Origin: Terribacillus sp. DMT04
GTDB lineage: Bacteria; Bacillota; Bacilli; Bacillales; Amphibacillaceae
DNA length: 64,000 nucleotides
Assembly: GCF_019056395.1 (NCBI RefSeq)
Contig: NZ_CP077639.1
Coordinates: forward strand, 136,001 to 200,000
Direction: 5' to 3'
In this document: piece after piece, positions 1 to 64,000 of the stretch
How positions within the stretch are numbered: the first letter of the stretch is position 1
Layout of the letters: the number at the start of each line of letters is the position of its first letter
The notes under the pieces: generated by a model
Told to the model about the DNA's origin: nothing
Database searches by the model: none
The model's input: the letters and a program-made list of their open reading frames with translations, nothing else
Translations under genes and position numbers: made by a program

Positions 1-2044
<2,044 letters not shown>

Positions 2045-2297
2045 AAAAACGAAAAGCGGAAAAGGCCGTTTAGAAACGTAAGGATAAGCAAGAGGCCGTA
2101 AAGGGGAATTTTCCCTTGGAGGGCTATTGCTTATACTGGAGTTTCTGGCCTTTGGAGCTGGATCTAGCTCAACGCAGCTAGACGTTAGTAAGTCAACGCC
2201 AAAGACCAAGCACTCCGGTGCTTGGCAGCGCATGAGATGTAAAAGCATGAAGTTTCTTATCTAGTTTTGAGGGTTCATTCAATTGAATCTTTGAATT
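2045..2297 (+). other. 23S-5S internal transcribed spacer, structured
   Basis: The spacer is about 250 nt and holds no gene or tRNA. It contains several strong hairpins: AAAGGCC near 2056 can pair with GGCCTTT near 2150, enclosing a TTGCTTAT pairing and a GGGGAA/TTTTCCC stem; TCTAGCT (2163-2169) pairs with AGCTAGA (2176-2182); and CCAAGCAC-TCCG-GTGCTTGG (2206-2225) is a perfect tetraloop hairpin. These are likely pre-rRNA processing and folding structures, a role inferred from position. Confidence 0.7.
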
Positions 2298-2411
2298 GTC
2301 TGGTGGTAATAGCGAAGAGGTCACACCTGTTCCCATGCCGAACACAGCAGTTAAGCTCTTCAGCGCCGATGGTAGTTGGGTTCGCCCTGCGAGAGTAGGA
2401 CGCTGCCAGGC
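2298..2411 (+). rRNA. rrf: 5S ribosomal RNA
   Basis: The sequence contains the conserved 5S blocks TAGCGAAGAGGTCACACC, CCGAACAC and AGTTAAGCTCTTCAGCGCC, and ends with GAGAGTAGGACGCTGCCAGG. The terminal helix pairs GTCTGGTGG at the start with CTGCCAGGC at the end, which sets the boundaries to within a base or two. It follows the 23S gene on the same strand and is followed at once by a terminator, so it is the last gene of this rrn operon as seen here. Confidence 0.97.
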
Positions 2412-2417
2412 AAGATG

Positions 2418-2463
2418 AAAAGCTCCCGATGAGTTAGTGACTAACTTATCGGGAGCTTTTTTG
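2418..2463 (+). terminator. rrn operon intrinsic terminator
   Basis: AAAGCTCCCGAT pairs with ATCGGGAGCTTT, extended inward by AGTTAGT/ACTAACT, and is followed by a T-run. This long hairpin ends the rRNA operon seven bases after 5S. Confidence 0.95.
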
Positions 2464-2547
2464 TGTTGCTTCTATACTTCCTGTAACATATGCTCATACT
2501 TATTAGTTAAATTTCATATACTTCATAGAGAAAGAAGGGAATCGGGA

Positions 2548-3243
2548 ATGGAACATTTATTTAATGATCAATCACTAACAGTAATGATGAAAATTATCAT
2601 AGCAGTGTTTCTCTCTGGTGCAATTGGCATGGAGCGAGGAATGGGAAATCACCATGCTGGTTTGCGTACGCATATCTTGGTTGGAGTAGGATCCTGCCTC
2701 ATGATGATTCTTTCCTTATATGGCTTTACAGCCTTTAGCGAGGAACATGGTTATGTACAATTTGATCCTGCTCGGATACCTTCCTATGTTATTAGCGGGA
2801 TAGGGTTCTTAGGTGCAGGTACAATTATTGTAAACGGTTCAACGGTTAAGGGGCTCACAACAGCAGCATCTGTCTGGACGGTAGCTGGACTGGGGTTAGT
2901 TATTGGGGCCGGTATGTATATGGAAGCCGTCTTTACAACTGTTCTCATTTTATTGATCTTAATCTTTCTAAATAACTTTGAAAAGATGTTTCTGGCGAAT
3001 AAAAAACAGAAAGCATACCAGCTTGAGATTGAGTTAGATAAAGACGAAACGGTTACACCAATTATGGAAGTATTGGAAAGCCATCATTTAGCGCTTGCAG
3101 ATATGAAAATGAAAAAGCAGCATGATGGTCGTAAAATGTTATATGTGGGGCTGGAAACGCGGCAAGCATTAAATGAAATGAAGCTCTTTGAGGAATTAAC
3201 AGACATACCTAATATCCGCACAGTTAGTACTGCGAAAAGTTAA
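2548..3243 (+). CDS. MgtC/SapB family membrane protein
   Basis: A 231-residue inner-membrane protein of the MgtC/SapB (YhiD) family. About five hydrophobic segments lie at residues 12-29, 41-62, 79-97, 105-123 and 125-143, with the family signatures GMERG (27-31) and GLTTAASVW (102-110). The last 80 residues form a soluble, charged tail like the ACT-like cytoplasmic domain of MgtC. Family members are linked to magnesium limitation and acid or intracellular survival, but their biochemical role is unsettled. An ATG at 2548 was chosen because AGAAGGGA lies 7 bases upstream; longer frames run back into the rrn terminator. It stands alone between the rRNA operon and the ctsR operon, with its own terminator. 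Confidence 0.9.
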   Translation: MEHLFNDQSLTVMMKIIIAVFLSGAIGMERGMGNHHAGLRTHILVGVGSCLMMILSLYGFTAFSEEHGYVQFDPARIPSYVISGIGFLGAGTIIVNGSTVKGLTTAASVWTVAGLGLVIGAGMYMEAVFTTVLILLILIFLNNFEKMFLANKKQKAYQLEIELDKDETVTPIMEVLESHHLALADMKMKKQHDGRKMLYVGLETRQALNEMKLFEELTDIPNIRTVSTAKS

Positions 3244-3267
3244 AACCCTTTTGAGGGTTTTTTTCTG
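3242..3267 (+). terminator. Terminator after mgtC-like gene
   Basis: AAACCC-TTTTGA-GGGTTT followed by a run of T, overlapping the stop codon. It separates the mgtC-like gene from the ctsR promoter. Confidence 0.85.
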
Positions 3268-3298
3268 TTATTCGAGGCTATGCTAGAAAGGAAGAGTT

Positions 3299-3352
3299 TT
3301 GCATTCCTTCTGCAAAGCGTATATAATAAAGTCAAAGATAGTCAAAGTCAAA
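3299..3352 (+). promoter_or_regulatory. Sigma-A promoter with CtsR operator for the ctsR-clpC operon
   Basis: A -35 TTGCAT (3299-3304) and -10 TATAAT (3322-3327) are separated by 17 bases. Immediately downstream AGTCAAA-GAT-AGTCAAA (3330-3346) matches the CtsR direct-repeat operator, and a third GTCAAA follows at 3347-3352. The operator would cover the transcription start, so bound CtsR should block initiation at low temperature and release on heat or protein stress. Confidence 0.92.
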
Positions 3353-3370
3353 AGAAGGGAGGCGGCATGA

Positions 3371-3829
3371 GTGAGCAACATATCTGACATAATCGAAGCA
3401 TACTTAAAGAACATTCTGCAATCTGCAGATGAACAGGAAGTGGAGATTAAGCGGAGTGAAGTAGCTAATCGTTTTCAGTGTGTGCCATCCCAAATTAATT
3501 ATGTTATCAAAACAAGATTCACTGTTGAAAAGGGCTATTTAGTTGAAAGTAAGCGCGGCGGCGGTGGTTATATACGTATTATTCGGGTAAAACACCATAC
3601 AGCAGCAAGTTTGATAGACGAAGTAATTGCTATGGTCCAACCACGCGTAGCACAGCAAACGGCCAACAGTGTGATTGAAAGGCTAGCAGAAGAGAAAATT
3701 CTGACAGAGCGAGAAGCGAAGATTATGTTACGAGCAACAAGCCGGGATACATTAGCCTTTCCGTTACCGCTTCGCGATGAGGTCAGGTCTCGTATCTTGG
3801 TATCAATGCTGACTGCTATCAAGTATTAG
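3371..3829 (+). CDS. ctsR: Transcriptional repressor CtsR
   Basis: The class III heat-shock repressor, 152 residues, usual length. It dimerises and binds heptad direct repeats such as the one overlapping its own promoter. The N-terminal winged helix-turn-helix ends in the glycine-rich wing KRGGGGYIRI (residues 61-70), the thermosensing loop that contacts DNA; Arg62 corresponds to a residue targeted by McsB arginine phosphorylation in relatives. The C-terminal half is the four-helix McsB/ClpC interaction domain. The GTG start at 3371 is favoured over the ATG at 3367 because GGGAGG (3357-3362) then sits 8 bases upstream and the protein begins SNISDII as in B. subtilis. First gene of the operon. 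Confidence 0.97.
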   Translation: MSNISDIIEAYLKNILQSADEQEVEIKRSEVANRFQCVPSQINYVIKTRFTVEKGYLVESKRGGGGYIRIIRVKHHTAASLIDEVIAMVQPRVAQQTANSVIERLAEEKILTEREAKIMLRATSRDTLAFPLPLRDEVRSRILVSMLTAIKY

Positions 3830-3850
3830 TCAGATAAGGAGGACGTCTTG

Positions 3851-4381
3851 ATGGAGTGCCAAGAATGTCATATAAGACCGGCAACCTTGCATTTGACAAA
3901 TGTCATTAACGGTCAGAAAACGGAGATGCACGTATGCGAACAATGTGCAAAAGAGAATGGATATGTATCGTATGGTCAAGAAGGATATTCTTTGCATAAC
4001 CTATTATCCGGCCTATTTCATATGAATCCTTCTACTATTCAAGATCATAAACAGTTCTCCCAATCGGCAACAGCTCTTGCTTGTCCGAAATGCGGGCTGA
4101 CTTATCATGAGTTCACTCGCGTAGGGAAATTTGGTTGTGCTTCCTGCTATGAAACTTTCGAGGATAACTTAAATCCGATATTTAGACGCGTACACAGCGG
4201 AAACACAAAGCATGAAGGCAAGATACCAAAGCGAATGGGAAGCGGTATTGAGAAAAAACGCAAGATTGCAGCTTACCGGGAATCCATGCAGGAATACATT
4301 CAGGCGGAAGAATTTGAGAAGGCAGCAGAAATCCGCGATAAAATCCGCCTTCTGGAACAGCAAGAAGAGGAGGAAAGCTGA
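3851..4381 (+). CDS. mcsA: McsA, activator of the protein arginine kinase McsB
   Basis: A 176-residue zinc protein that activates McsB and helps deliver substrates to ClpC. CxxC pairs lie at Cys3/6, 29/32, 78/81 and 96/99, consistent with two zinc-binding sites, and a UVR-type coiled segment spans about residues 136-171. A TTG three bases before the ATG could also start the frame, but the ATG at 3851 has the better distance (8 bases) from AAGGAGG and matches homologues. It follows ctsR by 21 bases and its stop overlaps the mcsB start by one base, implying translational coupling. Confidence 0.96.
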
Positions 4382-5448
4382 TGTCGCTTGAGAATTTTAT
4401 GAGTGATGCAATTAGTCCGTGGATGAAAGAAAATGGACCTGACTGCGATATTGTCATGAGCAGCCGAATCCGTCTTGCTCGTAATTTCGAGAATCGTTCC
4501 TTTCCGCTCATCGCCAAAGCAGAGGAGTTAGATGACGTACTCGAGTTCTTTCAGGAGAATTATCAAGATACTGCTTTTGACCATCAGGGATCACTGCAGT
4601 TCATTCGTATAGCAGATCTCTCTCCGATAGAAAAGAAAGTACTTGTCGAAAAGCATCTGATTAGTCCGCATTTAGCAGAACATGCGGAAGAGGCAGGAGT
4701 TTTGCTTTCTGAGAGCGAACAAGTCTCTATTATGGTAAATGAGGAAGACCATCTGCGTATTCAGCTGTACTTGCCAGGCTTTCAACTGCAAAAAGCATTG
4801 AATAAAGCATTTGAAGTTGATGATTGGCTTGAGCAGAAAATAACCTATGCTTTCGATGAAGAAAGAGGTTACCTGACTACCTGTCCAACAAATGTTGGCA
4901 CGGGCCTTAGAGCTTCGGTTATGATGCACCTGCCTGCTCTTACGATGACGCACCAAATGAACCGCTTGACCCCAGCTATTAACCAGCTTGGTTTAGTTGT
5001 TCGCGGTATCTATGGGGAAGGAAGCGAAGCACAAGGCAATATCTATCAGATTTCTAACCAAATTACGCTAGGCAAATCAGAACAAGATATTGTAGAAGAT
5101 TTGGAGAGCGTAGTTAGTCAGCTGATTGAACAAGAGCGGCAGGCACGCGAGACATTAACGGAGGAACTGAGCATTCAGCTGGAGGATCGTATCTTTCGTT
5201 CCTATGGTACATTGCAGTACAGCCGGATTATTGAATCGAAGGAAGCTGCAACGTGTTTATCGGATGTTAGATTAGGTATCGATCTTGGGTATATAGAAGA
5301 TATGCCGCAATCTATACTTAATGAATTAATGGTTTTGATTCAGCCAGGCTTCCTGCAGCGTTATGCGAAGAGAAGCTTATCTGGCAGAGAAAGAGATGTA
5401 TTACGTGCATCCCTTATTAGGGAAAGGATGCACTTAGAAAATAACTGA
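4381..5448 (+). CDS. mcsB: Protein arginine kinase McsB
   Basis: A 355-residue phosphagen-kinase homologue that phosphorylates arginines on proteins, marking them for ClpCP degradation and inactivating CtsR. The conserved SSRIRLARN nucleotide-binding motif is at residues 27-35, the acidic NEEDHLR segment is at about 120-126, and the guanido-kinase active-site stretch [12 protein letters not shown] contains Cys168. The C-terminal domain holds the phospho-arginine-binding region. Length and motifs are complete, so it should be active. Start overlaps the mcsA stop (TGATG). Confidence 0.97.
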
Positions 5449-5470
5449 GTGACCAAGGAGGAAATTTCCT

Positions 5471-7900
5471 ATGATGTTTGGACGCTTCACTGAAAGAGCA
5501 CAGAAAGTCCTTGCGCTGGCACAAGAAGAAGCAGTGCGCCTAGGACATAACAATATCGGGACAGAGCACATCTTATTAGGGCTAGTAAGCGAAGGAGAAG
5601 GAATCGCTGCTAAGGCACTGTCTACTTTAGGATTAGAAACAGAGCGTATTCAAGAAGAGGTGGAGCAGCTAATCGGCCGCGGCCAGAAGATTACGGGTAC
5701 ACCTTACTACACGCCGCGGGCAAAGAAGGTAATTGAACTTTCCTTAGATGAGGCTAGAAAACTAGGACATTCCTATGTCGGAACAGAACATATCCTTCTC
5801 GGTTTGATTCGTGAGGGTGAAGGTGTTGCGGCTCGTGTATTGAATAACCTAGGTGTCAGCTTGAATAAAGCCCGTCAGCAAGTGTTGCAGCTCTTAGGAA
5901 GTAATGAATCATCTGCTGGCAAGCAGCGCGGTGGTCAGTCTGCAAGAGCGAATACGCCTACACTTGATTCTTTGGCACGAGACCTTACTGCAATTGCAAA
6001 AGAAGGCAATATCGATCCGGTTATCGGCCGCGAAAAAGAAATTGAGCGTGTTATCCAAGTTCTTAGCCGCCGGACAAAAAATAATCCTGTTTTAATCGGA
6101 GAGCCAGGTGTCGGTAAAACAGCCGTTGCTGAAGGACTGGCACAGCAAATCATTAATAACGAAGTACCAGAGATTCTCCGAGACAAGCGTGTAATGACGC
6201 TTGATATGGGTACGGTTGTAGCAGGTACTAAATATCGCGGAGAATTCGAGGATCGCTTGAAGAAAGTAATGGAGGAGATCCGCCAAGCGGGGAATATTAT
6301 CCTCTTCATCGATGAACTGCATACACTAATTGGAGCAGGCGGGGCAGAAGGAGCGATTGATGCTTCCAACATCCTGAAGCCTTCCTTGGCTCGCGGAGAA
6401 TTGCAGTGTATTGGTGCTACTACTTTAGATGAGTACCGTAAATATATCGAAAAAGATGCTGCGTTGGAACGACGCTTCCAGCCGATTCAAGTAGATGAGC
6501 CATCTGTTGAAGAATCCATTCAGATTTTAACTGGCTTACGTGACCGCTATGAAGCGCATCACCGTGTAACAATTACAGATGAGGCCATTCGAGCAGCAGC
6601 AGAATTTTCCGATCGTTATATTACAGATCGTTTCCTTCCGGATAAAGCAATTGACTTAATTGATGAAGCAGGTTCGAAAGTACGCCTTCGTTCTTATACA
6701 GCACCGCCGAATTTGAAAGAGCTTGAGCAGAAGTTAGAAGAGGTTCGCAAAGAGAAAGATGCAGCTGTACAAAGCCAGGAATTTGAAAAAGCTGCTTCCT
6801 TGCGTGATACAGAGCAGCGTCTACGTGATCAGCTGGATGAGACAAAGGATCAATGGAAAGAAAAGCAAGGACAGGAAAGCAGTGAAGTCACAGTGGAAGA
6901 TATCGCTTCTGTTGTTTCTATCTGGACAGGTGTTCCTGTAGCAAGGCTGACGAAGGATGAATCAGAGCGATTGCTTAATATGGAGCAAACACTCCATGGA
7001 CGTGTAATTGGCCAGGAAGAAGCTGTCTTGGCAATTTCTAAAGCAATTCGCCGTGCAAGAGCTGGACTGAAAGATCCGAAACGTCCTATCGGTTCCTTTA
7101 TCTTCCTTGGCCCAACGGGTGTCGGGAAAACGGAATTGGCACGTGCACTGGCAGATACAATGTTCGGTGATGAAGATGCTATGATTCGTATCGACATGTC
7201 TGAGTATATGGAGCGTCATTCCACTGCACGTTTGGTTGGTTCTCCTCCAGGCTATGTAGGCTATGAAGAAGGCGGACAGCTTACTGAGAAGGTACGCCGT
7301 AAACCTTATTCTGTTGTTTTGCTTGATGAAGTTGAAAAAGCACATCCAGAAGTATTCAATATCCTGCTTCAAGTGCTGGAAGATGGTCGATTGACTGATT
7401 CCAAAGGGCGTCTGGTAGATTTCCGTAATACGGTATTGATCATGACATCCAATGTTGGTGCAAGTGAATTGAAACGCAGCAGATCACTTGGATTCGCAAT
7501 GGACGAAGCAGATTCAAACTTTAAAGATATGAAAGCTAAAGTTACAGAGGAACTGAAAAAAGCTTTCCGTCCAGAGTTTCTTAACCGTATTGATGAAACA
7601 ATCGTGTTCCATCCGCTTGAGAAGAAGCACATGAAGGACATTGTGACATTGATGACAGAGCAGCTTAAGAAACGTCTGGCGCAGCAGGAGATTGAATTCA
7701 CACTCACTGATGCTGTTATCGAGAAGATTGCTAATGAAGGGTTTGATCCGGAATATGGCGCCAGACCGCTCCGCCGGGCAATCCAAAAGCATATAGAGGA
7801 TCTGTTATCGGAAGAGTTGCTGCGTGAGAATATCAGCATGGGTCAACAAGTGAATATTGATGTAGATAAAGACGGTAAGTATGTCGTAACAGGCAAATAA
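5471..7900 (+). CDS. clpC: ATP-dependent Clp protease ATP-binding subunit ClpC
   Basis: An 809-residue HSP100 unfoldase that feeds proteins, including McsB-phosphorylated ones, to ClpP. Two Clp-N repeats occupy residues 1-145; AAA module 1 has Walker A GEPGVGKT (210-217) and Walker B ending in DE (281-282); a UVR-containing middle domain lies near 410-480, where the MecA and McsB adaptors act; AAA module 2 has Walker A GPTGVGKT near 545. The start ATG-ATG at 5471 has AAGGAGGA 8 bases upstream and gives MMFGRFTE as in relatives. Last gene of the CtsR operon, followed by a terminator. Confidence 0.98.
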
Positions 7901-7905
7901 TGAAT

Positions 7906-7935
7906 AGGGAGGTGTTTTTCGCCTCCCTTTTTTAT
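7906..7935 (+). terminator. Terminator of the ctsR-clpC operon
   Basis: GGGAGGTG pairs with CGCCTCCC (one G-T) around a TTTTT loop, followed by TTTTTTAT. It isolates the heat-shock operon from radA. Confidence 0.9.
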
Positions 7936-7983
7936 TTTATTGTGTAATTATTTCTATAATATATAATTTGATTGATATATTTC

Positions 7984-8010
7984 TGTAACTTTTGTGCCGT
8001 AATTATCGTA
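7984..8010 (+). promoter_or_regulatory. Candidate ECF-sigma (SigM-like) promoter for radA
   Basis: TGTAAC (7984-7989) and CGTA (8007-8010) are separated by 17 bases. This resembles the ECF-sigma pattern TGAAAC-N16/17-CGT(C/A). In B. subtilis the radA region is in the SigM cell-envelope stress regulon. A start about seven bases further on would leave only the TTG at 8039 usable for radA. A weaker sigma-A candidate, TTGTGT (7940-7945)-16-TATAAT (7962-7967), lies upstream. Confidence 0.6.
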
Positions 8011-8038
8011 TAAAATGATGAAGAAGGATTTGATAGGC

Positions 8039-9415
8039 TTGGCAAAACGTAAGACAAAGTATGTATGTCAGGAATGTGGATATGAATCAGCGAAATGGAT
8101 GGGTAAATGTCCGAGCTGCGGGAATTGGAATACATTTACCGAGGAAGTTGTAACTCCAGCGGGCGGCGGTGCATTTCGGCATTCCGCTGCGTCATCTACA
8201 GCGGCAAAGCCGCAATCTATTACAGCAATTCATTCCGAAAAGGAACCGCGAGTTACGACAAACTTGCCGGAATTTAACCGGGTCCTTGGAGGCGGAATTG
8301 TTCCAGGGTCACTTGTGTTAGTCGGCGGAGATCCTGGTATCGGAAAATCCACATTGCTTCTGCAAGTGAGTGCACAGCTGGCGGAGAAGGAATTGCGTGT
8401 TCTGTATATATCGGGTGAGGAATCGGCTCGCCAGACGAAGCTGCGGGCCGATCGGCTTGGGGTGAAGGCGGATGAGCTGTATGTTCTGTCTGAGACAAAC
8501 CTTCAGGATATTGTTCGGCATATTGAGGAGATAAAGCCTGCTTTCGTTGTTGTCGATTCTATCCAAACGGTGTATCGAGAAGAAGTGACAAGTGCACCGG
8601 GAAGTGTGTCTCAAGTGCGGGAATCAACGAGTGAGCTGATGCGCGTCGCGAAAACGAACGGTATACCAATCTTTCTTGTTGGCCATGTGACCAAGGAAGG
8701 TGCTATTGCAGGTCCGAGACTGCTAGAGCATATGGTAGATGCAGTACTTTACTTCGAAGGAGAGCGTCACCATACATTCCGGATATTGCGCAGTGTAAAA
8801 AACAGGTTTGGAAGCACGAATGAAATGGGTATCTTCGAGATGAAAGAAGAGGGCCTTCGTGAAGTTACGAATCCTTCTGAGATCTTCTTAGAAGAGCGGT
8901 CGCAAGGAGCGGCGGGTTCTACTGTTGTAGCATCGATGGAAGGAACGCGACCTGTCCTTGTTGAGATTCAGGCACTCATCTCACCTACTAGTTTTGGTAA
9001 CCCTCGCCGAATGGCTACCGGTACCGATCATAACCGTGTGCCATTGCTAATGGCGGTGCTTGAGAAGCGGGTTGGTCTTATGCTTCAAAATCAAGATGCT
9101 TATGTGAAAGTTGCCGGCGGAATGCGTCTGGATGAACCTGCTATTGATTTAGCTGTGGCGGCGAGCATTGCATCCAGTTTTAAGGACAAGCCAACTAAGC
9201 CGGATGATGTAATGATTGGAGAAGTAGGTTTGACTGGAGAGGTTAGGCGTGTTTCCCGAATTGAACAGCGTGTGCAAGAAGCAGCTAAGCTTGGGTTTAA
9301 GCGTGCTATAGTGCCTAAGAAGAATTTGGATGGCTGGACAACACCGTCAGGGATTAAAGTTGTCGGTGTGAACTCTGTAAGTGAAGCATTGCGAATTGTC
9401 CTGGGAGAGGATTAA
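8039..9415 (+). CDS. radA: DNA repair protein RadA (Sms), branch-migration ATPase/helicase
   Basis: A 458-residue RecA-like ATPase that processes recombination intermediates. A zinc finger uses Cys10, 13, 24 and 27; Walker [10 protein letters not shown] spans 96-104; the RadA-specific KNRFG motif lies near 255; the C-terminal third is the Lon-protease-like scaffold that assembles the hexamer. The start is the TTG at 8039: AAGAAGGA (8021-8028) precedes it, it gives [14 protein letters not shown], and the length equals that of B. subtilis RadA. In-frame ATGs at 8015 and 8018 lack a ribosome binding site. disA, usually next, is missing here. Confidence 0.95.
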
Positions 9416-9440
9416 CCTCTCCTTATTCTGAAATATTTTT

Positions 9441-9470
9441 TTGACATATTCGCTATAACTATGCTACTAT
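9441..9470 (+). promoter_or_regulatory. Sigma-A promoter for yacL
   Basis: TTGACA (9441-9446) and TACTAT (9465-9470), 18-base spacing, lie between radA and yacL where disA sits in relatives. The 5' UTR would be about 110 nt. Confidence 0.75.
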
Positions 9471-9588
9471 GTAATGTTTCCTAAATTGACGGAAACGCTA
9501 AAACATGCTACCGTTAAACTGCAATTATTTATTTTTACGTCTAATATATTTTATTTCAGGTAATACTTTCTGTTAGGAGGTGACAGTA

Positions 9589-10698
9589 ATGTTAAAGCGT
9601 ATCGTGCAATTATTTATTATCGTTGCAGGTGGTATGATCGGATTCATCTATATCCCTAATCTTATGGATTTAGTGAACACAGCCAATATCGGTTGGCTTG
9701 ATTCTCCGATTGTAGGTTTAATTGGCGGAGCTATTCTATTATTCTTATTACTGTTCTGGGTGGTTGACTATATTGTCGGATTCATCCATTGGGTGGAGGA
9801 CTCACTCGTTAAAACGCCGGCAGCTGATTTGTTCTTTGGCAGCGTTGGTCTCATCATTGGATTGGTCGTCGCGTACCTAATTACAATACCTATTCGAGGT
9901 ATTAATTTTGTACTGGTTTCGGAAGTATTGCCGCTATTCGTTACAATATTCCTTGGCTATATTGGGTTCCAAGTCGGTTTCAAACGCCGGGATGAGTTCC
10001 TCAATATGATGACTTTGCCGAAGAAAGATAGGAAGAAGGCAGCGGATGAGATAGACGAGCGGGATGATAAAGAGGCAGCAATCCAGCCTAAATCTAAATT
10101 GCTGGATACAAGTGTTATCATTGACGGTCGTATCGCGGATATTTGTGAAACGAATTTCTTGGAAGGTACAATTGTCATCCCACAGTTTGTTCTGAATGAA
10201 CTGCAGCATATTGCAGATTCGTCTGATGCATTGAAACGAAACCGCGGCCGCCGCGGATTGGATGTCTTGAATCGAATCCAAAAAGAAATGCCGGGCGTGC
10301 AGGTGGAATTTTACGAAGGTGATTTCGAGGATATCCCCGAAGTAGATTCTAAGCTAGTGAAATTGGCTAAAGTACTAAATGGTATTGTCGTGACAAATGA
10401 TTTTAACTTGAATAAAGTGTGTGAGTTCCAAAATGTTCCGGTACTGAATATTAATGACTTGGCCAATGCGGTGAAGCCGGTAGTCATTCCGGGTGAGGAA
10501 CTGACAGTCCAAGTAATTAAGGATGGTAAAGAGCATAATCAAGGTGTTGCGTACTTGGATGATGGTACGATGATTGTTGTCGAAGAAGGTAAGAATTATA
10601 TCGGCAAGACAATTGAAGTGCTAATTACGAGTGTCTTGCAGACATCTGCGGGCAGAATGATCTTTGCGAAGCCGAAATTACTTGAAAAAGCATTGTAA
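9589..10698 (+). CDS. yacL: PIN/TRAM domain membrane protein YacL
   Basis: A 369-residue protein with four predicted transmembrane segments (about residues 4-22, 40-60, 81-101 and 106-126), a charged linker and a cytoplasmic PIN nuclease-like domain beginning LLDTSVIIDGRIADI, with acidic residues Asp173 and Asp179 at the expected metal-site positions. A TRAM-like RNA-binding segment follows near the C-terminus. Its function is not established; the architecture suggests a membrane-anchored RNase. The ATG at 9589 is 8 bases from TTAGGAGG; an in-frame GTG at 9580 overlaps that site and is rejected. Confidence 0.93.
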   Translation: MLKRIVQLFIIVAGGMIGFIYIPNLMDLVNTANIGWLDSPIVGLIGGAILLFLLLFWVVDYIVGFIHWVEDSLVKTPAADLFFGSVGLIIGLVVAYLITIPIRGINFVLVSEVLPLFVTIFLGYIGFQVGFKRRDEFLNMMTLPKKDRKKAADEIDERDDKEAAIQPKSKLLDTSVIIDGRIADICETNFLEGTIVIPQFVLNELQHIADSSDALKRNRGRRGLDVLNRIQKEMPGVQVEFYEGDFEDIPEVDSKLVKLAKVLNGIVVTNDFNLNKVCEFQNVPVLNINDLANAVKPVVIPGEELTVQVIKDGKEHNQGVAYLDDGTMIVVEEGKNYIGKTIEVLITSVLQTSAGRMIFAKPKLLEKAL

Positions 10699-10722
10699 AA
10701 AAGTATAACATGATAGAAGTAG

Positions 10723-10759
10723 ACAAAAGTGATAACATGGGATGTTATCGCTTTTGTTT
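10723..10759 (+). terminator. Long hairpin between yacL and ispD, possible attenuator
   Basis: ACAAAAGTGATAACAT pairs with ATGTTATCGCTTTTGT (one G-T) around a three-base loop. The tail is only TTTGG, so termination may be partial; it could also be a processing or mRNA-stability element. Confidence 0.5.
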
Positions 10760-10790
10760 GGATTCGACATAATATAAGGCGGTAAAGTAG

Positions 10791-11468
10791 ATGTATTATC
10801 AAGCTATCGTGTTAGCTGCCGGGCAAGGAAAACGTATGCAGGCAGGCCATAATAAACAATTCCTCTCAATTGGGCAGAAGCCGCTCATTGTGCACACGCT
10901 GACGGTTTTCGACAAGGATCCTTGGTGTGAATCAATTACACTTGTTGTCAGTAAAGCTGATAAGGAGTTGATGGCAGAGGTGCTTACATCGCAGAAATGG
11001 GCCACAGCTATCCATATGACTTATGGCGGAAGTGAGCGACAAGAGAGTGTCTTAATGGGGCTGGAAGCTCTGCCTAAAAATAATGGTATGGTTTTCATAC
11101 ACGATGGTGCGCGTCCGTTTGTCACAGTTGAAAGGCTCCATGCACTCGCTGAGGCTTGTCAGCAGCATCAAGCTGCCTTGCTGGCAGTACCAGTGACGGA
11201 TACGATTAAAGTTCGAAGGGGAAACCGACTAGAGACGATGGACCGTGGGTTATTGTGGGCTGCACAAACACCGCAAGCCTTTGATTATCAGTTGATTTAT
11301 GATGCGCACGTAACGGCAAAAGCAGATGGTGTACTTGGAACAGATGATGCTTCACTGGTAGAACGTCTCGAGCGTGATGTATTCATCGTAGAAGGCAGCT
11401 ATGATAATATAAAGCTGACAACGCCTGAAGATTTATATAAAGCAGAAGCTTACTTAAATGGTAAATAA
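10791..11468 (+). CDS. ispD: 2-C-methyl-D-erythritol 4-phosphate cytidylyltransferase IspD
   Basis: A 225-residue MEP-pathway enzyme joining MEP and CTP to give CDP-methylerythritol. The nucleotide-binding signature LAAGQGKRM lies at residues 8-16, HDGARPF near 105 is the conserved substrate loop, and TPQAF near 165 is typical. The start ATG has AAGGCGG 8 bases upstream. ispF follows 15 bases after the stop, so the two steps of isoprenoid precursor synthesis are co-transcribed. Confidence 0.96.
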   Translation: MYYQAIVLAAGQGKRMQAGHNKQFLSIGQKPLIVHTLTVFDKDPWCESITLVVSKADKELMAEVLTSQKWATAIHMTYGGSERQESVLMGLEALPKNNGMVFIHDGARPFVTVERLHALAEACQQHQAALLAVPVTDTIKVRRGNRLETMDRGLLWAAQTPQAFDYQLIYDAHVTAKADGVLGTDDASLVERLERDVFIVEGSYDNIKLTTPEDLYKAEAYLNGK

Positions 11469-11483
11469 AGCGAGGGTCACATA

Positions 11484-11960
11484 ATGTTTCGAATTGGACA
11501 AGGATTTGATGTACATGCATTTGCAGAAGACAGACCGTGTATTATCGGCGGAATTACGATTCCGTACGAATTAGGACTGCTTGGCCATTCAGATGCAGAT
11601 GTACTATTACATACAATAGCGGATGCTTGCCTAGGTGCATTGGCGCTAGGTGATATCGGCAAACATTTTCCGGATACCGATCCGGCTTTCAAAGATGCGG
11701 ATTCTGAAGTATTGCTGCGCCATGTGTGGCAGCTTGTAAAAGAGAAAGGGTTTAAACTGGGGAACCTGGACTGTACAGTTATTGCGCAGGCACCGAAAAT
11801 GGCGCCGTACATTGACCAGATTCGTGAAAATGTAGCAAGCATGCTTGAAGCAGATCCTGATCAAATTAATGTAAAAGCAACAACAACAGAAAAACTAGGA
11901 TTTACTGGACGAAAAGAAGGAATCGCTGCGCAAGCTGTTGTCCTTCTTCAGCAAGCCTAA
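11484..11960 (+). CDS. ispF: 2-C-methyl-D-erythritol 2,4-cyclodiphosphate synthase IspF
   Basis: A 158-residue trimeric, zinc-dependent enzyme of the MEP pathway that cyclises the IspE product with loss of CMP. FDVH at residues 8-11 supplies metal ligands Asp9 and His11; GHSDADV near 35-41 and GFTGRKEG near the C-terminus ([11 protein letters not shown]) are family signatures. Length is standard. It is separated by only 25 bases from gltX. Confidence 0.97.
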
Positions 11961-11985
11961 CTTAAAACAAAAGGGAGTAATTCTA

Positions 11986-13455
11986 ATGACAAGACCTGTA
12001 CGTGTAAGATATGCGCCAAGCCCGACTGGCCATTTGCATATTGGTAATGCACGAACTGCACTATTCAATTATTTATATGCACGCCATCATGATGGGAAAT
12101 TCATCGTCCGCACAGAAGATACCGATCAAAAGCGTAATGTAGAAGGCGGCGAAGAAAGTCAGTTCAGCTATTTGAAATGGCTCGGAATTAAATGGGATGA
12201 AGGTGCGGATATCGGTGGGGAATACGGTCCATACCGCCAATTAGAGCGTCTGGATATTTATCAAAAATATGTAGATGAGCTGCTCGATCGCGGACTTGCT
12301 TATAAATGTTATGTAACAGAAGAGGAATTGGAAAAAGAGCGTGAAGAGCAAAAGGCAAACGGACAAGTGCCGAAATATTCAGGTGCACACCGTGATTTGA
12401 CACCGGAGCAGGAAGCGGCATTTGTAGAAGAAGGAAGACAGCCGAGTATTCGTTTCCGAGTGCCGGAAAATAAAACGTATAAGTTCCAAGACATCGTACG
12501 CGATGAGATTAGCTTTGAGTCTAGTGATTTTGGTGATTGGGTTATCGTAAAAAAGAATGGTATTCCAACGTATAACTTCGCTGTAGCAGTTGATGACCAT
12601 TTAATGGAAATTTCACATATCCTTCGCGGAGAAGAGCATATTTCCAACACACCGAAGCAGCTGATGATCTATGATGCATTTGGCTGGGAGCCGCCGCAGT
12701 TTGGTCATATGACATTAATTCTGAATGAAAACCGCAAAAAGCTATCCAAGCGAGATGAACATATCCTTCAGTTTATCGAGCAATATAAGAACTTAGGCTA
12801 CTTGCCAGAGGCAATGTTTAACTTTATTAGTTTGCTTGGCTGGTCTCCAGTCGGTGAGGAAGAGATTTTCTCTAAAGAAGAGATTATCAAGATCTTTGAC
12901 CCGAACCGTCTTTCTACTTCTGCAGCAATTTTCGATCCGCAGAAGCTAAAATGGATGAACAACCAATACATCAAGTCTGAAGATGCAGGCCGAATTGAGA
13001 AACTGACTTTGCCGCATTTGATTCAGGCAGGCAAGCTACCGGAAAACATGGAGGATTCTCGTCGTGACTGGGCTGCAGAGCTTATTGCGTTATATAAAGA
13101 TCAGTTGAACTATGGTTCGGAAATCGTTGAATTGACAGAGCTATTCTTCCAAGAAGAGATTTCTTATGATGAAGAAGCAATGGCAGTTTTGAAGGATGAA
13201 CAAGTACCAGAGGTATTGCAAGCCTTCTCTGAGCAATTGACAGCTTTGGAAGCATTCGAGCCAGATGCGATTAAAGGTGCAATCAAAGCAACCCAAAAAC
13301 AGACAGGTCAAAAGGGTAAGAAACTATTCATGCCTATTCGTGTTGCAACGACAGGCTTCACACATGGACCAGAGCTTCCGAACTCCATTCACCTGCTTGG
13401 TGAAACGGTGGTCCAAAACCGCCTTCGTACTGCGATTGATCAGCTGACAAAGTAA
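11986..13455 (+). CDS. gltX: Glutamyl-tRNA synthetase
   Basis: A 489-residue class I aminoacyl-tRNA synthetase charging tRNA-Glu and, in Bacillales generally, also tRNA-Gln for GatCAB amidation. The signature [11 protein letters not shown] is at residues 11-21 and the KMSKS-equivalent KLSKRD near 250. The ATG at 11986 was chosen because AAGGGAG ends 8 bases before it and the product begins [12 protein letters not shown]; the frame is open back into ispF but has no good site there. Downstream lies the cysteine T-box. Confidence 0.97.
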
Positions 13456-13497
13456 AACATTCACTTTTTGTCAGAAATATAATATAGTAATACTACA

Positions 13498-13741
13498 CAT
13501 TCGAACGTAGAAGAGGAAAAGTACGTATCTGTCTTTCCATGCAGAGAGAGCCGCAAATGCTGCGAGCGGCTTTGGAAAGCTTTTGCGGAAATGCACCTCG
13601 GAGTCTTTTGCCGAACTAATAGTAGGCCAAAGCGGTTCTCACCGTTATCTGAGTCAAGCTGGGGAAGTCTGTCAGACTCGCCCAAATAGAGTGGAACCGC
13701 GCAAAAAGCGTCTCTGTCATTGTACAGAGGCGCTTTTTTTG
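13498..13741 (+). promoter_or_regulatory. Cysteine T-box riboswitch (cysES leader)
   Basis: The leader contains the diagnostic T-box AGAGTGGAACCGCG (13688-13701) and an intrinsic terminator GCGTCTCTGT/ACAGAGGCGC with a T-run (13704-13740). Stem I carries an AGTA motif near 13519, an apical AGCCGC/GCGGCT hairpin (13547-13572) and a specifier region in which GAAATGC places TGC (Cys) at 13592-13594. Uncharged tRNA-Cys should stabilise the antiterminator and turn on cysE-cysS. A possible promoter is TTGTCA (13468-13473)-17-TACTAC. Confidence 0.92.
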
Positions 13742-13772
13742 TGGAACGAAGGAAGCGGAAAGGAAGGGGAAA

Positions 13773-14441
13773 ATGGGATTTTTCAAAATGCTGAAAGAGG
13801 ATGTTACGGTTGTTTTTGACCAAGATCCAGCGGCACGTTCTTATCTGGAAGTTATCCTAACGTACTCTGGTCTGCATGCCATCTGGTTTCATAGATTTGC
13901 GCACCAATTGTATAAGCATAAATTCTATTTCCTTGCCCGCGTTGTTTCACAAGTAAGTCGTCTTTTCACTGGTATTGAGATCCATCCTGGAGCAACAATC
14001 GGCCACCGATTCTTTATTGATCACGGAATGGGTGTCGTCATCGGAGAAACCTGTGAGATAGGTAATGATGTGACGATATTTCAAGGTGTGACACTGGGAG
14101 GTACCGGTAAGGAAAAAGGCAAACGCCATCCAACAGTGAAAGATAATGCACTTATTGCGACGGGTGCAAAAGTACTTGGTTCCATTACAATTGGAGCCAA
14201 TTCAAAAATAGGAGCAGGATCTGTTGTCCTGCATGATGTCCCAGACTGTTCAACCGTAGTCGGCATTCCTGGCCGTGTCGTCATTAAAGATGGGGAGCGG
14301 GTCAGAAGAGATTTGGACCATCAGGACTTACCAGATCCAATTGCGGAGAAACTAAAACAAATGGACCAGGACATAAAAGAATTGCAGCGGGAATTAGCTG
14401 CAGCAAAAGGAGAGAAGCAGCATGTCGGTAAAGATTTATAA
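13773..14441 (+). CDS. cysE: Serine O-acetyltransferase CysE
   Basis: A 222-residue left-handed beta-helix acetyltransferase making O-acetylserine from serine and acetyl-CoA, the committed step to cysteine. An N-terminal helical region is followed by hexapeptide repeats from about residue 70; [18 protein letters not shown] and [10 protein letters not shown] are family hallmarks including catalytic His/Asp residues. The ATG is preceded by AAGGAAGGGG. Its end overlaps cysS by 20 bases, coupling cysteine synthesis to its charging, both under the T-box. Confidence 0.96.
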
Positions 14442-15822
14442 TACGTTAAGCCGGAAGAAAGAACCGTTTGTTCCAATGGAAGAAGGAAAAGTGAGTATGT
14501 ATGTATGCGGGCCTACGGTTTACAACTACATTCACATTGGAAATGCCAGGCCGCCAATTGTATTTGATACAGTCCGCCGTTATTTGGAATATCGCGGTTA
14601 TGAAGTCAAATATGTTATGAATTTCACGGATGTTGACGATAAGATTATTAACGCAGCTAAGGAAATGGGCGAAGATGTTTACGCGGTAGCAGAGAAATTC
14701 ATTCAAGCTTACAAAGAGGATACATCGGCGTTAGGCGTGAAAGAAGGTGCACTGCATCCGCGTGTTACGGAAAGCATGGAAGAGATTATCGATTTTGTTC
14801 AAGGCTTGATTGATAATGGGCATGCGTATGTTTCGGAAGGGGATGTATACTTCCGCACACGAAGCTTCGACGGCTACGGCAAACTGTCTCACCAACCTAT
14901 TGATGAACTTCGCTCTGGTGCACGTATTCGTGTTGGCGAACAAAAAGATGATCCGCTTGATTTTGCATTATGGAAGAATGCAAAGCCTGGAGAAGTTTCC
15001 TGGGAAACACCATGGGGACACGGACGTCCTGGCTGGCATATTGAATGCTCGGCTATGGTGAAGAAACACCTAGGTGATACTATTGATATTCACGCAGGCG
15101 GTCAGGATCTAACTTTTCCGCACCATGAGAACGAGATTGCTCAATCAGAGGCACTCAATGGGAAATCATTTGCGAACTACTGGATGCATAACGGGCACAT
15201 AAATATTGACAACGAAAAAATGTCTAAATCACTTGGCAACTTCATTCTTGCGCATGACCTGATTAAGAAGCATGATCCGCAAGTGCTGCGTTTCTTCATG
15301 CTGAGTGTGCACTACCGCAATCCAATCAACTTCACAGATGAACTATTGGAAAGTGCAAAAACAGGATTGGCGCGAATTAAGAATGCATATGACAATCTGC
15401 AGCATCGTAAAGCTGCAAGCACAAATCATGATAGCAATGAAGCGCGTATTTTGGAGCTGGTACAGCAGCTTGTAACTCGATTTGAACAAGAGATGGATGA
15501 TGATTTCAATACAGCCAATGCTGTTTCTGTTCTGTTTGATCTTGCTAAAGAAGCAAATGTGTACTTACAGCAAGATCAAACATCTGAGCAGGTAATTGAT
15601 GCATTCACAAAAGCATTCGAGGAACTTGGTGGAGTGCTTGGAATTGTATTCACTGCAGAAGAAGAATTACTAGATGATGAAATCGAAGGCTTGCTCACGC
15701 AGCGAGTGGAAGCGCGTAAGAATCGGGACTTTCAGGAAGCAGATCGAATTCGCGACCTGCTAAAGGAGAAAAACATCATCCTCGAGGATACGTCGCAAGG
15801 TACGCGCTGGAAAAGAGGGTAA
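14422..15822 (+). CDS. cysS: Cysteinyl-tRNA synthetase
   Basis: A 466-residue monomeric class I synthetase. Cys29 in [15 protein letters not shown] is the zinc ligand that selects cysteine; HIGN spans residues 38-41; a second zinc segment GWHIECSAM lies near 207; KMSKSLGN is near 267. The start inside cysE is supported by AAGGAGAG 7 bases upstream. The stop is three bases before mrnC, as in B. subtilis. Confidence 0.97.
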
Positions 15823-15825
15823 GGC

Positions 15826-16230
15826 ATGAACGTGAAGCAAACGAAAAGTCTAGCGCTCGCCTATATGGGAGACGCTGTATATGAAATCTATGTCCGCCGC
15901 CATCTTCTTCAGAAAGGAGAGGTCAAGCCGAATCAGCTGCATCACGCAGCTGTCACCTTCGTTTCCGCTAAGTCGCAAGCGAGGGTGATTCGGGATTGGC
16001 TCGAGCAGGATATGCTTTCAGAGGATGAACAGGGTGTCGTTCGAAGAGGGCGTAATGCCAAATCCGGTACGGTTCCAAAAAATACGGACGTTCAGACATA
16101 TCGATATAGTACAGGATTTGAGGCGTTAATCGGCTATCACTATTTGCTGGAAGATACCGATCGTCTGGAATTTCTTGTACAAGCAGCAATTACACACGTA
16201 GAAGAGAGGAGACAGCAGCATGGCAGATGA
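15826..16230 (+). CDS. mrnC: Mini-ribonuclease III
   Basis: A 134-residue RNase III-like enzyme lacking the dsRNA-binding domain; in Bacillus it trims the ends of 23S precursor rRNA. The catalytic signature AYMGDAVYE is at residues 12-20 (Asp16), and the second acidic site lies in [10 protein letters not shown] near 104. It overlaps rlmB by 11 bases, so two 23S rRNA maturation functions are co-translated. Confidence 0.94.
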
Positions 16231-16963
16231 ATGGATAATCGGGAAGAATCCCGTAACAGAAGCGTTGCGATCAGGCCGATCTATTAACAAGATTATGGTT
16301 TCAGAGCACTTGCAGCCAAAAACATGGCAGTCAATACAAGAACTTGCTAAAGCGAGCGGCACAATTGTGCAAAAAGTACCGAAACGGAAATTAGATCAGC
16401 TTATTGAGGGAAGTCATCAAGGAATCGTTGCATCTGTAGCCGCATACGAATACAGCACGGTGGACGATTTATTCCGTGTAGCAGAGGAAAGAGGAGAGGA
16501 ACCATTCTTCATTATCCTGGATGAGATGGAGGACCCGCATAATCTTGGCTCCATATTGCGGACAGCTGATTCTGTCGGAGCGCATGGTGTTATTATTCCG
16601 AAGCGGCGCTCGGTCAGCTTAACAGCTACAGTGGCGAAAACTTCTGCCGGAGCAATAGAGTATATTCCGGTCGCACGGGTAACCAATCTGGCTAAGACGA
16701 TTGATGAACTGAAGGAGCGGAATGTATGGATTGCCGGCACAGCAGCAGAAGGGGCAATTGATTACCGTCGCCTGGATGCTGTCGGAGCAATAGGTCTTGT
16801 GATTGGCAATGAAGGAAAAGGCATTAGCCGACTTGTTCGGGAGAAATGTGACTGGACAGTTGCCCTCCCAATGAAAGGCAGTGTTACTTCTCTTAACGCA
16901 AGTGTTGCAGCAAGTCTGCTTATGTATGAAGTTCATCGCCAGCGTTTTCCGTTAGGAGAATAA
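16220..16963 (+). CDS. rlmB: 23S rRNA (guanosine-2'-O-)-methyltransferase RlmB
   Basis: A 247-residue SpoU/TrmH-family (SPOUT) methyltransferase that modifies the 23S P-loop guanosine (Gm2251 in E. coli numbering). An N-terminal substrate-binding domain is followed by the three SPOUT motifs: [10 protein letters not shown] near 113, IGNEGKGIS near 196 and SLNASVAAS near 222. GAGGAG about 10 bases upstream supports the ATG inside mrnC. The next gene begins two bases after its stop. Confidence 0.94.
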
Positions 16964-16965
16964 AA

Positions 16966-17475
16966 ATGATTATCTTAGTGGTCGATGGCTATAACGTCAT
17001 TGGTGCATGGGATGAACTGCACGCACTCCGCGATAGGGACTTTGAACAATCACGCCAGCTTTTAATTGAGAAGCTGGCTGAGTATCAGGCATACACAGGT
17101 CAGCGAGTCATTGTCGTATTTGATGCTTACCATGTGAGAGGTTTGGAGAAAAAATACGAAAATTTTAAAGTAGAAGTTGTGTATACAAAAGAAAAAGAGA
17201 CAGCTGATGACCGTATCGAAAAACTGATTAAAACGTTGAAAAATGTCAAGACACAAGTCTACGTTGCAACAAGCGATTACGCAGAGCAGCGTACTATATT
17301 TGGGCAAGGTGCACTTCGTAAATCATCTCGAGAACTATATCTGGAAATCAAGCAGATTGAGCGGGAAATCGACCAGGAAATAGAAGGATACAATACTCGA
17401 CATTTTCCGCCAAAAATCCCTTTAAAGCCTGAAGTGCGAGATACCCTCGAAGCTTGGCGCAGAAGGAAGAAATAG
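16966..17475 (+). CDS. rae1: Ribosome-associated A-site endoribonuclease Rae1 (YacP)
   Basis: A 169-residue NYN/PIN-like nuclease. In B. subtilis Rae1 cleaves certain mRNAs in the ribosomal A site. The N-terminal LVVDGYNVIGAW (residues 4-15) carries the first catalytic Asp, VVFDAYH near 48 and ATSDYAEQ near 104 give further acidic residues. Only two bases separate it from rlmB, and AGGAGA inside the end of rlmB is its ribosome binding site. It ends this operon before the sigH promoter. Confidence 0.93.
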   Translation: MIILVVDGYNVIGAWDELHALRDRDFEQSRQLLIEKLAEYQAYTGQRVIVVFDAYHVRGLEKKYENFKVEVVYTKEKETADDRIEKLIKTLKNVKTQVYVATSDYAEQRTIFGQGALRKSSRELYLEIKQIEREIDQEIEGYNTRHFPPKIPLKPEVRDTLEAWRRRKK

Positions 17476-17488
17476 CCAAAGTAGTATA

Positions 17489-17517
17489 TTGACGGTTATT
17501 TGGACCGACTGTATAAT
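17489..17517 (+). promoter_or_regulatory. Sigma-A promoter for sigH
   Basis: TTGACG (17489-17494) and TATAAT (17512-17517) with a 17-base spacer, 45 bases before the sigH start. In B. subtilis the sigH promoter is repressed by AbrB; AbrB sites cannot be recognised by sequence alone. Confidence 0.88.
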
Positions 17518-17562
17518 GACCCTAATGTACTCGCGGTATATATGGTCAGGGGGAATCCTTAA

Positions 17563-18213
17563 GTGACAATTGTCAAACAGCGGACGGAAGACCAGGATTA
17601 TGCAGTGATGGAAGATAGTGCACTTGTAGATTTAGTTAAAGCAGGACGCGTTGATGCCCTAGATTTTCTGATTAACAAGTATCGAAATTTTGTCAGAGCA
17701 AAAGCTCGTACGTATTTTCTGATTGGAGCCGACCGGGAAGACATTGTGCAAGAAGGTATGATTGGTCTGTACAAGGCCATCCGTGATTTTAACGGGGAAA
17801 AGCTGGCCTCATTTAAAGCATTTGCTGAACTGTGTGTGACAAGACAGATTATCACAGCAATTAAGACAGCAACAAGACAGAAGCATATCCCGCTCAATTC
17901 ATATGTATCATTGGACAAGCCGATTTATGATGAAGAATCGGACAGGACATTGCTCGATATCATTGTCAGTTCCAAAGCGGGTGATCCGCAGGACGTCCTT
18001 ATCAACCAGGAACGTTTCCTTGATATGGAGGAGAAGATGGCACAGCTGCTTAGTGAATTGGAAAGACAGGTGCTGGCTCTTTACTTGGATGGCAGATCTT
18101 ATCAAGAGATTTCTGAGGAATTGAAGCGACACGTCAAATCAATAGACAATGCACTTCAGCGCGTAAAGCGGAAGTTAGAACGTTATCTAGAAATCAGCGA
18201 AGTGACACTATAA
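17563..18213 (+). CDS. sigH: RNA polymerase sigma-H factor (sigma-30)
   Basis: A 216-residue sigma-70-family factor directing transition-phase, competence and early sporulation genes in Bacillus. Region 2 (FLINKYRNFVRAKARTYF to LYKAI, about residues 28-70) includes the core-binding and -10 recognition helices; region 4 near 165-205 contains the HTH with LDGRSYQEISEELKRH. The first 20 residues differ from B. subtilis SigH, as is usual. The GTG start at 17563 has AGGGGGA 8 bases upstream. Its presence suggests a sporulating lineage, though that is inference. Confidence 0.96.
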   Translation: MTIVKQRTEDQDYAVMEDSALVDLVKAGRVDALDFLINKYRNFVRAKARTYFLIGADREDIVQEGMIGLYKAIRDFNGEKLASFKAFAELCVTRQIITAIKTATRQKHIPLNSYVSLDKPIYDEESDRTLLDIIVSSKAGDPQDVLINQERFLDMEEKMAQLLSELERQVLALYLDGRSYQEISEELKRHVKSIDNALQRVKRKLERYLEISEVTL

Positions 18214-18219
18214 GCGCCG

Positions 18220-18248
18220 TTGACAAGCCATTTTAAGCGTGCTACAGT
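18220..18248 (+). promoter_or_regulatory. Promoter for rpmGB-secE
   Basis: TTGACA (18220-18225) and TACAGT (18243-18248) with 17-base spacing, beginning seven bases after the sigH stop codon. Confidence 0.78.
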
Positions 18249-18285
18249 AAAATTGTGTCAAAATTACCCGAAGAGGGTGGAAATA

Positions 18286-18432
18286 CTGCGTAAAACAGTT
18301 ACATTAGCGTGTTCAGAATGTTTGAGCCGCAATTATTCAACAGCTAAGAATGCAAATCAAACACAGCGATTAGAGACAAAGAAATTCTGTAAACGATGCG
18401 ACAAGCATACAGTCCATCGGGAGACGAAATAG
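18286..18432 (+). CDS. rpmGB: 50S ribosomal protein L33, zinc-binding (C+) type
   Basis: A 48-residue large-subunit protein. Four cysteines (Cys9, 12, 35, 38) form a zinc ribbon, so this is the zinc-containing paralogue. The alignable protein begins [11 protein letters not shown], and the only codon at the conserved start position is CTG at 18286, with GAGGGTGG ending five bases before it. A GTG at 18277 would add three residues but overlaps the ribosome binding site. Initiation at CTG is therefore proposed and is unusual. It lies upstream of secE, as in B. subtilis. Confidence 0.88.
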
Positions 18433-18470
18433 ACATCAATGCCTGTCGGCGAAAGTTTGGGGGTAGTACC

Positions 18471-18647
18471 ATGAATCCTGTTACGTTTTTGAGAAATGTA
18501 TCAAAAGAGATGAAGAAGGTCAGCTGGCCAACCGGCAAGGAATTATTCCGTTATACAATTGTAACTGTCCTGACAGTTGCGTTCACAGCTATATTTTTCG
18601 GTTTGGTCGATTTTGGGATCTCGGAGCTCTTAAATTTATTCTTTTGA
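18471..18647 (+). CDS. secE: Preprotein translocase subunit SecE
   Basis: A 58-residue single-spanning subunit that clamps the SecY channel. The amphipathic KEMKKVSWPTGKELFRYT stretch (residues 12-29) is the conserved cytoplasmic helix, followed by a transmembrane segment at about 29-50. The ATG at 18471 is preceded by GGGGGT and yields the standard length; the frame is open further upstream but that would overlap rpmGB without any signal. Confidence 0.95.
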   Translation: MNPVTFLRNVSKEMKKVSWPTGKELFRYTIVTVLTVAFTAIFFGLVDFGISELLNLFF

Positions 18648-18666
18648 ATAATACCCACTAATATAT

Positions 18667-18674
18667 GCTATAAT
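18667..18674 (+). promoter_or_regulatory. Extended -10 promoter upstream of the nusG leader
   Basis: TGCTATAAT is a perfect extended -10 element (TATAAT at 18669-18674). The best -35, TTGAAT at 18644-18649, is 19 bases away and weak. Transcription would begin about 20 bases before the terminator at 18698. Confidence 0.6.
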
Positions 18675-18697
18675 GATATTAAATATTGCTCGCAGCG

Positions 18698-18724
18698 AAA
18701 AACCCGTTTCTATACGGGTTTTTT
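18698..18724 (+). terminator. Terminator between secE and nusG (leader attenuator candidate)
   Basis: AAAAACCCGT-TTCTAT-ACGGGTTTTTT is a canonical intrinsic terminator. It lies downstream of a promoter-like -10 and upstream of nusG, so nusG mRNA started at that promoter must read through it. Confidence 0.88.
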
Positions 18725-18800
18725 AAATTGGATTTTTTGCTTCAGCATTTGCAATAACTAAGAACTAAAGGGAGGGAAGGACAAGCGTTTGTCCTGACAC

Positions 18801-19334
18801 ATGGAAAAAAGATGGTATGTTGTACACACCTATTCTGGGTATGAAAATAAAGTAAAAGCCAACTTGGAGAAGAGACTCGATTCTATGGGGATGGAGGATA
18901 AAATCTTTCGCGTCGTTGTTCCAGAAGATGAAGAAACAGAGATCAAGAACGGCAAACGTAAAACATCGATGAAAAAGGTTTTTCCTGGTTATGTTTTGAC
19001 TGAGATGGTCATGACAGATGACTCATGGTATGTTGTGCGGAATACACCTGGAGTAACAGGTTTCGTTGGCTCAACTGGTTCTGGGTCTAAACCGACGCCG
19101 TTATTAGAAGAAGAAGTAGAAGTTATTCTGAAGCGGATGGGTATGGAAGAAGCACTGACAGATTTCGATTTCGAAGAGAAAGAAAGTGTTCGTGTTACCG
19201 ATGGTCCATTTAATGACTTTACAGGAACAATCGAGCATATTGACATGGATAAACAGAAAGTCAAAGTTCATGTAAATATGTTTGGAAGAGAAACTCCAGT
19301 TGAACTTGACTTCTCGCAGATCGAGAAATTATAA
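18801..19334 (+). CDS. nusG: Transcription termination/antitermination factor NusG
   Basis: A 177-residue elongation factor binding RNA polymerase and linking it to the ribosome or Rho; in Bacillus it also drives pausing. The NGN domain (residues 1-110) starts KRWYVVHTYSGYENKVK and a KOW domain with DGPFNDFTGTIE (about 135-146) follows. The ATG at 18801 is certain: an in-frame TGA lies two codons upstream and it aligns with homologues. The Shine-Dalgarno GGGAGGG (18770-18776) is 24 bases away, but a 7-bp hairpin (18778-18795) would shorten the gap to about 6 bases. Confidence 0.96.
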   Translation: MEKRWYVVHTYSGYENKVKANLEKRLDSMGMEDKIFRVVVPEDEETEIKNGKRKTSMKKVFPGYVLTEMVMTDDSWYVVRNTPGVTGFVGSTGSGSKPTPLLEEEVEVILKRMGMEEALTDFDFEEKESVRVTDGPFNDFTGTIEHIDMDKQKVKVHVNMFGRETPVELDFSQIEKL

Positions 19335-19366
19335 TTCCCTTATCCGGAATTTATCTGGAAGGCCTC

Positions 19367-19395
19367 TTGCATTGTTTATGGATAAATGCTAGAAT
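19367..19395 (+). promoter_or_regulatory. Promoter for rplK-rplA
   Basis: TTGCAT (19367-19372) and TAGAAT (19390-19395) with 17-base spacing and a TGC extension before the -10. The leader of about 100 nt includes the first L1-like site. Confidence 0.82.
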
Positions 19396-19450
19396 CTTAA
19401 TGTTAATGACTATAGTTTATACTATCTATAGCTATATACAGACATGTTGA

Positions 19451-19478
19451 GTGGGAGGGTGACAAGCCCTATTACCAC
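19451..19478 (+). promoter_or_regulatory. Candidate L1-binding operator upstream of rplK
   Basis: GTGG-GA-GGG ... CCC-TATTA-CCAC folds into two short helices (GTGG/CCAC and GGG/CCC) around an asymmetric GA/TATTA internal loop, which resembles the 23S rRNA L1 site and known L1 mRNA operators. A similar element precedes rplA at 20047-20072. L1 binding here would repress the L11-L1 operon. Confidence 0.6.
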
Positions 19479-19504
19479 ATCACGGACTTAAGGAGGTGTG
19501 TCTC

Positions 19505-19930
19505 GTGGCTAAAAAAGTAATCAAAGTTGTAAAATTGCAGATCCCTGCAGCAAAAGCGAATCCAGCTCCACCAGTAGGACCGGCATTAGGTCAAGCAGGT
19601 GTGAACATCATGGGATTCTGTAAGGAATTTAACGCCCGCACGCAAGAGCAAGCTGGCTTGATCATTCCAGTTGAAATCACGGTATTCGAAGACCGTTCAT
19701 TTACATTCATCACTAAAACTCCGCCTGCTGCAGTCTTGCTTAAGAAAGCAGCTGGTATCGAATCAGGATCAGGTGAACCGAACCGCAACAAAGTTGCTAC
19801 GGTTAAACGCGATAAAGTACAAGAAATCGCTGAATCCAAAATGCCTGACTTGAATGCTGCAAGTGTTGAAGCAGCAATGCGTATGGTTGAAGGTACTGCT
19901 CGCAGTATGGGAATTGTCATCGAAGACTAA
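19505..19930 (+). CDS. rplK: 50S ribosomal protein L11
   Basis: A 141-residue protein of the GTPase-associated centre, needed for factor function and for RelA activation by uncharged tRNA. The proline-rich stretch [19 protein letters not shown] (residues 18-36) is the invariant thiostrepton-site motif; the C-terminal domain binds 23S rRNA. The GTG at 19505 lies 8 bases after AAGGAGG and gives the standard start [14 protein letters not shown]; an earlier frame opening overlaps the ribosome binding site. Confidence 0.97.
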
Positions 19931-20046
19931 TTCTGTTTCAATCAAGGAAAATGACGAGGTTGCGTGAATGGAGGATACCATTTCGCAGCCTTTTTAAAAG
20001 CCGGCATTTCCGGCAATAGCGGGCTTTGTCCGCTCCGCTTTAACAA

Positions 20047-20072
20047 GTGGGAGGTCCTACCGTTAAAACCAC
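20047..20072 (+). promoter_or_regulatory. Candidate L1-binding operator upstream of rplA
   Basis: GTGG-GA-GGT-CCT-ACC-GTTAAAA-CCAC forms the same two-helix, asymmetric-loop shape as the element before rplK. It ends 20 bases before the rplA start. Autogenous control by L1 is known in several bacteria; binding at this site is inferred. Confidence 0.6.
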
Positions 20073-20092
20073 AATCCGAGGAGGAAAAGGAA

Positions 20093-20785
20093 ATGGCTGT
20101 AAAAAGCAAAAAGAAACAAGAAGCAATTAAGCTTGTTGATCGTACACAGCTGTACGAAGTAAAAGAAGCTGTTGAACTTGTCAAAAAGACAGCAACTGCT
20201 AAATTTGATGAAACAATCGAAGCTGCTTTCCGTTTGGGAGTAGACCCTAAGAAAGCTGACCAGCAAATTCGCGGAGCTATGGTATTGCCGCATGGTACTG
20301 GTAAATCTCAGCGCGTATTAGTATTCGCTAAAGGTGATAAAGCAAAAGAAGCAGAAGCTGCTGGAGCTGACTTCGTTGGCGAACAAGATCTAATCGCAAA
20401 AATCAACGGAGGCTGGTTCGAGTTTGACGTAATCGTTGCAACTCCGGACATGATGGCTGAAGTTGGTAAATTGGGCCGTGTACTAGGACCAAAAGGTCTT
20501 ATGCCTAACCCGAAAACTGGCACAGTTACTTTCGACGTGACAAAAGCTATCCAGGAAATCAAAGCTGGTAAAGTTGAGTACCGCGTTGACAAGCAATCTA
20601 ACGTTCATGTACCAATCGGTAAAGCTTCTTTCTCTCAAGAGAAATTGGAAGAAAACCTTGTTGCATTGATCGAACAGCTAGTTAAAGTTAAACCGCAAGC
20701 TTCCAAAGGCCTTTACATGAAGAATGCAGCAATTGCATCTACTATGGGTCCTGGAATCAAAGTTGACGTATCTCCTTTCCGTTAA
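20093..20785 (+). CDS. rplA: 50S ribosomal protein L1
   Basis: A 230-residue protein of the mobile L1 stalk, involved in E-site tRNA release; in many bacteria it represses its own operon. LPHGTGK near 67, the [17 protein letters not shown] block (about 129-145) and the C-terminal [10 protein letters not shown] are invariant L1 signatures. The ATG at 20093 follows GAGGAGGAAAAGG; the open frame extends further upstream through the operator, but that region is not protein-like. Confidence 0.97.
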
Positions 20786-20792
20786 TCGTCTA

Positions 20793-20821
20793 TTGACATC
20801 TAACTGGAAACACTATATAAT
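20793..20821 (+). promoter_or_regulatory. Promoter for rplJ-rplL
   Basis: TTGACA (20793-20798) and TATAAT (20816-20821), 17-base spacing, directly after rplA: a full-consensus sigma-A promoter. Confidence 0.93.
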
Positions 20822-20827
20822 CAACTG

Positions 20828-20970
20828 TGGTTAAAACCTAATAAACGTTATACCTAAGACAGCAGGTGCCTTCGGGCTTAATCTCCTGCCGAGGTGTGTG
20901 AGATATAACAGGCAGTCTGTTCCGACTGTTCCTATATGATCATGCCTCCATGTCGAATGGAGGCATTTTT
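20828..20970 (+). promoter_or_regulatory. L10 ribosomal protein leader with terminator
   Basis: The leader has AGCAGGTGCC ... TCCTGCCGAGG (20871-20893), the conserved pairing of Bacillales L10 leaders, and ends in an intrinsic terminator ATGCCTCCAT/ATGGAGGCAT plus TTTTT (20942-20970). In B. subtilis, L10 with L7/L12 binds this kind of leader and attenuates rplJL. The same logic is expected here. Confidence 0.85.
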
Positions 20971-21020
20971 CATGTTAACTCCAGGTATAATGGTGAACAA
21001 GCTAACAGGAGGTGGAACAT

Positions 21021-21521
21021 ATGTCCAATATCATCGAACAAAAGAAACAGGTTGTTACGGAAATCGCTGATAAATTCCAAGCGAGCCAATCTACAGTAAT
21101 CGTAGACTACCGTGGTCTTTCTGTTTCTGAGGTGACTGAACTTCGCAAACAGCTTCGTGAAGCTAACGTGGATTTCAAAGTTTACAAAAACACAATGACT
21201 CGCCGTGCTACAGAAGTAGCTGGTTTGTCAGAACTAGACGAGAACTTGACAGGCCCAACTGCTATTGCCTTCAGTAATGAAGATGTAATCGCTCCTGCTA
21301 AGATCTTGAACGAGTTCGCTAAAAAGCATGAAGCGCTAGAAATCAAAGCTGGTGTCATCCAAGGCAATGTAGCTACTGTAGAACAAGTGCAAGAACTTGC
21401 ATCTCTACCGAACTACGAAGGCTTGCTTTCTATGTTGCTTAGCGTGCTACAAGCACCGGTTCGCAACTTCGCTTATGCAGCGAAAGCAATCGCGGAACAA
21501 AAAGAAGAGCAAGGCGCGTAA
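21021..21521 (+). CDS. rplJ: 50S ribosomal protein L10
   Basis: A 166-residue protein forming the base of the L7/L12 stalk. The N-terminal domain ([19 protein letters not shown], about residues 28-46) binds 23S rRNA with L11; the C-terminal helix ([15 protein letters not shown]) carries the L7/L12 dimer sites. AGGAGG lies 8 bases before the ATG at 21021. Co-transcribed with rplL, 52 bases downstream. Confidence 0.97.
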
Positions 21522-21573
21522 GGCAGCCTGAGACTTCCAAACAAAAATACACATTTTCCAAGGAGGAAATAAC

Positions 21574-21936
21574 ATGTCTAAAGAGACAATCATTGAAGAG
21601 ATTAAAGGTATGTCCGTTCTAGAATTGAACGATCTAGTTAAAGCTATCGAAGAAGAATTCGGCGTAACTGCTGCTGCTCCTGTAGCTGCTGCTGCTGGTG
21701 GCGCTGCTGAAGCTGCTGAAGAGCAAACTGAATTTGACGTTGTTCTTACAAGCGCTGGCGCTTCTAAAATCAAAGTTGTTAAAGCTGTACGCGAAGCAAC
21801 TGGTCTAGGTCTTAAAGACGCGAAAGACCTTGTAGATAACGCTCCTGGTAACATCAAAGAAGGCGTTTCTAAAGAAGATGCTGAAGAACTTAAAGCTAAA
21901 CTTGAAGAAGCTGGAGCTTCTGTAGAAGTTAAGTAA
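21574..21936 (+). CDS. rplL: 50S ribosomal protein L7/L12
   Basis: A 120-residue stalk protein present in several copies per ribosome and recruiting translational GTPases. N-terminal dimerisation helices (residues 1-32), an Ala/Gly-rich hinge ([16 protein letters not shown], about 33-48) and the C-terminal factor-binding domain with [20 protein letters not shown] (about 66-85) are all present. The codon use is strongly biased, as expected for a very highly expressed gene. Confidence 0.98.
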
Positions 21937-21942
21937 TAACAA

Positions 21943-21973
21943 GAAAGCTCGCCCTCGGGCGAGCTTTCCTTTT
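21943..21973 (+). terminator. Terminator of rplJ-rplL
   Basis: GAAAGCTCGCC-CTCG-GGCGAGCTTTC followed by CTTTT, seven bases after the rplL stop. Confidence 0.92.
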
Positions 21974-22035
21974 ATCTATTTCTCCATTTCTCCATGGCAG
22001 TCGTGAATGGATCCTGAAAAAGAAGGTGACCAATT

Positions 22036-22638
22036 ATGTCGGATCATTATTATACTAACCAGCCAAATTCCGAAAGTGCTCCTGTTACATGGCAGTTCAG
22101 CTTAAAGGGAAAGGCACTCGTATTCACTTCGGATAGCGGTGTGTTTTCCAAGAAAGAAGTGGATTTCGGTTCTAGGGTCTTAATTGATGTTTTCCGTGAG
22201 CCAGAAATTAAAGGGGATATACTAGACCTGGGCTGTGGGTATGGGCCAATTGGCATTTCGTTCGCAAAAACATACGAAGAACGCTCTGTTGTTATGAGTG
22301 ATGTGAATGAACGTGCTGTTGCACTTGCGAGACAGAATGCAAAGGCGAATGGTGCGGACAATACGTCTTTTTATGTGAGTGATCGCTTAACTGCTTTTTC
22401 GGACCGCAAATTTGCAGCAATTGCCACTAATCCTCCAATCCGGGCAGGCAAGAAGCTAGTTCATCAATTATTTGAAGAAAGCTATAACGCCTTGCTTCCT
22501 CAAGGTGAGCTCTGGGTAGTAATCCAGAAGAAACAGGGTGCGCCATCTGCTCAGGAAAAATTGAATCAGCTATTCGGTTCTTGTGAGATCGTGAAAAAAG
22601 ATAAAGGCTATTATATTCTGCTAGCTAAAAAAGATTGA
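22036..22638 (+). CDS. RsmC-like class I SAM-dependent methyltransferase (YbxB)
   Basis: A 200-residue methyltransferase resembling the catalytic half of RsmC, probably making N2-methylguanosine in 16S rRNA. The SAM-binding motif DLGCGYGPIGI is at about residues 61-71 and the NPPIRAGK motif, in which NPP contacts the target base, is near 134. It corresponds to B. subtilis ybxB, which also lies between rplL and rpoB. AAGGTGA precedes the ATG. The exact target base is inferred. Confidence 0.9.
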   Translation: MSDHYYTNQPNSESAPVTWQFSLKGKALVFTSDSGVFSKKEVDFGSRVLIDVFREPEIKGDILDLGCGYGPIGISFAKTYEERSVVMSDVNERAVALARQNAKANGADNTSFYVSDRLTAFSDRKFAAIATNPPIRAGKKLVHQLFEESYNALLPQGELWVVIQKKQGAPSAQEKLNQLFGSCEIVKKDKGYYILLAKKD

Positions 22639-22663
22639 CTCTAAGAAATGCTTGTGATAGTAT
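22635..22663 (+). promoter_or_regulatory. Probable rpoB promoter
   Basis: TTGACT (22635-22640), overlapping the ybxB-like stop codon, and TAGTAT (22658-22663) are 17 bases apart with a TG extension at 22655-22656. It is the best promoter-like match in the long region before rpoB. Confidence 0.6.
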
Positions 22664-23269
22664 TGTAAAATGCCAATAGGTAACGATACTTGGAGAAAAT
22701 TATAATTTTCTTCAGTCATCGTGTTTAAACTGTCGGCTGATTGGCAAGACTGCTATCATTATTATGCTTTTTGCCGTCGTCGATTTTTATTTTAATATGT
22801 ATGATTAGGGTATGTCGCCATTCGGGGGAGCTAGTAAGCTGAATTTTTAACGGTTTTTATGAAAAAACCTTTTTCGCTTTTAGTTTGCAGGCGGCGCAGA
22901 GTGAACAGTAGGGAGAATTTTGCTGTTGAGACTATACCACTTTTTGTTTTTGATTAAACAGGAAGGGAAGCCCGCTTCATTACAACATTCACATCACATT
23001 CGTATTTATGCGAATGCTTTTCTATGTAAAAGAGAAGATGTGAACAATGTAAATATTGTGGCGATTCATTTATGTTAGCTACAATATATAATTTATTGCT
23101 TGGAAAGTCAATCGGCATTTCCGGCAATTCAGGCAGACCTTTATCCGAAGAAGGCCCGTTATGTCTCATGCAGGCAGCGGGAATAAACTGTCGCAAAGTG
23201 TTGATTTACTGCAGTTTACGGACTGTAGCTTGAATACATTACTAATGTTTGATTTGAGGGGTGAAGCTG
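22639..23269 (+). other. Long rpoB leader/intergenic region, no gene seen
   Basis: About 630 bases contain no convincing coding frame. Features seen are AGAAAAT-TATA-ATTTTCT (22694-22711); GGCAA (22743-22747) facing TTGCC (22771-22775) followed by T-rich sequence to 22797; GGTTTTT-ATGA-AAAAACC then TTTTT (22852-22874), a weak terminator-like hairpin; and ATATTGTGGC/GCTACAATAT (23053-23087). A 16-base stretch at 23112-23127 also occurs before rplA. The region looks like a long, structured 5' leader for rpoBC. Confidence 0.6.
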
Positions 23270-26200
23270 TTGACAGGTCAAGTAGTTCAGTATGGACGAC
23301 ACCGCCAGCGCAGAAGCTATGCACGTATTAGTGAAGTGCTAGAGTTACCGAATCTTATCGAGATTCAAACCGCTTCTTATGAATGGTTCTTAGAAGAAGG
23401 ATTGCGAGAAATGTTCCAGGATATTTCCCCGATTGAGGATTTTGCGGGTAATCTATCTCTGGAATTTGTCGACTATAGCCTTGGCGAACCGAAGTATCCA
23501 GTAGATGAAGCGAAAGAAAGAGACGTTACCTATAACGCTCCACTTCGTGTGAAGGTCCGTTTGTTGAATAACGAAACAGGCGAAGTGAAAGAACAAGAAG
23601 TATTCATGGGTGACTTCCCATTAATGACTGATACAGGTACGTTCGTCATTAATGGTGCGGAACGTGTTATCGTTTCTCAGCTTGTTCGCTCCCCTAGTGT
23701 TTATTTCAGTGAAAAAGTTGACAAGAACGGAAAACGCGGTCATACAGCAACTGTAATTCCTAACCGTGGTGCATGGCTGGAATTTGAAACAGATGCGAAA
23801 GACGTTGTACACGTACGTATTGACCGTACTCGTAAACTGCCAATCACTGTATTGCTTCGTGCACTTGGATTCGGAACTGACCAAGAAATCATTGATTTAA
23901 TTGGTGAGAACGAATACCTACGTAACACTTTGGAGAAAGACAATACAGAAACAACAGAAAAAGCATTGCTTGAGATTTATGAGCGTCTTCGCCCAGGTGA
24001 GCCGCCAACAGTAGAGAATGCAAAAAGCTTGCTTGTTTCTCGTTTCTTTGATCCAAAACGTTATGACCTAGCGCATGTAGGTCGTTACAAAATGAATAAA
24101 AAACTTAACATCGCAAACCGTCTTTTCAACCAAACTTTGGCTGAGCCAGTTGTTGATGAAGAGACAGGCGAAGTGCTTGCTCAAAAAGGCGATAAATTAG
24201 ACCGTCGTTTGCTTGATAAGATCCTTCCTTACTTGGACGGAACAAACAGTAAATTCGGTGAAAATGTTGTTGAACCTCATGATGGTGTTGTAGAAGAGCC
24301 AGTTGTAGTGCAGACAATTAAAATCGTCGATCCTACAGATCCTGAAGGTGAGCGCACATTAAATGTCACTGGTAACGCTACGGTTGATGACAGCATCAAG
24401 AACCTTGATCCTGCTGATATCTTATCTGCTGTCAGCTACTTCTTTAACTTATTGTATGAAGTAGGCGGCACAGATGACATTGACCATCTTGGTAACAGAA
24501 GATTGCGTTCTGTTGGTGAGCTGCTTCAGAACCAGTTCCGTATCGGTCTATCTCGTATGGAGCGTGTGGTAAGAGAGCGTATGTCTATCCAAGACACTTC
24601 TTCCATCACACCGCAGCAGCTGATCAATATTCGTCCGGTAATTGCATCAATTAAAGAGTTCTTTGGTAGCTCTCAGCTTTCCCAGTTCATGGACCAAACG
24701 AATCCGCTTGGCGAATTGACGCATAAACGTCGTCTTTCTGCTTTGGGACCTGGTGGACTTACGCGGGAACGTGCCGGCTTTGAGGTTCGTGACGTACATT
24801 ACTCCCACTATGGAAGAATGTGTCCGATCGAAACGCCAGAGGGTCCGAACATTGGTTTGATTAACTCACTATCCTCTTATGCGAAAGTGAATAAATTTGG
24901 ATTTATCGAAACGCCTTACCGCCGCGTTGATCCAGAAACAAACCGTGTTACAGAACATATCGACTACCTAACTGCTGATGAGCAAGATAACTATGTTATC
25001 GCACAGGCAAACTCTCCGTTACTAGAAGACGGAAGCTTCGAGAACGAAGAAGTAGTTGCTCGTTTCCGTGAGGAGAATACAATCGTAGGCCGTGATCGCG
25101 TTGATTACATGGACGTATCACCGAAGCAGGTTGTATCTGCCGCAACGGCGTGTATTCCTTTCTTGGAAAACGATGACTCCAACCGTGCACTAATGGGTGC
25201 GAACATGCAGCGACAAGCAGTACCGTTGATGCAGCCAGAAGCGCCAATCGTTGGTACGGGTATGGAATATGTATCTGGTAAAGACTCCGGTGCAGCTGTT
25301 ATCTGCCGCGAAGACGGTATCGTAGAGCGTGTAGAAGCAAAAGAAATCTTTGTACGCCGCGTTACAGAAGTTGGCGGCAGTGAAGTAAAAGGCGATACAG
25401 ACCGTTATCGTTTGCAGAAGTTTAAACGTTCCAACCAAGGAACTTGTTATAACCAGCGTCCAATCGTAAGTGTTGGCGACCGCGTCACAAAAGGAGAAAT
25501 CCTTGCTGACGGACCTTCTATGGAAGATGGAGAGCTTGCACTTGGTCGTAACGTACTAGTTGCCTTCATGACATGGGAAGGTTATAACTACGAGGATGCG
25601 ATCATCATGAGTGAACGCCTTGTAAAAGATGATGTTTATACATCTATCCACATCGAGGAGTACGAATCAGAAGCTCGTGATACGAAGCTTGGACCAGAAG
25701 AAATCACTCGCGATATCCCTAACGTTGGGGAAGACGCACTGAAGAATCTTGACGAGCGCGGTATCATCCGTGTCGGTGCTGAGGTTTCCGATGGTGATTT
25801 GCTTGTTGGTAAAGTAACACCTAAAGGCGTAACAGAGCTTTCTGCTGAAGAACGTCTATTGCACGCAATCTTCGGTGAAAAGGCTCGTGAAGTACGTGAT
25901 ACTTCCCTTCGTGTACCACATGGTGCCGGCGGTATTGTCTTGGATGTTAAAATCTTCAACCGTGAAGATGGCGATGAGCTTCCTCCAGGTGTAAACCAGC
26001 TAGTGCGTGCTTACATCGTTCAGAAACGTAAGATTTCTGAAGGGGATAAGATGGCCGGACGTCACGGTAACAAAGGTGTTATCTCTAAAATCCTTCCAGA
26101 AGAGGATATGCCGTTCATGCCAGACGGCACACCAGTTGATATCATGCTTAACCCACTAGGGGTACCATCTCGTATGAATATCGGTCAGGTGTTTGAGCTT

Positions 26201-26809
26201 CATTTAGGAATGGCAGCTCGTGCTCTGGGCATCCACGTTGCAACACCAGTATTTGATGGTGCGCGTGAAGAAGATGTTTGGGAAACACTTGAAGAAGCTG
26301 GAATGCCGCGTGATGCGAAAACAATCCTTTACGACGGAAGATCCGGTGAACCATTTGATAACCGCGTTTCTGTTGGTGTATCGTACATGATCAAGCTTGC
26401 CCACATGGTTGATGACAAGCTGCATGCACGTTCCACGGGTCCTTACTCTCTTGTTACGCAGCAGCCGCTCGGTGGTAAAGCACAGTTCGGTGGACAGCGT
26501 TTCGGTGAGATGGAGGTATGGGCACTTGAAGCATATGGTGCAGCATACACATTGCAAGAGATTCTAACAGTTAAATCCGATGACGTAGTCGGACGTGTGA
26601 AAACTTATGAAGCTATTGTTAAAGGTGACAATGTACCAGAGCCAGGTGTACCAGAATCATTCAAAGTATTGATCAAAGAGCTTCAGAGTCTTGGTATGGA
26701 TGTTAAAATCCTCAATGGTGATGAAGAAGAAGTAGAATTGCGCGAACTCGAGGATGAAGACGATACGCAAGCACCTGACCGCATCAATCTTGATGTGCAG
26801 GAAGGTTAA
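23270..26809 (+). CDS. rpoB: DNA-directed RNA polymerase subunit beta
   Basis: A 1179-residue catalytic subunit of RNA polymerase. The rifampicin-binding cluster [20 protein letters not shown] and following [10 protein letters not shown] is wild type, so the enzyme should be rifampicin-sensitive. [13 protein letters not shown] and the C-terminal [27 protein letters not shown] blocks are intact. The TTG at 23270 is chosen: GAGGGGTG ends six bases before it and the protein then begins [14 protein letters not shown] as in B. subtilis, which also uses TTG. The C-terminus is shorter and acidic compared with B. subtilis. Confidence 0.97.
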
Positions 26810-26865
26810 GCGACGTAACATCAACTGCAGGGCAGTAACGGGATACTAAAAGGGAGGTAGGCCCC

Positions 26866-29800
26866 TTGATAGATGTAAATAATTTTGAGTTTATGAAAAT
26901 AGGTTTGGCTTCACCTGATAAGATTCGTTCTTGGTCTTACGGAGAAGTGAAAAAGCCGGAAACGATCAACTATCGTACGTTGAAACCCGAGAAAGACGGT
27001 TTGTTCTGTGAACGTATCTTCGGTCCTCAAAAAGACTGGGAATGTCACTGCGGAAAATACAAACGCGTCCGTTATAAAGGTGTCGTATGTGATCGATGCG
27101 GCGTAGAAGTTACCAAAGCAAAAGTACGCCGTGAGCGTATGGGACACATCGAGCTAGCTGCTCCTGTGTCTCACATTTGGTACTTTAAAGGTATTCCAAG
27201 CCGTATGGGTCTTGTACTAGATATGTCCCCTCGCGCGCTTGAAGAAGTTATTTACTTTGCAGCGTACATCGTTACAGAAACTGGCGACACAGCGCTTGAG
27301 AAGAAACAACTTCTTTCTGAGAAGGAATATCGCCTTTATCGCGAAAAATACGGTAATACGTTCCAAGCTCAAATGGGCGCGGAAGCTATCCGTAAACTTC
27401 TTTCTGATATTGATGCAGAAAAAGAAGTAGAAACACTGCGTGAAGAATTAAAAACAGCACAAGGTCAGCGCAGAACGCGTGCGATCAAACGTTTGGAAGT
27501 TTTAGAAGCATTCCGTAATTCTGGAAACGATCCTTCATGGATGGTATTGGATGTACTTCCAATTATCCCGCCGGAGCTTCGTCCGATGGTACAGCTTGAC
27601 GGAGGACGTTTTGCTACGTCTGACTTGAACGATTTGTACCGCCGTGTAATCAACCGGAACAACCGTCTGAAACGCTTGCTTGATCTTGGTGCTCCTAGCA
27701 TTATCGTACAAAACGAAAAACGTATGCTTCAGGAAGCTGTTGATGCGTTGATCGATAACGGCCGCCGCGGTCGTCCAGTTACAGGTCCTGGTAACCGCCC
27801 GTTGAAATCTCTTTCTCATATGCTGAAAGGGAAGCAAGGACGTTTCCGTCAGAACTTACTAGGTAAACGTGTAGACTATTCCGGTCGTTCCGTAATCGTT
27901 GTAGGTCCGCATCTGAAGATGTATCAGTGTGGTCTTCCGAAAGAAATGGCACTTGAGCTATTCAAACCATTCATCATGAAAGAATTGGTTGAAAAAGGAC
28001 TTGCGCATAATATTAAATCTGCAAAACGTAAAATCGAACGCTTGCACCCAGAAGTATGGGATGTACTCGAGGAAGTTATCCGCGAGCATCCAGTATTGCT
28101 TAACCGTGCCCCTACGCTTCACCGCCTAGGTATTCAGGCATTCGAACCAACATTAGTAGAAGGCCGTGCAATCCGTCTTCACCCGCTCGTATGTACAGCA
28201 TATAACGCTGACTTTGATGGTGACCAGATGGCCGTTCACGTACCTCTATCTGCAGAAGCGCAAGCAGAAGCTCGTATTCTAATGCTTGCAGCGCAGAACA
28301 TCTTGAACCCGAAAGATGGTAAACCAGTTGTTACGCCGTCTCAGGATATGGTACTAGGTAACTACTACTTGACGCTTGAGCGCGAAGATGCCATCGGTGA
28401 AGGTAAGATTTTCAATGATGTTAACGAAGCGATGCTTGCATATCAGAACGGCTATGTACACTTGCACACTCGTGTAGCAGTACATGCAGGTTCACTGAAA
28501 AACGAAACATTTACTGCAGAGCAGAATGAACAGATTTTGCTTACATCAGTAGGTAAATTGATCTTTAATACGATCTTGCCGAGCTCGTTCCCTTATATGA
28601 ACGAACCAACTCGCGAGAACTTAGAAGAAAAAACACCTGCACACTACTTCGTAGAGAAGGGTGCGAACATTAAAGAGGAAATCGCTAAGCGCGATGTTAT
28701 CTCACCGTTCAAGAAAGGCTTCCTTGGAGACATCATCGCTGAAGTATTCAAGCGTTTCAAAATCAGCGAAACGTCTAAGATGCTTGACCGCATGAAAGAT
28801 CTAGGATTCAGCTATTCTACAAAAGCAGGTATTACGGTTGGTATCTCTGATATCGTTGTATTGAAAGAGAAAACAGAAATTCTTGATGAGGCACAATCGC
28901 GTGTGGATAAAGTATTGAAACAGTTCCGCCGTGGTTTGATCACAGAAGAAGAACGTTACGACCGCGTTATCTCGATCTGGTCTAAAGCGAAGGATGACAT
29001 TCAAGAACGTCTGATGAAATCCTTGAGCAACCGTAACCCGATCTTTATGATGAGTGACTCTGGTGCCCGTGGTAACGCATCTAACTTTACGCAGCTTGCT
29101 GGTATGCGTGGTCTGATGGCCAACCCGGCCGGCCGAATCATCGAATTGCCAATCAAGTCCAGTTTCCGTGAAGGTCTGACAGTACTCGAGTACTTCATCT
29201 CTACACACGGTGCGCGTAAAGGTCTTGCCGATACCGCTCTGAAAACAGCCGATTCTGGTTACTTGACTCGTCGTCTAGTAGACGTTGCACAGGATGTTAT
29301 CATCCGTGAAGAAGATTGCGGAACGGATCGCAGCTTGAAAGTGCGCGCACTTACAGAAGGCACAGAAATGATTGAACCATTGTATGACCGTCTTGTTGGA
29401 CGTACAGCATTTGAGAATGTGAAACATCCAGAAACAGGCGATGTCATCGTAACGAAGAATGAATTGATTAATGAAGATACAGCTAGACAGATTATTGAAG
29501 CAGGGATTGAAGAAGTATCAATCCGTACTGTGTTTACATGTAATACAAAACACGGAGCTTGTAAGAAATGTTATGGCCGTAACCTTGCAACTGGCAGCGA
29601 CGTTGAAGTCGGCGAGGCAGTTGGTATCATCGCAGCACAATCTATCGGTGAACCAGGAACACAGCTTACAATGCGTACGTTCCACACAGGTGGGGTAGCT
29701 GGAGATGATATTACACAAGGTTTGCCGCGTATCCAGGAATTGTTCGAGGCGCGTCATCCGAAAGGTCAAGCGGTTATCTCTGAAATTAAAGGTACTGTCA

Positions 29801-30477
29801 TCGAAATCAACGAAGTCAAAGAAAAACAAGAAGTTGTTGTTCAAGGTACCGTTGAGACGAAGACATACACAGCTCCATACGGCGCGCGTCTGCGTGTTGC
29901 AGAAGGCGATGCAATTGAAGCGGGTGAAGGACTGACTGAAGGTTCTATCGATCCGAAAGAATTGCTTCGTGTCCGCGGTGTAGCTGGCGTTCAGCAGTAT
30001 CTATTGAAAGAGGTACAAAAAGTATATCGTATGCAAGGTGTAGAAATCGGTGATAAGCACGTAGAAGTAATGGTTCGTCAGATGCTTCGTAAAGTACGTG
30101 TTGTCGATTCCGGGCAAACGAATGTACTGCCAGGATCTCTTCTTGAGATTCACCAATTCAGAGAAGCAAACCGTTCTGTACTTCAAGAAGACTTACAGCC
30201 GGCAAGCGGTAAGCCAGTATTACTTGGTATTACGAAAGCTTCCCTGGAAACTGATTCCTTCTTGTCTGCTGCTTCCTTCCAGGAAACAACTCGTGTCTTG
30301 ACTGATGCAGCAATTAAAGGTAAGCGTGATGAGCTTCTCGGCCTGAAAGAGAATGTTATCATCGGTAAACTAGTTCCAGCAGGTACTGGTATGCCGCAGT
30401 ATCGTAAGATTAAAGCGAAACTGGATGTACCTGAAGAAACGACAGAAGATCAGGATTTAGAATCTGTTACACCGTAA
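26866..30477 (+). CDS. rpoC: DNA-directed RNA polymerase subunit beta'
   Basis: A 1203-residue RNA polymerase subunit. The N-terminal zinc ribbon is CHCGKYKRV ... CDRCG (about residues 60-78); the catalytic Mg motif NADFDGDQ is near 447; the second zinc site [15 protein letters not shown] lies near 890; the trigger-loop region follows ([18 protein letters not shown]). A TTG start at 26866 follows AAAGGGAGG and matches homologues, which begin (M/L)IDVNNFE. Separated from rpoB by 56 bases with no promoter or terminator seen. Confidence 0.98.
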
Positions 30478-30512
30478 CGGTGCCCTTAATAAGCAAGGAA
30501 ACTAAATAATTG

Positions 30513-30590
30513 TCGGAAGCACTGTAAATCTCTCGTAAGGTGATTGACAATTACCTTACTTGAGTGATACTATATTCAAGGTGCTTCCGA
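30513..30590 (+). promoter_or_regulatory. Promoter and nested inverted repeats upstream of rplGB
   Basis: TTGACA (30544-30549) and TACTAT (30568-30573), 18-base spacing with a TG extension, form a good sigma-A promoter. It is flanked by a perfect 10-base inverted repeat TCGGAAGCAC (30513-30522) / GTGCTTCCGA (30581-30590). Inside are GTAAGGT/ACCTTAC (30535-30559) and AATTGTC/GACAATT (30508-30514, 30546-30552). The alternative pairings could affect read-through mRNA from rpoBC. Confidence 0.7.
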
Positions 30591-30620
30591 TTCTCCTTGT
30601 ATACTTTGGAGGATATGCAT

Positions 30621-30872
30621 ATGTCTTATGAAAAAGTAGCACAAGCTAACACGGGAATCGTTATCGGAACCAAACAAACACTGAAAGCCATGAAGCAGGC
30701 TAAAGTGGAAACAGTTGTCATTGCAAATGACGCTGCCGAGCACATTACCAGCCAGGTAAGAAAGCTGGCAGAAGAATTAGGCATACCAGTAATCCAAGTC
30801 GATTCTATGAAACGATTAGGAGAAGCTTGTGGCATAGATGTAGGGACAGCTACTTTGGCAATTAAAAGATAG
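30621..30872 (+). CDS. rplGB: L7Ae-family ribosomal protein (YbxF-like)
   Basis: An 83-residue L7Ae/L30e-fold protein of the family that binds kink-turn RNA; B. subtilis YbxF binds k-turns and associates with ribosomes. The GTKQTLKAMKQAKVETVVIANDA stretch resembles the RNA-binding face (GxxxTxK and the A(N/K)DA motif). The ATG at 30621 is 8 bases after TTTGGAGG; an in-frame ATG at 30615 is too close. It sits between rpoC and rpsL as in B. subtilis. Confidence 0.93.
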   Translation: MSYEKVAQANTGIVIGTKQTLKAMKQAKVETVVIANDAAEHITSQVRKLAEELGIPVIQVDSMKRLGEACGIDVGTATLAIKR

Positions 30873-30980
30873 TTTTGGCGCAGCTGATGCTAGCTCAGCT
30901 CGTGAAAGCTTTGTTTTTTGCCCAAAAATGAACCACCTGGATGTGTGGTATTACAAAAAGCTTTGAAAGGAGGAAAAAAC

Positions 30981-31394
30981 ATGCCTACTATTAACCAATT
31001 AGTACGCAAAGGTCGCGTAAGCAAATCAAAGAAATCTGACTCTCCAGCATTGAATAAAGGGTACAACAGTTTCAAGAAGTCTTTGACTGATCAGTCTTCT
31101 CCACAAAAACGTGGTGTATGTACTCGTGTTGGTACAATGACTCCAAAGAAACCAAACTCCGCGTTGCGTAAATATGCACGTGTACGTTTGACAAACGGAA
31201 TTGAGGTTACTGCCTACATTCCTGGTATCGGACATAACTTGCAAGAGCACAGTGTTGTTTTGATCCGCGGCGGACGTGTAAAAGATTTACCGGGTGTACG
31301 TTACCATATCGTACGTGGTGCGCTTGATACTTCAGGTGTTGACGGCCGTGCTCAAGGTCGTTCTAAATATGGAACAAAACGCCCTAAAAAATAA
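30981..31394 (+). CDS. rpsL: 30S ribosomal protein S12
   Basis: A 137-residue decoding-centre protein. [11 protein letters not shown] and [12 protein letters not shown] carry the lysines at the usual streptomycin-resistance positions and are wild type. AAAGGAGGAAAA precedes the ATG at 30981. The 108-base leader before it contains a hairpin-prone stretch (AAAGCT at 30905-30910 with AGCTTT at 30959-30964). First gene of the str operon rpsL-rpsG-fusA-tuf. Confidence 0.97.
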
Positions 31395-31435
31395 AACTAA
31401 AATAATATGAACATTATAGGAAAGGAGGAGAACAT

Positions 31436-31906
31436 ATGCCAAGAAAAGGTCCTGTTGCGAAACGCGATGTATTACCAGATCCGTTGTACAACTCTAAATT
31501 GGTAACTCGTTTGATCAACCAAATCATGGTTGACGGACAACGCGGTAAAGCACAAAAGATTCTTTATGCAGCATTTGAACTAGTTAAAGAACGTAGCGGT
31601 AACGATCCAATGGAGGTTTTCGAGAATTCCATGAAGAACGTTATGCCTGTACTTGAAGTACGCGCACGCCGTGTTGGTGGTTCTAACTACCAAGTTCCTG
31701 TGGAAGTACGCCCAGAGCGTCGTCAAGCACTAGGTCTTCGTTATATTGTTAACTATTCCCGTCTACGCGGCGAGAAAACAATGGAAGAGCGCCTTGCTAA
31801 CGAAATTCTAGATGCGTCTAACAACACTGGTGCTGCTGTTAAGAAGCGTGAAGATATGCATAAGATGGCGGAAGCAAACAAAGCATTTGCTCATTACCGC
31901 TGGTAA
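31436..31906 (+). CDS. rpsG: 30S ribosomal protein S7
   Basis: A 156-residue primary 16S rRNA-binding protein that nucleates the 30S head and lies at the E site. [20 protein letters not shown] (about residues 19-38) and [14 protein letters not shown] (about 78-91) are conserved. AAAGGAGGAG lies upstream of the ATG. In E. coli S7 represses the str operon; no equivalent site was identified here. Confidence 0.98.
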
Positions 31907-31945
31907 GATTCAACTTAAATTCACTCTAGGAAGGAGATATACTAC

Positions 31946-34024
31946 ATGGCTAGAGAGTTCTCCTTAGAAAATACGCGTAATATCGGTATCATGGCTCACA
32001 TCGATGCTGGTAAAACAACTGCTACAGAGCGTATTCTATTCTATACAGGACGTATCCATAAAATTGGAGAAACGCATGAAGGTGCTTCTCAAATGGACTG
32101 GATGGAGCAGGAGCAAGAACGTGGTATCACAATCACATCTGCTGCAACAACAGCTTCATGGAAAGGTCATCGTATCAACATCATCGATACACCAGGACAC
32201 GTAGACTTCACAGTTGAAGTTGAACGTTCCCTGCGCGTACTTGATGGTGCGGTAGCTGTTCTTGATGCACAGTCCGGTGTTGAGCCGCAAACTGAAACAG
32301 TTTGGCGTCAAGCAACAACATACGGTGTACCTCGTATCGTATTCGTCAACAAAATGGATAAAACAGGTGCAGACTTCCTTTATTCTGTTAAGACGATGCA
32401 TGAACGTCTGGGGGCGAATGCGCATCCAGTACAACTTCCAATCGGTGCGGAAGATGATTTCGAAGGAATCATCGACCTTATCACAATGGAAGCTCATTTC
32501 TACCTTGACGATCTTGGACAAAAATTCGAGACTCGTGAAATCCCTGCTGATATGAAGGATCTTGTGGATGAATATCGCACAAACCTTATTGAAGCTGTAG
32601 CGGAACAAGATGAAAGTCTTATGGAACGCTACCTTGAAGGGGAAGAGTTCACTAACGAAGAGCTTAAACAAGCAGTTCGTAATGCGACTCTTTCTGTTGA
32701 ATTCTACCCAGTATTCTGTGGTTCAGCATTCAAAAACAAAGGTGTACAGCTTCTAATCGACGGTGTTGTTGATTACTTGCCAGCACCAACTGACGTACCA
32801 GCTATCGAAGGTATTGTTCCAGGATCTGAAGAACAAGTTGTACGTAAATCAAGCGACAGCGAGCCATTCAGTGCACTTGCCTTTAAAGTTGCAACGGATC
32901 CGTTCGTTGGTAAACTAACCTTCTTCCGTGTGTACTCCGGTACATTGGATGCAGGTTCATACGTGAAAAACTCTACGAAGGACAAGCGTGAGCGTGTAGG
33001 CCGTATCCTGCAAATGCATGCTAACACTCGTGAAGAGATTTCCACAGTTTACGCTGGTGATATCGCCGGAGCAGTAGGTTTGAAAGATACTTCAACTGGA
33101 GATACACTATGTGATGAGAAGTCACTAGTAATTCTTGAGTCTATGGTATTCCCAGAACCAGTTATCTCTGTTGCGATTGAACCGAAAACAAAAGCAGACC
33201 AAGATAAAATGTCTGTTGCACTTGGTAAACTAGCTGAGGAAGATCCTACTTTCAGAACGGAAACAAACGTTGAAACTGGCCAGACTATTATCTCTGGTAT
33301 GGGTGAGCTTCACTTGGATATCATCGTTGACCGTATGCGTCGCGAATTCAAGGTAGAAGCGAACGTAGGTGCTCCGCAAGTTGCTTACCGCGAAACATTC
33401 CGTGCATCTGCTGAAGTCGAAGGTAAATTCGTACGTCAGTCTGGTGGACGCGGACAGTTCGGTCACGTTTGGATCAAATTCGAGCCAAACGAAGAAGGTG
33501 CCGGTTTTGAGTTCGAAAACAAAATCGTTGGTGGTGTAGTTCCTCGTGAATACATCCCATCTGTTGAAGCTGGAATCAAAGAATCGATGGAAAACGGTGT
33601 ATTAGCTGGATATCCGCTAATCGACGTAAAAGCATCTCTATTTGATGGTAGCTACCACGATGTCGATTCCAACGAGATGGCCTTTAAGGTTGCTGCTTCT
33701 ATGGCGCTTAAGAACGCTAAGAACAAATGTCAGCCTGTCATCTTGGAGCCACTTGTAAAAGTGGAAGTTGTTATCCCTGAAGAATACATGGGAGACATCA
33801 TGGGCGACATCACTTCCCGTCGCGGCCGTGTAGAAGGTATGGATACACGCGGACCTGCTCAAGTAGTTAATGCATTCGTACCACTAGCTGAAATGTTCGG
33901 TTACGCAACAGCGTTGCGTTCCAACACACAAGGCCGTGGAACTTACACAATGACATTTGACCACTATGAAGAAGTTCCGAAAAGCGTTGGAGAAGAAATT
34001 ATTAAGAAAAACGCTGGTCAATAA
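31946..34024 (+). CDS. fusA: Elongation factor G
   Basis: A 692-residue translocation GTPase. G1 AHIDAGKT is at residues 17-24, the switch regions include [11 protein letters not shown]3 DTPGHVDF is near 81-88 and NKMD near 135. Domains II-V follow, with the domain [10 protein letters not shown] motif. Length and motifs are complete and no fusidic-acid-resistance-like change is obvious. AAGGAGAT precedes the ATG. Confidence 0.98.
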
Positions 34025-34052
34025 TTGATTTTTTGACAGTAATCAAGTATAA

Positions 34053-34100
34053 CTTGTAGTGGAAGCCTGCGTGCGCGTGCGTATGCTTCCGCAATACAAG
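34053..34100 (+). promoter_or_regulatory. Hairpin with alternating Py/Pu tract in the fusA-tuf gap
   Basis: CTTGTA and TGGAAGC on the left face GCTTCC and TACAAG on the right, forming an interrupted long stem. Its loop contains 19 strictly alternating pyrimidine/purine bases (34068-34086, TGCGTGCGCGTGCGTATGC). TTGACA at 34033-34038 lacks a good -10. The element may be a processing or stability structure separating fusA and tuf mRNA levels. Confidence 0.5.
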
Positions 34101-34151
34101 AAACATACTATCTATTACATGATATTTTCTATATTTAAGGAGGAATTACTA

Positions 34152-35342
<1,191 letters not shown>

Positions 35343-35361
35343 GCTGATATAACAATATAGA

Positions 35362-35396
35362 AAAACAGACAGCAGACGTGCTGTCTGTTTTTTTTA
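35362..35396 (+). terminator. Terminator of the str operon after tuf
   Basis: AAAAACAGACAGCA-GACG-TGCTGTCTGTTTTT with a further T-run, a 14-bp stem. Confidence 0.95.
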
Positions 35397-36012
<616 letters not shown>

Positions 36013-36039
36013 TTTAACAACAAATAGGAGGTGTAACGG

Positions 36040-36669
36040 ATGACGAAAGGAATCTTGGGACGCAAGATCGGCATGACACAGCTTTTCACTGAAAATGGTG
36101 AACTTCAAGCTGTTACAGTTATCCAAGCTGAACCAAACGTAATTCTTCAAAAGAAAACTGTCGAAACTGACGGTTACAATGCATTGCAACTAGGATTTGC
36201 TGATCAGAAAGCAAACAACGCTAACAAACCTGCGAAGGGCCATGCTGAGAAAGCAAACACAACACCTAAGCGCTACATTCGTGAAATCCGTGACGCTGCT
36301 CTAGCTGAACATGAAGTTGGCCAAGAGCTAAGCGTAGAGATTTTCGCTGCAGGAGACGTTGTAGATGTAACAGGTACTTCTAAAGGTAAAGGATTCCAAG
36401 GTGCGATCAAGCGCCACAACCAATCCCGCGGACCAATGTCACACGGTTCTCGTTACCACAGAAGACCAGGTTCTATGGGTGTAATTGACCCTATGCGCGT
36501 TTTCAAAGGTAAAGCATTACCAGGACAAATGGGCGGAGAGCAAATTACTGTTCAAAACCTTGAAATCGTTAAAGTTGACGCTGAGCGCAACCTTATCCTT
36601 GTTAAAGGTAACGTGCCTGGCGCGAAAAAATCTTACGTGAAAGTATCAGGTGCCGTAAAAGGTAACTAA
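36040..36669 (+). CDS. rplC: 50S ribosomal protein L3
   Basis: A 209-residue protein whose long loop reaches the peptidyl-transferase centre and helps start 50S assembly. It begins [15 protein letters not shown], and the conserved [30 protein letters not shown] loop lies near 123-152. It follows rpsJ by 27 bases with a good AGGAGGTG site. Confidence 0.97.
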
Positions 36670-36695
36670 TTCATAATACGAAGGGAGGATATATC

Positions 36696-37319
36696 ATGCC
36701 TAAAGTAGCACTATTCAACCAAAGCGGTTCTCAAGTCGGTGATATCGAATTGAACGATTCCGTTTTCGGTATTGAGCCACACACACATGTATTACACGAA
36801 GCTGTACTAATGCAACGTGCTTCTATGCGTCAAGGTACGCATAAAGTAAAAGGACGTTCTGAAGTACGAGGCGGCGGAAGAAAGCCATGGCGTCAAAAAG
36901 GTACTGGCCGTGCGCGTCAAGGATCCATCCGTTCTCCACAATGGGTTGGCGGTGGAACTGTTTTCGGACCGACTCCACGCAGCTACAGCTACAAACTACC
37001 TAAAAAAGTTCGTCGTCTAGCGCTTAAATCAGCACTATCTTCTAAAGTACAAGAAGAAAGCATCTTCGTTCTAGATAGCCTTGCATTTGATGCTCCTAAA
37101 ACAAAAGATGTCGTTGCTATGCTTAACGCACTCAACGTAGATAAAAAGGTATTGATCGTTACTGCAGAAAAAGACGAAACAGTTGTACGTTCTGCTAACA
37201 ACCTTAAAAACGTTAAAGTGTTGACACAAAGCGAAGTAAACGTTCTTGACTTGCTAACGCATGATAAGCTGATCTTAACGAAAGAGGCAGCTGAAAAAGC
37301 AGGGGAGGTGCTTGCATAA
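36696..37319 (+). CDS. rplD: 50S ribosomal protein L4
   Basis: A 207-residue protein whose extended loop lines the exit tunnel near L22. The loop [20 protein letters not shown] (about residues 59-78) is intact, as is the macrolide-relevant KGTGR. In E. coli L4 regulates the S10 operon; this is not established for Bacillales. Its stop overlaps the rplW start by one base. Confidence 0.97.
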
Positions 37320-37609
37320 TGAGAGATCCACGTGATATTATTAAGCGCCCTGTAATTACGGAACATTCTTCTGACCTTATGGTTGATAAGAAATATACGT
37401 TCGAAGTTGACAAACGTGCCAACAAGATCGAAATCAAACAAGCGGTTGAAGTGATCTTCGGTGTTAAAGTGGAGCAGATCAACACACTTAACCTTAAGGG
37501 TAAATTCAAACGTCAAGGTCGTTACGGCGGATACCGCCCAGATCGTAAAAAAGCAGTTGTAACACTTACAGAAGACAGTAAAGAAATCGACTTCTTCGAA
37601 GGTGTTTAA
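37319..37609 (+). CDS. rplW: 50S ribosomal protein L23
   Basis: A 96-residue protein at the exit-tunnel rim, the docking site for trigger factor, SRP and the translocon. [15 protein letters not shown] opens the protein and [20 protein letters not shown] (about residues 63-82) is the extended rRNA-binding loop. Translation is coupled to rplD through the TAATG overlap. Confidence 0.97.
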
Positions 37610-37637
37610 GAACTAATAGAGAAGGAGGGAAACAAAG

Positions 37638-38468
37638 ATGGCGATTAAAAAGTATAAACCGACCACTAACGGACGTCGTAATATGTCTGTATCGGATTTT
37701 GCTGAAATCACAACTGACAAGCCTGAAAAAGCATTGCTTGCACCGCTTCATAAACGTGGCGGACGTAACAACCAAGGTAGATTGACAGTACGTCACCAAG
37801 GTGGCGGACATAAGCGTCAATACCGTATTATTGACTTTAAACGCGACAAAGATGGAATACCAGGACGCGTTGCTACAATCGAGTACGATCCAAACCGTAC
37901 TGCGAACATCGCTCTTATTCACTATGTTGATGGTGAAAAACGCTACATCCTTGCTCCAAAAGGCTTGGAAGTAGGAACTGAAATCCTTTCTGGTGAAGGT
38001 GCTGACTTTAAAGTAGGTAACGCTATGGAACTTGCTTCTATCCCAGTTGGTACAATCATCCACAACATCGAATTGAAGCCAGGTCGTGGCGCTCAGCTAG
38101 CTCGTTCTGCTGGTGCACAGGCTCAAATCCTTGGACGTGAAGGTAAATATGTTCTTGTAAGACTAACTTCTGGTGAAGTACGTCTAGTACTAGGTACTTG
38201 CCGTGCGACAGTAGGTCAAGTTGGTAACCTAGAACACGAACTAATCATCGTTGGTAAAGCAGGACGTTCTCGCTGGAAGGGCAAACGCCCAACTGTACGT
38301 GGTTCTGTAATGAACCCTAACGATCACCCACACGGTGGTGGTGAAGGACGCGCTCCTATCGGACGTAAATCACCAATGTCTCCATGGGGCAAACCGACAC
38401 TTGGTTACAAAACGCGTAAACGTAACAAGCAGTCTGATAAGTTTATCGTGCGTAAGCGTAAAAAATAA
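37638..38468 (+). CDS. rplB: 50S ribosomal protein L2
   Basis: A 276-residue, very conserved protein needed for subunit association and peptidyl transfer. The [20 protein letters not shown] stretch lies near 53-72, and the [20 protein letters not shown] region near 224-243 contains the functionally important histidine. AGGAGGG precedes the ATG. A hairpin at 38479-38500 separates it from rpsS. Confidence 0.98.
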
Positions 38469-38478
38469 TGTGGTAGCA

Positions 38479-38500
38479 AGACGGGGATTTTCACCCGTCT
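38479..38500 (+). other. Hairpin between rplB and rpsS
   Basis: AGACGGG (38479-38485) pairs with CCCGTCT (38494-38500) around an 8-base loop. There is no T-run, so it is not a classical terminator; an RNA processing or protein-binding role is possible. Confidence 0.5.
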
Positions 38501-38525
38501 CCATATCGCAAAGGGAGGTTTATGT

Positions 38526-38804
38526 ATGGGTCGCAGCTTGAAAAAAGGACCTTTCGCAGATGATCATTTGCTAAAGAAAGTCGACAAAATGAACGAAGGC
38601 GATAAGAAACAAGTTATCAGAACTTGGTCCCGTCGCTCTACTATTTTCCCAACATTCGTTGGACACACAATCGCTGTCTACGATGGCCGTAAACACGTAC
38701 CTGTTTATGTTACTGAAGATATGGTAGGTCATAAACTTGGTGAATTCGCACCAACTCGTACGTACAAAGGTCACGCAGCGGACGACAAGAAAACAAAACG
38801 CTAA
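38526..38804 (+). CDS. rpsS: 30S ribosomal protein S19
   Basis: A 92-residue protein of the 30S head that forms bridges with the 50S subunit alongside S13. It begins [17 protein letters not shown], and the [28 protein letters not shown] stretch (about residues 33-60) is invariant. Spacing from rplB is 57 bases, the widest in this part of the operon. Confidence 0.97.
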
Positions 38805-38822
38805 GAGGGGAGGCAATCCTAA

Positions 38823-39164
38823 ATGCAAGCAAAAGCTATGGCAAAATCAGTTCGCATTGCTCCTCGTAAGGTTCGCTTAGTAGTTGATTTAATTCGAGGA
38901 AAAAATGTTGGAGAAGCTATTGCAATTCTGCGTCACACTCAGCGTGGTGCATCATTGCCAGTAGAAAAAGTACTTCGTTCTGCAGTTGCTAACGCAGAAC
39001 ATAACTATGAAATGGATACGGATAACCTTATTATCTCTGAAGCATTCGTTAACGAAGGTGCTACATTGAAACGTTTCCGTCCACGTGCACAAGGTCGTGC
39101 AAGCCAAATCAACAAACGTACTAGCCACATTACAGTGGTTGTTACAGAAAAGAAGGAGGGTTAA
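38823..39164 (+). CDS. rplV: 50S ribosomal protein L22
   Basis: A 113-residue protein whose beta-hairpin lines the exit tunnel opposite L4. [26 protein letters not shown] opens the protein; the tunnel loop [24 protein letters not shown] is near 83-106. The GAGGGGAGG ribosome binding site precedes the ATG. rpsC starts three bases after its stop. Confidence 0.97.
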
Positions 39165-39167
39165 GCA

Positions 39168-39809
39168 GTGGGTCAAAAAGTAAATCCGACAGGTCTTCGC
39201 GTCGGCGTCATCCGTGACTGGGATTCCAAATGGTACGGTGGCAAAGATTACGCCGATTTACTACACGAAGATATCAGAATCCGTGATTATTTAGAACAAC
39301 GTTTGAAAGATGCTGCGCTTTCCAAAGTGGAAATCGAACGTGCTGCTAACCGTGTAAACATCTCTATTCATACTGGTAAACCTGGTATGGTAATTGGTAA
39401 AGGCGGTTCTGAAGTTGAAGCGCTACGTAAAGCTCTAAACAGCCTTACTGGCAAACGTGTTCACATCAACATCGTAGAAGTGAAGCGTGTCGATATTGAT
39501 GCTAAATTAGTAGCAGACAACATCGCTCGTCAACTTGAAAACCGTATTTCATTCCGTCGTGCACAGAAACAAACATTGCAGCGTGCAATGCGTGCTGGTG
39601 CTAAAGGTATCCGTACTCAAGTTTCTGGTCGTCTAGGCGGAGCAGACATCGCTCGTGCAGAATCTTATAGCGAAGGAACAGTTCCACTTCATACTCTACG
39701 TGCTGATATTGACTATGGCACAGCTGAAGCTGACACAACTTATGGTAAGCTTGGTATTAAAGTATGGATCTACCGTGGCGAAGTCCTTCCAACAAAAAAC
39801 AACCGATAA
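39168..39809 (+). CDS. rpsC: 30S ribosomal protein S3
   Basis: A 213-residue protein at the mRNA entry site, with helicase-like function in the ribosome. [22 protein letters not shown] is the conserved N-terminus, and the KH domain GxxG loop [14 protein letters not shown] lies near 75-88. GTG start at 39168, supported by AGAAGGAGGG. It is slightly shorter at the C-terminus than the B. subtilis protein. Confidence 0.97.
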
Positions 39810-39827
39810 GGAAGGGGGAAAAGCATT

Positions 39828-40262
39828 ATGTTAATGCCTAAACGCGTAAAATATCGTAGACAACACCGTGGTAAATTGAATGGTCGTGCAAAAGGCGGTA
39901 CAGAAGTTGCATTTGGTGAATGGGGTCTTCAAGCTTTAGATCCAGCTTGGATTACTAGCCGTCAAATCGAATCTGCCCGTATTGCAATGACTCGTTACAT
40001 GAAACGTGGCGGTAAAGTATGGATCAAAATCTTCCCGGATAAGCCATACACTAAAAAACCTCTAGAAGTTCGAATGGGTTCTGGTAAAGGTTCACCTGAA
40101 GGTTGGGTAGCTGTTACAAAACCTGGTAAAATTATGTTCGAAGTAGCTGGAGTACCTGAAGAGGTGGCTCGTGAAGCATTGCGTCTTGCTTCTCATAAAT
40201 TGCCAATAAGAACTAAGATCGTAAAACGTGAAGAAATTGGTGGTGAAATCAATGAAGGCTAA
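39828..40262 (+). CDS. rplP: 50S ribosomal protein L16
   Basis: A 144-residue protein near the A site, organising tRNA accommodation. It starts [16 protein letters not shown], and [15 protein letters not shown] and [19 protein letters not shown] are conserved. The C-terminal 11 bases overlap the start of rpmC. Confidence 0.97.
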
Positions 40263-40452
40263 TGAAATCAAAGAACTTACCACTGCCGAAATTGAACAAA
40301 AAGTTAAGTCTCTTAAAGAAGAACTTTTCAACCTGCGCTTCCAATTAGCTACTGGACAGCTTGAGAATACTGCACGTATTCGCACAGTCCGTAAAACAAT
40401 TGCTCGCATGAAGACTGTTGTTCGTGAAAGAGAAGTAAGCGTAAATAACTAA
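40252..40452 (+). CDS. rpmC: 50S ribosomal protein L29
   Basis: A 66-residue two-helix protein at the tunnel exit next to L23. [30 protein letters not shown] and the [14 protein letters not shown] block are typical. The ATG at 40252 lies within rplP after GGTGGTG; the frame is open upstream but homologues begin MKANEI. Confidence 0.95.
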
Positions 40453-40474
40453 ATTCCGAGAGGAGGTTCGCGAC

Positions 40475-41150
<676 letters not shown>

Positions 41151-41185
41151 TACACTTAATGCCTTGTTAAGGAGGTGCAGTACAC

Positions 41186-41497
41186 ATGCATGTTAAAAAA
41201 GGTGACAAAGTCAAAGTAATCACTGGTAAAGATCGTGGTAAAGAAGGTACTATCCTTGAAGCTTATCCGAAGAAGAACCGTGTTCTTGTCGAAGGCGTAA
41301 ACATCGTCAAAAAACACGCAAAACCTTCTCAGGATAACCCGCAGGGCGGAATCCTTGACATCGAAGCAGCTATTCACGTTTCTAACGTAATGCTGATCGA
41401 TCCTAAAACTGGAGAGCCTACTCGCGTTGGCTATGAAGTGAAAGACGGCAAAAAAGTCCGCATCGCTAAAAAATCCGGTCAAGCTATCGATAAATAA
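41186..41497 (+). CDS. rplX: 50S ribosomal protein L24
   Basis: A 103-residue assembly-initiator protein with an N-terminal KOW motif ([20 protein letters not shown], about residues 4-23). [20 protein letters not shown] is the conserved central part. AAGGAGGTG precedes the ATG. First protein gene of the part matching the spc operon after rplN. Confidence 0.97.
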
Positions 41498-41522
41498 TTT
41501 CTTCTGAAAGGAGGGCTACTCG

Positions 41523-42062
41523 ATGAATGAATTGAAACAAAGATACCAAGGCGAAATTTCTCCATCTCTATTGGAAAAATTCAGCTATAAATCCGTTATG
41601 GAAGTACCAAAGATCGAAAAGATCGTAATCAACATGGGTGTCGGTGACGCCGTTCAAAACTCTAAAGCACTTGATTCTGCAGTAGAAGAATTGGCTTTGC
41701 TTGCTGGTCAGCAGCCTATCATCACGAAAGCGAAGAAATCTATCGCAGGTTTCCGTCTACGTGAAGGTATGCCAATCGGAGCGAAAGTTACATTGCGCGG
41801 AGAGCGTATGTATGAATTCCTTCAAAAATTAGTCGCAGTTTCACTTCCACGTGTACGTGACTTCCGTGGAATCTCAAACAAAGCGTTTGACGGTCGTGGA
41901 AACTACACGCTAGGTGTTAAAGAACAGCTAATCTTCCCAGAAATCAATTACGATAAAGTAAGTAAAGTACGTGGAATGGACATCGTTATCGTAACTACAG
42001 CCAACACTGACGAAGAAGCTCGTGAGCTACTAACTCAGCTAGGCATGCCTTTCCAAAAATAA
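41523..42062 (+). CDS. rplE: 50S ribosomal protein L5
   Basis: A 179-residue protein of the central protuberance that binds 5S rRNA and contacts P-site t[25 protein letters not shown] (about residues 22-43) and [17 protein letters not shown] (about 77-93) are hallmarks. AAGGAGGG precedes the ATG. Confidence 0.98.
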
Positions 42063-42068
42063 AGGTAA

Positions 42069-42269
<201 letters not shown>

Positions 42270-42300
42270 TCCCCTAAATCAGGGAAGGAGGTAATGATTA

Positions 42301-42699
42301 ATGGTTATGACAGATCCTATCGCAGATATGCTAACTCGTATTCGTAATGCAAATACTGTTCGTCATGAAAAGCTGGAGCTTCCTGCTTCTAAGTTAAAAA
42401 AGGATGTTGCTGATATCCTTAAACGTGAAGGCTTTATTCGTGATTACGAATTCGTAGAAGATGATAAACAAGGTGTTCTACGCATCTTTTTGAAATACGG
42501 TAAAAACGACGAGCGTGTTATCACTGGTATTAAACGTATCAGTAAACCTGGTCTTCGTGTTTACGCGAAATCTGACGAGATCCCACGTGTCCTAAACGGA
42601 CTTGGAATCGCAGTTGTTTCAACTTCTAAAGGCGTATTGTCTGATAAAGAAGCACGTGAGCAAGCTGTAGGCGGCGAAGTGCTAGCATACGTTTGGTAA
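42301..42699 (+). CDS. rpsH: 30S ribosomal protein S8
   Basis: A 132-residue central-domain primary binder of 16S rRNA. It starts [18 protein letters not shown] and ends ...[10 protein letters not shown] with the [13 protein letters not shown] motif near 108-120. S8 represses the spc operon in E. coli by binding near rplE; no equivalent site was recognised here. Confidence 0.98.
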
Positions 42700-42728
42700 T
42701 TATCCACAATAAGTAAGGAGGTGCACAT

Positions 42729-43265
42729 ATGTCCCGCGTAGGTAAAAAGATTCTTGAAATCCCTGCAGGAGTTGAAATCACTAACGATAACAACACTGTG
42801 ACTGTTAAAGGTCCTAAAGGGGAACTAACTCGTACATTCAACCAAGATATGGTGATCAAAATCGAAGAGAACGTTCTTACTGTTGAACGCCCATCTGAAA
42901 GTAAGGAACACCGTACTCTTCACGGAACTACTCGTGCCATTATTGGTAACATGGTAGAAGGCGTACACACTGGTTTCGAGAAAGCTCTTGAAATCATCGG
43001 TGTAGGTTACCGTGCCACTAAACAAGGTGAGAAAGTCGTAATTAACGCTGGTTACTCTCACCCAGTTGAAGTTGAAAATCGTGATGGTATTGATGTCGAA
43101 GTACCTTCCAACACTCGTGTAGTAGTTAAAGGTATCGATAAGGAAGCAGTTGGCGCAGTTGCAGCTAACATCCGTGCAATCCGTCCTCCAGAGCCTTACA
43201 AAGGTAAAGGAATCCGTTACGAAGGCGAATTCGTACGTCGTAAAGAAGGTAAAACAGCGAAATAA
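42729..43265 (+). CDS. rplF: 50S ribosomal protein L6
   Basis: A 178-residue two-domain protein near the factor-binding site. [16 protein letters not shown] opens it and the C-terminal signature [24 protein letters not shown] (about residues 152-175) is intact. AAGGAGGTG precedes the ATG. Confidence 0.98.
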
Positions 43266-43297
43266 GGTTTTCTTGGAACCAGAAAGGAGTGACCTGA

Positions 43298-43660
43298 ATG
43301 ATTACAAAAGCTGCAAAAAACGAATTGCGTAAGAGAAGACACAACCGTGTCCGTAAGAGCATTTCAGGAACATCTGAGCGTCCGCGTTTGAACGTTTATC
43401 GTTCTAACAAACACATCTACGCACAGCTAATCGATGATACAACTGGCAAAACACTTGCTAACGCTTCTACTAAGGATGCAAGCCTTAACCTAGAATCTAC
43501 TAGCAATGTGGAAGCTGCTCAGAAAGTCGGAGAAGCTGTTGCTAACCGTGCGAAAGAAGCTGGCGTAACAACAATCGTATTTGACCGTGGAGGATATCTA
43601 TACCACGGACGTGTAAAAGCATTGGCTGAAGCAGCTCGTGAAGCTGGACTTCAATTCTAA
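43298..43660 (+). CDS. rplR: 50S ribosomal protein L18
   Basis: A 120-residue 5S rRNA-binding protein. The basic N-terminal arm ([33 protein letters not shown], about residues 11-43) and the C-terminal [24 protein letters not shown] are conserved. AGAAAGGAGTG is the ribosome binding site. Confidence 0.97.
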
Positions 43661-43666
43661 TCGTAA

Positions 43667-44185
<519 letters not shown>

Positions 44186-44198
44186 GGAGGGAAAGCAC

Positions 44199-44381
44199 AT
44201 GGCTAACAAATTAGAAATCACCCTCAACCGCAGTACGATCGGAAGACTTGAGAAACAGCGCAAAACTGTTGCTGCTCTAGGTCTTAAGAAAATCCGTCAA
44301 TCAGTTGTCTTGGATGACAACCCAACTGTGCGCGGTATGATTAACGTAGTTTCTCATCTAGTAACAGTTAAAGAAGTATAA
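44199..44381 (+). CDS. rpmD: 50S ribosomal protein L30
   Basis: A 60-residue large-subunit protein of the ferredoxin-like fold. It contains the conserved [26 protein letters not shown] stretch (about residues 6-31) and [30 protein letters not shown] precedes the ATG, 13 bases after rpsE. Confidence 0.97.
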
Positions 44382-44411
44382 TGATCCAAATGTAAAAGAG
44401 GAGGTGCCATT

Positions 44412-44852
44412 ATGAAACTTCATGAATTGAAGTCAGCAGAAGGAACACGTAAGACTCGCAATCGTGTAGGTCGCGGTATGTCTTCAGGTAACGGTAAAAC
44501 ATCCGGCCGCGGACATAAAGGACAAAAAGCACGTTCTGGCGGCGGTGTACGTCTAGGTTTCGAAGGTGGACAAATGCCACTATTCCAACGTCTTCCTAAA
44601 CGTGGATTCACAAACATCCACCGTACTGAGTACTCAATTGTTAACCTTGAGTCCCTTAACCGTTTCGAAGAGGGAACTGAAGTAACTCCAGAGCTTCTAC
44701 TTGAAAGCGGAGTTGTTAGCAAATTGAGAGCCGGTATCAAAGTTCTAGGTAACGGGAATCTTGAAAAGAAACTTACTGTTAAAGCTCACAAGTTCTCAGC
44801 TTCTGCTAAAGAAGCGATTGAGGCAGCGGGCGGTCAAACAGAGGTGATCTAA
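44412..44852 (+). CDS. rplO: 50S ribosomal protein L15
   Basis: A 146-residue assembly protein whose basic N-terminal arm ([35 protein letters not shown], about residues 11-45) threads the 23S rRNA. The globular C-terminus ends at a TAATG overlap with secY, linking ribosome and translocon production. Confidence 0.97.
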
Positions 44853-46141
44853 TGTTTCGTACAATCTCCAATTTTATGCGTGTAAAAGATATACGAAATA
44901 AAATTATCTTCACATTGCTAATGTTGATCGTATTCAGGATTGGTACGTTTATTCCGGTTCCTTTCACAGATCGTTCGGCGATTGACTTTATGAACCAGCA
45001 GAACGTATTCGGCTTCCTGAATACATTTGGCGGCGGTGCATTGCAGAACTTCTCTATCCTTGCGATGGGTATTATGCCATACATCACTGCCTCGATCATC
45101 ATGCAGCTTCTGCAAATGGATGTTATACCAACATTCAGTGAGTGGAAAAAGCAAGGTGAGATGGGACGTCGTAAATTAGCACAAGTGACACGTTATGCCA
45201 CTATCGTGCTAGCGTTAATACAGGCAGTCGGTATGTCCATCGGATTCAATCAGTTATCCGGCGGCATGCTTATATCTGAACCAAGTTTCTACAAATTCGC
45301 TGTCATTACACTCGTGTTGACCGCGGGAACAGCATTTTTGATGTGGTTAGGAGAACAGATCACAGCTCATGGTGTTGGTAATGGTATTTCTATTATCATC
45401 TTCGCCGGTATCGCTGCAGCTATCCCGAATGGTGTGAACCAGCTATGGGAGCAGTACTTCAGCAATCCAGGTGATGATTTATTCCTGAATGTCGTGATCG
45501 TTGCAATTATCGCTATTGTGATCATTGCCGTAATTGTTGGTGTAATTTATATTACCCAAGCACTTCGTAAAATTCCGATCCAGTACTCTAAGCGTACAAC
45601 TAGTCGATCTCAAGTAGGCGGACAATCCACTCACTTGCCGATTAAAGTTAACGCTGCGGGTGTAATCCCTGTAATTTTCGCCGTTTCCTTTATCTATGCG
45701 CCGCGTACTATCGCGAGCTTTTTTGAAGGTAACGTGGCAACTACGATCGAGAACGTATTCGATTATACGCAACCAATTGGGATGGTAATCTATGTAGTCC
45801 TAATTCTTGCATTTAGTTACTTCTATACATTTGTTCAGGTTAATCCGGAACAAATGGCAGAGAACTTAAACAAGCAAGGTGGCTACATCCCGGGTATTCG
45901 CCCAGGTAAAAGCACAGAAACGTACCTCACCAGTGTGATGTATCGTTTAACCTTCGTTGGGTCTCTCTTCTTGGCTGCTGTAGCTGTATTACCTATTATT
46001 CTAGGTTCTATTGCCAACTTGCCGACTTCTGTCCAAATCGGAGGAACGAGCCTGCTGATCGTGGTAGGGGTAGCGTTGCAGACGATGAAGCAGTTAGAAA
46101 GCCAGTTAGTGAAGCGTCATTATAAAGGCTTCATGAAATAG
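44852..46141 (+). CDS. secY: Preprotein translocase subunit SecY
   Basis: A 429-residue membrane protein forming the Sec channel with SecE (encoded at 18471) and SecG. Ten hydrophobic segments are recognisable; GRFIPVPF-like FIPVPFTDRSAIDF near 30, the plug-region FGGGALQNFSILAMGIMPYITASIIMQLL (about 56-84) and the cytoplasmic loop with the PGIRPGKSTETYL motif near 348 are typical. Start overlaps rplO by one base. Confidence 0.97.
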   Translation: MFRTISNFMRVKDIRNKIIFTLLMLIVFRIGTFIPVPFTDRSAIDFMNQQNVFGFLNTFGGGALQNFSILAMGIMPYITASIIMQLLQMDVIPTFSEWKKQGEMGRRKLAQVTRYATIVLALIQAVGMSIGFNQLSGGMLISEPSFYKFAVITLVLTAGTAFLMWLGEQITAHGVGNGISIIIFAGIAAAIPNGVNQLWEQYFSNPGDDLFLNVVIVAIIAIVIIAVIVGVIYITQALRKIPIQYSKRTTSRSQVGGQSTHLPIKVNAAGVIPVIFAVSFIYAPRTIASFFEGNVATTIENVFDYTQPIGMVIYVVLILAFSYFYTFVQVNPEQMAENLNKQGGYIPGIRPGKSTETYLTSVMYRLTFVGSLFLAAVAVLPIILGSIANLPTSVQIGGTSLLIVVGVALQTMKQLESQLVKRHYKGFMK

Positions 46142-46831
<690 letters not shown>

Positions 46832-47212
46832 TACAGGTGTGCAAACTATACTCTCTTAAAACGGATGGAATTGATCTTTAGCTTCTAATAGCGTAAGGAT
46901 GCATTCTGTCCCTTGATAGAGTATAATAGACCTCGTGGTAGAGTTGAAACGATTTACATTTGTGAGTCGTTCAAACTTCCATCATCGGAACCGTGCCTTA
47001 CTGATATCCTGACGCTAATTGACAAGGCTGAATATGAACAATCATGAAACAAATTGTGATCCAGTTTGTGGACTTTATATAGATTCCCTAACATGCAGCT
47101 TTCCTAACCTGGACATCTGGGCAGGAAGGTGGTAGAATATGCTCCTTGTTTGCAGCATATAATGCTAACTTATGTACAGCTTCGAAACGAGCTAAACTGA
47201 AGGTGATCATGT
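46832..47212 (+). other. Intergenic region between adk and the KOW gene; map missing
   Basis: These 381 bases contain no coding frame resembling methionine aminopeptidase (about 750 bases in relatives). Seen instead are a TATAAT at 46922-46927 without a good -35, TTGACA at 47019-47024 without a good -10, the better promoter candidate TTGTGG (47066-47071)-17-TAACAT (47089-47094), and an imperfect hairpin around 46940-46978. The region probably supplies a promoter for the KOW-infA-rpmJ-rpsM-rpsK segment. Confidence 0.6.
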
Positions 47213-47521
47213 TTGAGCGAAACGAATACAGTTCCACAAATCGGGCAGGTTGTTCGTATCGTACATGGGCGAGAAGCAGGCCAGCTTGCGATTGTCATTC
47301 GAAAAATTGACAGTCGTTTTGTGTTGCTTGCTGACGGTGATAAACGCAGATTTGATTCTCCTAAGCGCAAAGCTTTGCGTCATGTAGAACTGCTGCCATA
47401 TATATCTCCGGAAGTCCGGATCAGTCTTCTAGAAGCTGGTCGCGTAACCAATGGTAAACTGCGATTTGCGATATCTACTTATGTCAATCATACCGTGAAG
47501 AGATTTGAAGAAGGGAGATAG
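47213..47521 (+). CDS. KOW-domain RNA-binding protein (YbzG/L14e-like)
   Basis: A 102-residue protein with an N-terminal KOW-like motif ([23 protein letters not shown], about residues 11-33) followed by a basic region containing [20 protein letters not shown]. Related small proteins sit between map and infA in Bacillus and are presumed to bind RNA or ribosomes; the function is not known. The TTG at 47213 follows AAGGTGAT; the nearby ATG at 47209 is in another frame. infA begins four bases after its stop. Confidence 0.85.
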
Positions 47522-47525
47522 ACCG

Positions 47526-47744
47526 ATGGCGAAAGATGATGCAATTGAAGTAGAAGGAACTGTCACTGATACATTGCCAAATGCGCAATTTAAGGTGGAG
47601 TTAGAGAATGGCCACACCGTTTTAGCACATGTTTCCGGTAAAATTCGTATGCACTTTATTCGAATTCTTCCAGGAGATAAAGTAACGGTAGAGCTTTCCC
47701 CTTATGACTTAACTAAAGGACGTATTACGTACCGTTATAAATAA
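47526..47744 (+). CDS. infA: Translation initiation factor IF-1
   Basis: A 72-residue OB-fold factor occupying the A site during initiation. [21 protein letters not shown] starts it and [16 protein letters not shown] ends it, as in nearly all bacteria. AAGGGAGAT precedes the ATG at 47526, which is favoured over an upstream in-frame opening because of homologue alignment. Confidence 0.98.
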
Positions 47745-47776
47745 ATTGACTAGCTCCGATACTAAAGGAGGAATAG

Positions 47777-47893
<117 letters not shown>

Positions 47894-47915
47894 TACAAGG
47901 AGGTGCACGTAGCTA

Positions 47916-48281
47916 ATGGCACGTATAGCAGGTATTGATATTCCACGCGACAAACGCGTTGTTATTTCCCTAACATATGTTTACGGTATTGGAAAAAACA
48001 CATCGCAACAAGTATTGAAAGAAGCTGGTGTTTCTGAAGATACACGCGTTCGCGATCTTACAGAAGACGAACTAGCTAGAATCCGTCAAGCAATTGAAGC
48101 TTACACAACTGAAGGTGATCTTCGCCGTGAGGTTTCTCTTAACATCAAACGTTTGATCGAGATCGGTTCTTATCGTGGTCTTCGCCACCGTCGCGGTTTG
48201 CCGGTTCGTGGTCAGAAAACGAAGAACAACTCTCGTACTCGTAAAGGCCCACGCCGAACAATCGCTAACAAGAAAAAATAA
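47916..48281 (+). CDS. rpsM: 30S ribosomal protein S13
   Basis: A 121-residue protein of the 30S head touching P-site tRNA and the 50S subunit. [25 protein letters not shown] (residues 2-26) and the C-terminal [26 protein letters not shown] (about 92-117) are invariant. Confidence 0.98.
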
Positions 48282-48299
48282 GTAAGGAGGTAACAAACT

Positions 48300-48689
48300 A
48301 TGGCACGTAGACAACAAACTCGTAAACGTCGTGTGAAAAAGCATATCGAAACTGGTATTGCTCACATCCGTTCTACTTTCAACAACACAATCGTTACGAT
48401 TACTGATGTTCAAGGTAACGTAATCAGCTGGAGCAGCTCAGGTTCCCTTGGTTTCAAAGGTTCCCGTAAATCTACTCCATTCGCTGCACAAATGGCTGCT
48501 GAAGCTGCTGCTAAAGTTTCTGTCGAAAACGGCATGAAAACTCTAGAAGTAACAGTTAAAGGCCCTGGTGCTGGCCGTGAAGCTGCGATCCGTTCTCTTC
48601 AAGCTGCAGGTCTTGAAGTAACAGCGATCCGTGACGTCACTCCAGTTCCGCATAACGGCTGCCGTCCGCCAAAACGTCGTCGCGTATAA
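48300..48689 (+). CDS. rpsK: 30S ribosomal protein S11
   Basis: A 129-residue platform protein near the mRNA exit. [18 protein letters not shown] (about residues 19-36), [20 protein letters not shown] (about 45-64) and the C-terminal [16 protein letters not shown] are conserved. AAGGAGGT precedes the ATG. Confidence 0.98.
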
Positions 48690-48819
48690 GTTTTTCCTGC
48701 TTGCTGTATAGAATTTGTATCCTTGTCTATAATGGGTTATGATAGCTTAAAAGCGATCAGGTCATACAGTAAGAGACGTATCGCCAAGATGCAGAAACGG
48801 GAACCAATATGGGGAATTT

Positions 48820-48841
48820 CGGTTAGAAGTAATTCTAACCG
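48820..48841 (+). other. Hairpin in the rpoA leader
   Basis: CGGTTAGAA-GTAA-TTCTAACCG is a perfect 9-bp stem with a tetraloop, 33 bases before rpoA, with no T-run. Upstream lies TATAAT (48728-48733) lacking a convincing -35. A regulatory or processing role is possible. Confidence 0.55.
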
Positions 48842-48873
48842 GGGTTTCGACGTTTTAAAGGAGGGCTTTAGAA

Positions 48874-49818
48874 ATGATCGAAATTGAAAAACCAAAGATT
48901 GAAACGGTTGAGATCAGCGATGATGCTACATTTGGAAAGTTCGTTGTAGAACCGCTTGAGCGTGGATATGGTACTACACTAGGAAACTCCTTGCGTCGTA
49001 TCCTATTATCCTCACTTCCTGGCGCTGCTGTAACATCCATTCAAATTGACGGTGTGCTTCATGAATTCTCTACCATTGAAGGTGTAGTAGAAGACGTGAC
49101 AACTGTTATTTTGAACTTGAAAAAACTGGCTCTGAAAATTTACTCTGATGAAGAGAAAACTTTAGAGATCGATGTACAAGGTGAAGGAAAAGTAACAGCT
49201 GCTGACATTACTTTTGATAGTGATGTAGAAGTACTGAATCCGGATCTTCACATTGCAACATTGGGTAAAAATGCGCACTTGCACATGAAGCTTACGGCAG
49301 AACGCGGCCGCGGCTATCGCCCAGCTGATCAGAACAAACATGACGATCAGCCAATCGGTGTTATTCCGATTGATTCGATCTTCACGCCAGTTTCGAAAGT
49401 AACGTATCAAGTGGAGAACACGCGTGTTGGCCAATTGGCTAATTTCGACAAGTTGACGTTGGATGTCAATACTGACGGAAGTATTCGACCAGAAGAGGCA
49501 GTGTCTCTTGGAGCGAAGATTTATACGGAGCACTTGAATATCTTCGTAGGTCTTACTGATGAAGCACAAAATGCTGAAATCATGGTTGAAAAAGAAGAAG
49601 ATCAAAAAGAGAAAGTTCTTGAGATGACAATCGAAGAGCTGGACTTGTCTGTCCGTTCTTATAACTGTCTGAAACGTGCTGGTATTAACACAGTACAAGA
49701 ACTTGCTAATAAATCTGAAGAAGATATGATGAAAGTGCGTAACCTAGGACGTAAATCATTAGAAGAAGTGAAAAAGAAACTAATCGATTTAGGACTTGGT
49801 CTTCGCAAAGAAGACTAA
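48874..49818 (+). CDS. rpoA: DNA-directed RNA polymerase subunit alpha
   Basis: A 314-residue subunit that dimerises to start core assembly. The N-terminal domain has the [23 protein letters not shown] block (about residues 31-53); the C-terminal domain (from about 245, [45 protein letters not shown]) binds UP elements and activators. A 184-base leader separates it from rpsK. Confidence 0.98.
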
Positions 49819-49865
49819 TCCCGCCTAGCGAAGCATTTTGACACCAGGAAAGGGAGGGATAACCT

Positions 49866-50219
49866 ATGGCTAGAAAGTTAGGACGTACTACTGATGCTCG
49901 TATGGCGCTTTTGCGCAACCTTGCAACTGATCTTATCGTACACGAAAGATTGGAAACAACGGAGGCGAAAGCGAAGGAGCTTCGTTCTGTAGTAGAAAAA
50001 ATGATCACTCTTGGCAAACGTGGAGACCTTCACGCTCGTCGTCAAGCTGCTTCTTTCTTGTACGGTACAAAAGCGGATGAGAACCAAGATGCAGTACAAA
50101 AACTATTCAGCGATATCGCCGGACGTTACGAAGAGCGTCAAGGTGGTTACACACGCGTGTTGAAACTTGGACAGCGTCGTGGTGACGGTGCCGCAATGGC
50201 AATCATTGAACTAGTATAA
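49866..50219 (+). CDS. rplQ: 50S ribosomal protein L17
   Basis: A 117-residue protein at the tunnel exit. [39 protein letters not shown] (from residue 2) is conserved, and the end [25 protein letters not shown] is typical. Last ribosomal gene of the alpha segment, followed by tandem terminators. Confidence 0.98.
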
Positions 50220-50228
50220 GTAAGCTAC

Positions 50229-50277
50229 AAGGGCAGGAAAATCTCTACCACGAGGTGTATTCCGGCCCTTTTTCTTT
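50229..50277 (+). terminator. First terminator after rplQ
   Basis: AAGGGC and AGGAA face TTCC and GGCCCTT, followed by TTTTCTTTT. The stem is imperfect with a 20-base loop. Confidence 0.75.
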
Positions 50278-50281
50278 TCTT

Positions 50282-50319
50282 AAAAGCAAGCACCTATATG
50301 GGGCTTGCTTTTCTTTTTT
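50282..50319 (+). terminator. Second terminator after rplQ
   Basis: AAAAGCAAGC (50282-50291) and GCTTGCTTTT (50303-50312) form a 10-bp stem followed by CTTTTTT. Together with the first it should end the long r-protein transcript. Confidence 0.85.
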
Positions 50320-50376
50320 GTCTAATTTATTTATACTAGCAATAGAAATGACAGGAACGGACATACACGTTTGCAG

Positions 50377-50392
50377 TATTTCCCCGGAAATA
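50377..50392 (+). repeat. 16-base near-palindrome upstream of ecfA1
   Basis: TATTTCC-CC-GGAAATA is an almost perfect dyad, 30 bases before ecfA1, in a region with no clear promoter. It could be an operator for a dimeric regulator. Confidence 0.45.
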
Positions 50393-50422
50393 GTCGGGTA
50401 ATGACGAAGGAGCACGACAAGT

Positions 50423-51256
50423 ATGCATGCGATTGAATTTAGGAATGTTTCTTTTCGCTACGAAGAAGACCAGCCTTACGTATTACGTAATGTGAGTTTT
50501 CAAGTAGAGACTGGTGAATGGCTGGCTATTATCGGGCATAATGGTTCCGGTAAATCAACGATTGCCAAGCTGATGAATGGCTTACTGTTCCCTAGTGAAG
50601 GAGAAATCTTCATTAACGATATCCCTTTAACAGAGGAGAATATATGGGAGATACGCAGCCAAGTTGGAATGGTGTTTCAAAACCCAGATAATCAGTTTGT
50701 TGGTACAACTGTCCGTGATGACGTAGCATTTGGGCTAGAGAATCGCGGTGTGCCGCGTACAGAAATGATGGAGCGTATCACGTCATCTTTAGAGCAAGTG
50801 CGTATGCATGACTACCTTTTGCATGAACCATACCGGCTGTCTGGCGGGCAAAAGCAGCGAGTGGCAATAGCGGGTGTGCTGGCTATATCTCCCCGAGTCA
50901 TCATCTTGGATGAAGCGACAGCAATGCTAGATCCTTTAGGCAGGAAAGAAATCCTGGATACGGTGCATCGTGTGCAAGCAGAGCAGCAAATCGGCCTCAT
51001 AACAATCACACATGATCTAAATGAAGTCATGCTAGCAGAAAGAGTCTTAGTCATGAATGATGGGGAAGTATGGATGACGACAGTACCAAGAGAATTAGTA
51101 AAGAAACAAACTGCATTGCAGCAGATTGGGCTAGACGTGCCGTTCGTCTCCCAGCTTGCGCATGCTTTACAGAGGTTAGGTGTACCGCTAACGGAAGAGC
51201 CGATTGATCACGAGGAGTTGTTAGATGCATTATGGACATTACATTCGAGCAAGTAG
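50423..51256 (+). CDS. ecfA1: Energy-coupling factor transporter ATPase EcfA1
   Basis: A 277-residue ABC ATPase of the shared ECF module that powers uptake of vitamins and metals with interchangeable S components. Walker [10 protein letters not shown] is at residues 38-46, the Q-loop [20 protein letters not shown] near 92-111, signature LSGGQKQR near 138 and Walker B VIILDEA near 158. AAGGAG lies 10 bases upstream of the ATG. It overlaps ecfA2 by 25 bases. Confidence 0.95.
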
Positions 51257-52098
51257 ACTATACGTATCAAGCGAATTCTCCGTTCGAGCATAAAGCACTG
51301 GATAGCATGTCGTTCCATCTTCCTTCCGGCAGCTTCACCGCTATTGTAGGTCATACTGGCAGCGGGAAATCTACCCTTATTCAGCACTTGAATGGCCTAA
51401 TCCGACCGACTCAAGGTAAAGTTCGTATTGGTAATGACATTTTAGAACCGAAAAAGAAGCCAAAGCATGCAAAAGCGCTCCGTGAAAAAGTTGGTATTGT
51501 CTTTCAGTATCCGGAGCATCAGTTATTTGAAGAGACAGTAGAGAAGGATATTGCTTTTGGTCCGCGCAACTTCGGTGTGCCAGAACACGAGATTCAAAAA
51601 CGAGTAGCAGAAAGTGCGCAGGCAGTCGGTCTGGATGCAGAGCTGTTAAAACGTTCGCCGTTTGAATTGAGCGGCGGACAGATGCGAAGAGTAGCGATTG
51701 CAGGTATTCTGGCTGTACGTCCTCGTGTATTGGTCTTGGATGAACCAACAGCGGGTCTGGATCCGCGCGGACAAAAGGAAATCATGGATATGTTTTATCG
51801 TATTCATAAGGAACAGCAGCTGACGACGATACTAGTGACACACAGTATGGAAGATGCGCTTACGTATGCTGACCATGTGCTTGTATTAGATAAGGGCAAG
51901 AAATACATGGAGGGCACGCCAATCGAGGTATTCTCTCAACGTGAGGCACTTCAGCAGGTGCAGCTGGACGTACCGGAGCTGTTTCAATTTCTGTTAAAGG
52001 CCTCAGACCAGTTTGGAAAACCACTTGCTTATCAAGGGCAGGATGTTGAGAGGCTGGCAGAACAGCTGGCAGCTTTGGTGGGTGATCTGAATGAATAA
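51232..52098 (+). CDS. ecfA2: Energy-coupling factor transporter ATPase EcfA2
   Basis: A 288-residue ABC ATPase forming the heterodimer with EcfA1. Walker [10 protein letters not shown] is at residues 40-48, Q-loop [23 protein letters not shown] near 89, signature LSGGQMRR near 144 and Walker [16 protein letters not shown] near 162. The start lies inside ecfA1 and the stop overlaps ecfT by eight bases, so the three genes are tightly coupled. Confidence 0.95.
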
Positions 52099-52894
52099 TC
52101 TATTAATCGTAGGTCAGTATGTGCCGACTAATTCTTTCGTTCACCGAATGGATCCGCGCGTAAAAATGCTGATTATATTTTTTTACGTTATTTTTATTTT
52201 CTTTGCCAATAATGTAATTAGTTACGGTTTATTCACATTGTTTGCATTGGGAAGTACAATACTGACGAAGGTGCCGTGGCGTTTTATTGCCAAAGGGTTG
52301 ACGCCAGTATGGTTCCTGATTGTGTTCACATTTATTCTGCACTTGTTTGTGACTAGAGAAGGGTCTGTCTTGTTCCATGTCTTCGGTTTGCCGATCTACA
52401 GCGGTGCGCTAGAGCAAGGTGCAGTTATCTCGTTGCGATTCTTTTTGCTTATCTTGTTAACGTCTTTACTGACATTAACGACAACACCAATTGAGATAAC
52501 AGATGCCGTTGAATCGTTACTCGGACCGCTGCGTCGATTCAAATTCCCTGTACATGAATTAGCGTTAATGATGTCTATTTCCCTGCGCTTTATCCCGACT
52601 TTGCTGCAGGAAACGGAGAAGATATCCAATGCCCAAGCGTCCAGGGGTGTAGATTTCCGTACAGGACCGTTCCGAGAGCGTGTACGGGCGGTTATCCCTT
52701 TACTTGTGCCTTTGTTTGTCAGTGCGTTTAAACGGGCGGAGGAGCTCGCTATGGCAATGGAGGCAAGAGGTTATCGCGGCGGAGAAGGCCGGACCAAGCT
52801 TCGGGAACTGCGGGTGGTGAAACGAGATGTTGCAGCGATTGTCTGCTTCATTGTCATTGCAGCGGCAGCACTGATAATGAGAGATTATAGTTAG
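52091..52894 (+). CDS. ecfT: Energy-coupling factor transmembrane protein EcfT
   Basis: A 267-residue membrane scaffold joining the ATPases to S components. Several hydrophobic helices occupy residues 25-120 and the C-terminus; the two coupling-helix ARG-type motifs are QASRGVDF (near 180) and [14 protein letters not shown] (near 222). No S-component gene is adjacent, consistent with a group II module serving many substrates. Confidence 0.95.
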
Positions 52895-52905
52895 GAGAAA
52901 GAGAA

Positions 52906-53649
52906 ATGACACAACGCATGAAGGCGATTGTCAGCTATGAAGGTACGAAGTTTTCCGGTTTTCAAGTGCAGGATCAGTATCGCACTATCCAAGGGGAAAT
53001 CGAGAAAGCACTTACCAAGATTCATAAAGGACAGCAGATCAGAATCCAGGCATCAGGCCGTACAGATGCAGGCGTGCATGCAAAAGGACAGGTTATCCAC
53101 TTTGATACAGAGCTCCGTTTAGGAGACTATAATTGGCGTAAGGCGCTGAATACGCTGCTGCCTGATGATATTCGTATTGTGGATATAACAGGGGCAGAGG
53201 AAGGCTTCCATGCGCGCTACAACGCGAAGCGGAAGCAATACAAGTATTTCATTCATAATGCCCCAGAACAAGATGTGTTTAAGCGTCACTATGTGCATCA
53301 TGTACCGTATAATCTCGATTTCGATAGGATACAGCAAGCAATTCAAGTAATAGAGGGAACACATGATTTTACTGCCTTTTGTTCTGCTCGTGCGGAGGTA
53401 AAAGGTGAAAAGATCCGAACCATCTATGAAGCAGCCTGTGAGAAGCAAGATGATATGATCGTTTTGACCTTTACCGGAAACGGTTTTCTTTACAATATGG
53501 TGCGGATTCTTGCGGGCACATTAATTGCTATTGGAAACGGCCGTAAGGAGCCTGAGGACATGGCTAGCATACTAGCTTCAAAAGACCGTCAGCTCGCAAG
53601 TAAAACAGCGGCTGCAAGCGGCCTTTTTCTCTGGAAGGTAGAATACTGA
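52906..53649 (+). CDS. truA: tRNA pseudouridine(38-40) synthase TruA
   Basis: A 247-residue pseudouridine synthase acting on the anticodon arm. The catalytic Asp54 lies in ASGRTDAGVHA (residues 49-59); YNARKRQYKYF-like YNAKRKQYKYFIHN and the C-terminal NGFLYNMVRILAGTLI are typical. Eleven bases after ecfT, as in B. subtilis. Confidence 0.96.
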   Translation: MTQRMKAIVSYEGTKFSGFQVQDQYRTIQGEIEKALTKIHKGQQIRIQASGRTDAGVHAKGQVIHFDTELRLGDYNWRKALNTLLPDDIRIVDITGAEEGFHARYNAKRKQYKYFIHNAPEQDVFKRHYVHHVPYNLDFDRIQQAIQVIEGTHDFTAFCSARAEVKGEKIRTIYEAACEKQDDMIVLTFTGNGFLYNMVRILAGTLIAIGNGRKEPEDMASILASKDRQLASKTAAASGLFLWKVEY

Positions 53650-53690
53650 AAACTTTTTTGTAAAACAACGCATTCGGGCGTTACATGAAC

Positions 53691-53720
53691 TTGACATAGG
53701 GGACTATGATGATATACTAT
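53691..53720 (+). promoter_or_regulatory. Promoter for rplM-rpsI
   Basis: TTGACA (53691-53696) with TATACT at 53713-53718 (16-base spacer) or TACTAT at 53715-53720 (18-base spacer), 40 bases after truA. Confidence 0.82.
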
Positions 53721-53721
53721 G

Positions 53722-53785
53722 GTTTATGGCATTTTATTTCTATACCACGATTAGCCCCGGAAGACTAATTGTGTAGAATAATAAA
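53722..53785 (+). promoter_or_regulatory. Candidate L13 ribosomal protein leader
   Basis: The 5' UTR contains ATTAG-CCCCGGAAGA-CTAAT (about 53750-53769) following TTTATGGC ... CCACG. Position and the CCGGAAGACTAAT-type hairpin match the L13 leader family of Bacillales, in which L13 is thought to repress its own mRNA. The match is by recall of the family, not by a covariance search. Confidence 0.6.
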
Positions 53786-53819
53786 TGAACGATTTAAATC
53801 GAAAATTGGAGGAACTGAC

Positions 53820-54257
53820 ATGCGTACAACATTCATGGCGAACGAAAGCAATATCGAACGCAAATGGCTTGTTGTGGATGCAGAAGGCCAAACTCTTGGT
53901 CGTCTTGCAAGTGAAGTTGCTGCTATCCTTCGCGGTAAGCACAAACCAACTTACACTCCACATGCCGACACTGGTGACAATGTAATCATCATCAACGCTG
54001 AAAAAATTCAACTTACTGGTAACAAACTTGCTGACAAGATTTATTACCGTCACTCTAACCACCCAGGTGGTTTGAAACAGCGTACTGCTGATGAAATGCG
54101 TACAAAATACCCTGAGCAAATGCTTGAGCTTGCTGTTAAAGGCATGCTTCCTAAGGGTCCACTTGCACGTAAAATGATTAAAAAGCTTCACGTATACCGT
54201 GGCGCTGAGCACAAACACCAAGCACAACAACCAGAAGCTTACACGCTTCGCGGTTAA
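53820..54257 (+). CDS. rplM: 50S ribosomal protein L13
   Basis: A 145-residue early-assembly protein. [33 protein letters not shown] (about residues 16-48) and the [31 protein letters not shown] block are conserved. The ATG at 53820 is preceded by TTGGAGGAAC and yields [15 protein letters not shown] as in relatives; longer frames enter the leader. Confidence 0.97.
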
Positions 54258-54277
54258 TAAAAAGGAGGTAAACGATA

Positions 54278-54670
54278 GTGGCACAAGTACAATACTACGG
54301 CACCGGTCGCCGTAAAAGCTCTACTGCCCGCGTACGTCTAGTACCAGGCACAGGTCAAGTAACAGTAAACAACCGTAGTGCGGAAGATTACTTCCCATAC
54401 GAAACGCTTCGTACAATCATCAACCAACCACTAGTTGCAACAGAAACTGCTGGTAACTACGACGTTCTAATCAACGTTAGTGGTGGTGGATTCACAGGAC
54501 AAGCAGGTGCTATCCGTCACGGTGTATCTCGTGCGCTTCTACAAGCGGACCCAGAATACCGCGGAACACTTAAAGCAGCTGGCTTCCTTACTCGTGACGC
54601 ACGTATGAAAGAACGTAAAAAATACGGTCTTAAAGGTGCACGTCGCGCTCCACAGTTCTCAAAACGTTAA
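54278..54670 (+). CDS. rpsI: 30S ribosomal protein S9
   Basis: A 130-residue head protein whose C-terminal tail, ending QFSKR, reaches the P-site tRNA anticodon. [19 protein letters not shown] (about residues 5-23) and the [15 protein letters not shown] motif are present. GTG start at 54278, 10 bases after AAGGAGG. Confidence 0.98.
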
Positions 54671-54757
54671 TCAATTCCTTATTGCATCAACGTTTATACG
54701 AGATCTTTGGTTCAAGTTGGTTCAGATTATCAACATGATAAAGCACTCAATAGATTT

Positions 54758-54788
54758 AAAGCATCAGCATCTTGCTGGTGCTTTTTTT
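54758..54788 (+). terminator. Terminator of rplM-rpsI
   Basis: AAAGCATCAGCA pairs with TGCTGGTGCTTT (one G-T) and is followed by TTTTTT. Confidence 0.93.
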
Positions 54789-55001
54789 CTGGCATAAATT
54801 CCAGGTAGTAGTCATGGTGTGAATATTAATATGTTCTAGTCGCTTTGAGACATAGGCAATATCTATATCTTATACAGATAGAGATGAAGCAAGAGTATGT
54901 GTAAGTCATCAATTATGTTGCTGTTATACACCGAAGTAAGAAGTAAGGCTTCATAATTAAGTGGTAATCAAACATTCCACTAGATTTAAATGCAAGAGAT
55001 A

Positions 55002-55053
55002 AAGAAAAAAGGGTCTGTTCTTTCAATTATGAAGGAGCAGACCCTTTTTTCTT
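55002..55053. terminator. Orphan bidirectional terminator
   Basis: AAGAAAAAAGGGTCTG faces CAGACCCTTTTTTCTT, with further pairing inside (GTTC/GAGC region). Runs of A and T on both sides allow termination in both directions. No gene abuts it on either side. Confidence 0.85.
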
Positions 55054-55329
55054 AATTTCGCTTGAATGGACCTTGAGGTGCTAGAGGACTATTTCTTTAT
55101 TACGAACAGCATAAGAGCGGGAGACTATCAGCAAAAGTAAGATACTAAAGGTTTCTGGTGATGCGATTACATTCAAAGATTAAGTCACATTAGTTTTGGC
55201 ACCAACGAACATGTGTCTTTGCTGCTTTTATTAATAACCCGGAATGCATCTCATTGACATCTATCTAAAAAATCATAAGATAACCTATAAAGTGACAAAA
55301 AATTGACCGTTGCAATGGCCATTTTTCAA

Positions 55330-55343
55330 AGGAAGCGTTTACA
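55330..55343 (+). promoter_or_regulatory. Candidate cre (CcpA) site upstream of the PTS regulator
   Basis: AGGAAGCGTTTACA matches 12 of 14 positions of the cre consensus TGWAANCGNTNWCA. A -10-like TATAAA at 55357-55362 lies just downstream, so CcpA bound here would cover the -35 region and repress the cassette when glucose is present. Confidence 0.65.
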
Positions 55344-55381
55344 TAAAATGCGTTACTATAAATACAGGGGAGGCAAAACTG

Positions 55382-56872
55382 ATGAGTTCAAAAGATAATC
55401 GCGAACAAGATCTGTTATTGTTCCTATCAAAGAAGCAGGATTATGTTACTTCGAATGAGCTGGTAGATGAACTGGATGTATCACAGAAAACAGTCTACCG
55501 CTTGATAAAGAAAATCAACGATGAGTCCATGGGCAGTCCCTTAATTTTATCAGAAAGAGGGAGGGGTTATCGATTAGATTATGAAAACTTCATTAACTAC
55601 CAAAAAAGTAACAAGTTTCACGAGAAACAATTTTCGCCAGATGAGAGACGCAAACGTATTATGGAAGAACTGCTGCTGTCATCCCCTAAGCCAATAAGTA
55701 TTTACCACTTGTTTAGTGACTACTATGTAGGAGAATCTGTCATTTTTAATGATGAACAAATAATGAGCAAAGAACTGAAAAAGTACAACTTAGTATTAGA
55801 ACGGAAAGATCGGAAGCTGGTCATACTTGGAGAAGAAACTGAAATCAGAAAGGCGATCAAGCATGTTAATGAGATATTTAACACGATTGATCTTGATGAT
55901 TTGAAACGAAATCAAGAACTTAATTTCAATAAATACGATGTGTTGTTTATATTAGGGCAGTTAAGGGACATGGAGAAGGTTTTAGACAGTACGATTCCTT
56001 ATCCGTATAACGTAAACATTTTCTCTCACTTATATATACTGCTGAGCCGCTTAAGAAAAGTGCCTGCTTTATTCTTTATTGATAAGGTTGCTGATGAAGA
56101 AATAGAAAATATGAAAAGAGACACAATTTTGTATACGGTTGCAAAAGGTGTTGTGCACAATACACAAACGTATCTAAACAGCTCTCTGCCGGATATTGAG
56201 ATCTACTTTCTCTATCAGTATTTAGTTTCATCGAGAATGCAGGGCTCTGGTGGAAAGACCTCTACCTTTTCACCAGAGGTTATTCAAGTGACTGATGCGT
56301 ATATTGAAGGTATGCGTGGCTACTTGGGGATCGATATAGAAAGCGGATCTATTTTCACTGATTTAGCCAACCATATTAAACCGATGCTGAATAGATTGGA
56401 ATATAAGATTCGTACGAAGAACAGTTTGTTAAATCAAATTAAAGCCAACTATGGGGATGTATTTTCAGGAGTTGCCAAGGTCTCTCAATTTGTAAGTGAG
56501 AAATTCGATCTGCCGGCTATCAATGATGATGAAAATGGTTTTATTACACTTTATTTTGCAAAAGTCATTGTAACAGGTCAGTATCAGCGCCCGATAAAAA
56601 CATTGATTATGTGCACGACAGGTATTGGTACGTCAGAGCTTCTAAAAGCTAAGGTATCAAGAAAATTTCCTGAGCTGGAAATCGTGGATGTAGTAGCTTC
56701 GCGAAATATGCAGATGGTAAATGAAAAGTACGCAGATGCTGAATTGATTCTAAGTACGGTCCACTTAAAAGACAATGTACCAATGCACCAATTACTGGTG
56801 AGTGCAATGTTTACGATGGATGATCAAAAGCGGCTGCAGAGAAAGATAGAGGAAATTTATCATGCAGGATGA
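55382..56872 (+). CDS. PRD-domain transcriptional regulator (MtlR/LicR-like) with EIIB domain
   Basis: A 496-residue DNA-binding regulator controlled by PTS phosphorylation. An HTH_11 domain (residues 8-65, TSNELVDELDVSQKTVYRLI) and a probable second winged helix (about 80-165) are followed by PRD1 (about 180-290, His216 in FSHLYILLSRLR), PRD2 (about 300-395, His331 in LANHIKPMLNRL) and an EIIB-like domain with Cys411 in CTTGIGTSELL. It lacks the usual C-terminal EIIA domain; that function appears to be the next gene. Tyr391 sits where many PRD2 domains have a second His. It is a DNA-binding activator, not an RNA antiterminator. The ATG at 55382 follows GGGGAGG by 8 bases. Confidence 0.88.
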   Translation: MSSKDNREQDLLLFLSKKQDYVTSNELVDELDVSQKTVYRLIKKINDESMGSPLILSERGRGYRLDYENFINYQKSNKFHEKQFSPDERRKRIMEELLLSSPKPISIYHLFSDYYVGESVIFNDEQIMSKELKKYNLVLERKDRKLVILGEETEIRKAIKHVNEIFNTIDLDDLKRNQELNFNKYDVLFILGQLRDMEKVLDSTIPYPYNVNIFSHLYILLSRLRKVPALFFIDKVADEEIENMKRDTILYTVAKGVVHNTQTYLNSSLPDIEIYFLYQYLVSSRMQGSGGKTSTFSPEVIQVTDAYIEGMRGYLGIDIESGSIFTDLANHIKPMLNRLEYKIRTKNSLLNQIKANYGDVFSGVAKVSQFVSEKFDLPAINDDENGFITLYFAKVIVTGQYQRPIKTLIMCTTGIGTSELLKAKVSRKFPELEIVDVVASRNMQMVNEKYADAELILSTVHLKDNVPMHQLLVSAMFTMDDQKRLQRKIEEIYHAG

Positions 56873-57296
56873 CTCTTTCTATCAGATTTATTTTAACGCT
56901 GCGTTAAGTACCAAGAATGAGGTATTTGCCTTCCTTTCAAACGTTGCTTGGTTAGACGATCCTTTGCAAAAAGAAGCTATTGTGAAGCAATTAATACAAA
57001 GAGAAGGACAAGGGAGCATGTTGATTGCAGAACATGTTGTGCTGCCGCATATCGAGAGCAATAAGGTGGAGAAAAGCCAAATCATCCTTATCCGTTTATT
57101 ACATTCAATAGAATTCTGGGATTCGGAGACAAAAGATATACGGCTAATAATTGGAGTTTTACTGAAAGAAAACGAAGATGTACAAATAAAGCAAAAAATA
57201 GCTTCATTCATGCGAACGTTAGCGGATGAAGAATATGTAGACCAGTTGCTGACGATTGAGAAAGAAGCCGACTTTTATAAACAAATCAAAAGATAA
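56862..57296 (+). CDS. EIIA-like PTS protein, split partner of the regulator
   Basis: A 144-residue protein with the fold signature of fructose/mannitol-type EIIA. His63 in VVLPHIES is the likely phosphorylation site. It overlaps the regulator gene by 11 bases, and in LicR/MtlR-type regulators an EIIA domain occupies exactly this C-terminal position, so this gene most likely encodes the regulator's detached EIIA domain. A second, more canonical EIIA is encoded downstream, so this copy is probably regulatory rather than for transport. Confidence 0.8.
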   Translation: MQDDSFYQIYFNAALSTKNEVFAFLSNVAWLDDPLQKEAIVKQLIQREGQGSMLIAEHVVLPHIESNKVEKSQIILIRLLHSIEFWDSETKDIRLIIGVLLKENEDVQIKQKIASFMRTLADEEYVDQLLTIEKEADFYKQIKR

Positions 57297-57310
57297 CAGG
57301 AGGAATAATT

Positions 57311-57628
57311 ATGAAAATCGTTGGAGTAGCAGCATGTACAGTAGGTATTGCTCACACATATATTGCGCAGGAGAAATTAGAGAACGCAGGCAAGAAAGCA
57401 GGCTATGAGATTTCTGTGGAAACACAAGGAACAATCGGAACGGAAAATGAATTGACGCAGGAACAAATAGCGGAAGCGGACATCGTGATTATAGCTGCAG
57501 ACGTAAAAATTGCAGGAAGAGAACGTTTTGAAGGAAAGCGTGTCATTGAAGTTCCAACAGACGTAGCTGTTAAATCACCAAATAAATTAATAGCTAAGGC
57601 AGCAGAAGTTATCGCACAGCCGAAATAA
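57311..57628 (+). CDS. PTS fructose-family EIIB component
   Basis: A 105-residue cytoplasmic EIIB. The active-site loop AACTVGIAHTYIAQEKLE (residues 8-25) holds the phosphocysteine Cys9 followed by the family GIAHT motif; most relatives read CPTGIAHT, here CTVGIAHT. VETQGTIGTENELT and ADIVIIAADVKIAGRERF are typical of fructose-class IIB. It would pass phosphate from EIIA to the incoming sugar bound by the EIIC. AGGAGGAA precedes the ATG, 14 bases after the previous gene. Confidence 0.9.
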   Translation: MKIVGVAACTVGIAHTYIAQEKLENAGKKAGYEISVETQGTIGTENELTQEQIAEADIVIIAADVKIAGRERFEGKRVIEVPTDVAVKSPNKLIAKAAEVIAQPK

Positions 57629-57656
57629 CCTTCTTAAGAGATGGGAGAGAGAAAGC

Positions 57657-58109
57657 ATGGAAGTAAAAGATATTGTAGATTTAAACACAATCAGAACCAA
57701 TATGAAAGCTAAGAGTAAGGAAGAAGCATTAAGAGAATTAGCAGATGTCCTCTTGCAAAATGAGTATATCACGGATGTGGAAGTGTTTCTGAAGGATATT
57801 TATGAAAGAGAAGCAATGGGTCAGACAGGAATCGGTAATTTTATTGCAATTCCTCATGGTAATAGTGAATCTGTTGAAAAGATAGGCGTAGCTATTGGAG
57901 TCACGCAGGACGAGATTCCTTGGGAGACGCTCGATGACAACGGAGTGAAGGGAATCATTCTTTTCGCTGTCGGAAAAGAAAATGACGGTGCGCAGACACA
58001 CCTGAAGTTATTATCACTGTTTGCAAGAAAATTAGGAAATGATGAAGTTATTAAAAACTTGCTGCAGTCAAAAGACGCTGCGGGCGTTAAAGAAGCACTC
58101 TGCAGCTAA
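57657..58109 (+). CDS. PTS fructose-family EIIA component
   Basis: A 150-residue EIIA that accepts phosphate from HPr. His67 in GIGNFIAIPHGNS (residues 58-70) is the phosphorylated histidine, and DDNGVKGIILFAVGKENDGAQTHLKLLSLFARKL is the conserved second half. It is the transport EIIA of the cassette, distinct from the EIIA-like partner of the regulator. A 179-base gap follows before the EIIC gene. Confidence 0.92.
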   Translation: MEVKDIVDLNTIRTNMKAKSKEEALRELADVLLQNEYITDVEVFLKDIYEREAMGQTGIGNFIAIPHGNSESVEKIGVAIGVTQDEIPWETLDDNGVKGIILFAVGKENDGAQTHLKLLSLFARKLGNDEVIKNLLQSKDAAGVKEALCS

Positions 58110-58288
58110 AAGGTGAGGGACTTTTATGTCCTTCGTCAGCAGCAGGAAATCGGGTTACCCTTACAGATCCATTCAAATGTAATTATGCATGATACATCTA
58201 GCACCAGAGACATTTGTCATCCTGACCTTCTCTGCCAAGCCTTCTAACGTCATAGGGTTGAGGTGCTGAATATATTGGAGGGTAGAAA

Positions 58289-59389
58289 ATGAGTAAACTA
58301 AAAAATTTAAATCTAAAAGGCCATTTATTGACCGCGATATCGTATTTGATTCCAGTAGTTTGCGGAGCGGGTTTTTTAATAGCACTTGGAATGGCAATGG
58401 GCGGTACGAACCAAACAGACTTGGTTCAAGGTGAATTCAACATTTGGGATGCGCTGGCTACGATGGGTGCAGCCGGTTTAGGCTTATTACCAGTCGTTAT
58501 CTCAACAGGTATTTCCTATTCCATTGCAGGTAAACCAGGTATAGCGCCAGGGTTCATTATTGGTTTGACTGCCAATGCAATTGGTGCTGGTTTTATTGGT
58601 GGTATTCTAGGTGGTTACTTAGCAGGTTATCTAGCAGTCGCAATCTTAAAGTATCTTAAAATTCCTAAGTGGGCGAAGGGATTAATGCCAACCTTAATTA
58701 TTCCATTTTTAACCTCCATTATTGGCGGTTTGATCATGGTTTATATAATTGGTATTCCGATAGCAGGTTTAACGTCCTTACTAACAAATGCTCTAAATAA
58801 TCTGGGATCTTCCTCGCTGCTTGTGTTTGGCGGAATTATAGGAGTTCTGAGTGGAGTTGACTTTGGAGGGCCAATCAACAAAACTGTGTTTGCCTTTGTA
58901 TTGACGATGCAGGCAGAGGGAGTTAATGGTCCAATTACTGCATTGCAGCTAGTAAATACAGCAACACCAATCGGGTTTGGCTTAGCTTACTTTGTAGCGA
59001 AATTATTTGGAAAAAGAATTTATACAAAAGTAGAAACGGAAACGTTAAAATCAGCGGTACCAATGGGTTTTATTAATATCGTGGAAGGCGTCATTCCGAT
59101 TGTTATGAATGATATCGTTCGGTGTGTGGTCGCAACAGCTATTGGTGGAGCGGCCGGCGGTGCAGTATCGATGGTGCTGGGAGCAGATGCAACGGTACCT
59201 TTCGGAGGGGTACTGATGTTACCGACTATGTCGCAGCCATGGACAGGGGCTGTCGCAATCTTGGTCAATGTTGTTGTAACAGCAGTAGCCTTGGCCGTGA
59301 TTAAAAAGAATGTGGCGGCAGAGGAAGCAGATATTGAGACTGAATTGGAAGAAGATGATATTGATTTAGCTGATATTAAGATTACTTAA
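58289..59389 (+). CDS. PTS fructose-family EIIC permease
   Basis: A 366-residue membrane permease with about nine hydrophobic helices. IAGKPGIAPGFIIGL (about residues 78-92), SGVDFGGPINKTVFAF (about 189-204) and the MGFINIVEGVIPI substrate-site motif (about 257-269) are hallmarks of fructose-class EIIC. The last 25 residues are strongly acidic. It has no fused A or B domain, matching the separate genes upstream. GGAGGGTAG precedes the ATG. Confidence 0.92.
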   Translation: MSKLKNLNLKGHLLTAISYLIPVVCGAGFLIALGMAMGGTNQTDLVQGEFNIWDALATMGAAGLGLLPVVISTGISYSIAGKPGIAPGFIIGLTANAIGAGFIGGILGGYLAGYLAVAILKYLKIPKWAKGLMPTLIIPFLTSIIGGLIMVYIIGIPIAGLTSLLTNALNNLGSSSLLVFGGIIGVLSGVDFGGPINKTVFAFVLTMQAEGVNGPITALQLVNTATPIGFGLAYFVAKLFGKRIYTKVETETLKSAVPMGFINIVEGVIPIVMNDIVRCVVATAIGGAAGGAVSMVLGADATVPFGGVLMLPTMSQPWTGAVAILVNVVVTAVALAVIKKNVAAEEADIETELEEDDIDLADIKIT

Positions 59390-59416
59390 TACAAACAATT
59401 ATTCTGGTTGTAATCT

Positions 59417-59430
59417 TGAAAGCGTTTAAT
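59417..59430 (+). promoter_or_regulatory. Second candidate cre site, before the epimerase gene
   Basis: TGAAAGCGTTTAAT matches 12 of 14 cre positions, failing only at the last two. It lies in the 82-base gap between the EIIC and epimerase genes, where it could act as a roadblock or control a local promoter. Confidence 0.5.
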
Positions 59431-59471
59431 ATTCTGGAAAAAGGTATAAATATGAGGAGGATAATGAAGAA

Positions 59472-60167
59472 ATGAAAAAAGTCGAGTTTTCACCGTCATT
59501 GATGACAATGGACTTAGATAAGTTTAAAGAACAAATCACTTTTCTAAATGATCATGCAGGTTCCTATCATATTGATATTATGGACGGCCACTATGTACCG
59601 AATATAACGTTATCGCCGTGGTTTATTTCCGAAGTACGTAAAATAAGCAATCTGCCCATGTCTGTTCATCTAATGGTTACAGATCCCAGCTACTGGGTGC
59701 AGCAATTAGTGGATATGGAGTGCGAATGGATCTGCATGCATGCAGAGGTACTGGACGGGTTGGCTTTTCGGCTGATTGACCAAATACATGATGCTGGCCT
59801 AAAAGCGGGAGTTGTATTAAATCCTGAAACACCAATTGAGACAATCTTCCCTTATATTGAGTTGGTAGATAAAATAACAATCATGACAGTTGATCCAGGT
59901 TTTGCCGGTCAGCGATTCATCGAAAGCACACTTGATAAAATTGTGGCATTAAGAGAACTGCGGTCAGACAAAGGTTATCAGTATGTCATTGAAATGGATG
60001 GGTCGTCTAACCGGAAATCATTTAAGAAAATTGATGCTGCCGGTCCTGACATTTATATTGTCGGACGCAGTGGTTTATTTGGATTAGATGATGATATAGC
60101 AAAATCATGGGATATTATGAAGAAAGACTATGAGGAAATGACTGGGAAAGCAATACCTGTAAGCTAA
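59472..60167 (+). CDS. alsE: D-allulose-6-phosphate 3-epimerase (AlsE-like)
   Basis: A 231-residue TIM-barrel epimerase. Over most of its length it matches E. coli AlsE more closely than ribulose-5-phosphate epimerase, for example FSPSLMTMDLDKFKEQI, HIDIMDGHYVPNITLSPWF and NPETPIETI. Metal and catalytic residues are His33, Asp35, His66 and Asp176 (EMDGSSN). It would convert D-allulose 6-phosphate to fructose 6-phosphate. The ATG at 59472 is 10 bases from AGGAGGAT; a three-codon frame at 59464 ends in the overlapping ATGA. It completes the PTS cassette and is followed by a terminator. Confidence 0.85.
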   Translation: MKKVEFSPSLMTMDLDKFKEQITFLNDHAGSYHIDIMDGHYVPNITLSPWFISEVRKISNLPMSVHLMVTDPSYWVQQLVDMECEWICMHAEVLDGLAFRLIDQIHDAGLKAGVVLNPETPIETIFPYIELVDKITIMTVDPGFAGQRFIESTLDKIVALRELRSDKGYQYVIEMDGSSNRKSFKKIDAAGPDIYIVGRSGLFGLDDDIAKSWDIMKKDYEEMTGKAIPVS

Positions 60168-60245
60168 ATCTAGAATACGTATGAAATACTCTCAAAAGGA
60201 TTAGACTGACCTAGCGATGTTAGACATAAATAAAACGCCCTTATA

Positions 60246-60295
60246 AGGCTGCCATGCTACCATATTCTTTGGTACGTGGTAGCCTAATTTTTATT
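60246..60295 (+). terminator. Terminator of the PTS-epimerase cassette
   Basis: GGCTGCCA (60247-60254) pairs with TGGTAGCC (60277-60284, one G-T), with CTACC/GGTA inside, followed by TAATTTTTATT. Confidence 0.85.
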
Positions 60296-60386
60296 GTTTA
60301 CACTCTCCATTACAATACTTCATGTAACATTCAATACGACCACTGACTTTTTTTCTGATATAGAGCTTGAGTTTAGGACTGATTTT

Positions 60387-60701
60387 TCAGCCTACTGTTT
60401 TCTCTCTTAGCACTCGGGAGCAAAAAACTGTGCAAAGTCCTAGCTCCTTGTATCGATAGAGAATATCTCTTCCGTTCATAAAGATACGATTAACCTGAAG
60501 TAGCATATTAAAGTCTTCCAGCTTCATGACTTGAACCGTTTGATAGACATGGTGGGGAAAGTGTTCATCCATTAGCGCACGCAGTTGCATCTCATTTACG
60601 TGCCCTTGTTCATAAACGGACTGATTTATAATTACTGTCTCAATAAAATCGATATCAGTGAAACTTACACCTTGTAAGTGAAGCCATTCAGATGGTGTCA
60701 T
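60387..60701 (-). CDS. Hypothetical protein, unknown function
   Basis: A 104-residue soluble protein not recognised. It begins MTPSEWLHLQGVSFTDIDFIE and is moderately acidic with several aromatic residues; no transmembrane segment or known motif is visible. AGGAAGG lies 8 bases upstream of the ATG on the minus strand, which supports real translation. It is 35 bases downstream of the DUF3221-like gene on the same strand, so the two are likely co-transcribed. Confidence 0.7.
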   Translation of the reverse strand: MTPSEWLHLQGVSFTDIDFIETVIINQSVYEQGHVNEMQLRALMDEHFPHHVYQTVQVMKLEDFNMLLQVNRIFMNGRDILYRYKELGLCTVFCSRVLREKTVG

Positions 60702-60735
60702 AACAGTTTCCTTCCTATACCAGTCTTCAGTACCA

Positions 60736-61125
60736 CTACTTCTCTTCCTTATTAACGGCAGCTACCCAATAAGCCTTTCCGCCGCCCGGAGCAGAAGCCT
60801 GTACCGATCCGCTAAAATAGATCTTCACTTCCTGACCTGGAGATAAATCTTTTTTCATTCTATCGGGGAGATACGAAGGTAAGTCAAATAGAATTCCTTG
60901 GTACTCATATTGCTCTGTTAATTCCTCCTCAGATTTGTTGTTTATATCTGCTGAGGAGCCTTGTACTACCCAAATAGAATGCCCGCCGGTTTCCTCATTA
61001 TGCTGTACTTCTGCTATAACGCCTGTGTGGGTTGGGATAATTGTGAATGCTATAAATGCAGCAAAGAGTAATAGTCCCAGGGAAGTTGTAAGTATGATAA
61101 AAACACGCATTGTTTTTTTGTTCAT
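60736..61125 (-). CDS. DUF3221-like (YobA-type) exported protein
   Basis: A 129-residue protein with a hydrophobic N-terminal segment (about residues 7-29) preceded by basic residues, i.e. a signal anchor or uncleaved signal. The rest is a small beta-rich domain with IAEVQHNEETGGHSIWVV and GQEVKIYFSGSVQASAPG, resembling DUF3221 proteins; the assignment is by pattern. There is no lipobox. Function is unknown. AGGGTGAG precedes the ATG. Confidence 0.72.
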   Translation of the reverse strand: MNKKTMRVFIILTTSLGLLLFAAFIAFTIIPTHTGVIAEVQHNEETGGHSIWVVQGSSADINNKSEEELTEQYEYQGILFDLPSYLPDRMKKDLSPGQEVKIYFSGSVQASAPGGGKAYWVAAVNKEEK

Positions 61126-61354
61126 CTATCTCACCCTTCATCGTATTAACATTCGCCATAGCAAAAGATGTTCCTTCCCAGAGCACATTGCCGAAGCATC
61201 AACTATGGTGTACGAACTTATTACTGTAAAACTTATTTGATATATGAATTGTACGATACTTATATAAAGCCAATGTAAATGGCAGAATGATTCTCCCATA
61301 ATTCTTAACTTCTGCTACATGGTAATCTTTACGCTGGTCTTTTAAATTGATAGT

Positions 61355-62173
61355 ATGAAGAAATTTACGATGATTATGTTAGCTGCAGGTGTATTGTTAT
61401 TGGCTGGTTGTGCTTTAGTTGGCACAGAAGCGGCTGATGAAACGAATGATGATTTGCTAGTAATCGCCCACCGCGGGGCTTCTGCGGTGGAGCCCGAGCA
61501 TACATTCCTGGCTTATGATCAGGCTTTGGATGATGGTGCAGATTATATTGAAATTGATTTACGCAAAACAGCGGATGGTGAGCTGATTGCGATGCATGAT
61601 GATACGGTTGATCGGACGACAGATGGTGAAGGTTTGGTTGAGAATATGACATTAAAGGAATTAAAGGAGTTAGATGCAGGGGAAGGGCAGTCGGTGCCAT
61701 CCTTAAAAGAGATTTTAGAAAGATACGGAGATAGCGTAAACTATTATATTGAAACACGTGAGAGTGACGACGGGGAACTAATTATGGAGGAGGACTTGCT
61801 GCAATTGCTGGAGCAGCATCGCATTCCGCAGAACCAAGTCATTTTGCAGTCATTCAGTCAAGCTAGCATCAATGCGCTGCACGATTTAGATCCAGCAATC
61901 ACGTTAGTTCAACTGCTGAAGAAAGATAAAGTAGAGCGGTTGGATACAGATAAATTACAAGACTTACAGCAGAAAGCTGTCGGTGTTGGAATTTATGCGG
62001 GAATTCTGGACGAATCTCTAGTTGATCTTATTCAAGTGAATGGGCTGGAAGTACACGCCTATTACAGGGGTGATGAAAGAGAATGGACAGAGAATATGCT
62101 TCGCTATGGCGTGGATGGTATTTTCTCAGATGATCCAGCGTATTTAACCAACATAACGGAGAAACCGGAGTAA
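61355..62173 (+). CDS. Glycerophosphodiester phosphodiesterase lipoprotein
   Basis: A 272-residue secreted lipoprotein of the GDPD family, hydrolysing glycerophosphodiesters to glycerol 3-phosphate and an alcohol. A signal peptide ends in the lipobox LLAGC with Cys19. The catalytic block IAHRGASAVEPEHT includes His39 and Arg40; Glu66 and Asp68 in IEIDLR and His81 in MHDDTVDRTTDG complete the metal-dependent site. No clear ribosome binding site precedes the ATG, which is unusual for this genome; a later start would lose the signal peptide. The 230-base gap upstream separates it from the divergent DUF3221 gene. Confidence 0.9.
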   Translation: MKKFTMIMLAAGVLLLAGCALVGTEAADETNDDLLVIAHRGASAVEPEHTFLAYDQALDDGADYIEIDLRKTADGELIAMHDDTVDRTTDGEGLVENMTLKELKELDAGEGQSVPSLKEILERYGDSVNYYIETRESDDGELIMEEDLLQLLEQHRIPQNQVILQSFSQASINALHDLDPAITLVQLLKKDKVERLDTDKLQDLQQKAVGVGIYAGILDESLVDLIQVNGLEVHAYYRGDEREWTENMLRYGVDGIFSDDPAYLTNITEKPE

Positions 62174-62202
62174 ATCATAACTAGTGATTTATTCCTTTTT
62201 TT
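62172..62202 (+). terminator. Weak terminator after the GDPD gene
   Basis: AAATCAT faces GTGATTT around a short loop, followed within a few bases by CCTTTTTTT. Confidence 0.6.
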
Positions 62203-62276
62203 ATATCTGAAGGTTTAGCATCGATCTGGGGTGATATAGAAATAAGATAATTGCAGCATGGAAGGAGTCGTTAGGC

Positions 62277-62579
62277 ATGAAGGTAGTAGGAATTGTAGGA
62301 GGCATATTTGGTATTATTGCTTCCCTGCTAGCTATGCTCTTAACGCTGATTGAAAGTACGTATACAGTCGGCAATTTCGGATTACTCGGAATTGCAGCAG
62401 GTGTACTGGGAATTATCGCGGCACTTCTACTTGATAAGAAGCCAATTATCGGTGGTGTGATTTTAATTGCAGCAACTGCCATCGGTATTTATGCCGTATT
62501 AGTATATTTCCTCTTACCTGGTGCGTTAATGGTAATCGCAGCAATTGTAAGAATGAGCCAAAGAGACCAAAGCTACTAA
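62277..62579 (+). CDS. Small hydrophobic membrane protein (DUF4064-like)
   Basis: A 100-residue protein that is almost entirely hydrophobic, with three or four membrane segments (about residues 3-24, 32-51, 56-74 and 76-92). It resembles DUF4064-type small membrane proteins of Bacillaceae; function unknown. AAGGAG lies 9 bases before the ATG. Its stop codon lies within a bidirectional terminator. Confidence 0.75.
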   Translation: MKVVGIVGGIFGIIASLLAMLLTLIESTYTVGNFGLLGIAAGVLGIIAALLLDKKPIIGGVILIAATAIGIYAVLVYFLLPGALMVIAAIVRMSQRDQSY

Positions 62580-62613
62580 ATAAGGCATGCCGCAGTAGCG
62601 GTATGTCTTATTT
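62578..62613. terminator. Bidirectional terminator between convergent genes
   Basis: AAATAAGGCATGCCGC-AGTA-GCGGTATGTCTTATTT is a 16-bp stem with G-T pairs. It overlaps the end of the gene on each strand and should terminate both. Confidence 0.85.
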
Positions 62614-63040
62614 AGCGGAAGTGCCGTAGTTGTAGTTGATAGTGCTGCTCTATGGCGGGGCCAAGTCGAAAACAGAACTTTTCTAACTCCTTGTGCAAGT
62701 AGTCAGCAGGGAAGACATTGTACAAGTCAGCCTCTGGCCAAATCACATGCAATTGAGCCTGATCCTGAAAATGATTAACAGCTAAGAAAGGTTCCTCTTC
62801 ATCAAGCTCCAGCGTATGATAAAGAAAATCCCCACGTTTAGCAAACGGTTGGGCCAACCATTTTTCCAATTGAAGATAAAACGCTAATAAAGCACAATAT
62901 TCTTCATAGAAGTAAACAGCGTCATTAATCTTAATCTCCAGTAGACCCTCCACAAGCAAGAAATGATTGTATAAATCTCTCTCATGAACTGGCAGTTCGT
63001 TAAAATCAGAGTTGAACGCGAAGTCAATGTGCAGCTTCAT
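62612..63040 (-). CDS. Hypothetical protein, unknown function
   Basis: A 142-residue soluble acidic protein beginning MKLHIDFAFNSDFNELPV. It is rich in aromatic and acidic residues (FYEEYCALLAFYLQLEKW, LDEEEPFLAVNHF) and has no membrane segment. A start at 63040 is chosen because GAGGAG lies about 7 bases upstream on the minus strand; a longer frame opens at 63082 without a site. The family was not recognised; an immunity-protein-like character is possible but unsupported. Confidence 0.7.
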   Translation of the reverse strand: MKLHIDFAFNSDFNELPVHERDLYNHFLLVEGLLEIKINDAVYFYEEYCALLAFYLQLEKWLAQPFAKRGDFLYHTLELDEEEPFLAVNHFQDQAQLHVIWPEADLYNVFPADYLHKELEKFCFRLGPAIEQHYQLQLRHFR

Positions 63041-63108
63041 ACTATTCTCCTCACTACAAAATGGATAAACTGAATGTACCATATTAATCCAATTAGGGGG
63101 TGATTTAG

Positions 63109-63666
63109 TTGAAGCGGTATATCATCATGACAGTCGGTAAAACACATAGCGGCAAAACAACATTCGCAAAGGAGCTAGAAGAAAAGCTAGAACATGCTGT
63201 CCTAATTGATCAAGATAACCATGCAAGTTTTTTGCATGATTATTATAAAAAGCTAGTCCCAAAGACAGCCAAGAAAGAGTTAAAGCATGCGATTACGCAA
63301 ACTGTAGTGAACTATGCTATAGAAAGGTCAAATGCACACTTAATCATTAGCAATGCTAATTTGCGTGTTTCTTCACGAACTGGACTGCTGCAGTTTTATA
63401 AGGACAACGGATTTACCAGTATCATTGTGTACTTTGATTTGCCAGATTGTCTTCTTCGTGAGCGGATAAGGAAAGGAAATCGAAGTACAACTATCCTCAG
63501 GAATGCAGTTAGCTTTGAACAAGTCCTGGATAATCAGGCAGAGGACTTGAAAAGTGGTTTGAGTAGTATACCTTTGGAGGATGAATCAGAGCACTTCTTT
63601 ATTATACAAGACCAAGGGGACAAGCAATTGGTGCTAGATAGATTAACAGCTTTAATCACTACCTAA
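63109..63666 (+). CDS. P-loop kinase-like ATP-binding protein
   Basis: A 185-residue single-domain P-loop protein. Walker A GKTHSGKT is at residues 10-17, preceded by a beta strand; IIVYFDLPDCLLRERIRKGNRS near 103-124 looks like the lid of small-molecule or polynucleotide kinases. It resembles the broad AAA_33/zeta-toxin-like kinase group; substrate unknown. The TTG at 63109 follows AGGGGGTGAT. It is divergent from the preceding gene and no antitoxin-like partner is adjacent. Confidence 0.78.
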   Translation: MKRYIIMTVGKTHSGKTTFAKELEEKLEHAVLIDQDNHASFLHDYYKKLVPKTAKKELKHAITQTVVNYAIERSNAHLIISNANLRVSSRTGLLQFYKDNGFTSIIVYFDLPDCLLRERIRKGNRSTTILRNAVSFEQVLDNQAEDLKSGLSSIPLEDESEHFFIIQDQGDKQLVLDRLTALITT

Positions 63667-63683
63667 CACAAAACCAAAAGGAA

Positions 63684-63710
63684 GAAGAGGGACCAGCTGC
63701 ATCCCTCTTC
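63684..63710. terminator. Hairpin between convergent genes
   Basis: GAAGAGGGA pairs with TCCCTCTTC around a 9-base loop. On the minus strand it is followed by a T-rich stretch, so it probably terminates the Gly/Tyr-rich gene and perhaps the kinase-like gene. Confidence 0.7.
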
Positions 63711-63717
63711 ATCTATA

Positions 63718-64000
63718 TTAATATCCGTAATATTGGTTATTATAGTACGGATTGTATGGAGGATAGTAAGGCGTAGGCTGGTTATAATAATTCGGATACA
63801 GCAAGCTGCTGCCAAGCAGGCCGCCTACAACACCGCCTAGGAATGGTCCGCCGTATCCATAGCCATAGCCAAAACCTGGGCGGCCGTAGCCAAACCCTGG
63901 ACGACCATAACCGAAACCTGGGCGGCCGAAGCCAAAGCCGGGGCGTCGACGGTATTCATCTGTATGAACAGGATAAGAATAAGACACTTGCTGATTTGTT
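63718..64000 (-). CDS. Gly/Tyr-rich repeat protein, 5' end outside window
   Basis: At least 94 residues are encoded and the frame is still open at the window edge (TNQQVSYSYPV ... precedes a GTG at 63987), so the true start is probably outside. The middle is a tandem octapeptide repeat GRPGFGYG, encoded by 24-base DNA repeats at about 63855-63945, followed by GGPFLGGVVGGLLGSSLL and a tail rich in Pro, Tyr and Asn. Such low-complexity proteins are common in Bacillus spore coats and exosporium or other surface structures; this role is a guess. Confidence 0.75.
   Translation of the reverse strand, partial: TNQQVSYSYPVHTDEYRRRPGFGFGRPGFGYGRPGFGYGRPGFGYGYGYGGPFLGGVVGGLLGSSLLYPNYYNQPTPYYPPYNPYYNNQYYGY
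63855..63945 (-). repeat. 24-base tandem repeats encoding GRPGFGYG
   Basis: Three to four imperfect 24-base units encode consecutive GRPGFGYG/GRPGFGFG octapeptides. The silent differences between units suggest an old or purified repeat rather than a very recent expansion. Confidence 0.8.

Follow-up and report, generated by a model that had tools for sequence, protein, structure and literature searches.

The window, i.e. the whole 64-kb stretch of DNA that was analysed, carries six genes between positions 55382 and 60167 of the + strand. In the order given in a preliminary description of this DNA, their products are a PRD regulator, a second EIIA, EIIB, EIIA, EIIC, and an AlsE-family epimerase, and all of them matched family models. 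The gene identities and the operon-like layout are directly supported, and the six genes may well form one operon. The features are as follows:

55254..55281, + strand: sigma-70-like promoter candidate (TTGACA-16-TAAGAT), 5′ of the regulator gene
55382..56872, + strand: PRD-type transcriptional regulator (HTH_11, Mga, PRD1, PRD2, and EIIB-like domain)
56862..57296, + strand: second EIIA, PtsN/EIIA-2 type (PTS_EIIA_2, 78.4 bits)
57311..57628, + strand: fructose-class EIIB (TIGR00829, 105 bits, cut-off 76.85)
57657..58109, + strand: fructose-class EIIA (TIGR00848, 129.6 bits, cut-off 103.5)
58289..59389, + strand: fructose-class EIIC, 366 aa (TIGR01427, 204.1 bits, cut-off 157.55)
59472..60167, + strand: AlsE-family ketose-phosphate 3-epimerase, 231 aa, with a long loop after beta-8 that includes Arg199
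60246..60285, + strand: intrinsic terminator at the cassette end, with 16 base pairs in its hairpin and a U-rich tail

The terminator hairpin has a predicted ΔG of −25.6 kcal/mol and a z value of −5.44. The promoter candidate matches the consensus at 10 of 12 positions, and it is weak because such sites are no commoner in the window than expected by chance (16 found versus 18.3 in shuffles). A search of the 64-kb window for CcpA (cre) sites with at most one mismatch yielded two matches, at 23710 and 60644, which is below the chance number and places both outside the cassette. A two-mismatch resemblance to cre, found by eye, was dropped.

EIIA, EIIB, and EIIC all score above the cut-offs of their models, and the phosphorylation sites of the first two are conserved, i.e. 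His67 of EIIA in 61/61 rows and Cys9 of EIIB, within ACTVGIAHT, in 68/69 of the aligned rows (both counts include the window), which assigns the system to the fructose-class PTS (TC 4.A.2). EIIC had no match in Pfam-A at an E value of 0.01. The same genome encodes another fructose EIIC elsewhere, which scores better than the cassette EIIC (386 versus 204 bits). In the regulator, His216 of PRD1, His331 of PRD2, and Cys411 of the EIIB-like domain are all kept in the 57 near-full-length rows, again including the window, and the same is true for His63 of the second EIIA in 57/57 rows. The start of the gene for the second EIIA overlaps the end of the regulator gene by 11 bases, and the regulator is probably the signalling target of this EIIA.

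The epimerase passes the model for D-allulose 6-phosphate 3-epimerase (NF007266, 378.4 bits, cut-off 271) and a broader subfamily model (NF004076, 188 versus 165), whereas it fails the Rpe equivalog model (TIGR01163, 191.4 bits, cut-off 212.6). The genome has its own Rpe at C1:1453809. A loop one residue longer than that of Rpe is the defining mark of the AlsE family, and the extra residue after beta-8 is present in all 70 AlsE-like rows, including the window, and in none of the 28 Rpe rows. Chan et al. reportedly tied this residue in 2008 to the preference for hexuloses versus pentuloses. In the tree, the epimerase falls on the AlsE side of a split from Rpe with a support of 100/100, contrary to the placement with Rpe that the preliminary description had named as a refutation. 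The nearest fold in the PDB, and the nearest relative with a solved structure, is E. coli AlsE (3ct7, 52% identity). The earlier proposal of an AlsE-type enzyme is thus borne out by score, loop length, tree, and fold, and Rpe membership is ruled out by the first three. The proposal had been based on N-terminal and active-site segments; the likeness stands, but not its restriction to these segments, since the alignment to 3ct7 spans residues 5-217, nearly the whole protein.

The cassette epimerases form a clade of their own (support 100/99 and 100/100 in two trees), separate from the AlsE of allose operons. All 64 distinct cassette epimerase rows have an arginine in the phosphate loop where E. 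coli has T196 (Arg199 in the window; GRSGLF versus GTSGLF in E. coli), while this position is S, T, or N in all 11 other AlsE that were read. We infer that a small residue (S/T/N) at position 196 is a further mark of the AlsE family, one that the cassette epimerase lacks. The arginine could shorten the substrate pocket. The phosphate loop itself is no longer than that of E. coli AlsE. The predicted structure of the epimerase has a mean pLDDT of 86.4, with averages of only 74-76 in blocks 191 to 210, the region of Arg199.

The cassette is conserved as a unit. Among 61 loci with a related epimerase, 55 contain all six genes, so that the arrangement is not due to chance. EIIB precedes EIIA in 43 of the 61 loci, as in the window, and follows it in eight; eight further loci have an extra EIIB match. 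Environmental Bacillaceae are among the hosts, as are enterococci, staphylococci, and streptococci. In a sample of 398 Bacilli genomes, seven have a cassette-type EIIC at E ≤ 1e-100 and 12 have an AlsE above the cut-off, and the seven that have both are those with the cassette. EIIC is accompanied by an AlsE-family gene in 7/7 EIIC-bearing Bacilli genomes of this sample, and likewise in 4/4 EIIC-bearing records of a plasmid collection. In the phylum sample, four genomes have EIICs of lower identity (41-44%), which were assigned to other PTSs by tree position.

The preliminary description had also stated that no well-characterised pathway has this gene set. A literature search revealed no report that we recognised as demonstrating the sugar of the cassette, so that its function can indeed be called uncharacterised, but the set itself is already in print. 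SP1621-SP1616 of S. pneumoniae TIGR4, which together with the transketolase SP1615 have been described as region of diversity RD9 or accessory region AR9 (PMC3302838, PMC3534514, PMC2045101), comprise the same genes, i.e. a PRD regulator with an EIIB domain, an Ntr-type EIIA, fructose-class EIIA, EIIB, and EIIC, and an epimerase, as judged from the published gene list. There, the system appears as a predicted pentose PTS (PMC3302838). It differs from the window in that EIIA comes before EIIB and in the presence of the transketolase; the window's cassette contains neither a transketolase nor a transaldolase. Two streptococcal loci of our set (L068 and L069) belong to the same epimerase clade and share the pneumococcal gene order.

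Three other known systems are also close. The D-allose operon of E. coli (alsRBACEK-rpiB) combines AlsE with an ABC transporter, a kinase, and RpiB instead of a PTS. The D-allose cluster lmo0734-0739 of Listeria monocytogenes contains a PTS gene and an AlsE-like epimerase; according to its description, growth on D-allose requires lmo0735 and also the isomerase gene lmo0736, its PTS gene, lmo0738, carries a beta-glucoside IIABC annotation and is dispensable, and the substrate differs (PMC5893763). The psicose locus of K. pneumoniae (KP1_RS12820-RS12850) serves allulose catabolism and includes an allulose-6-phosphate epimerase gene, but as described it has a permease, a ribokinase-type kinase, and a DeoR-family regulator and no PTS, and a permease deletion mutant grows less well on psicose (PMC6020474), a precedent for the allulose reading.

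A transketolase gene is found in 26 and a TalC-type transaldolase gene in 10 of 64 distinct related loci (window excluded), and one locus (L030) has RpiB 24 bases past the epimerase gene. The transketolase label changes nine times on its tree, and starred branches force seven of these changes, suggesting that the transketolase was recruited repeatedly. None of 11 other AlsE loci (L106, L108, L111, L113, L114, L115, L121, L159, L160, L161, and L162) has an adjacent transketolase; L161 has a split one 6.7 kb downstream, in a separate cluster. A Fisher test of 26/64 versus 0/9 was set aside because it ignores kinship and the nine were entered by hand. Transaldolase and fructose-6-phosphate aldolase are distinguished by the residue pairs E59/F131 and Q59/Y131, and the title of a PDB entry for a transaldolase variant, E60Q/F132Y, agrees with this. 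All 10 TalC neighbours have E59/F131, as E. coli TalB, versus Q59/Y131 in FsaA. They thus look like transaldolases of the pentose phosphate pathway, and fructose-6-phosphate aldolases, which would suit fructose 6-phosphate, are ruled out. TIGR00875, matched by the one TalC member scanned, carries the name fructose-6-phosphate aldolase. Of the 29 flank clusters present in at least three loci, the representatives of 14 were scanned, and none of these matched a ketose-bisphosphate aldolase.

A Klebsiella locus combines the PTS with a different AlsE. Its EIIC lies inside the cassette EIIC clade (support 100/100, then 99/98 with streptococcal EIICs), whereas the AlsE beside it lies outside the cassette epimerase clade. 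The three AlsE of the class sample with allose ABC genes at their flanks share 59-65% identity with the Klebsiella AlsE, versus no more than 54% for the cassette epimerases, and no transketolase or TalC was found near the Klebsiella gene. The pairing represents a single locus of a single species, present in three records, two of which were inspected. The DNA of the Klebsiella PTS gave matches in 1581 of 5426 E. coli genomes, in the EIIA/EIIB part, which cover at most 22% of the query among the 15 matches listed. The two that were opened do not represent the same locus, but a different operon with an EIIC of 39% identity, two ketose-bisphosphate aldolases, a ROK protein, and an isomerase.

From the sequences, we propose that the fructose-class EIIA-EIIB-EIIC would import and phosphorylate a D-ribo-configured ketose, most likely D-allulose, which would be phosphorylated at C6 to D-allulose 6-phosphate. 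The AlsE-family enzyme would then form D-fructose 6-phosphate by C3 epimerisation, and this would enter glycolysis. The second EIIA may inform the regulator, via the PRD histidines and the EIIB-like cysteine, of whether the PTS is phosphorylated, and through these two proteins the operon would be switched on during transport of its sugar. Allulose, the substrate named in the preliminary description, is thus plausible, and we favour it with moderate confidence over ribulose or xylulose, because in Klebsiella a PTS of the same lineage stands beside an AlsE of the allose-operon type without a transketolase. The transketolase and TalC genes of relatives count against allulose, since fructose 6-phosphate needs neither, as would phosphorylation at C1, since allulose 1-phosphate would not feed AlsE. 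Also counted against it were the arginine that is invariant in all 64 cassette epimerases (S/T/N in other AlsE), RpiB at L030, a 1-phosphofructokinase-family kinase gene upstream at L073 and L075, albeit within an adjacent galactitol-type PTS operon, and the narrow base of the Klebsiella pairing, a single locus. Ndjite et al. are said to have reported allulose use via AlsE in 2025, which may bear on the cassette.

The neighbouring genes would be explained more readily if the PTS took a pentulose (D-ribulose or D-xylulose) and phosphorylated it at C5, the epimerase acted on Ru5P/Xu5P, and transketolase and transaldolase led on to glycolysis. The TalB-type residues of all TalC neighbours, the apparent repeated recruitment of the transketolase, the single RpiB, and an arginine that could shorten the pocket fit this reading, which has been published as a prediction for SP1617-8-9 of S. 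pneumoniae (PMC3302838). We regard it as possible, but less probable than allulose: score, tree, and loop length make the epimerase an AlsE, the Klebsiella PTS has no transketolase beside it, and TIGR4, a carrier of the cassette, is reported not to grow on ribulose, although its operon may be silent (PMC3302838, PMC2045101). The enzyme and neighbour evidence would be reconciled by a PTS for D-ribo-configured ketoses generally, with import of both D-allulose and D-ribulose and a bifunctional epimerase (A6P to F6P and Ru5P to Xu5P). The epimerase subfamily would then be characterised by the long AlsE loop plus the invariant arginine, and pentulose-using lineages would repeatedly have gained transketolase, transaldolase, or RpiB. 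This idea is rather doubtful in our estimate, and its probability overlaps with those of the two previous readings instead of adding to them.

A long substrate pocket combined with transketolase and transaldolase would also suit another ketose phosphate epimerised at C3, be it D-sorbose or D-tagatose 6-phosphate, or else a heptulose, with D-allo-heptulose leading to sedoheptulose 7-phosphate, in which case both enzymes would be used. The 14 scanned flank representatives (of 29 clusters) included no ketose-bisphosphate aldolase and the epimerase loop does not exceed that of E. coli AlsE, making these substrates improbable; D-allo-heptulose is, moreover, very rare in nature. The E. coli fructose PTS phosphorylates at C1 and yields fructose 1-phosphate (PMC9257026), and the PTS product could likewise be a ketose 1-phosphate, with the epimerase outside the same linear pathway. 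A 1-phosphofructokinase-family kinase is encoded about 1 kb upstream of EIIB in L073 and L075, in agreement with such a product. However, a search of 68 loci found a relative of E. coli FruK in only two, the copy in L073 is part of a neighbouring galactitol-type PTS operon, the cassette EIIC invariably co-occurs with an AlsE-family gene in both collections, and the genome has a separate, better-scoring fructose EIIC. We consider this reading very improbable.

If the cassette is an allulose PTS, allulose would be converted to fructose 6-phosphate by a route that needs no kinase, and a wider set of bacteria would be expected to use a sweetener that is added to food. For the pneumococcus, in which ribulose gave no growth, allulose is an obvious candidate, because the word is absent from the main text of the transporter survey (PMC3302838). 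Deleting the region that contains the pneumococcal version attenuates virulence in mice (PMC2045101).

The six genes of the cassette (55382-60167, + strand) encode a PRD regulator, a second EIIA, fructose-class EIIB, EIIA and EIIC, and an AlsE-family epimerase. Reading of the ORFs together with domain and profile matches gave the same gene identities as the preliminary description, which had proposed a self-contained PTS cassette for D-allulose or a related ketose. It is bordered by the following features.

54278-54670: gene upstream of the cassette, rpsI by eye; its relative in L034, a locus from another genome, matches S9
55004-55051: terminator-like stem of 20 pairs, preceding the cassette start
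60246-60285: strong hairpin with a U-rich tail (z -5.44), at the end of the cassette

The regulator and second EIIA genes overlap by 11 bases, suggesting that their translation is coupled. The gap between the EIIA and EIIC genes measures 179 bases (58110-58288), and the other gaps are shorter (14, 28, and 82 bases). The rplM-rpsI genes lie upstream of the cassette in the window (53769-55382) and in four of 61 related loci (L015, L018, L022, and L034; among these, the identity was matched in L022 and L034). This shared position suggests that the location is old or that insertions favour it.

In alignments of relatives, with the window included, His216, His331, and Cys411 of the regulator and His63 of the second EIIA are conserved in 57 of 57 rows, His67 of EIIA in 61 of 61, and Cys9 of EIIB in 68 of 69. 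Domain and profile searches of the window protein found no EIIA domain in the regulator. Most likely, the separate second EIIA stands in for it, and something similar has been suggested in print for the separate EIIA of the pneumococcal cassette (PMC3302838).

The assignment of the epimerase to AlsE (D-allulose-6-phosphate 3-epimerase) rather than Rpe (ribulose-phosphate 3-epimerase) stands, with score, tree, loop, and fold all on the AlsE side. Against the AlsE model the protein reaches 378 bits, above the cut-off of 271; against the Rpe equivalog model it reaches 191, short of the cut-off of 212.6. By sequence as well as by fold, the best solved structure is E. coli AlsE (3ct7; query TM-score 0.87), whereas the Rpe structures listed by the fold search reach at most 0.83. 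The tree splits AlsE-like from Rpe rows at 100/100 and places the cassette epimerases in a single clade (100/99). All 70 AlsE-like rows have one extra residue in the loop that follows beta-8, and none of the 28 Rpe rows does. Chan et al. 2008 are reported to have traced the preference for hexuloses or pentuloses to this longer loop, and to have found that AlsE takes ribulose 5-phosphate as well. The cassette clade has a signature of 16 positions with a residue common to at least 95% of its rows and absent from six other AlsE compared. It includes Arg199, in the loop after beta-8, which is present in 64 of 64 cassette rows; at that position Ser, Thr, or Asn occurs in the other AlsE (6/6 in the first comparison and 5/5 further ones).

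A scan of 84,980 species genomes for close relatives yielded 61 loci, all Bacilli by title, and 55 contain the complete six-gene set. The incomplete ones are truncated where the contig stops (L025, L036), are without a recognisable second EIIA (L038, L063), or are without both regulator and second EIIA (L073, L075). In L073 (105-5418), EIIB is preceded instead by a PTS operon of galactitol type that includes a kinase of the 1-phosphofructokinase family and a class II aldolase-type gene; the ORF layout of L075 is identical.

AlsE above cut-off occurred in 12 of 398 genomes of a class-wide sample and in 3 of 398 of a phylum sample. Seven of the 12 have the cassette, three an E. coli-like allose ABC operon, and two (L113, L114) a PRD-type regulator; cassette-type EIIC at E<=1e-100 was found in exactly the seven with the cassette. 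The last two loci are a different PTS-AlsE pairing: L113 (5449-9774), the one scanned, has a PRD regulator with fused EIIA, an ascorbate-type EIIC, and AlsE with the loop GNSGLF, and L114 matches it in layout. On an Enterococcus raffinosus plasmid (L159:4996-9672), a mannose-family PTS, a galactitol-phosphate dehydrogenase-like gene, 6-phospho-3-hexuloisomerase (HxlB), an SDR, and AlsE stand in a row, possibly a hexitol (allitol-like) route ending in AlsE.

The proposed pathway, in which the PTS would import and phosphorylate allulose and the epimerase would yield fructose 6-phosphate, is plausible, but allulose is only a candidate substrate and evidence for a pentulose competes. In 25 of the 61 loci, the epimerase is followed on its own strand by a transketolase gene, which starts at most 369 bases away in 24 and 1.7 kb away in one; with three class-sample loci added, the count is 26 of 64 distinct loci. 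(In L058, the transketolase 3′ of alsE is split into two ORFs, and is probably broken or a sequencing error.) TalC-type transaldolase occurs in 10 of the 64, with transaldolase-type catalytic residues in all ten, and in three Enterococcus loci its gene separates EIIC from the epimerase; L030 combines all of RpiB, transketolase, and TalC. Such neighbours are what a pentulose pathway would want, and fructose 6-phosphate, the end product of the allulose route, needs neither enzyme. On a quick-method transketolase tree with 26 copies from cassettes and 21 others, the latter classed without reference to their surroundings, the cassette label changes nine times, seven of them forced by starred branches; transketolase would thus have been gained by or lost from the cassette repeatedly. 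We rate a PTS for a pentulose, with a pathway through pentose phosphates, as possible but on the unlikely side.

The main reason for keeping allulose ahead is a Klebsiella locus (L162:5966-10779; L174), one locus in one species, in which a cassette-lineage PTS is paired with an ordinary AlsE. It encodes a regulator of LacI type together with an ascorbate-type PTS (of which EIIC was scanned) and AlsE with the loop GTSGLF, followed by fructose-class EIIA, EIIB, and EIIC. The ascorbate-type EIIC is 66% identical to that of L113. The fructose-class EIIC is 67% identical to the window EIIC and nests within the cassette clade beside streptococcal EIICs (100/100 and 99/98), while the AlsE falls outside the cassette clade, with 65, 63, and 59% identity to the three class-sample AlsE of allose ABC operons and no more than 54% to those of cassettes. 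The EIIA is less similar (at most about 43%). Other EIICs compared, including the window genome's own FruA-type protein and that of an E. coli aldolase operon (39% to the window EIIC), are 34-45% identical. The latter operon (E. coli ATCC 11775, L175:4299-11242, between yicI and yicH) encodes a BglG-type regulator, a fructose-class PTS, two ketose-bisphosphate aldolases, a ROK protein, and a lyxose/mannose isomerase. No transketolase or TalC was found in the surroundings of the Klebsiella AlsE. The locus is apparently a chimera from transfer between phyla; judged from these trees, a cassette-lineage PTS seems to have moved to another phylum, where it would, if functional, pair with an ordinary AlsE. 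By our judgement, allulose has an even chance of being the substrate. A PTS for D-ribo ketoses with a bifunctional epimerase would reconcile the enzyme and neighbour evidence, at a low probability; another ketose is improbable, and a 1-phosphate as PTS product highly so.

The identical gene set has been described in S. pneumoniae TIGR4, with pentoses as the predicted cargo; since ribulose did not support growth of the wild type, a mutant revealed no phenotype (PMC3302838). The pneumococcal region is RD9, the deletion of which attenuates (PMC2045101), or AR9, with SP1616 listed as allulose-6-phosphate 3-epimerase (PMC3534514). A permease mutation shows psicose use in K. pneumoniae via a locus with an AlsE gene (PMC6020474), and growth of Listeria on D-allose needs AlsE- and AlsI-like genes, with the PTS gene of the cluster dispensable (PMC5893763). 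Word searches, with most subscription papers outside their coverage, found no test of this cassette on allulose. The window gene set is a further member of an already described cassette, and its novelty is therefore modest. In searches directed at other points, we met no publication on how the cassette is distributed, on its repeated association with transketolase, on the Arg signature, or on the pairing in Klebsiella; these four may be new.

The closest named relative is Terribacillus aidingensis (epimerase 97% identical). The epimerase is present in two of ten genomes of the genus; the other eight have only a 36-38% identical match, which groups with Rpe on the tree. Elsewhere, the window genome contains its own Rpe, a better-scoring fructose EIIC (386 bits), one TalC, and one transketolase, so that the cassette genes are additional. 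Downstream, at 63718-63987 on the - strand, lies an ORF of 89 residues that is rich in Gly, Tyr, and Pro and contains GRPGFGYG repeats.
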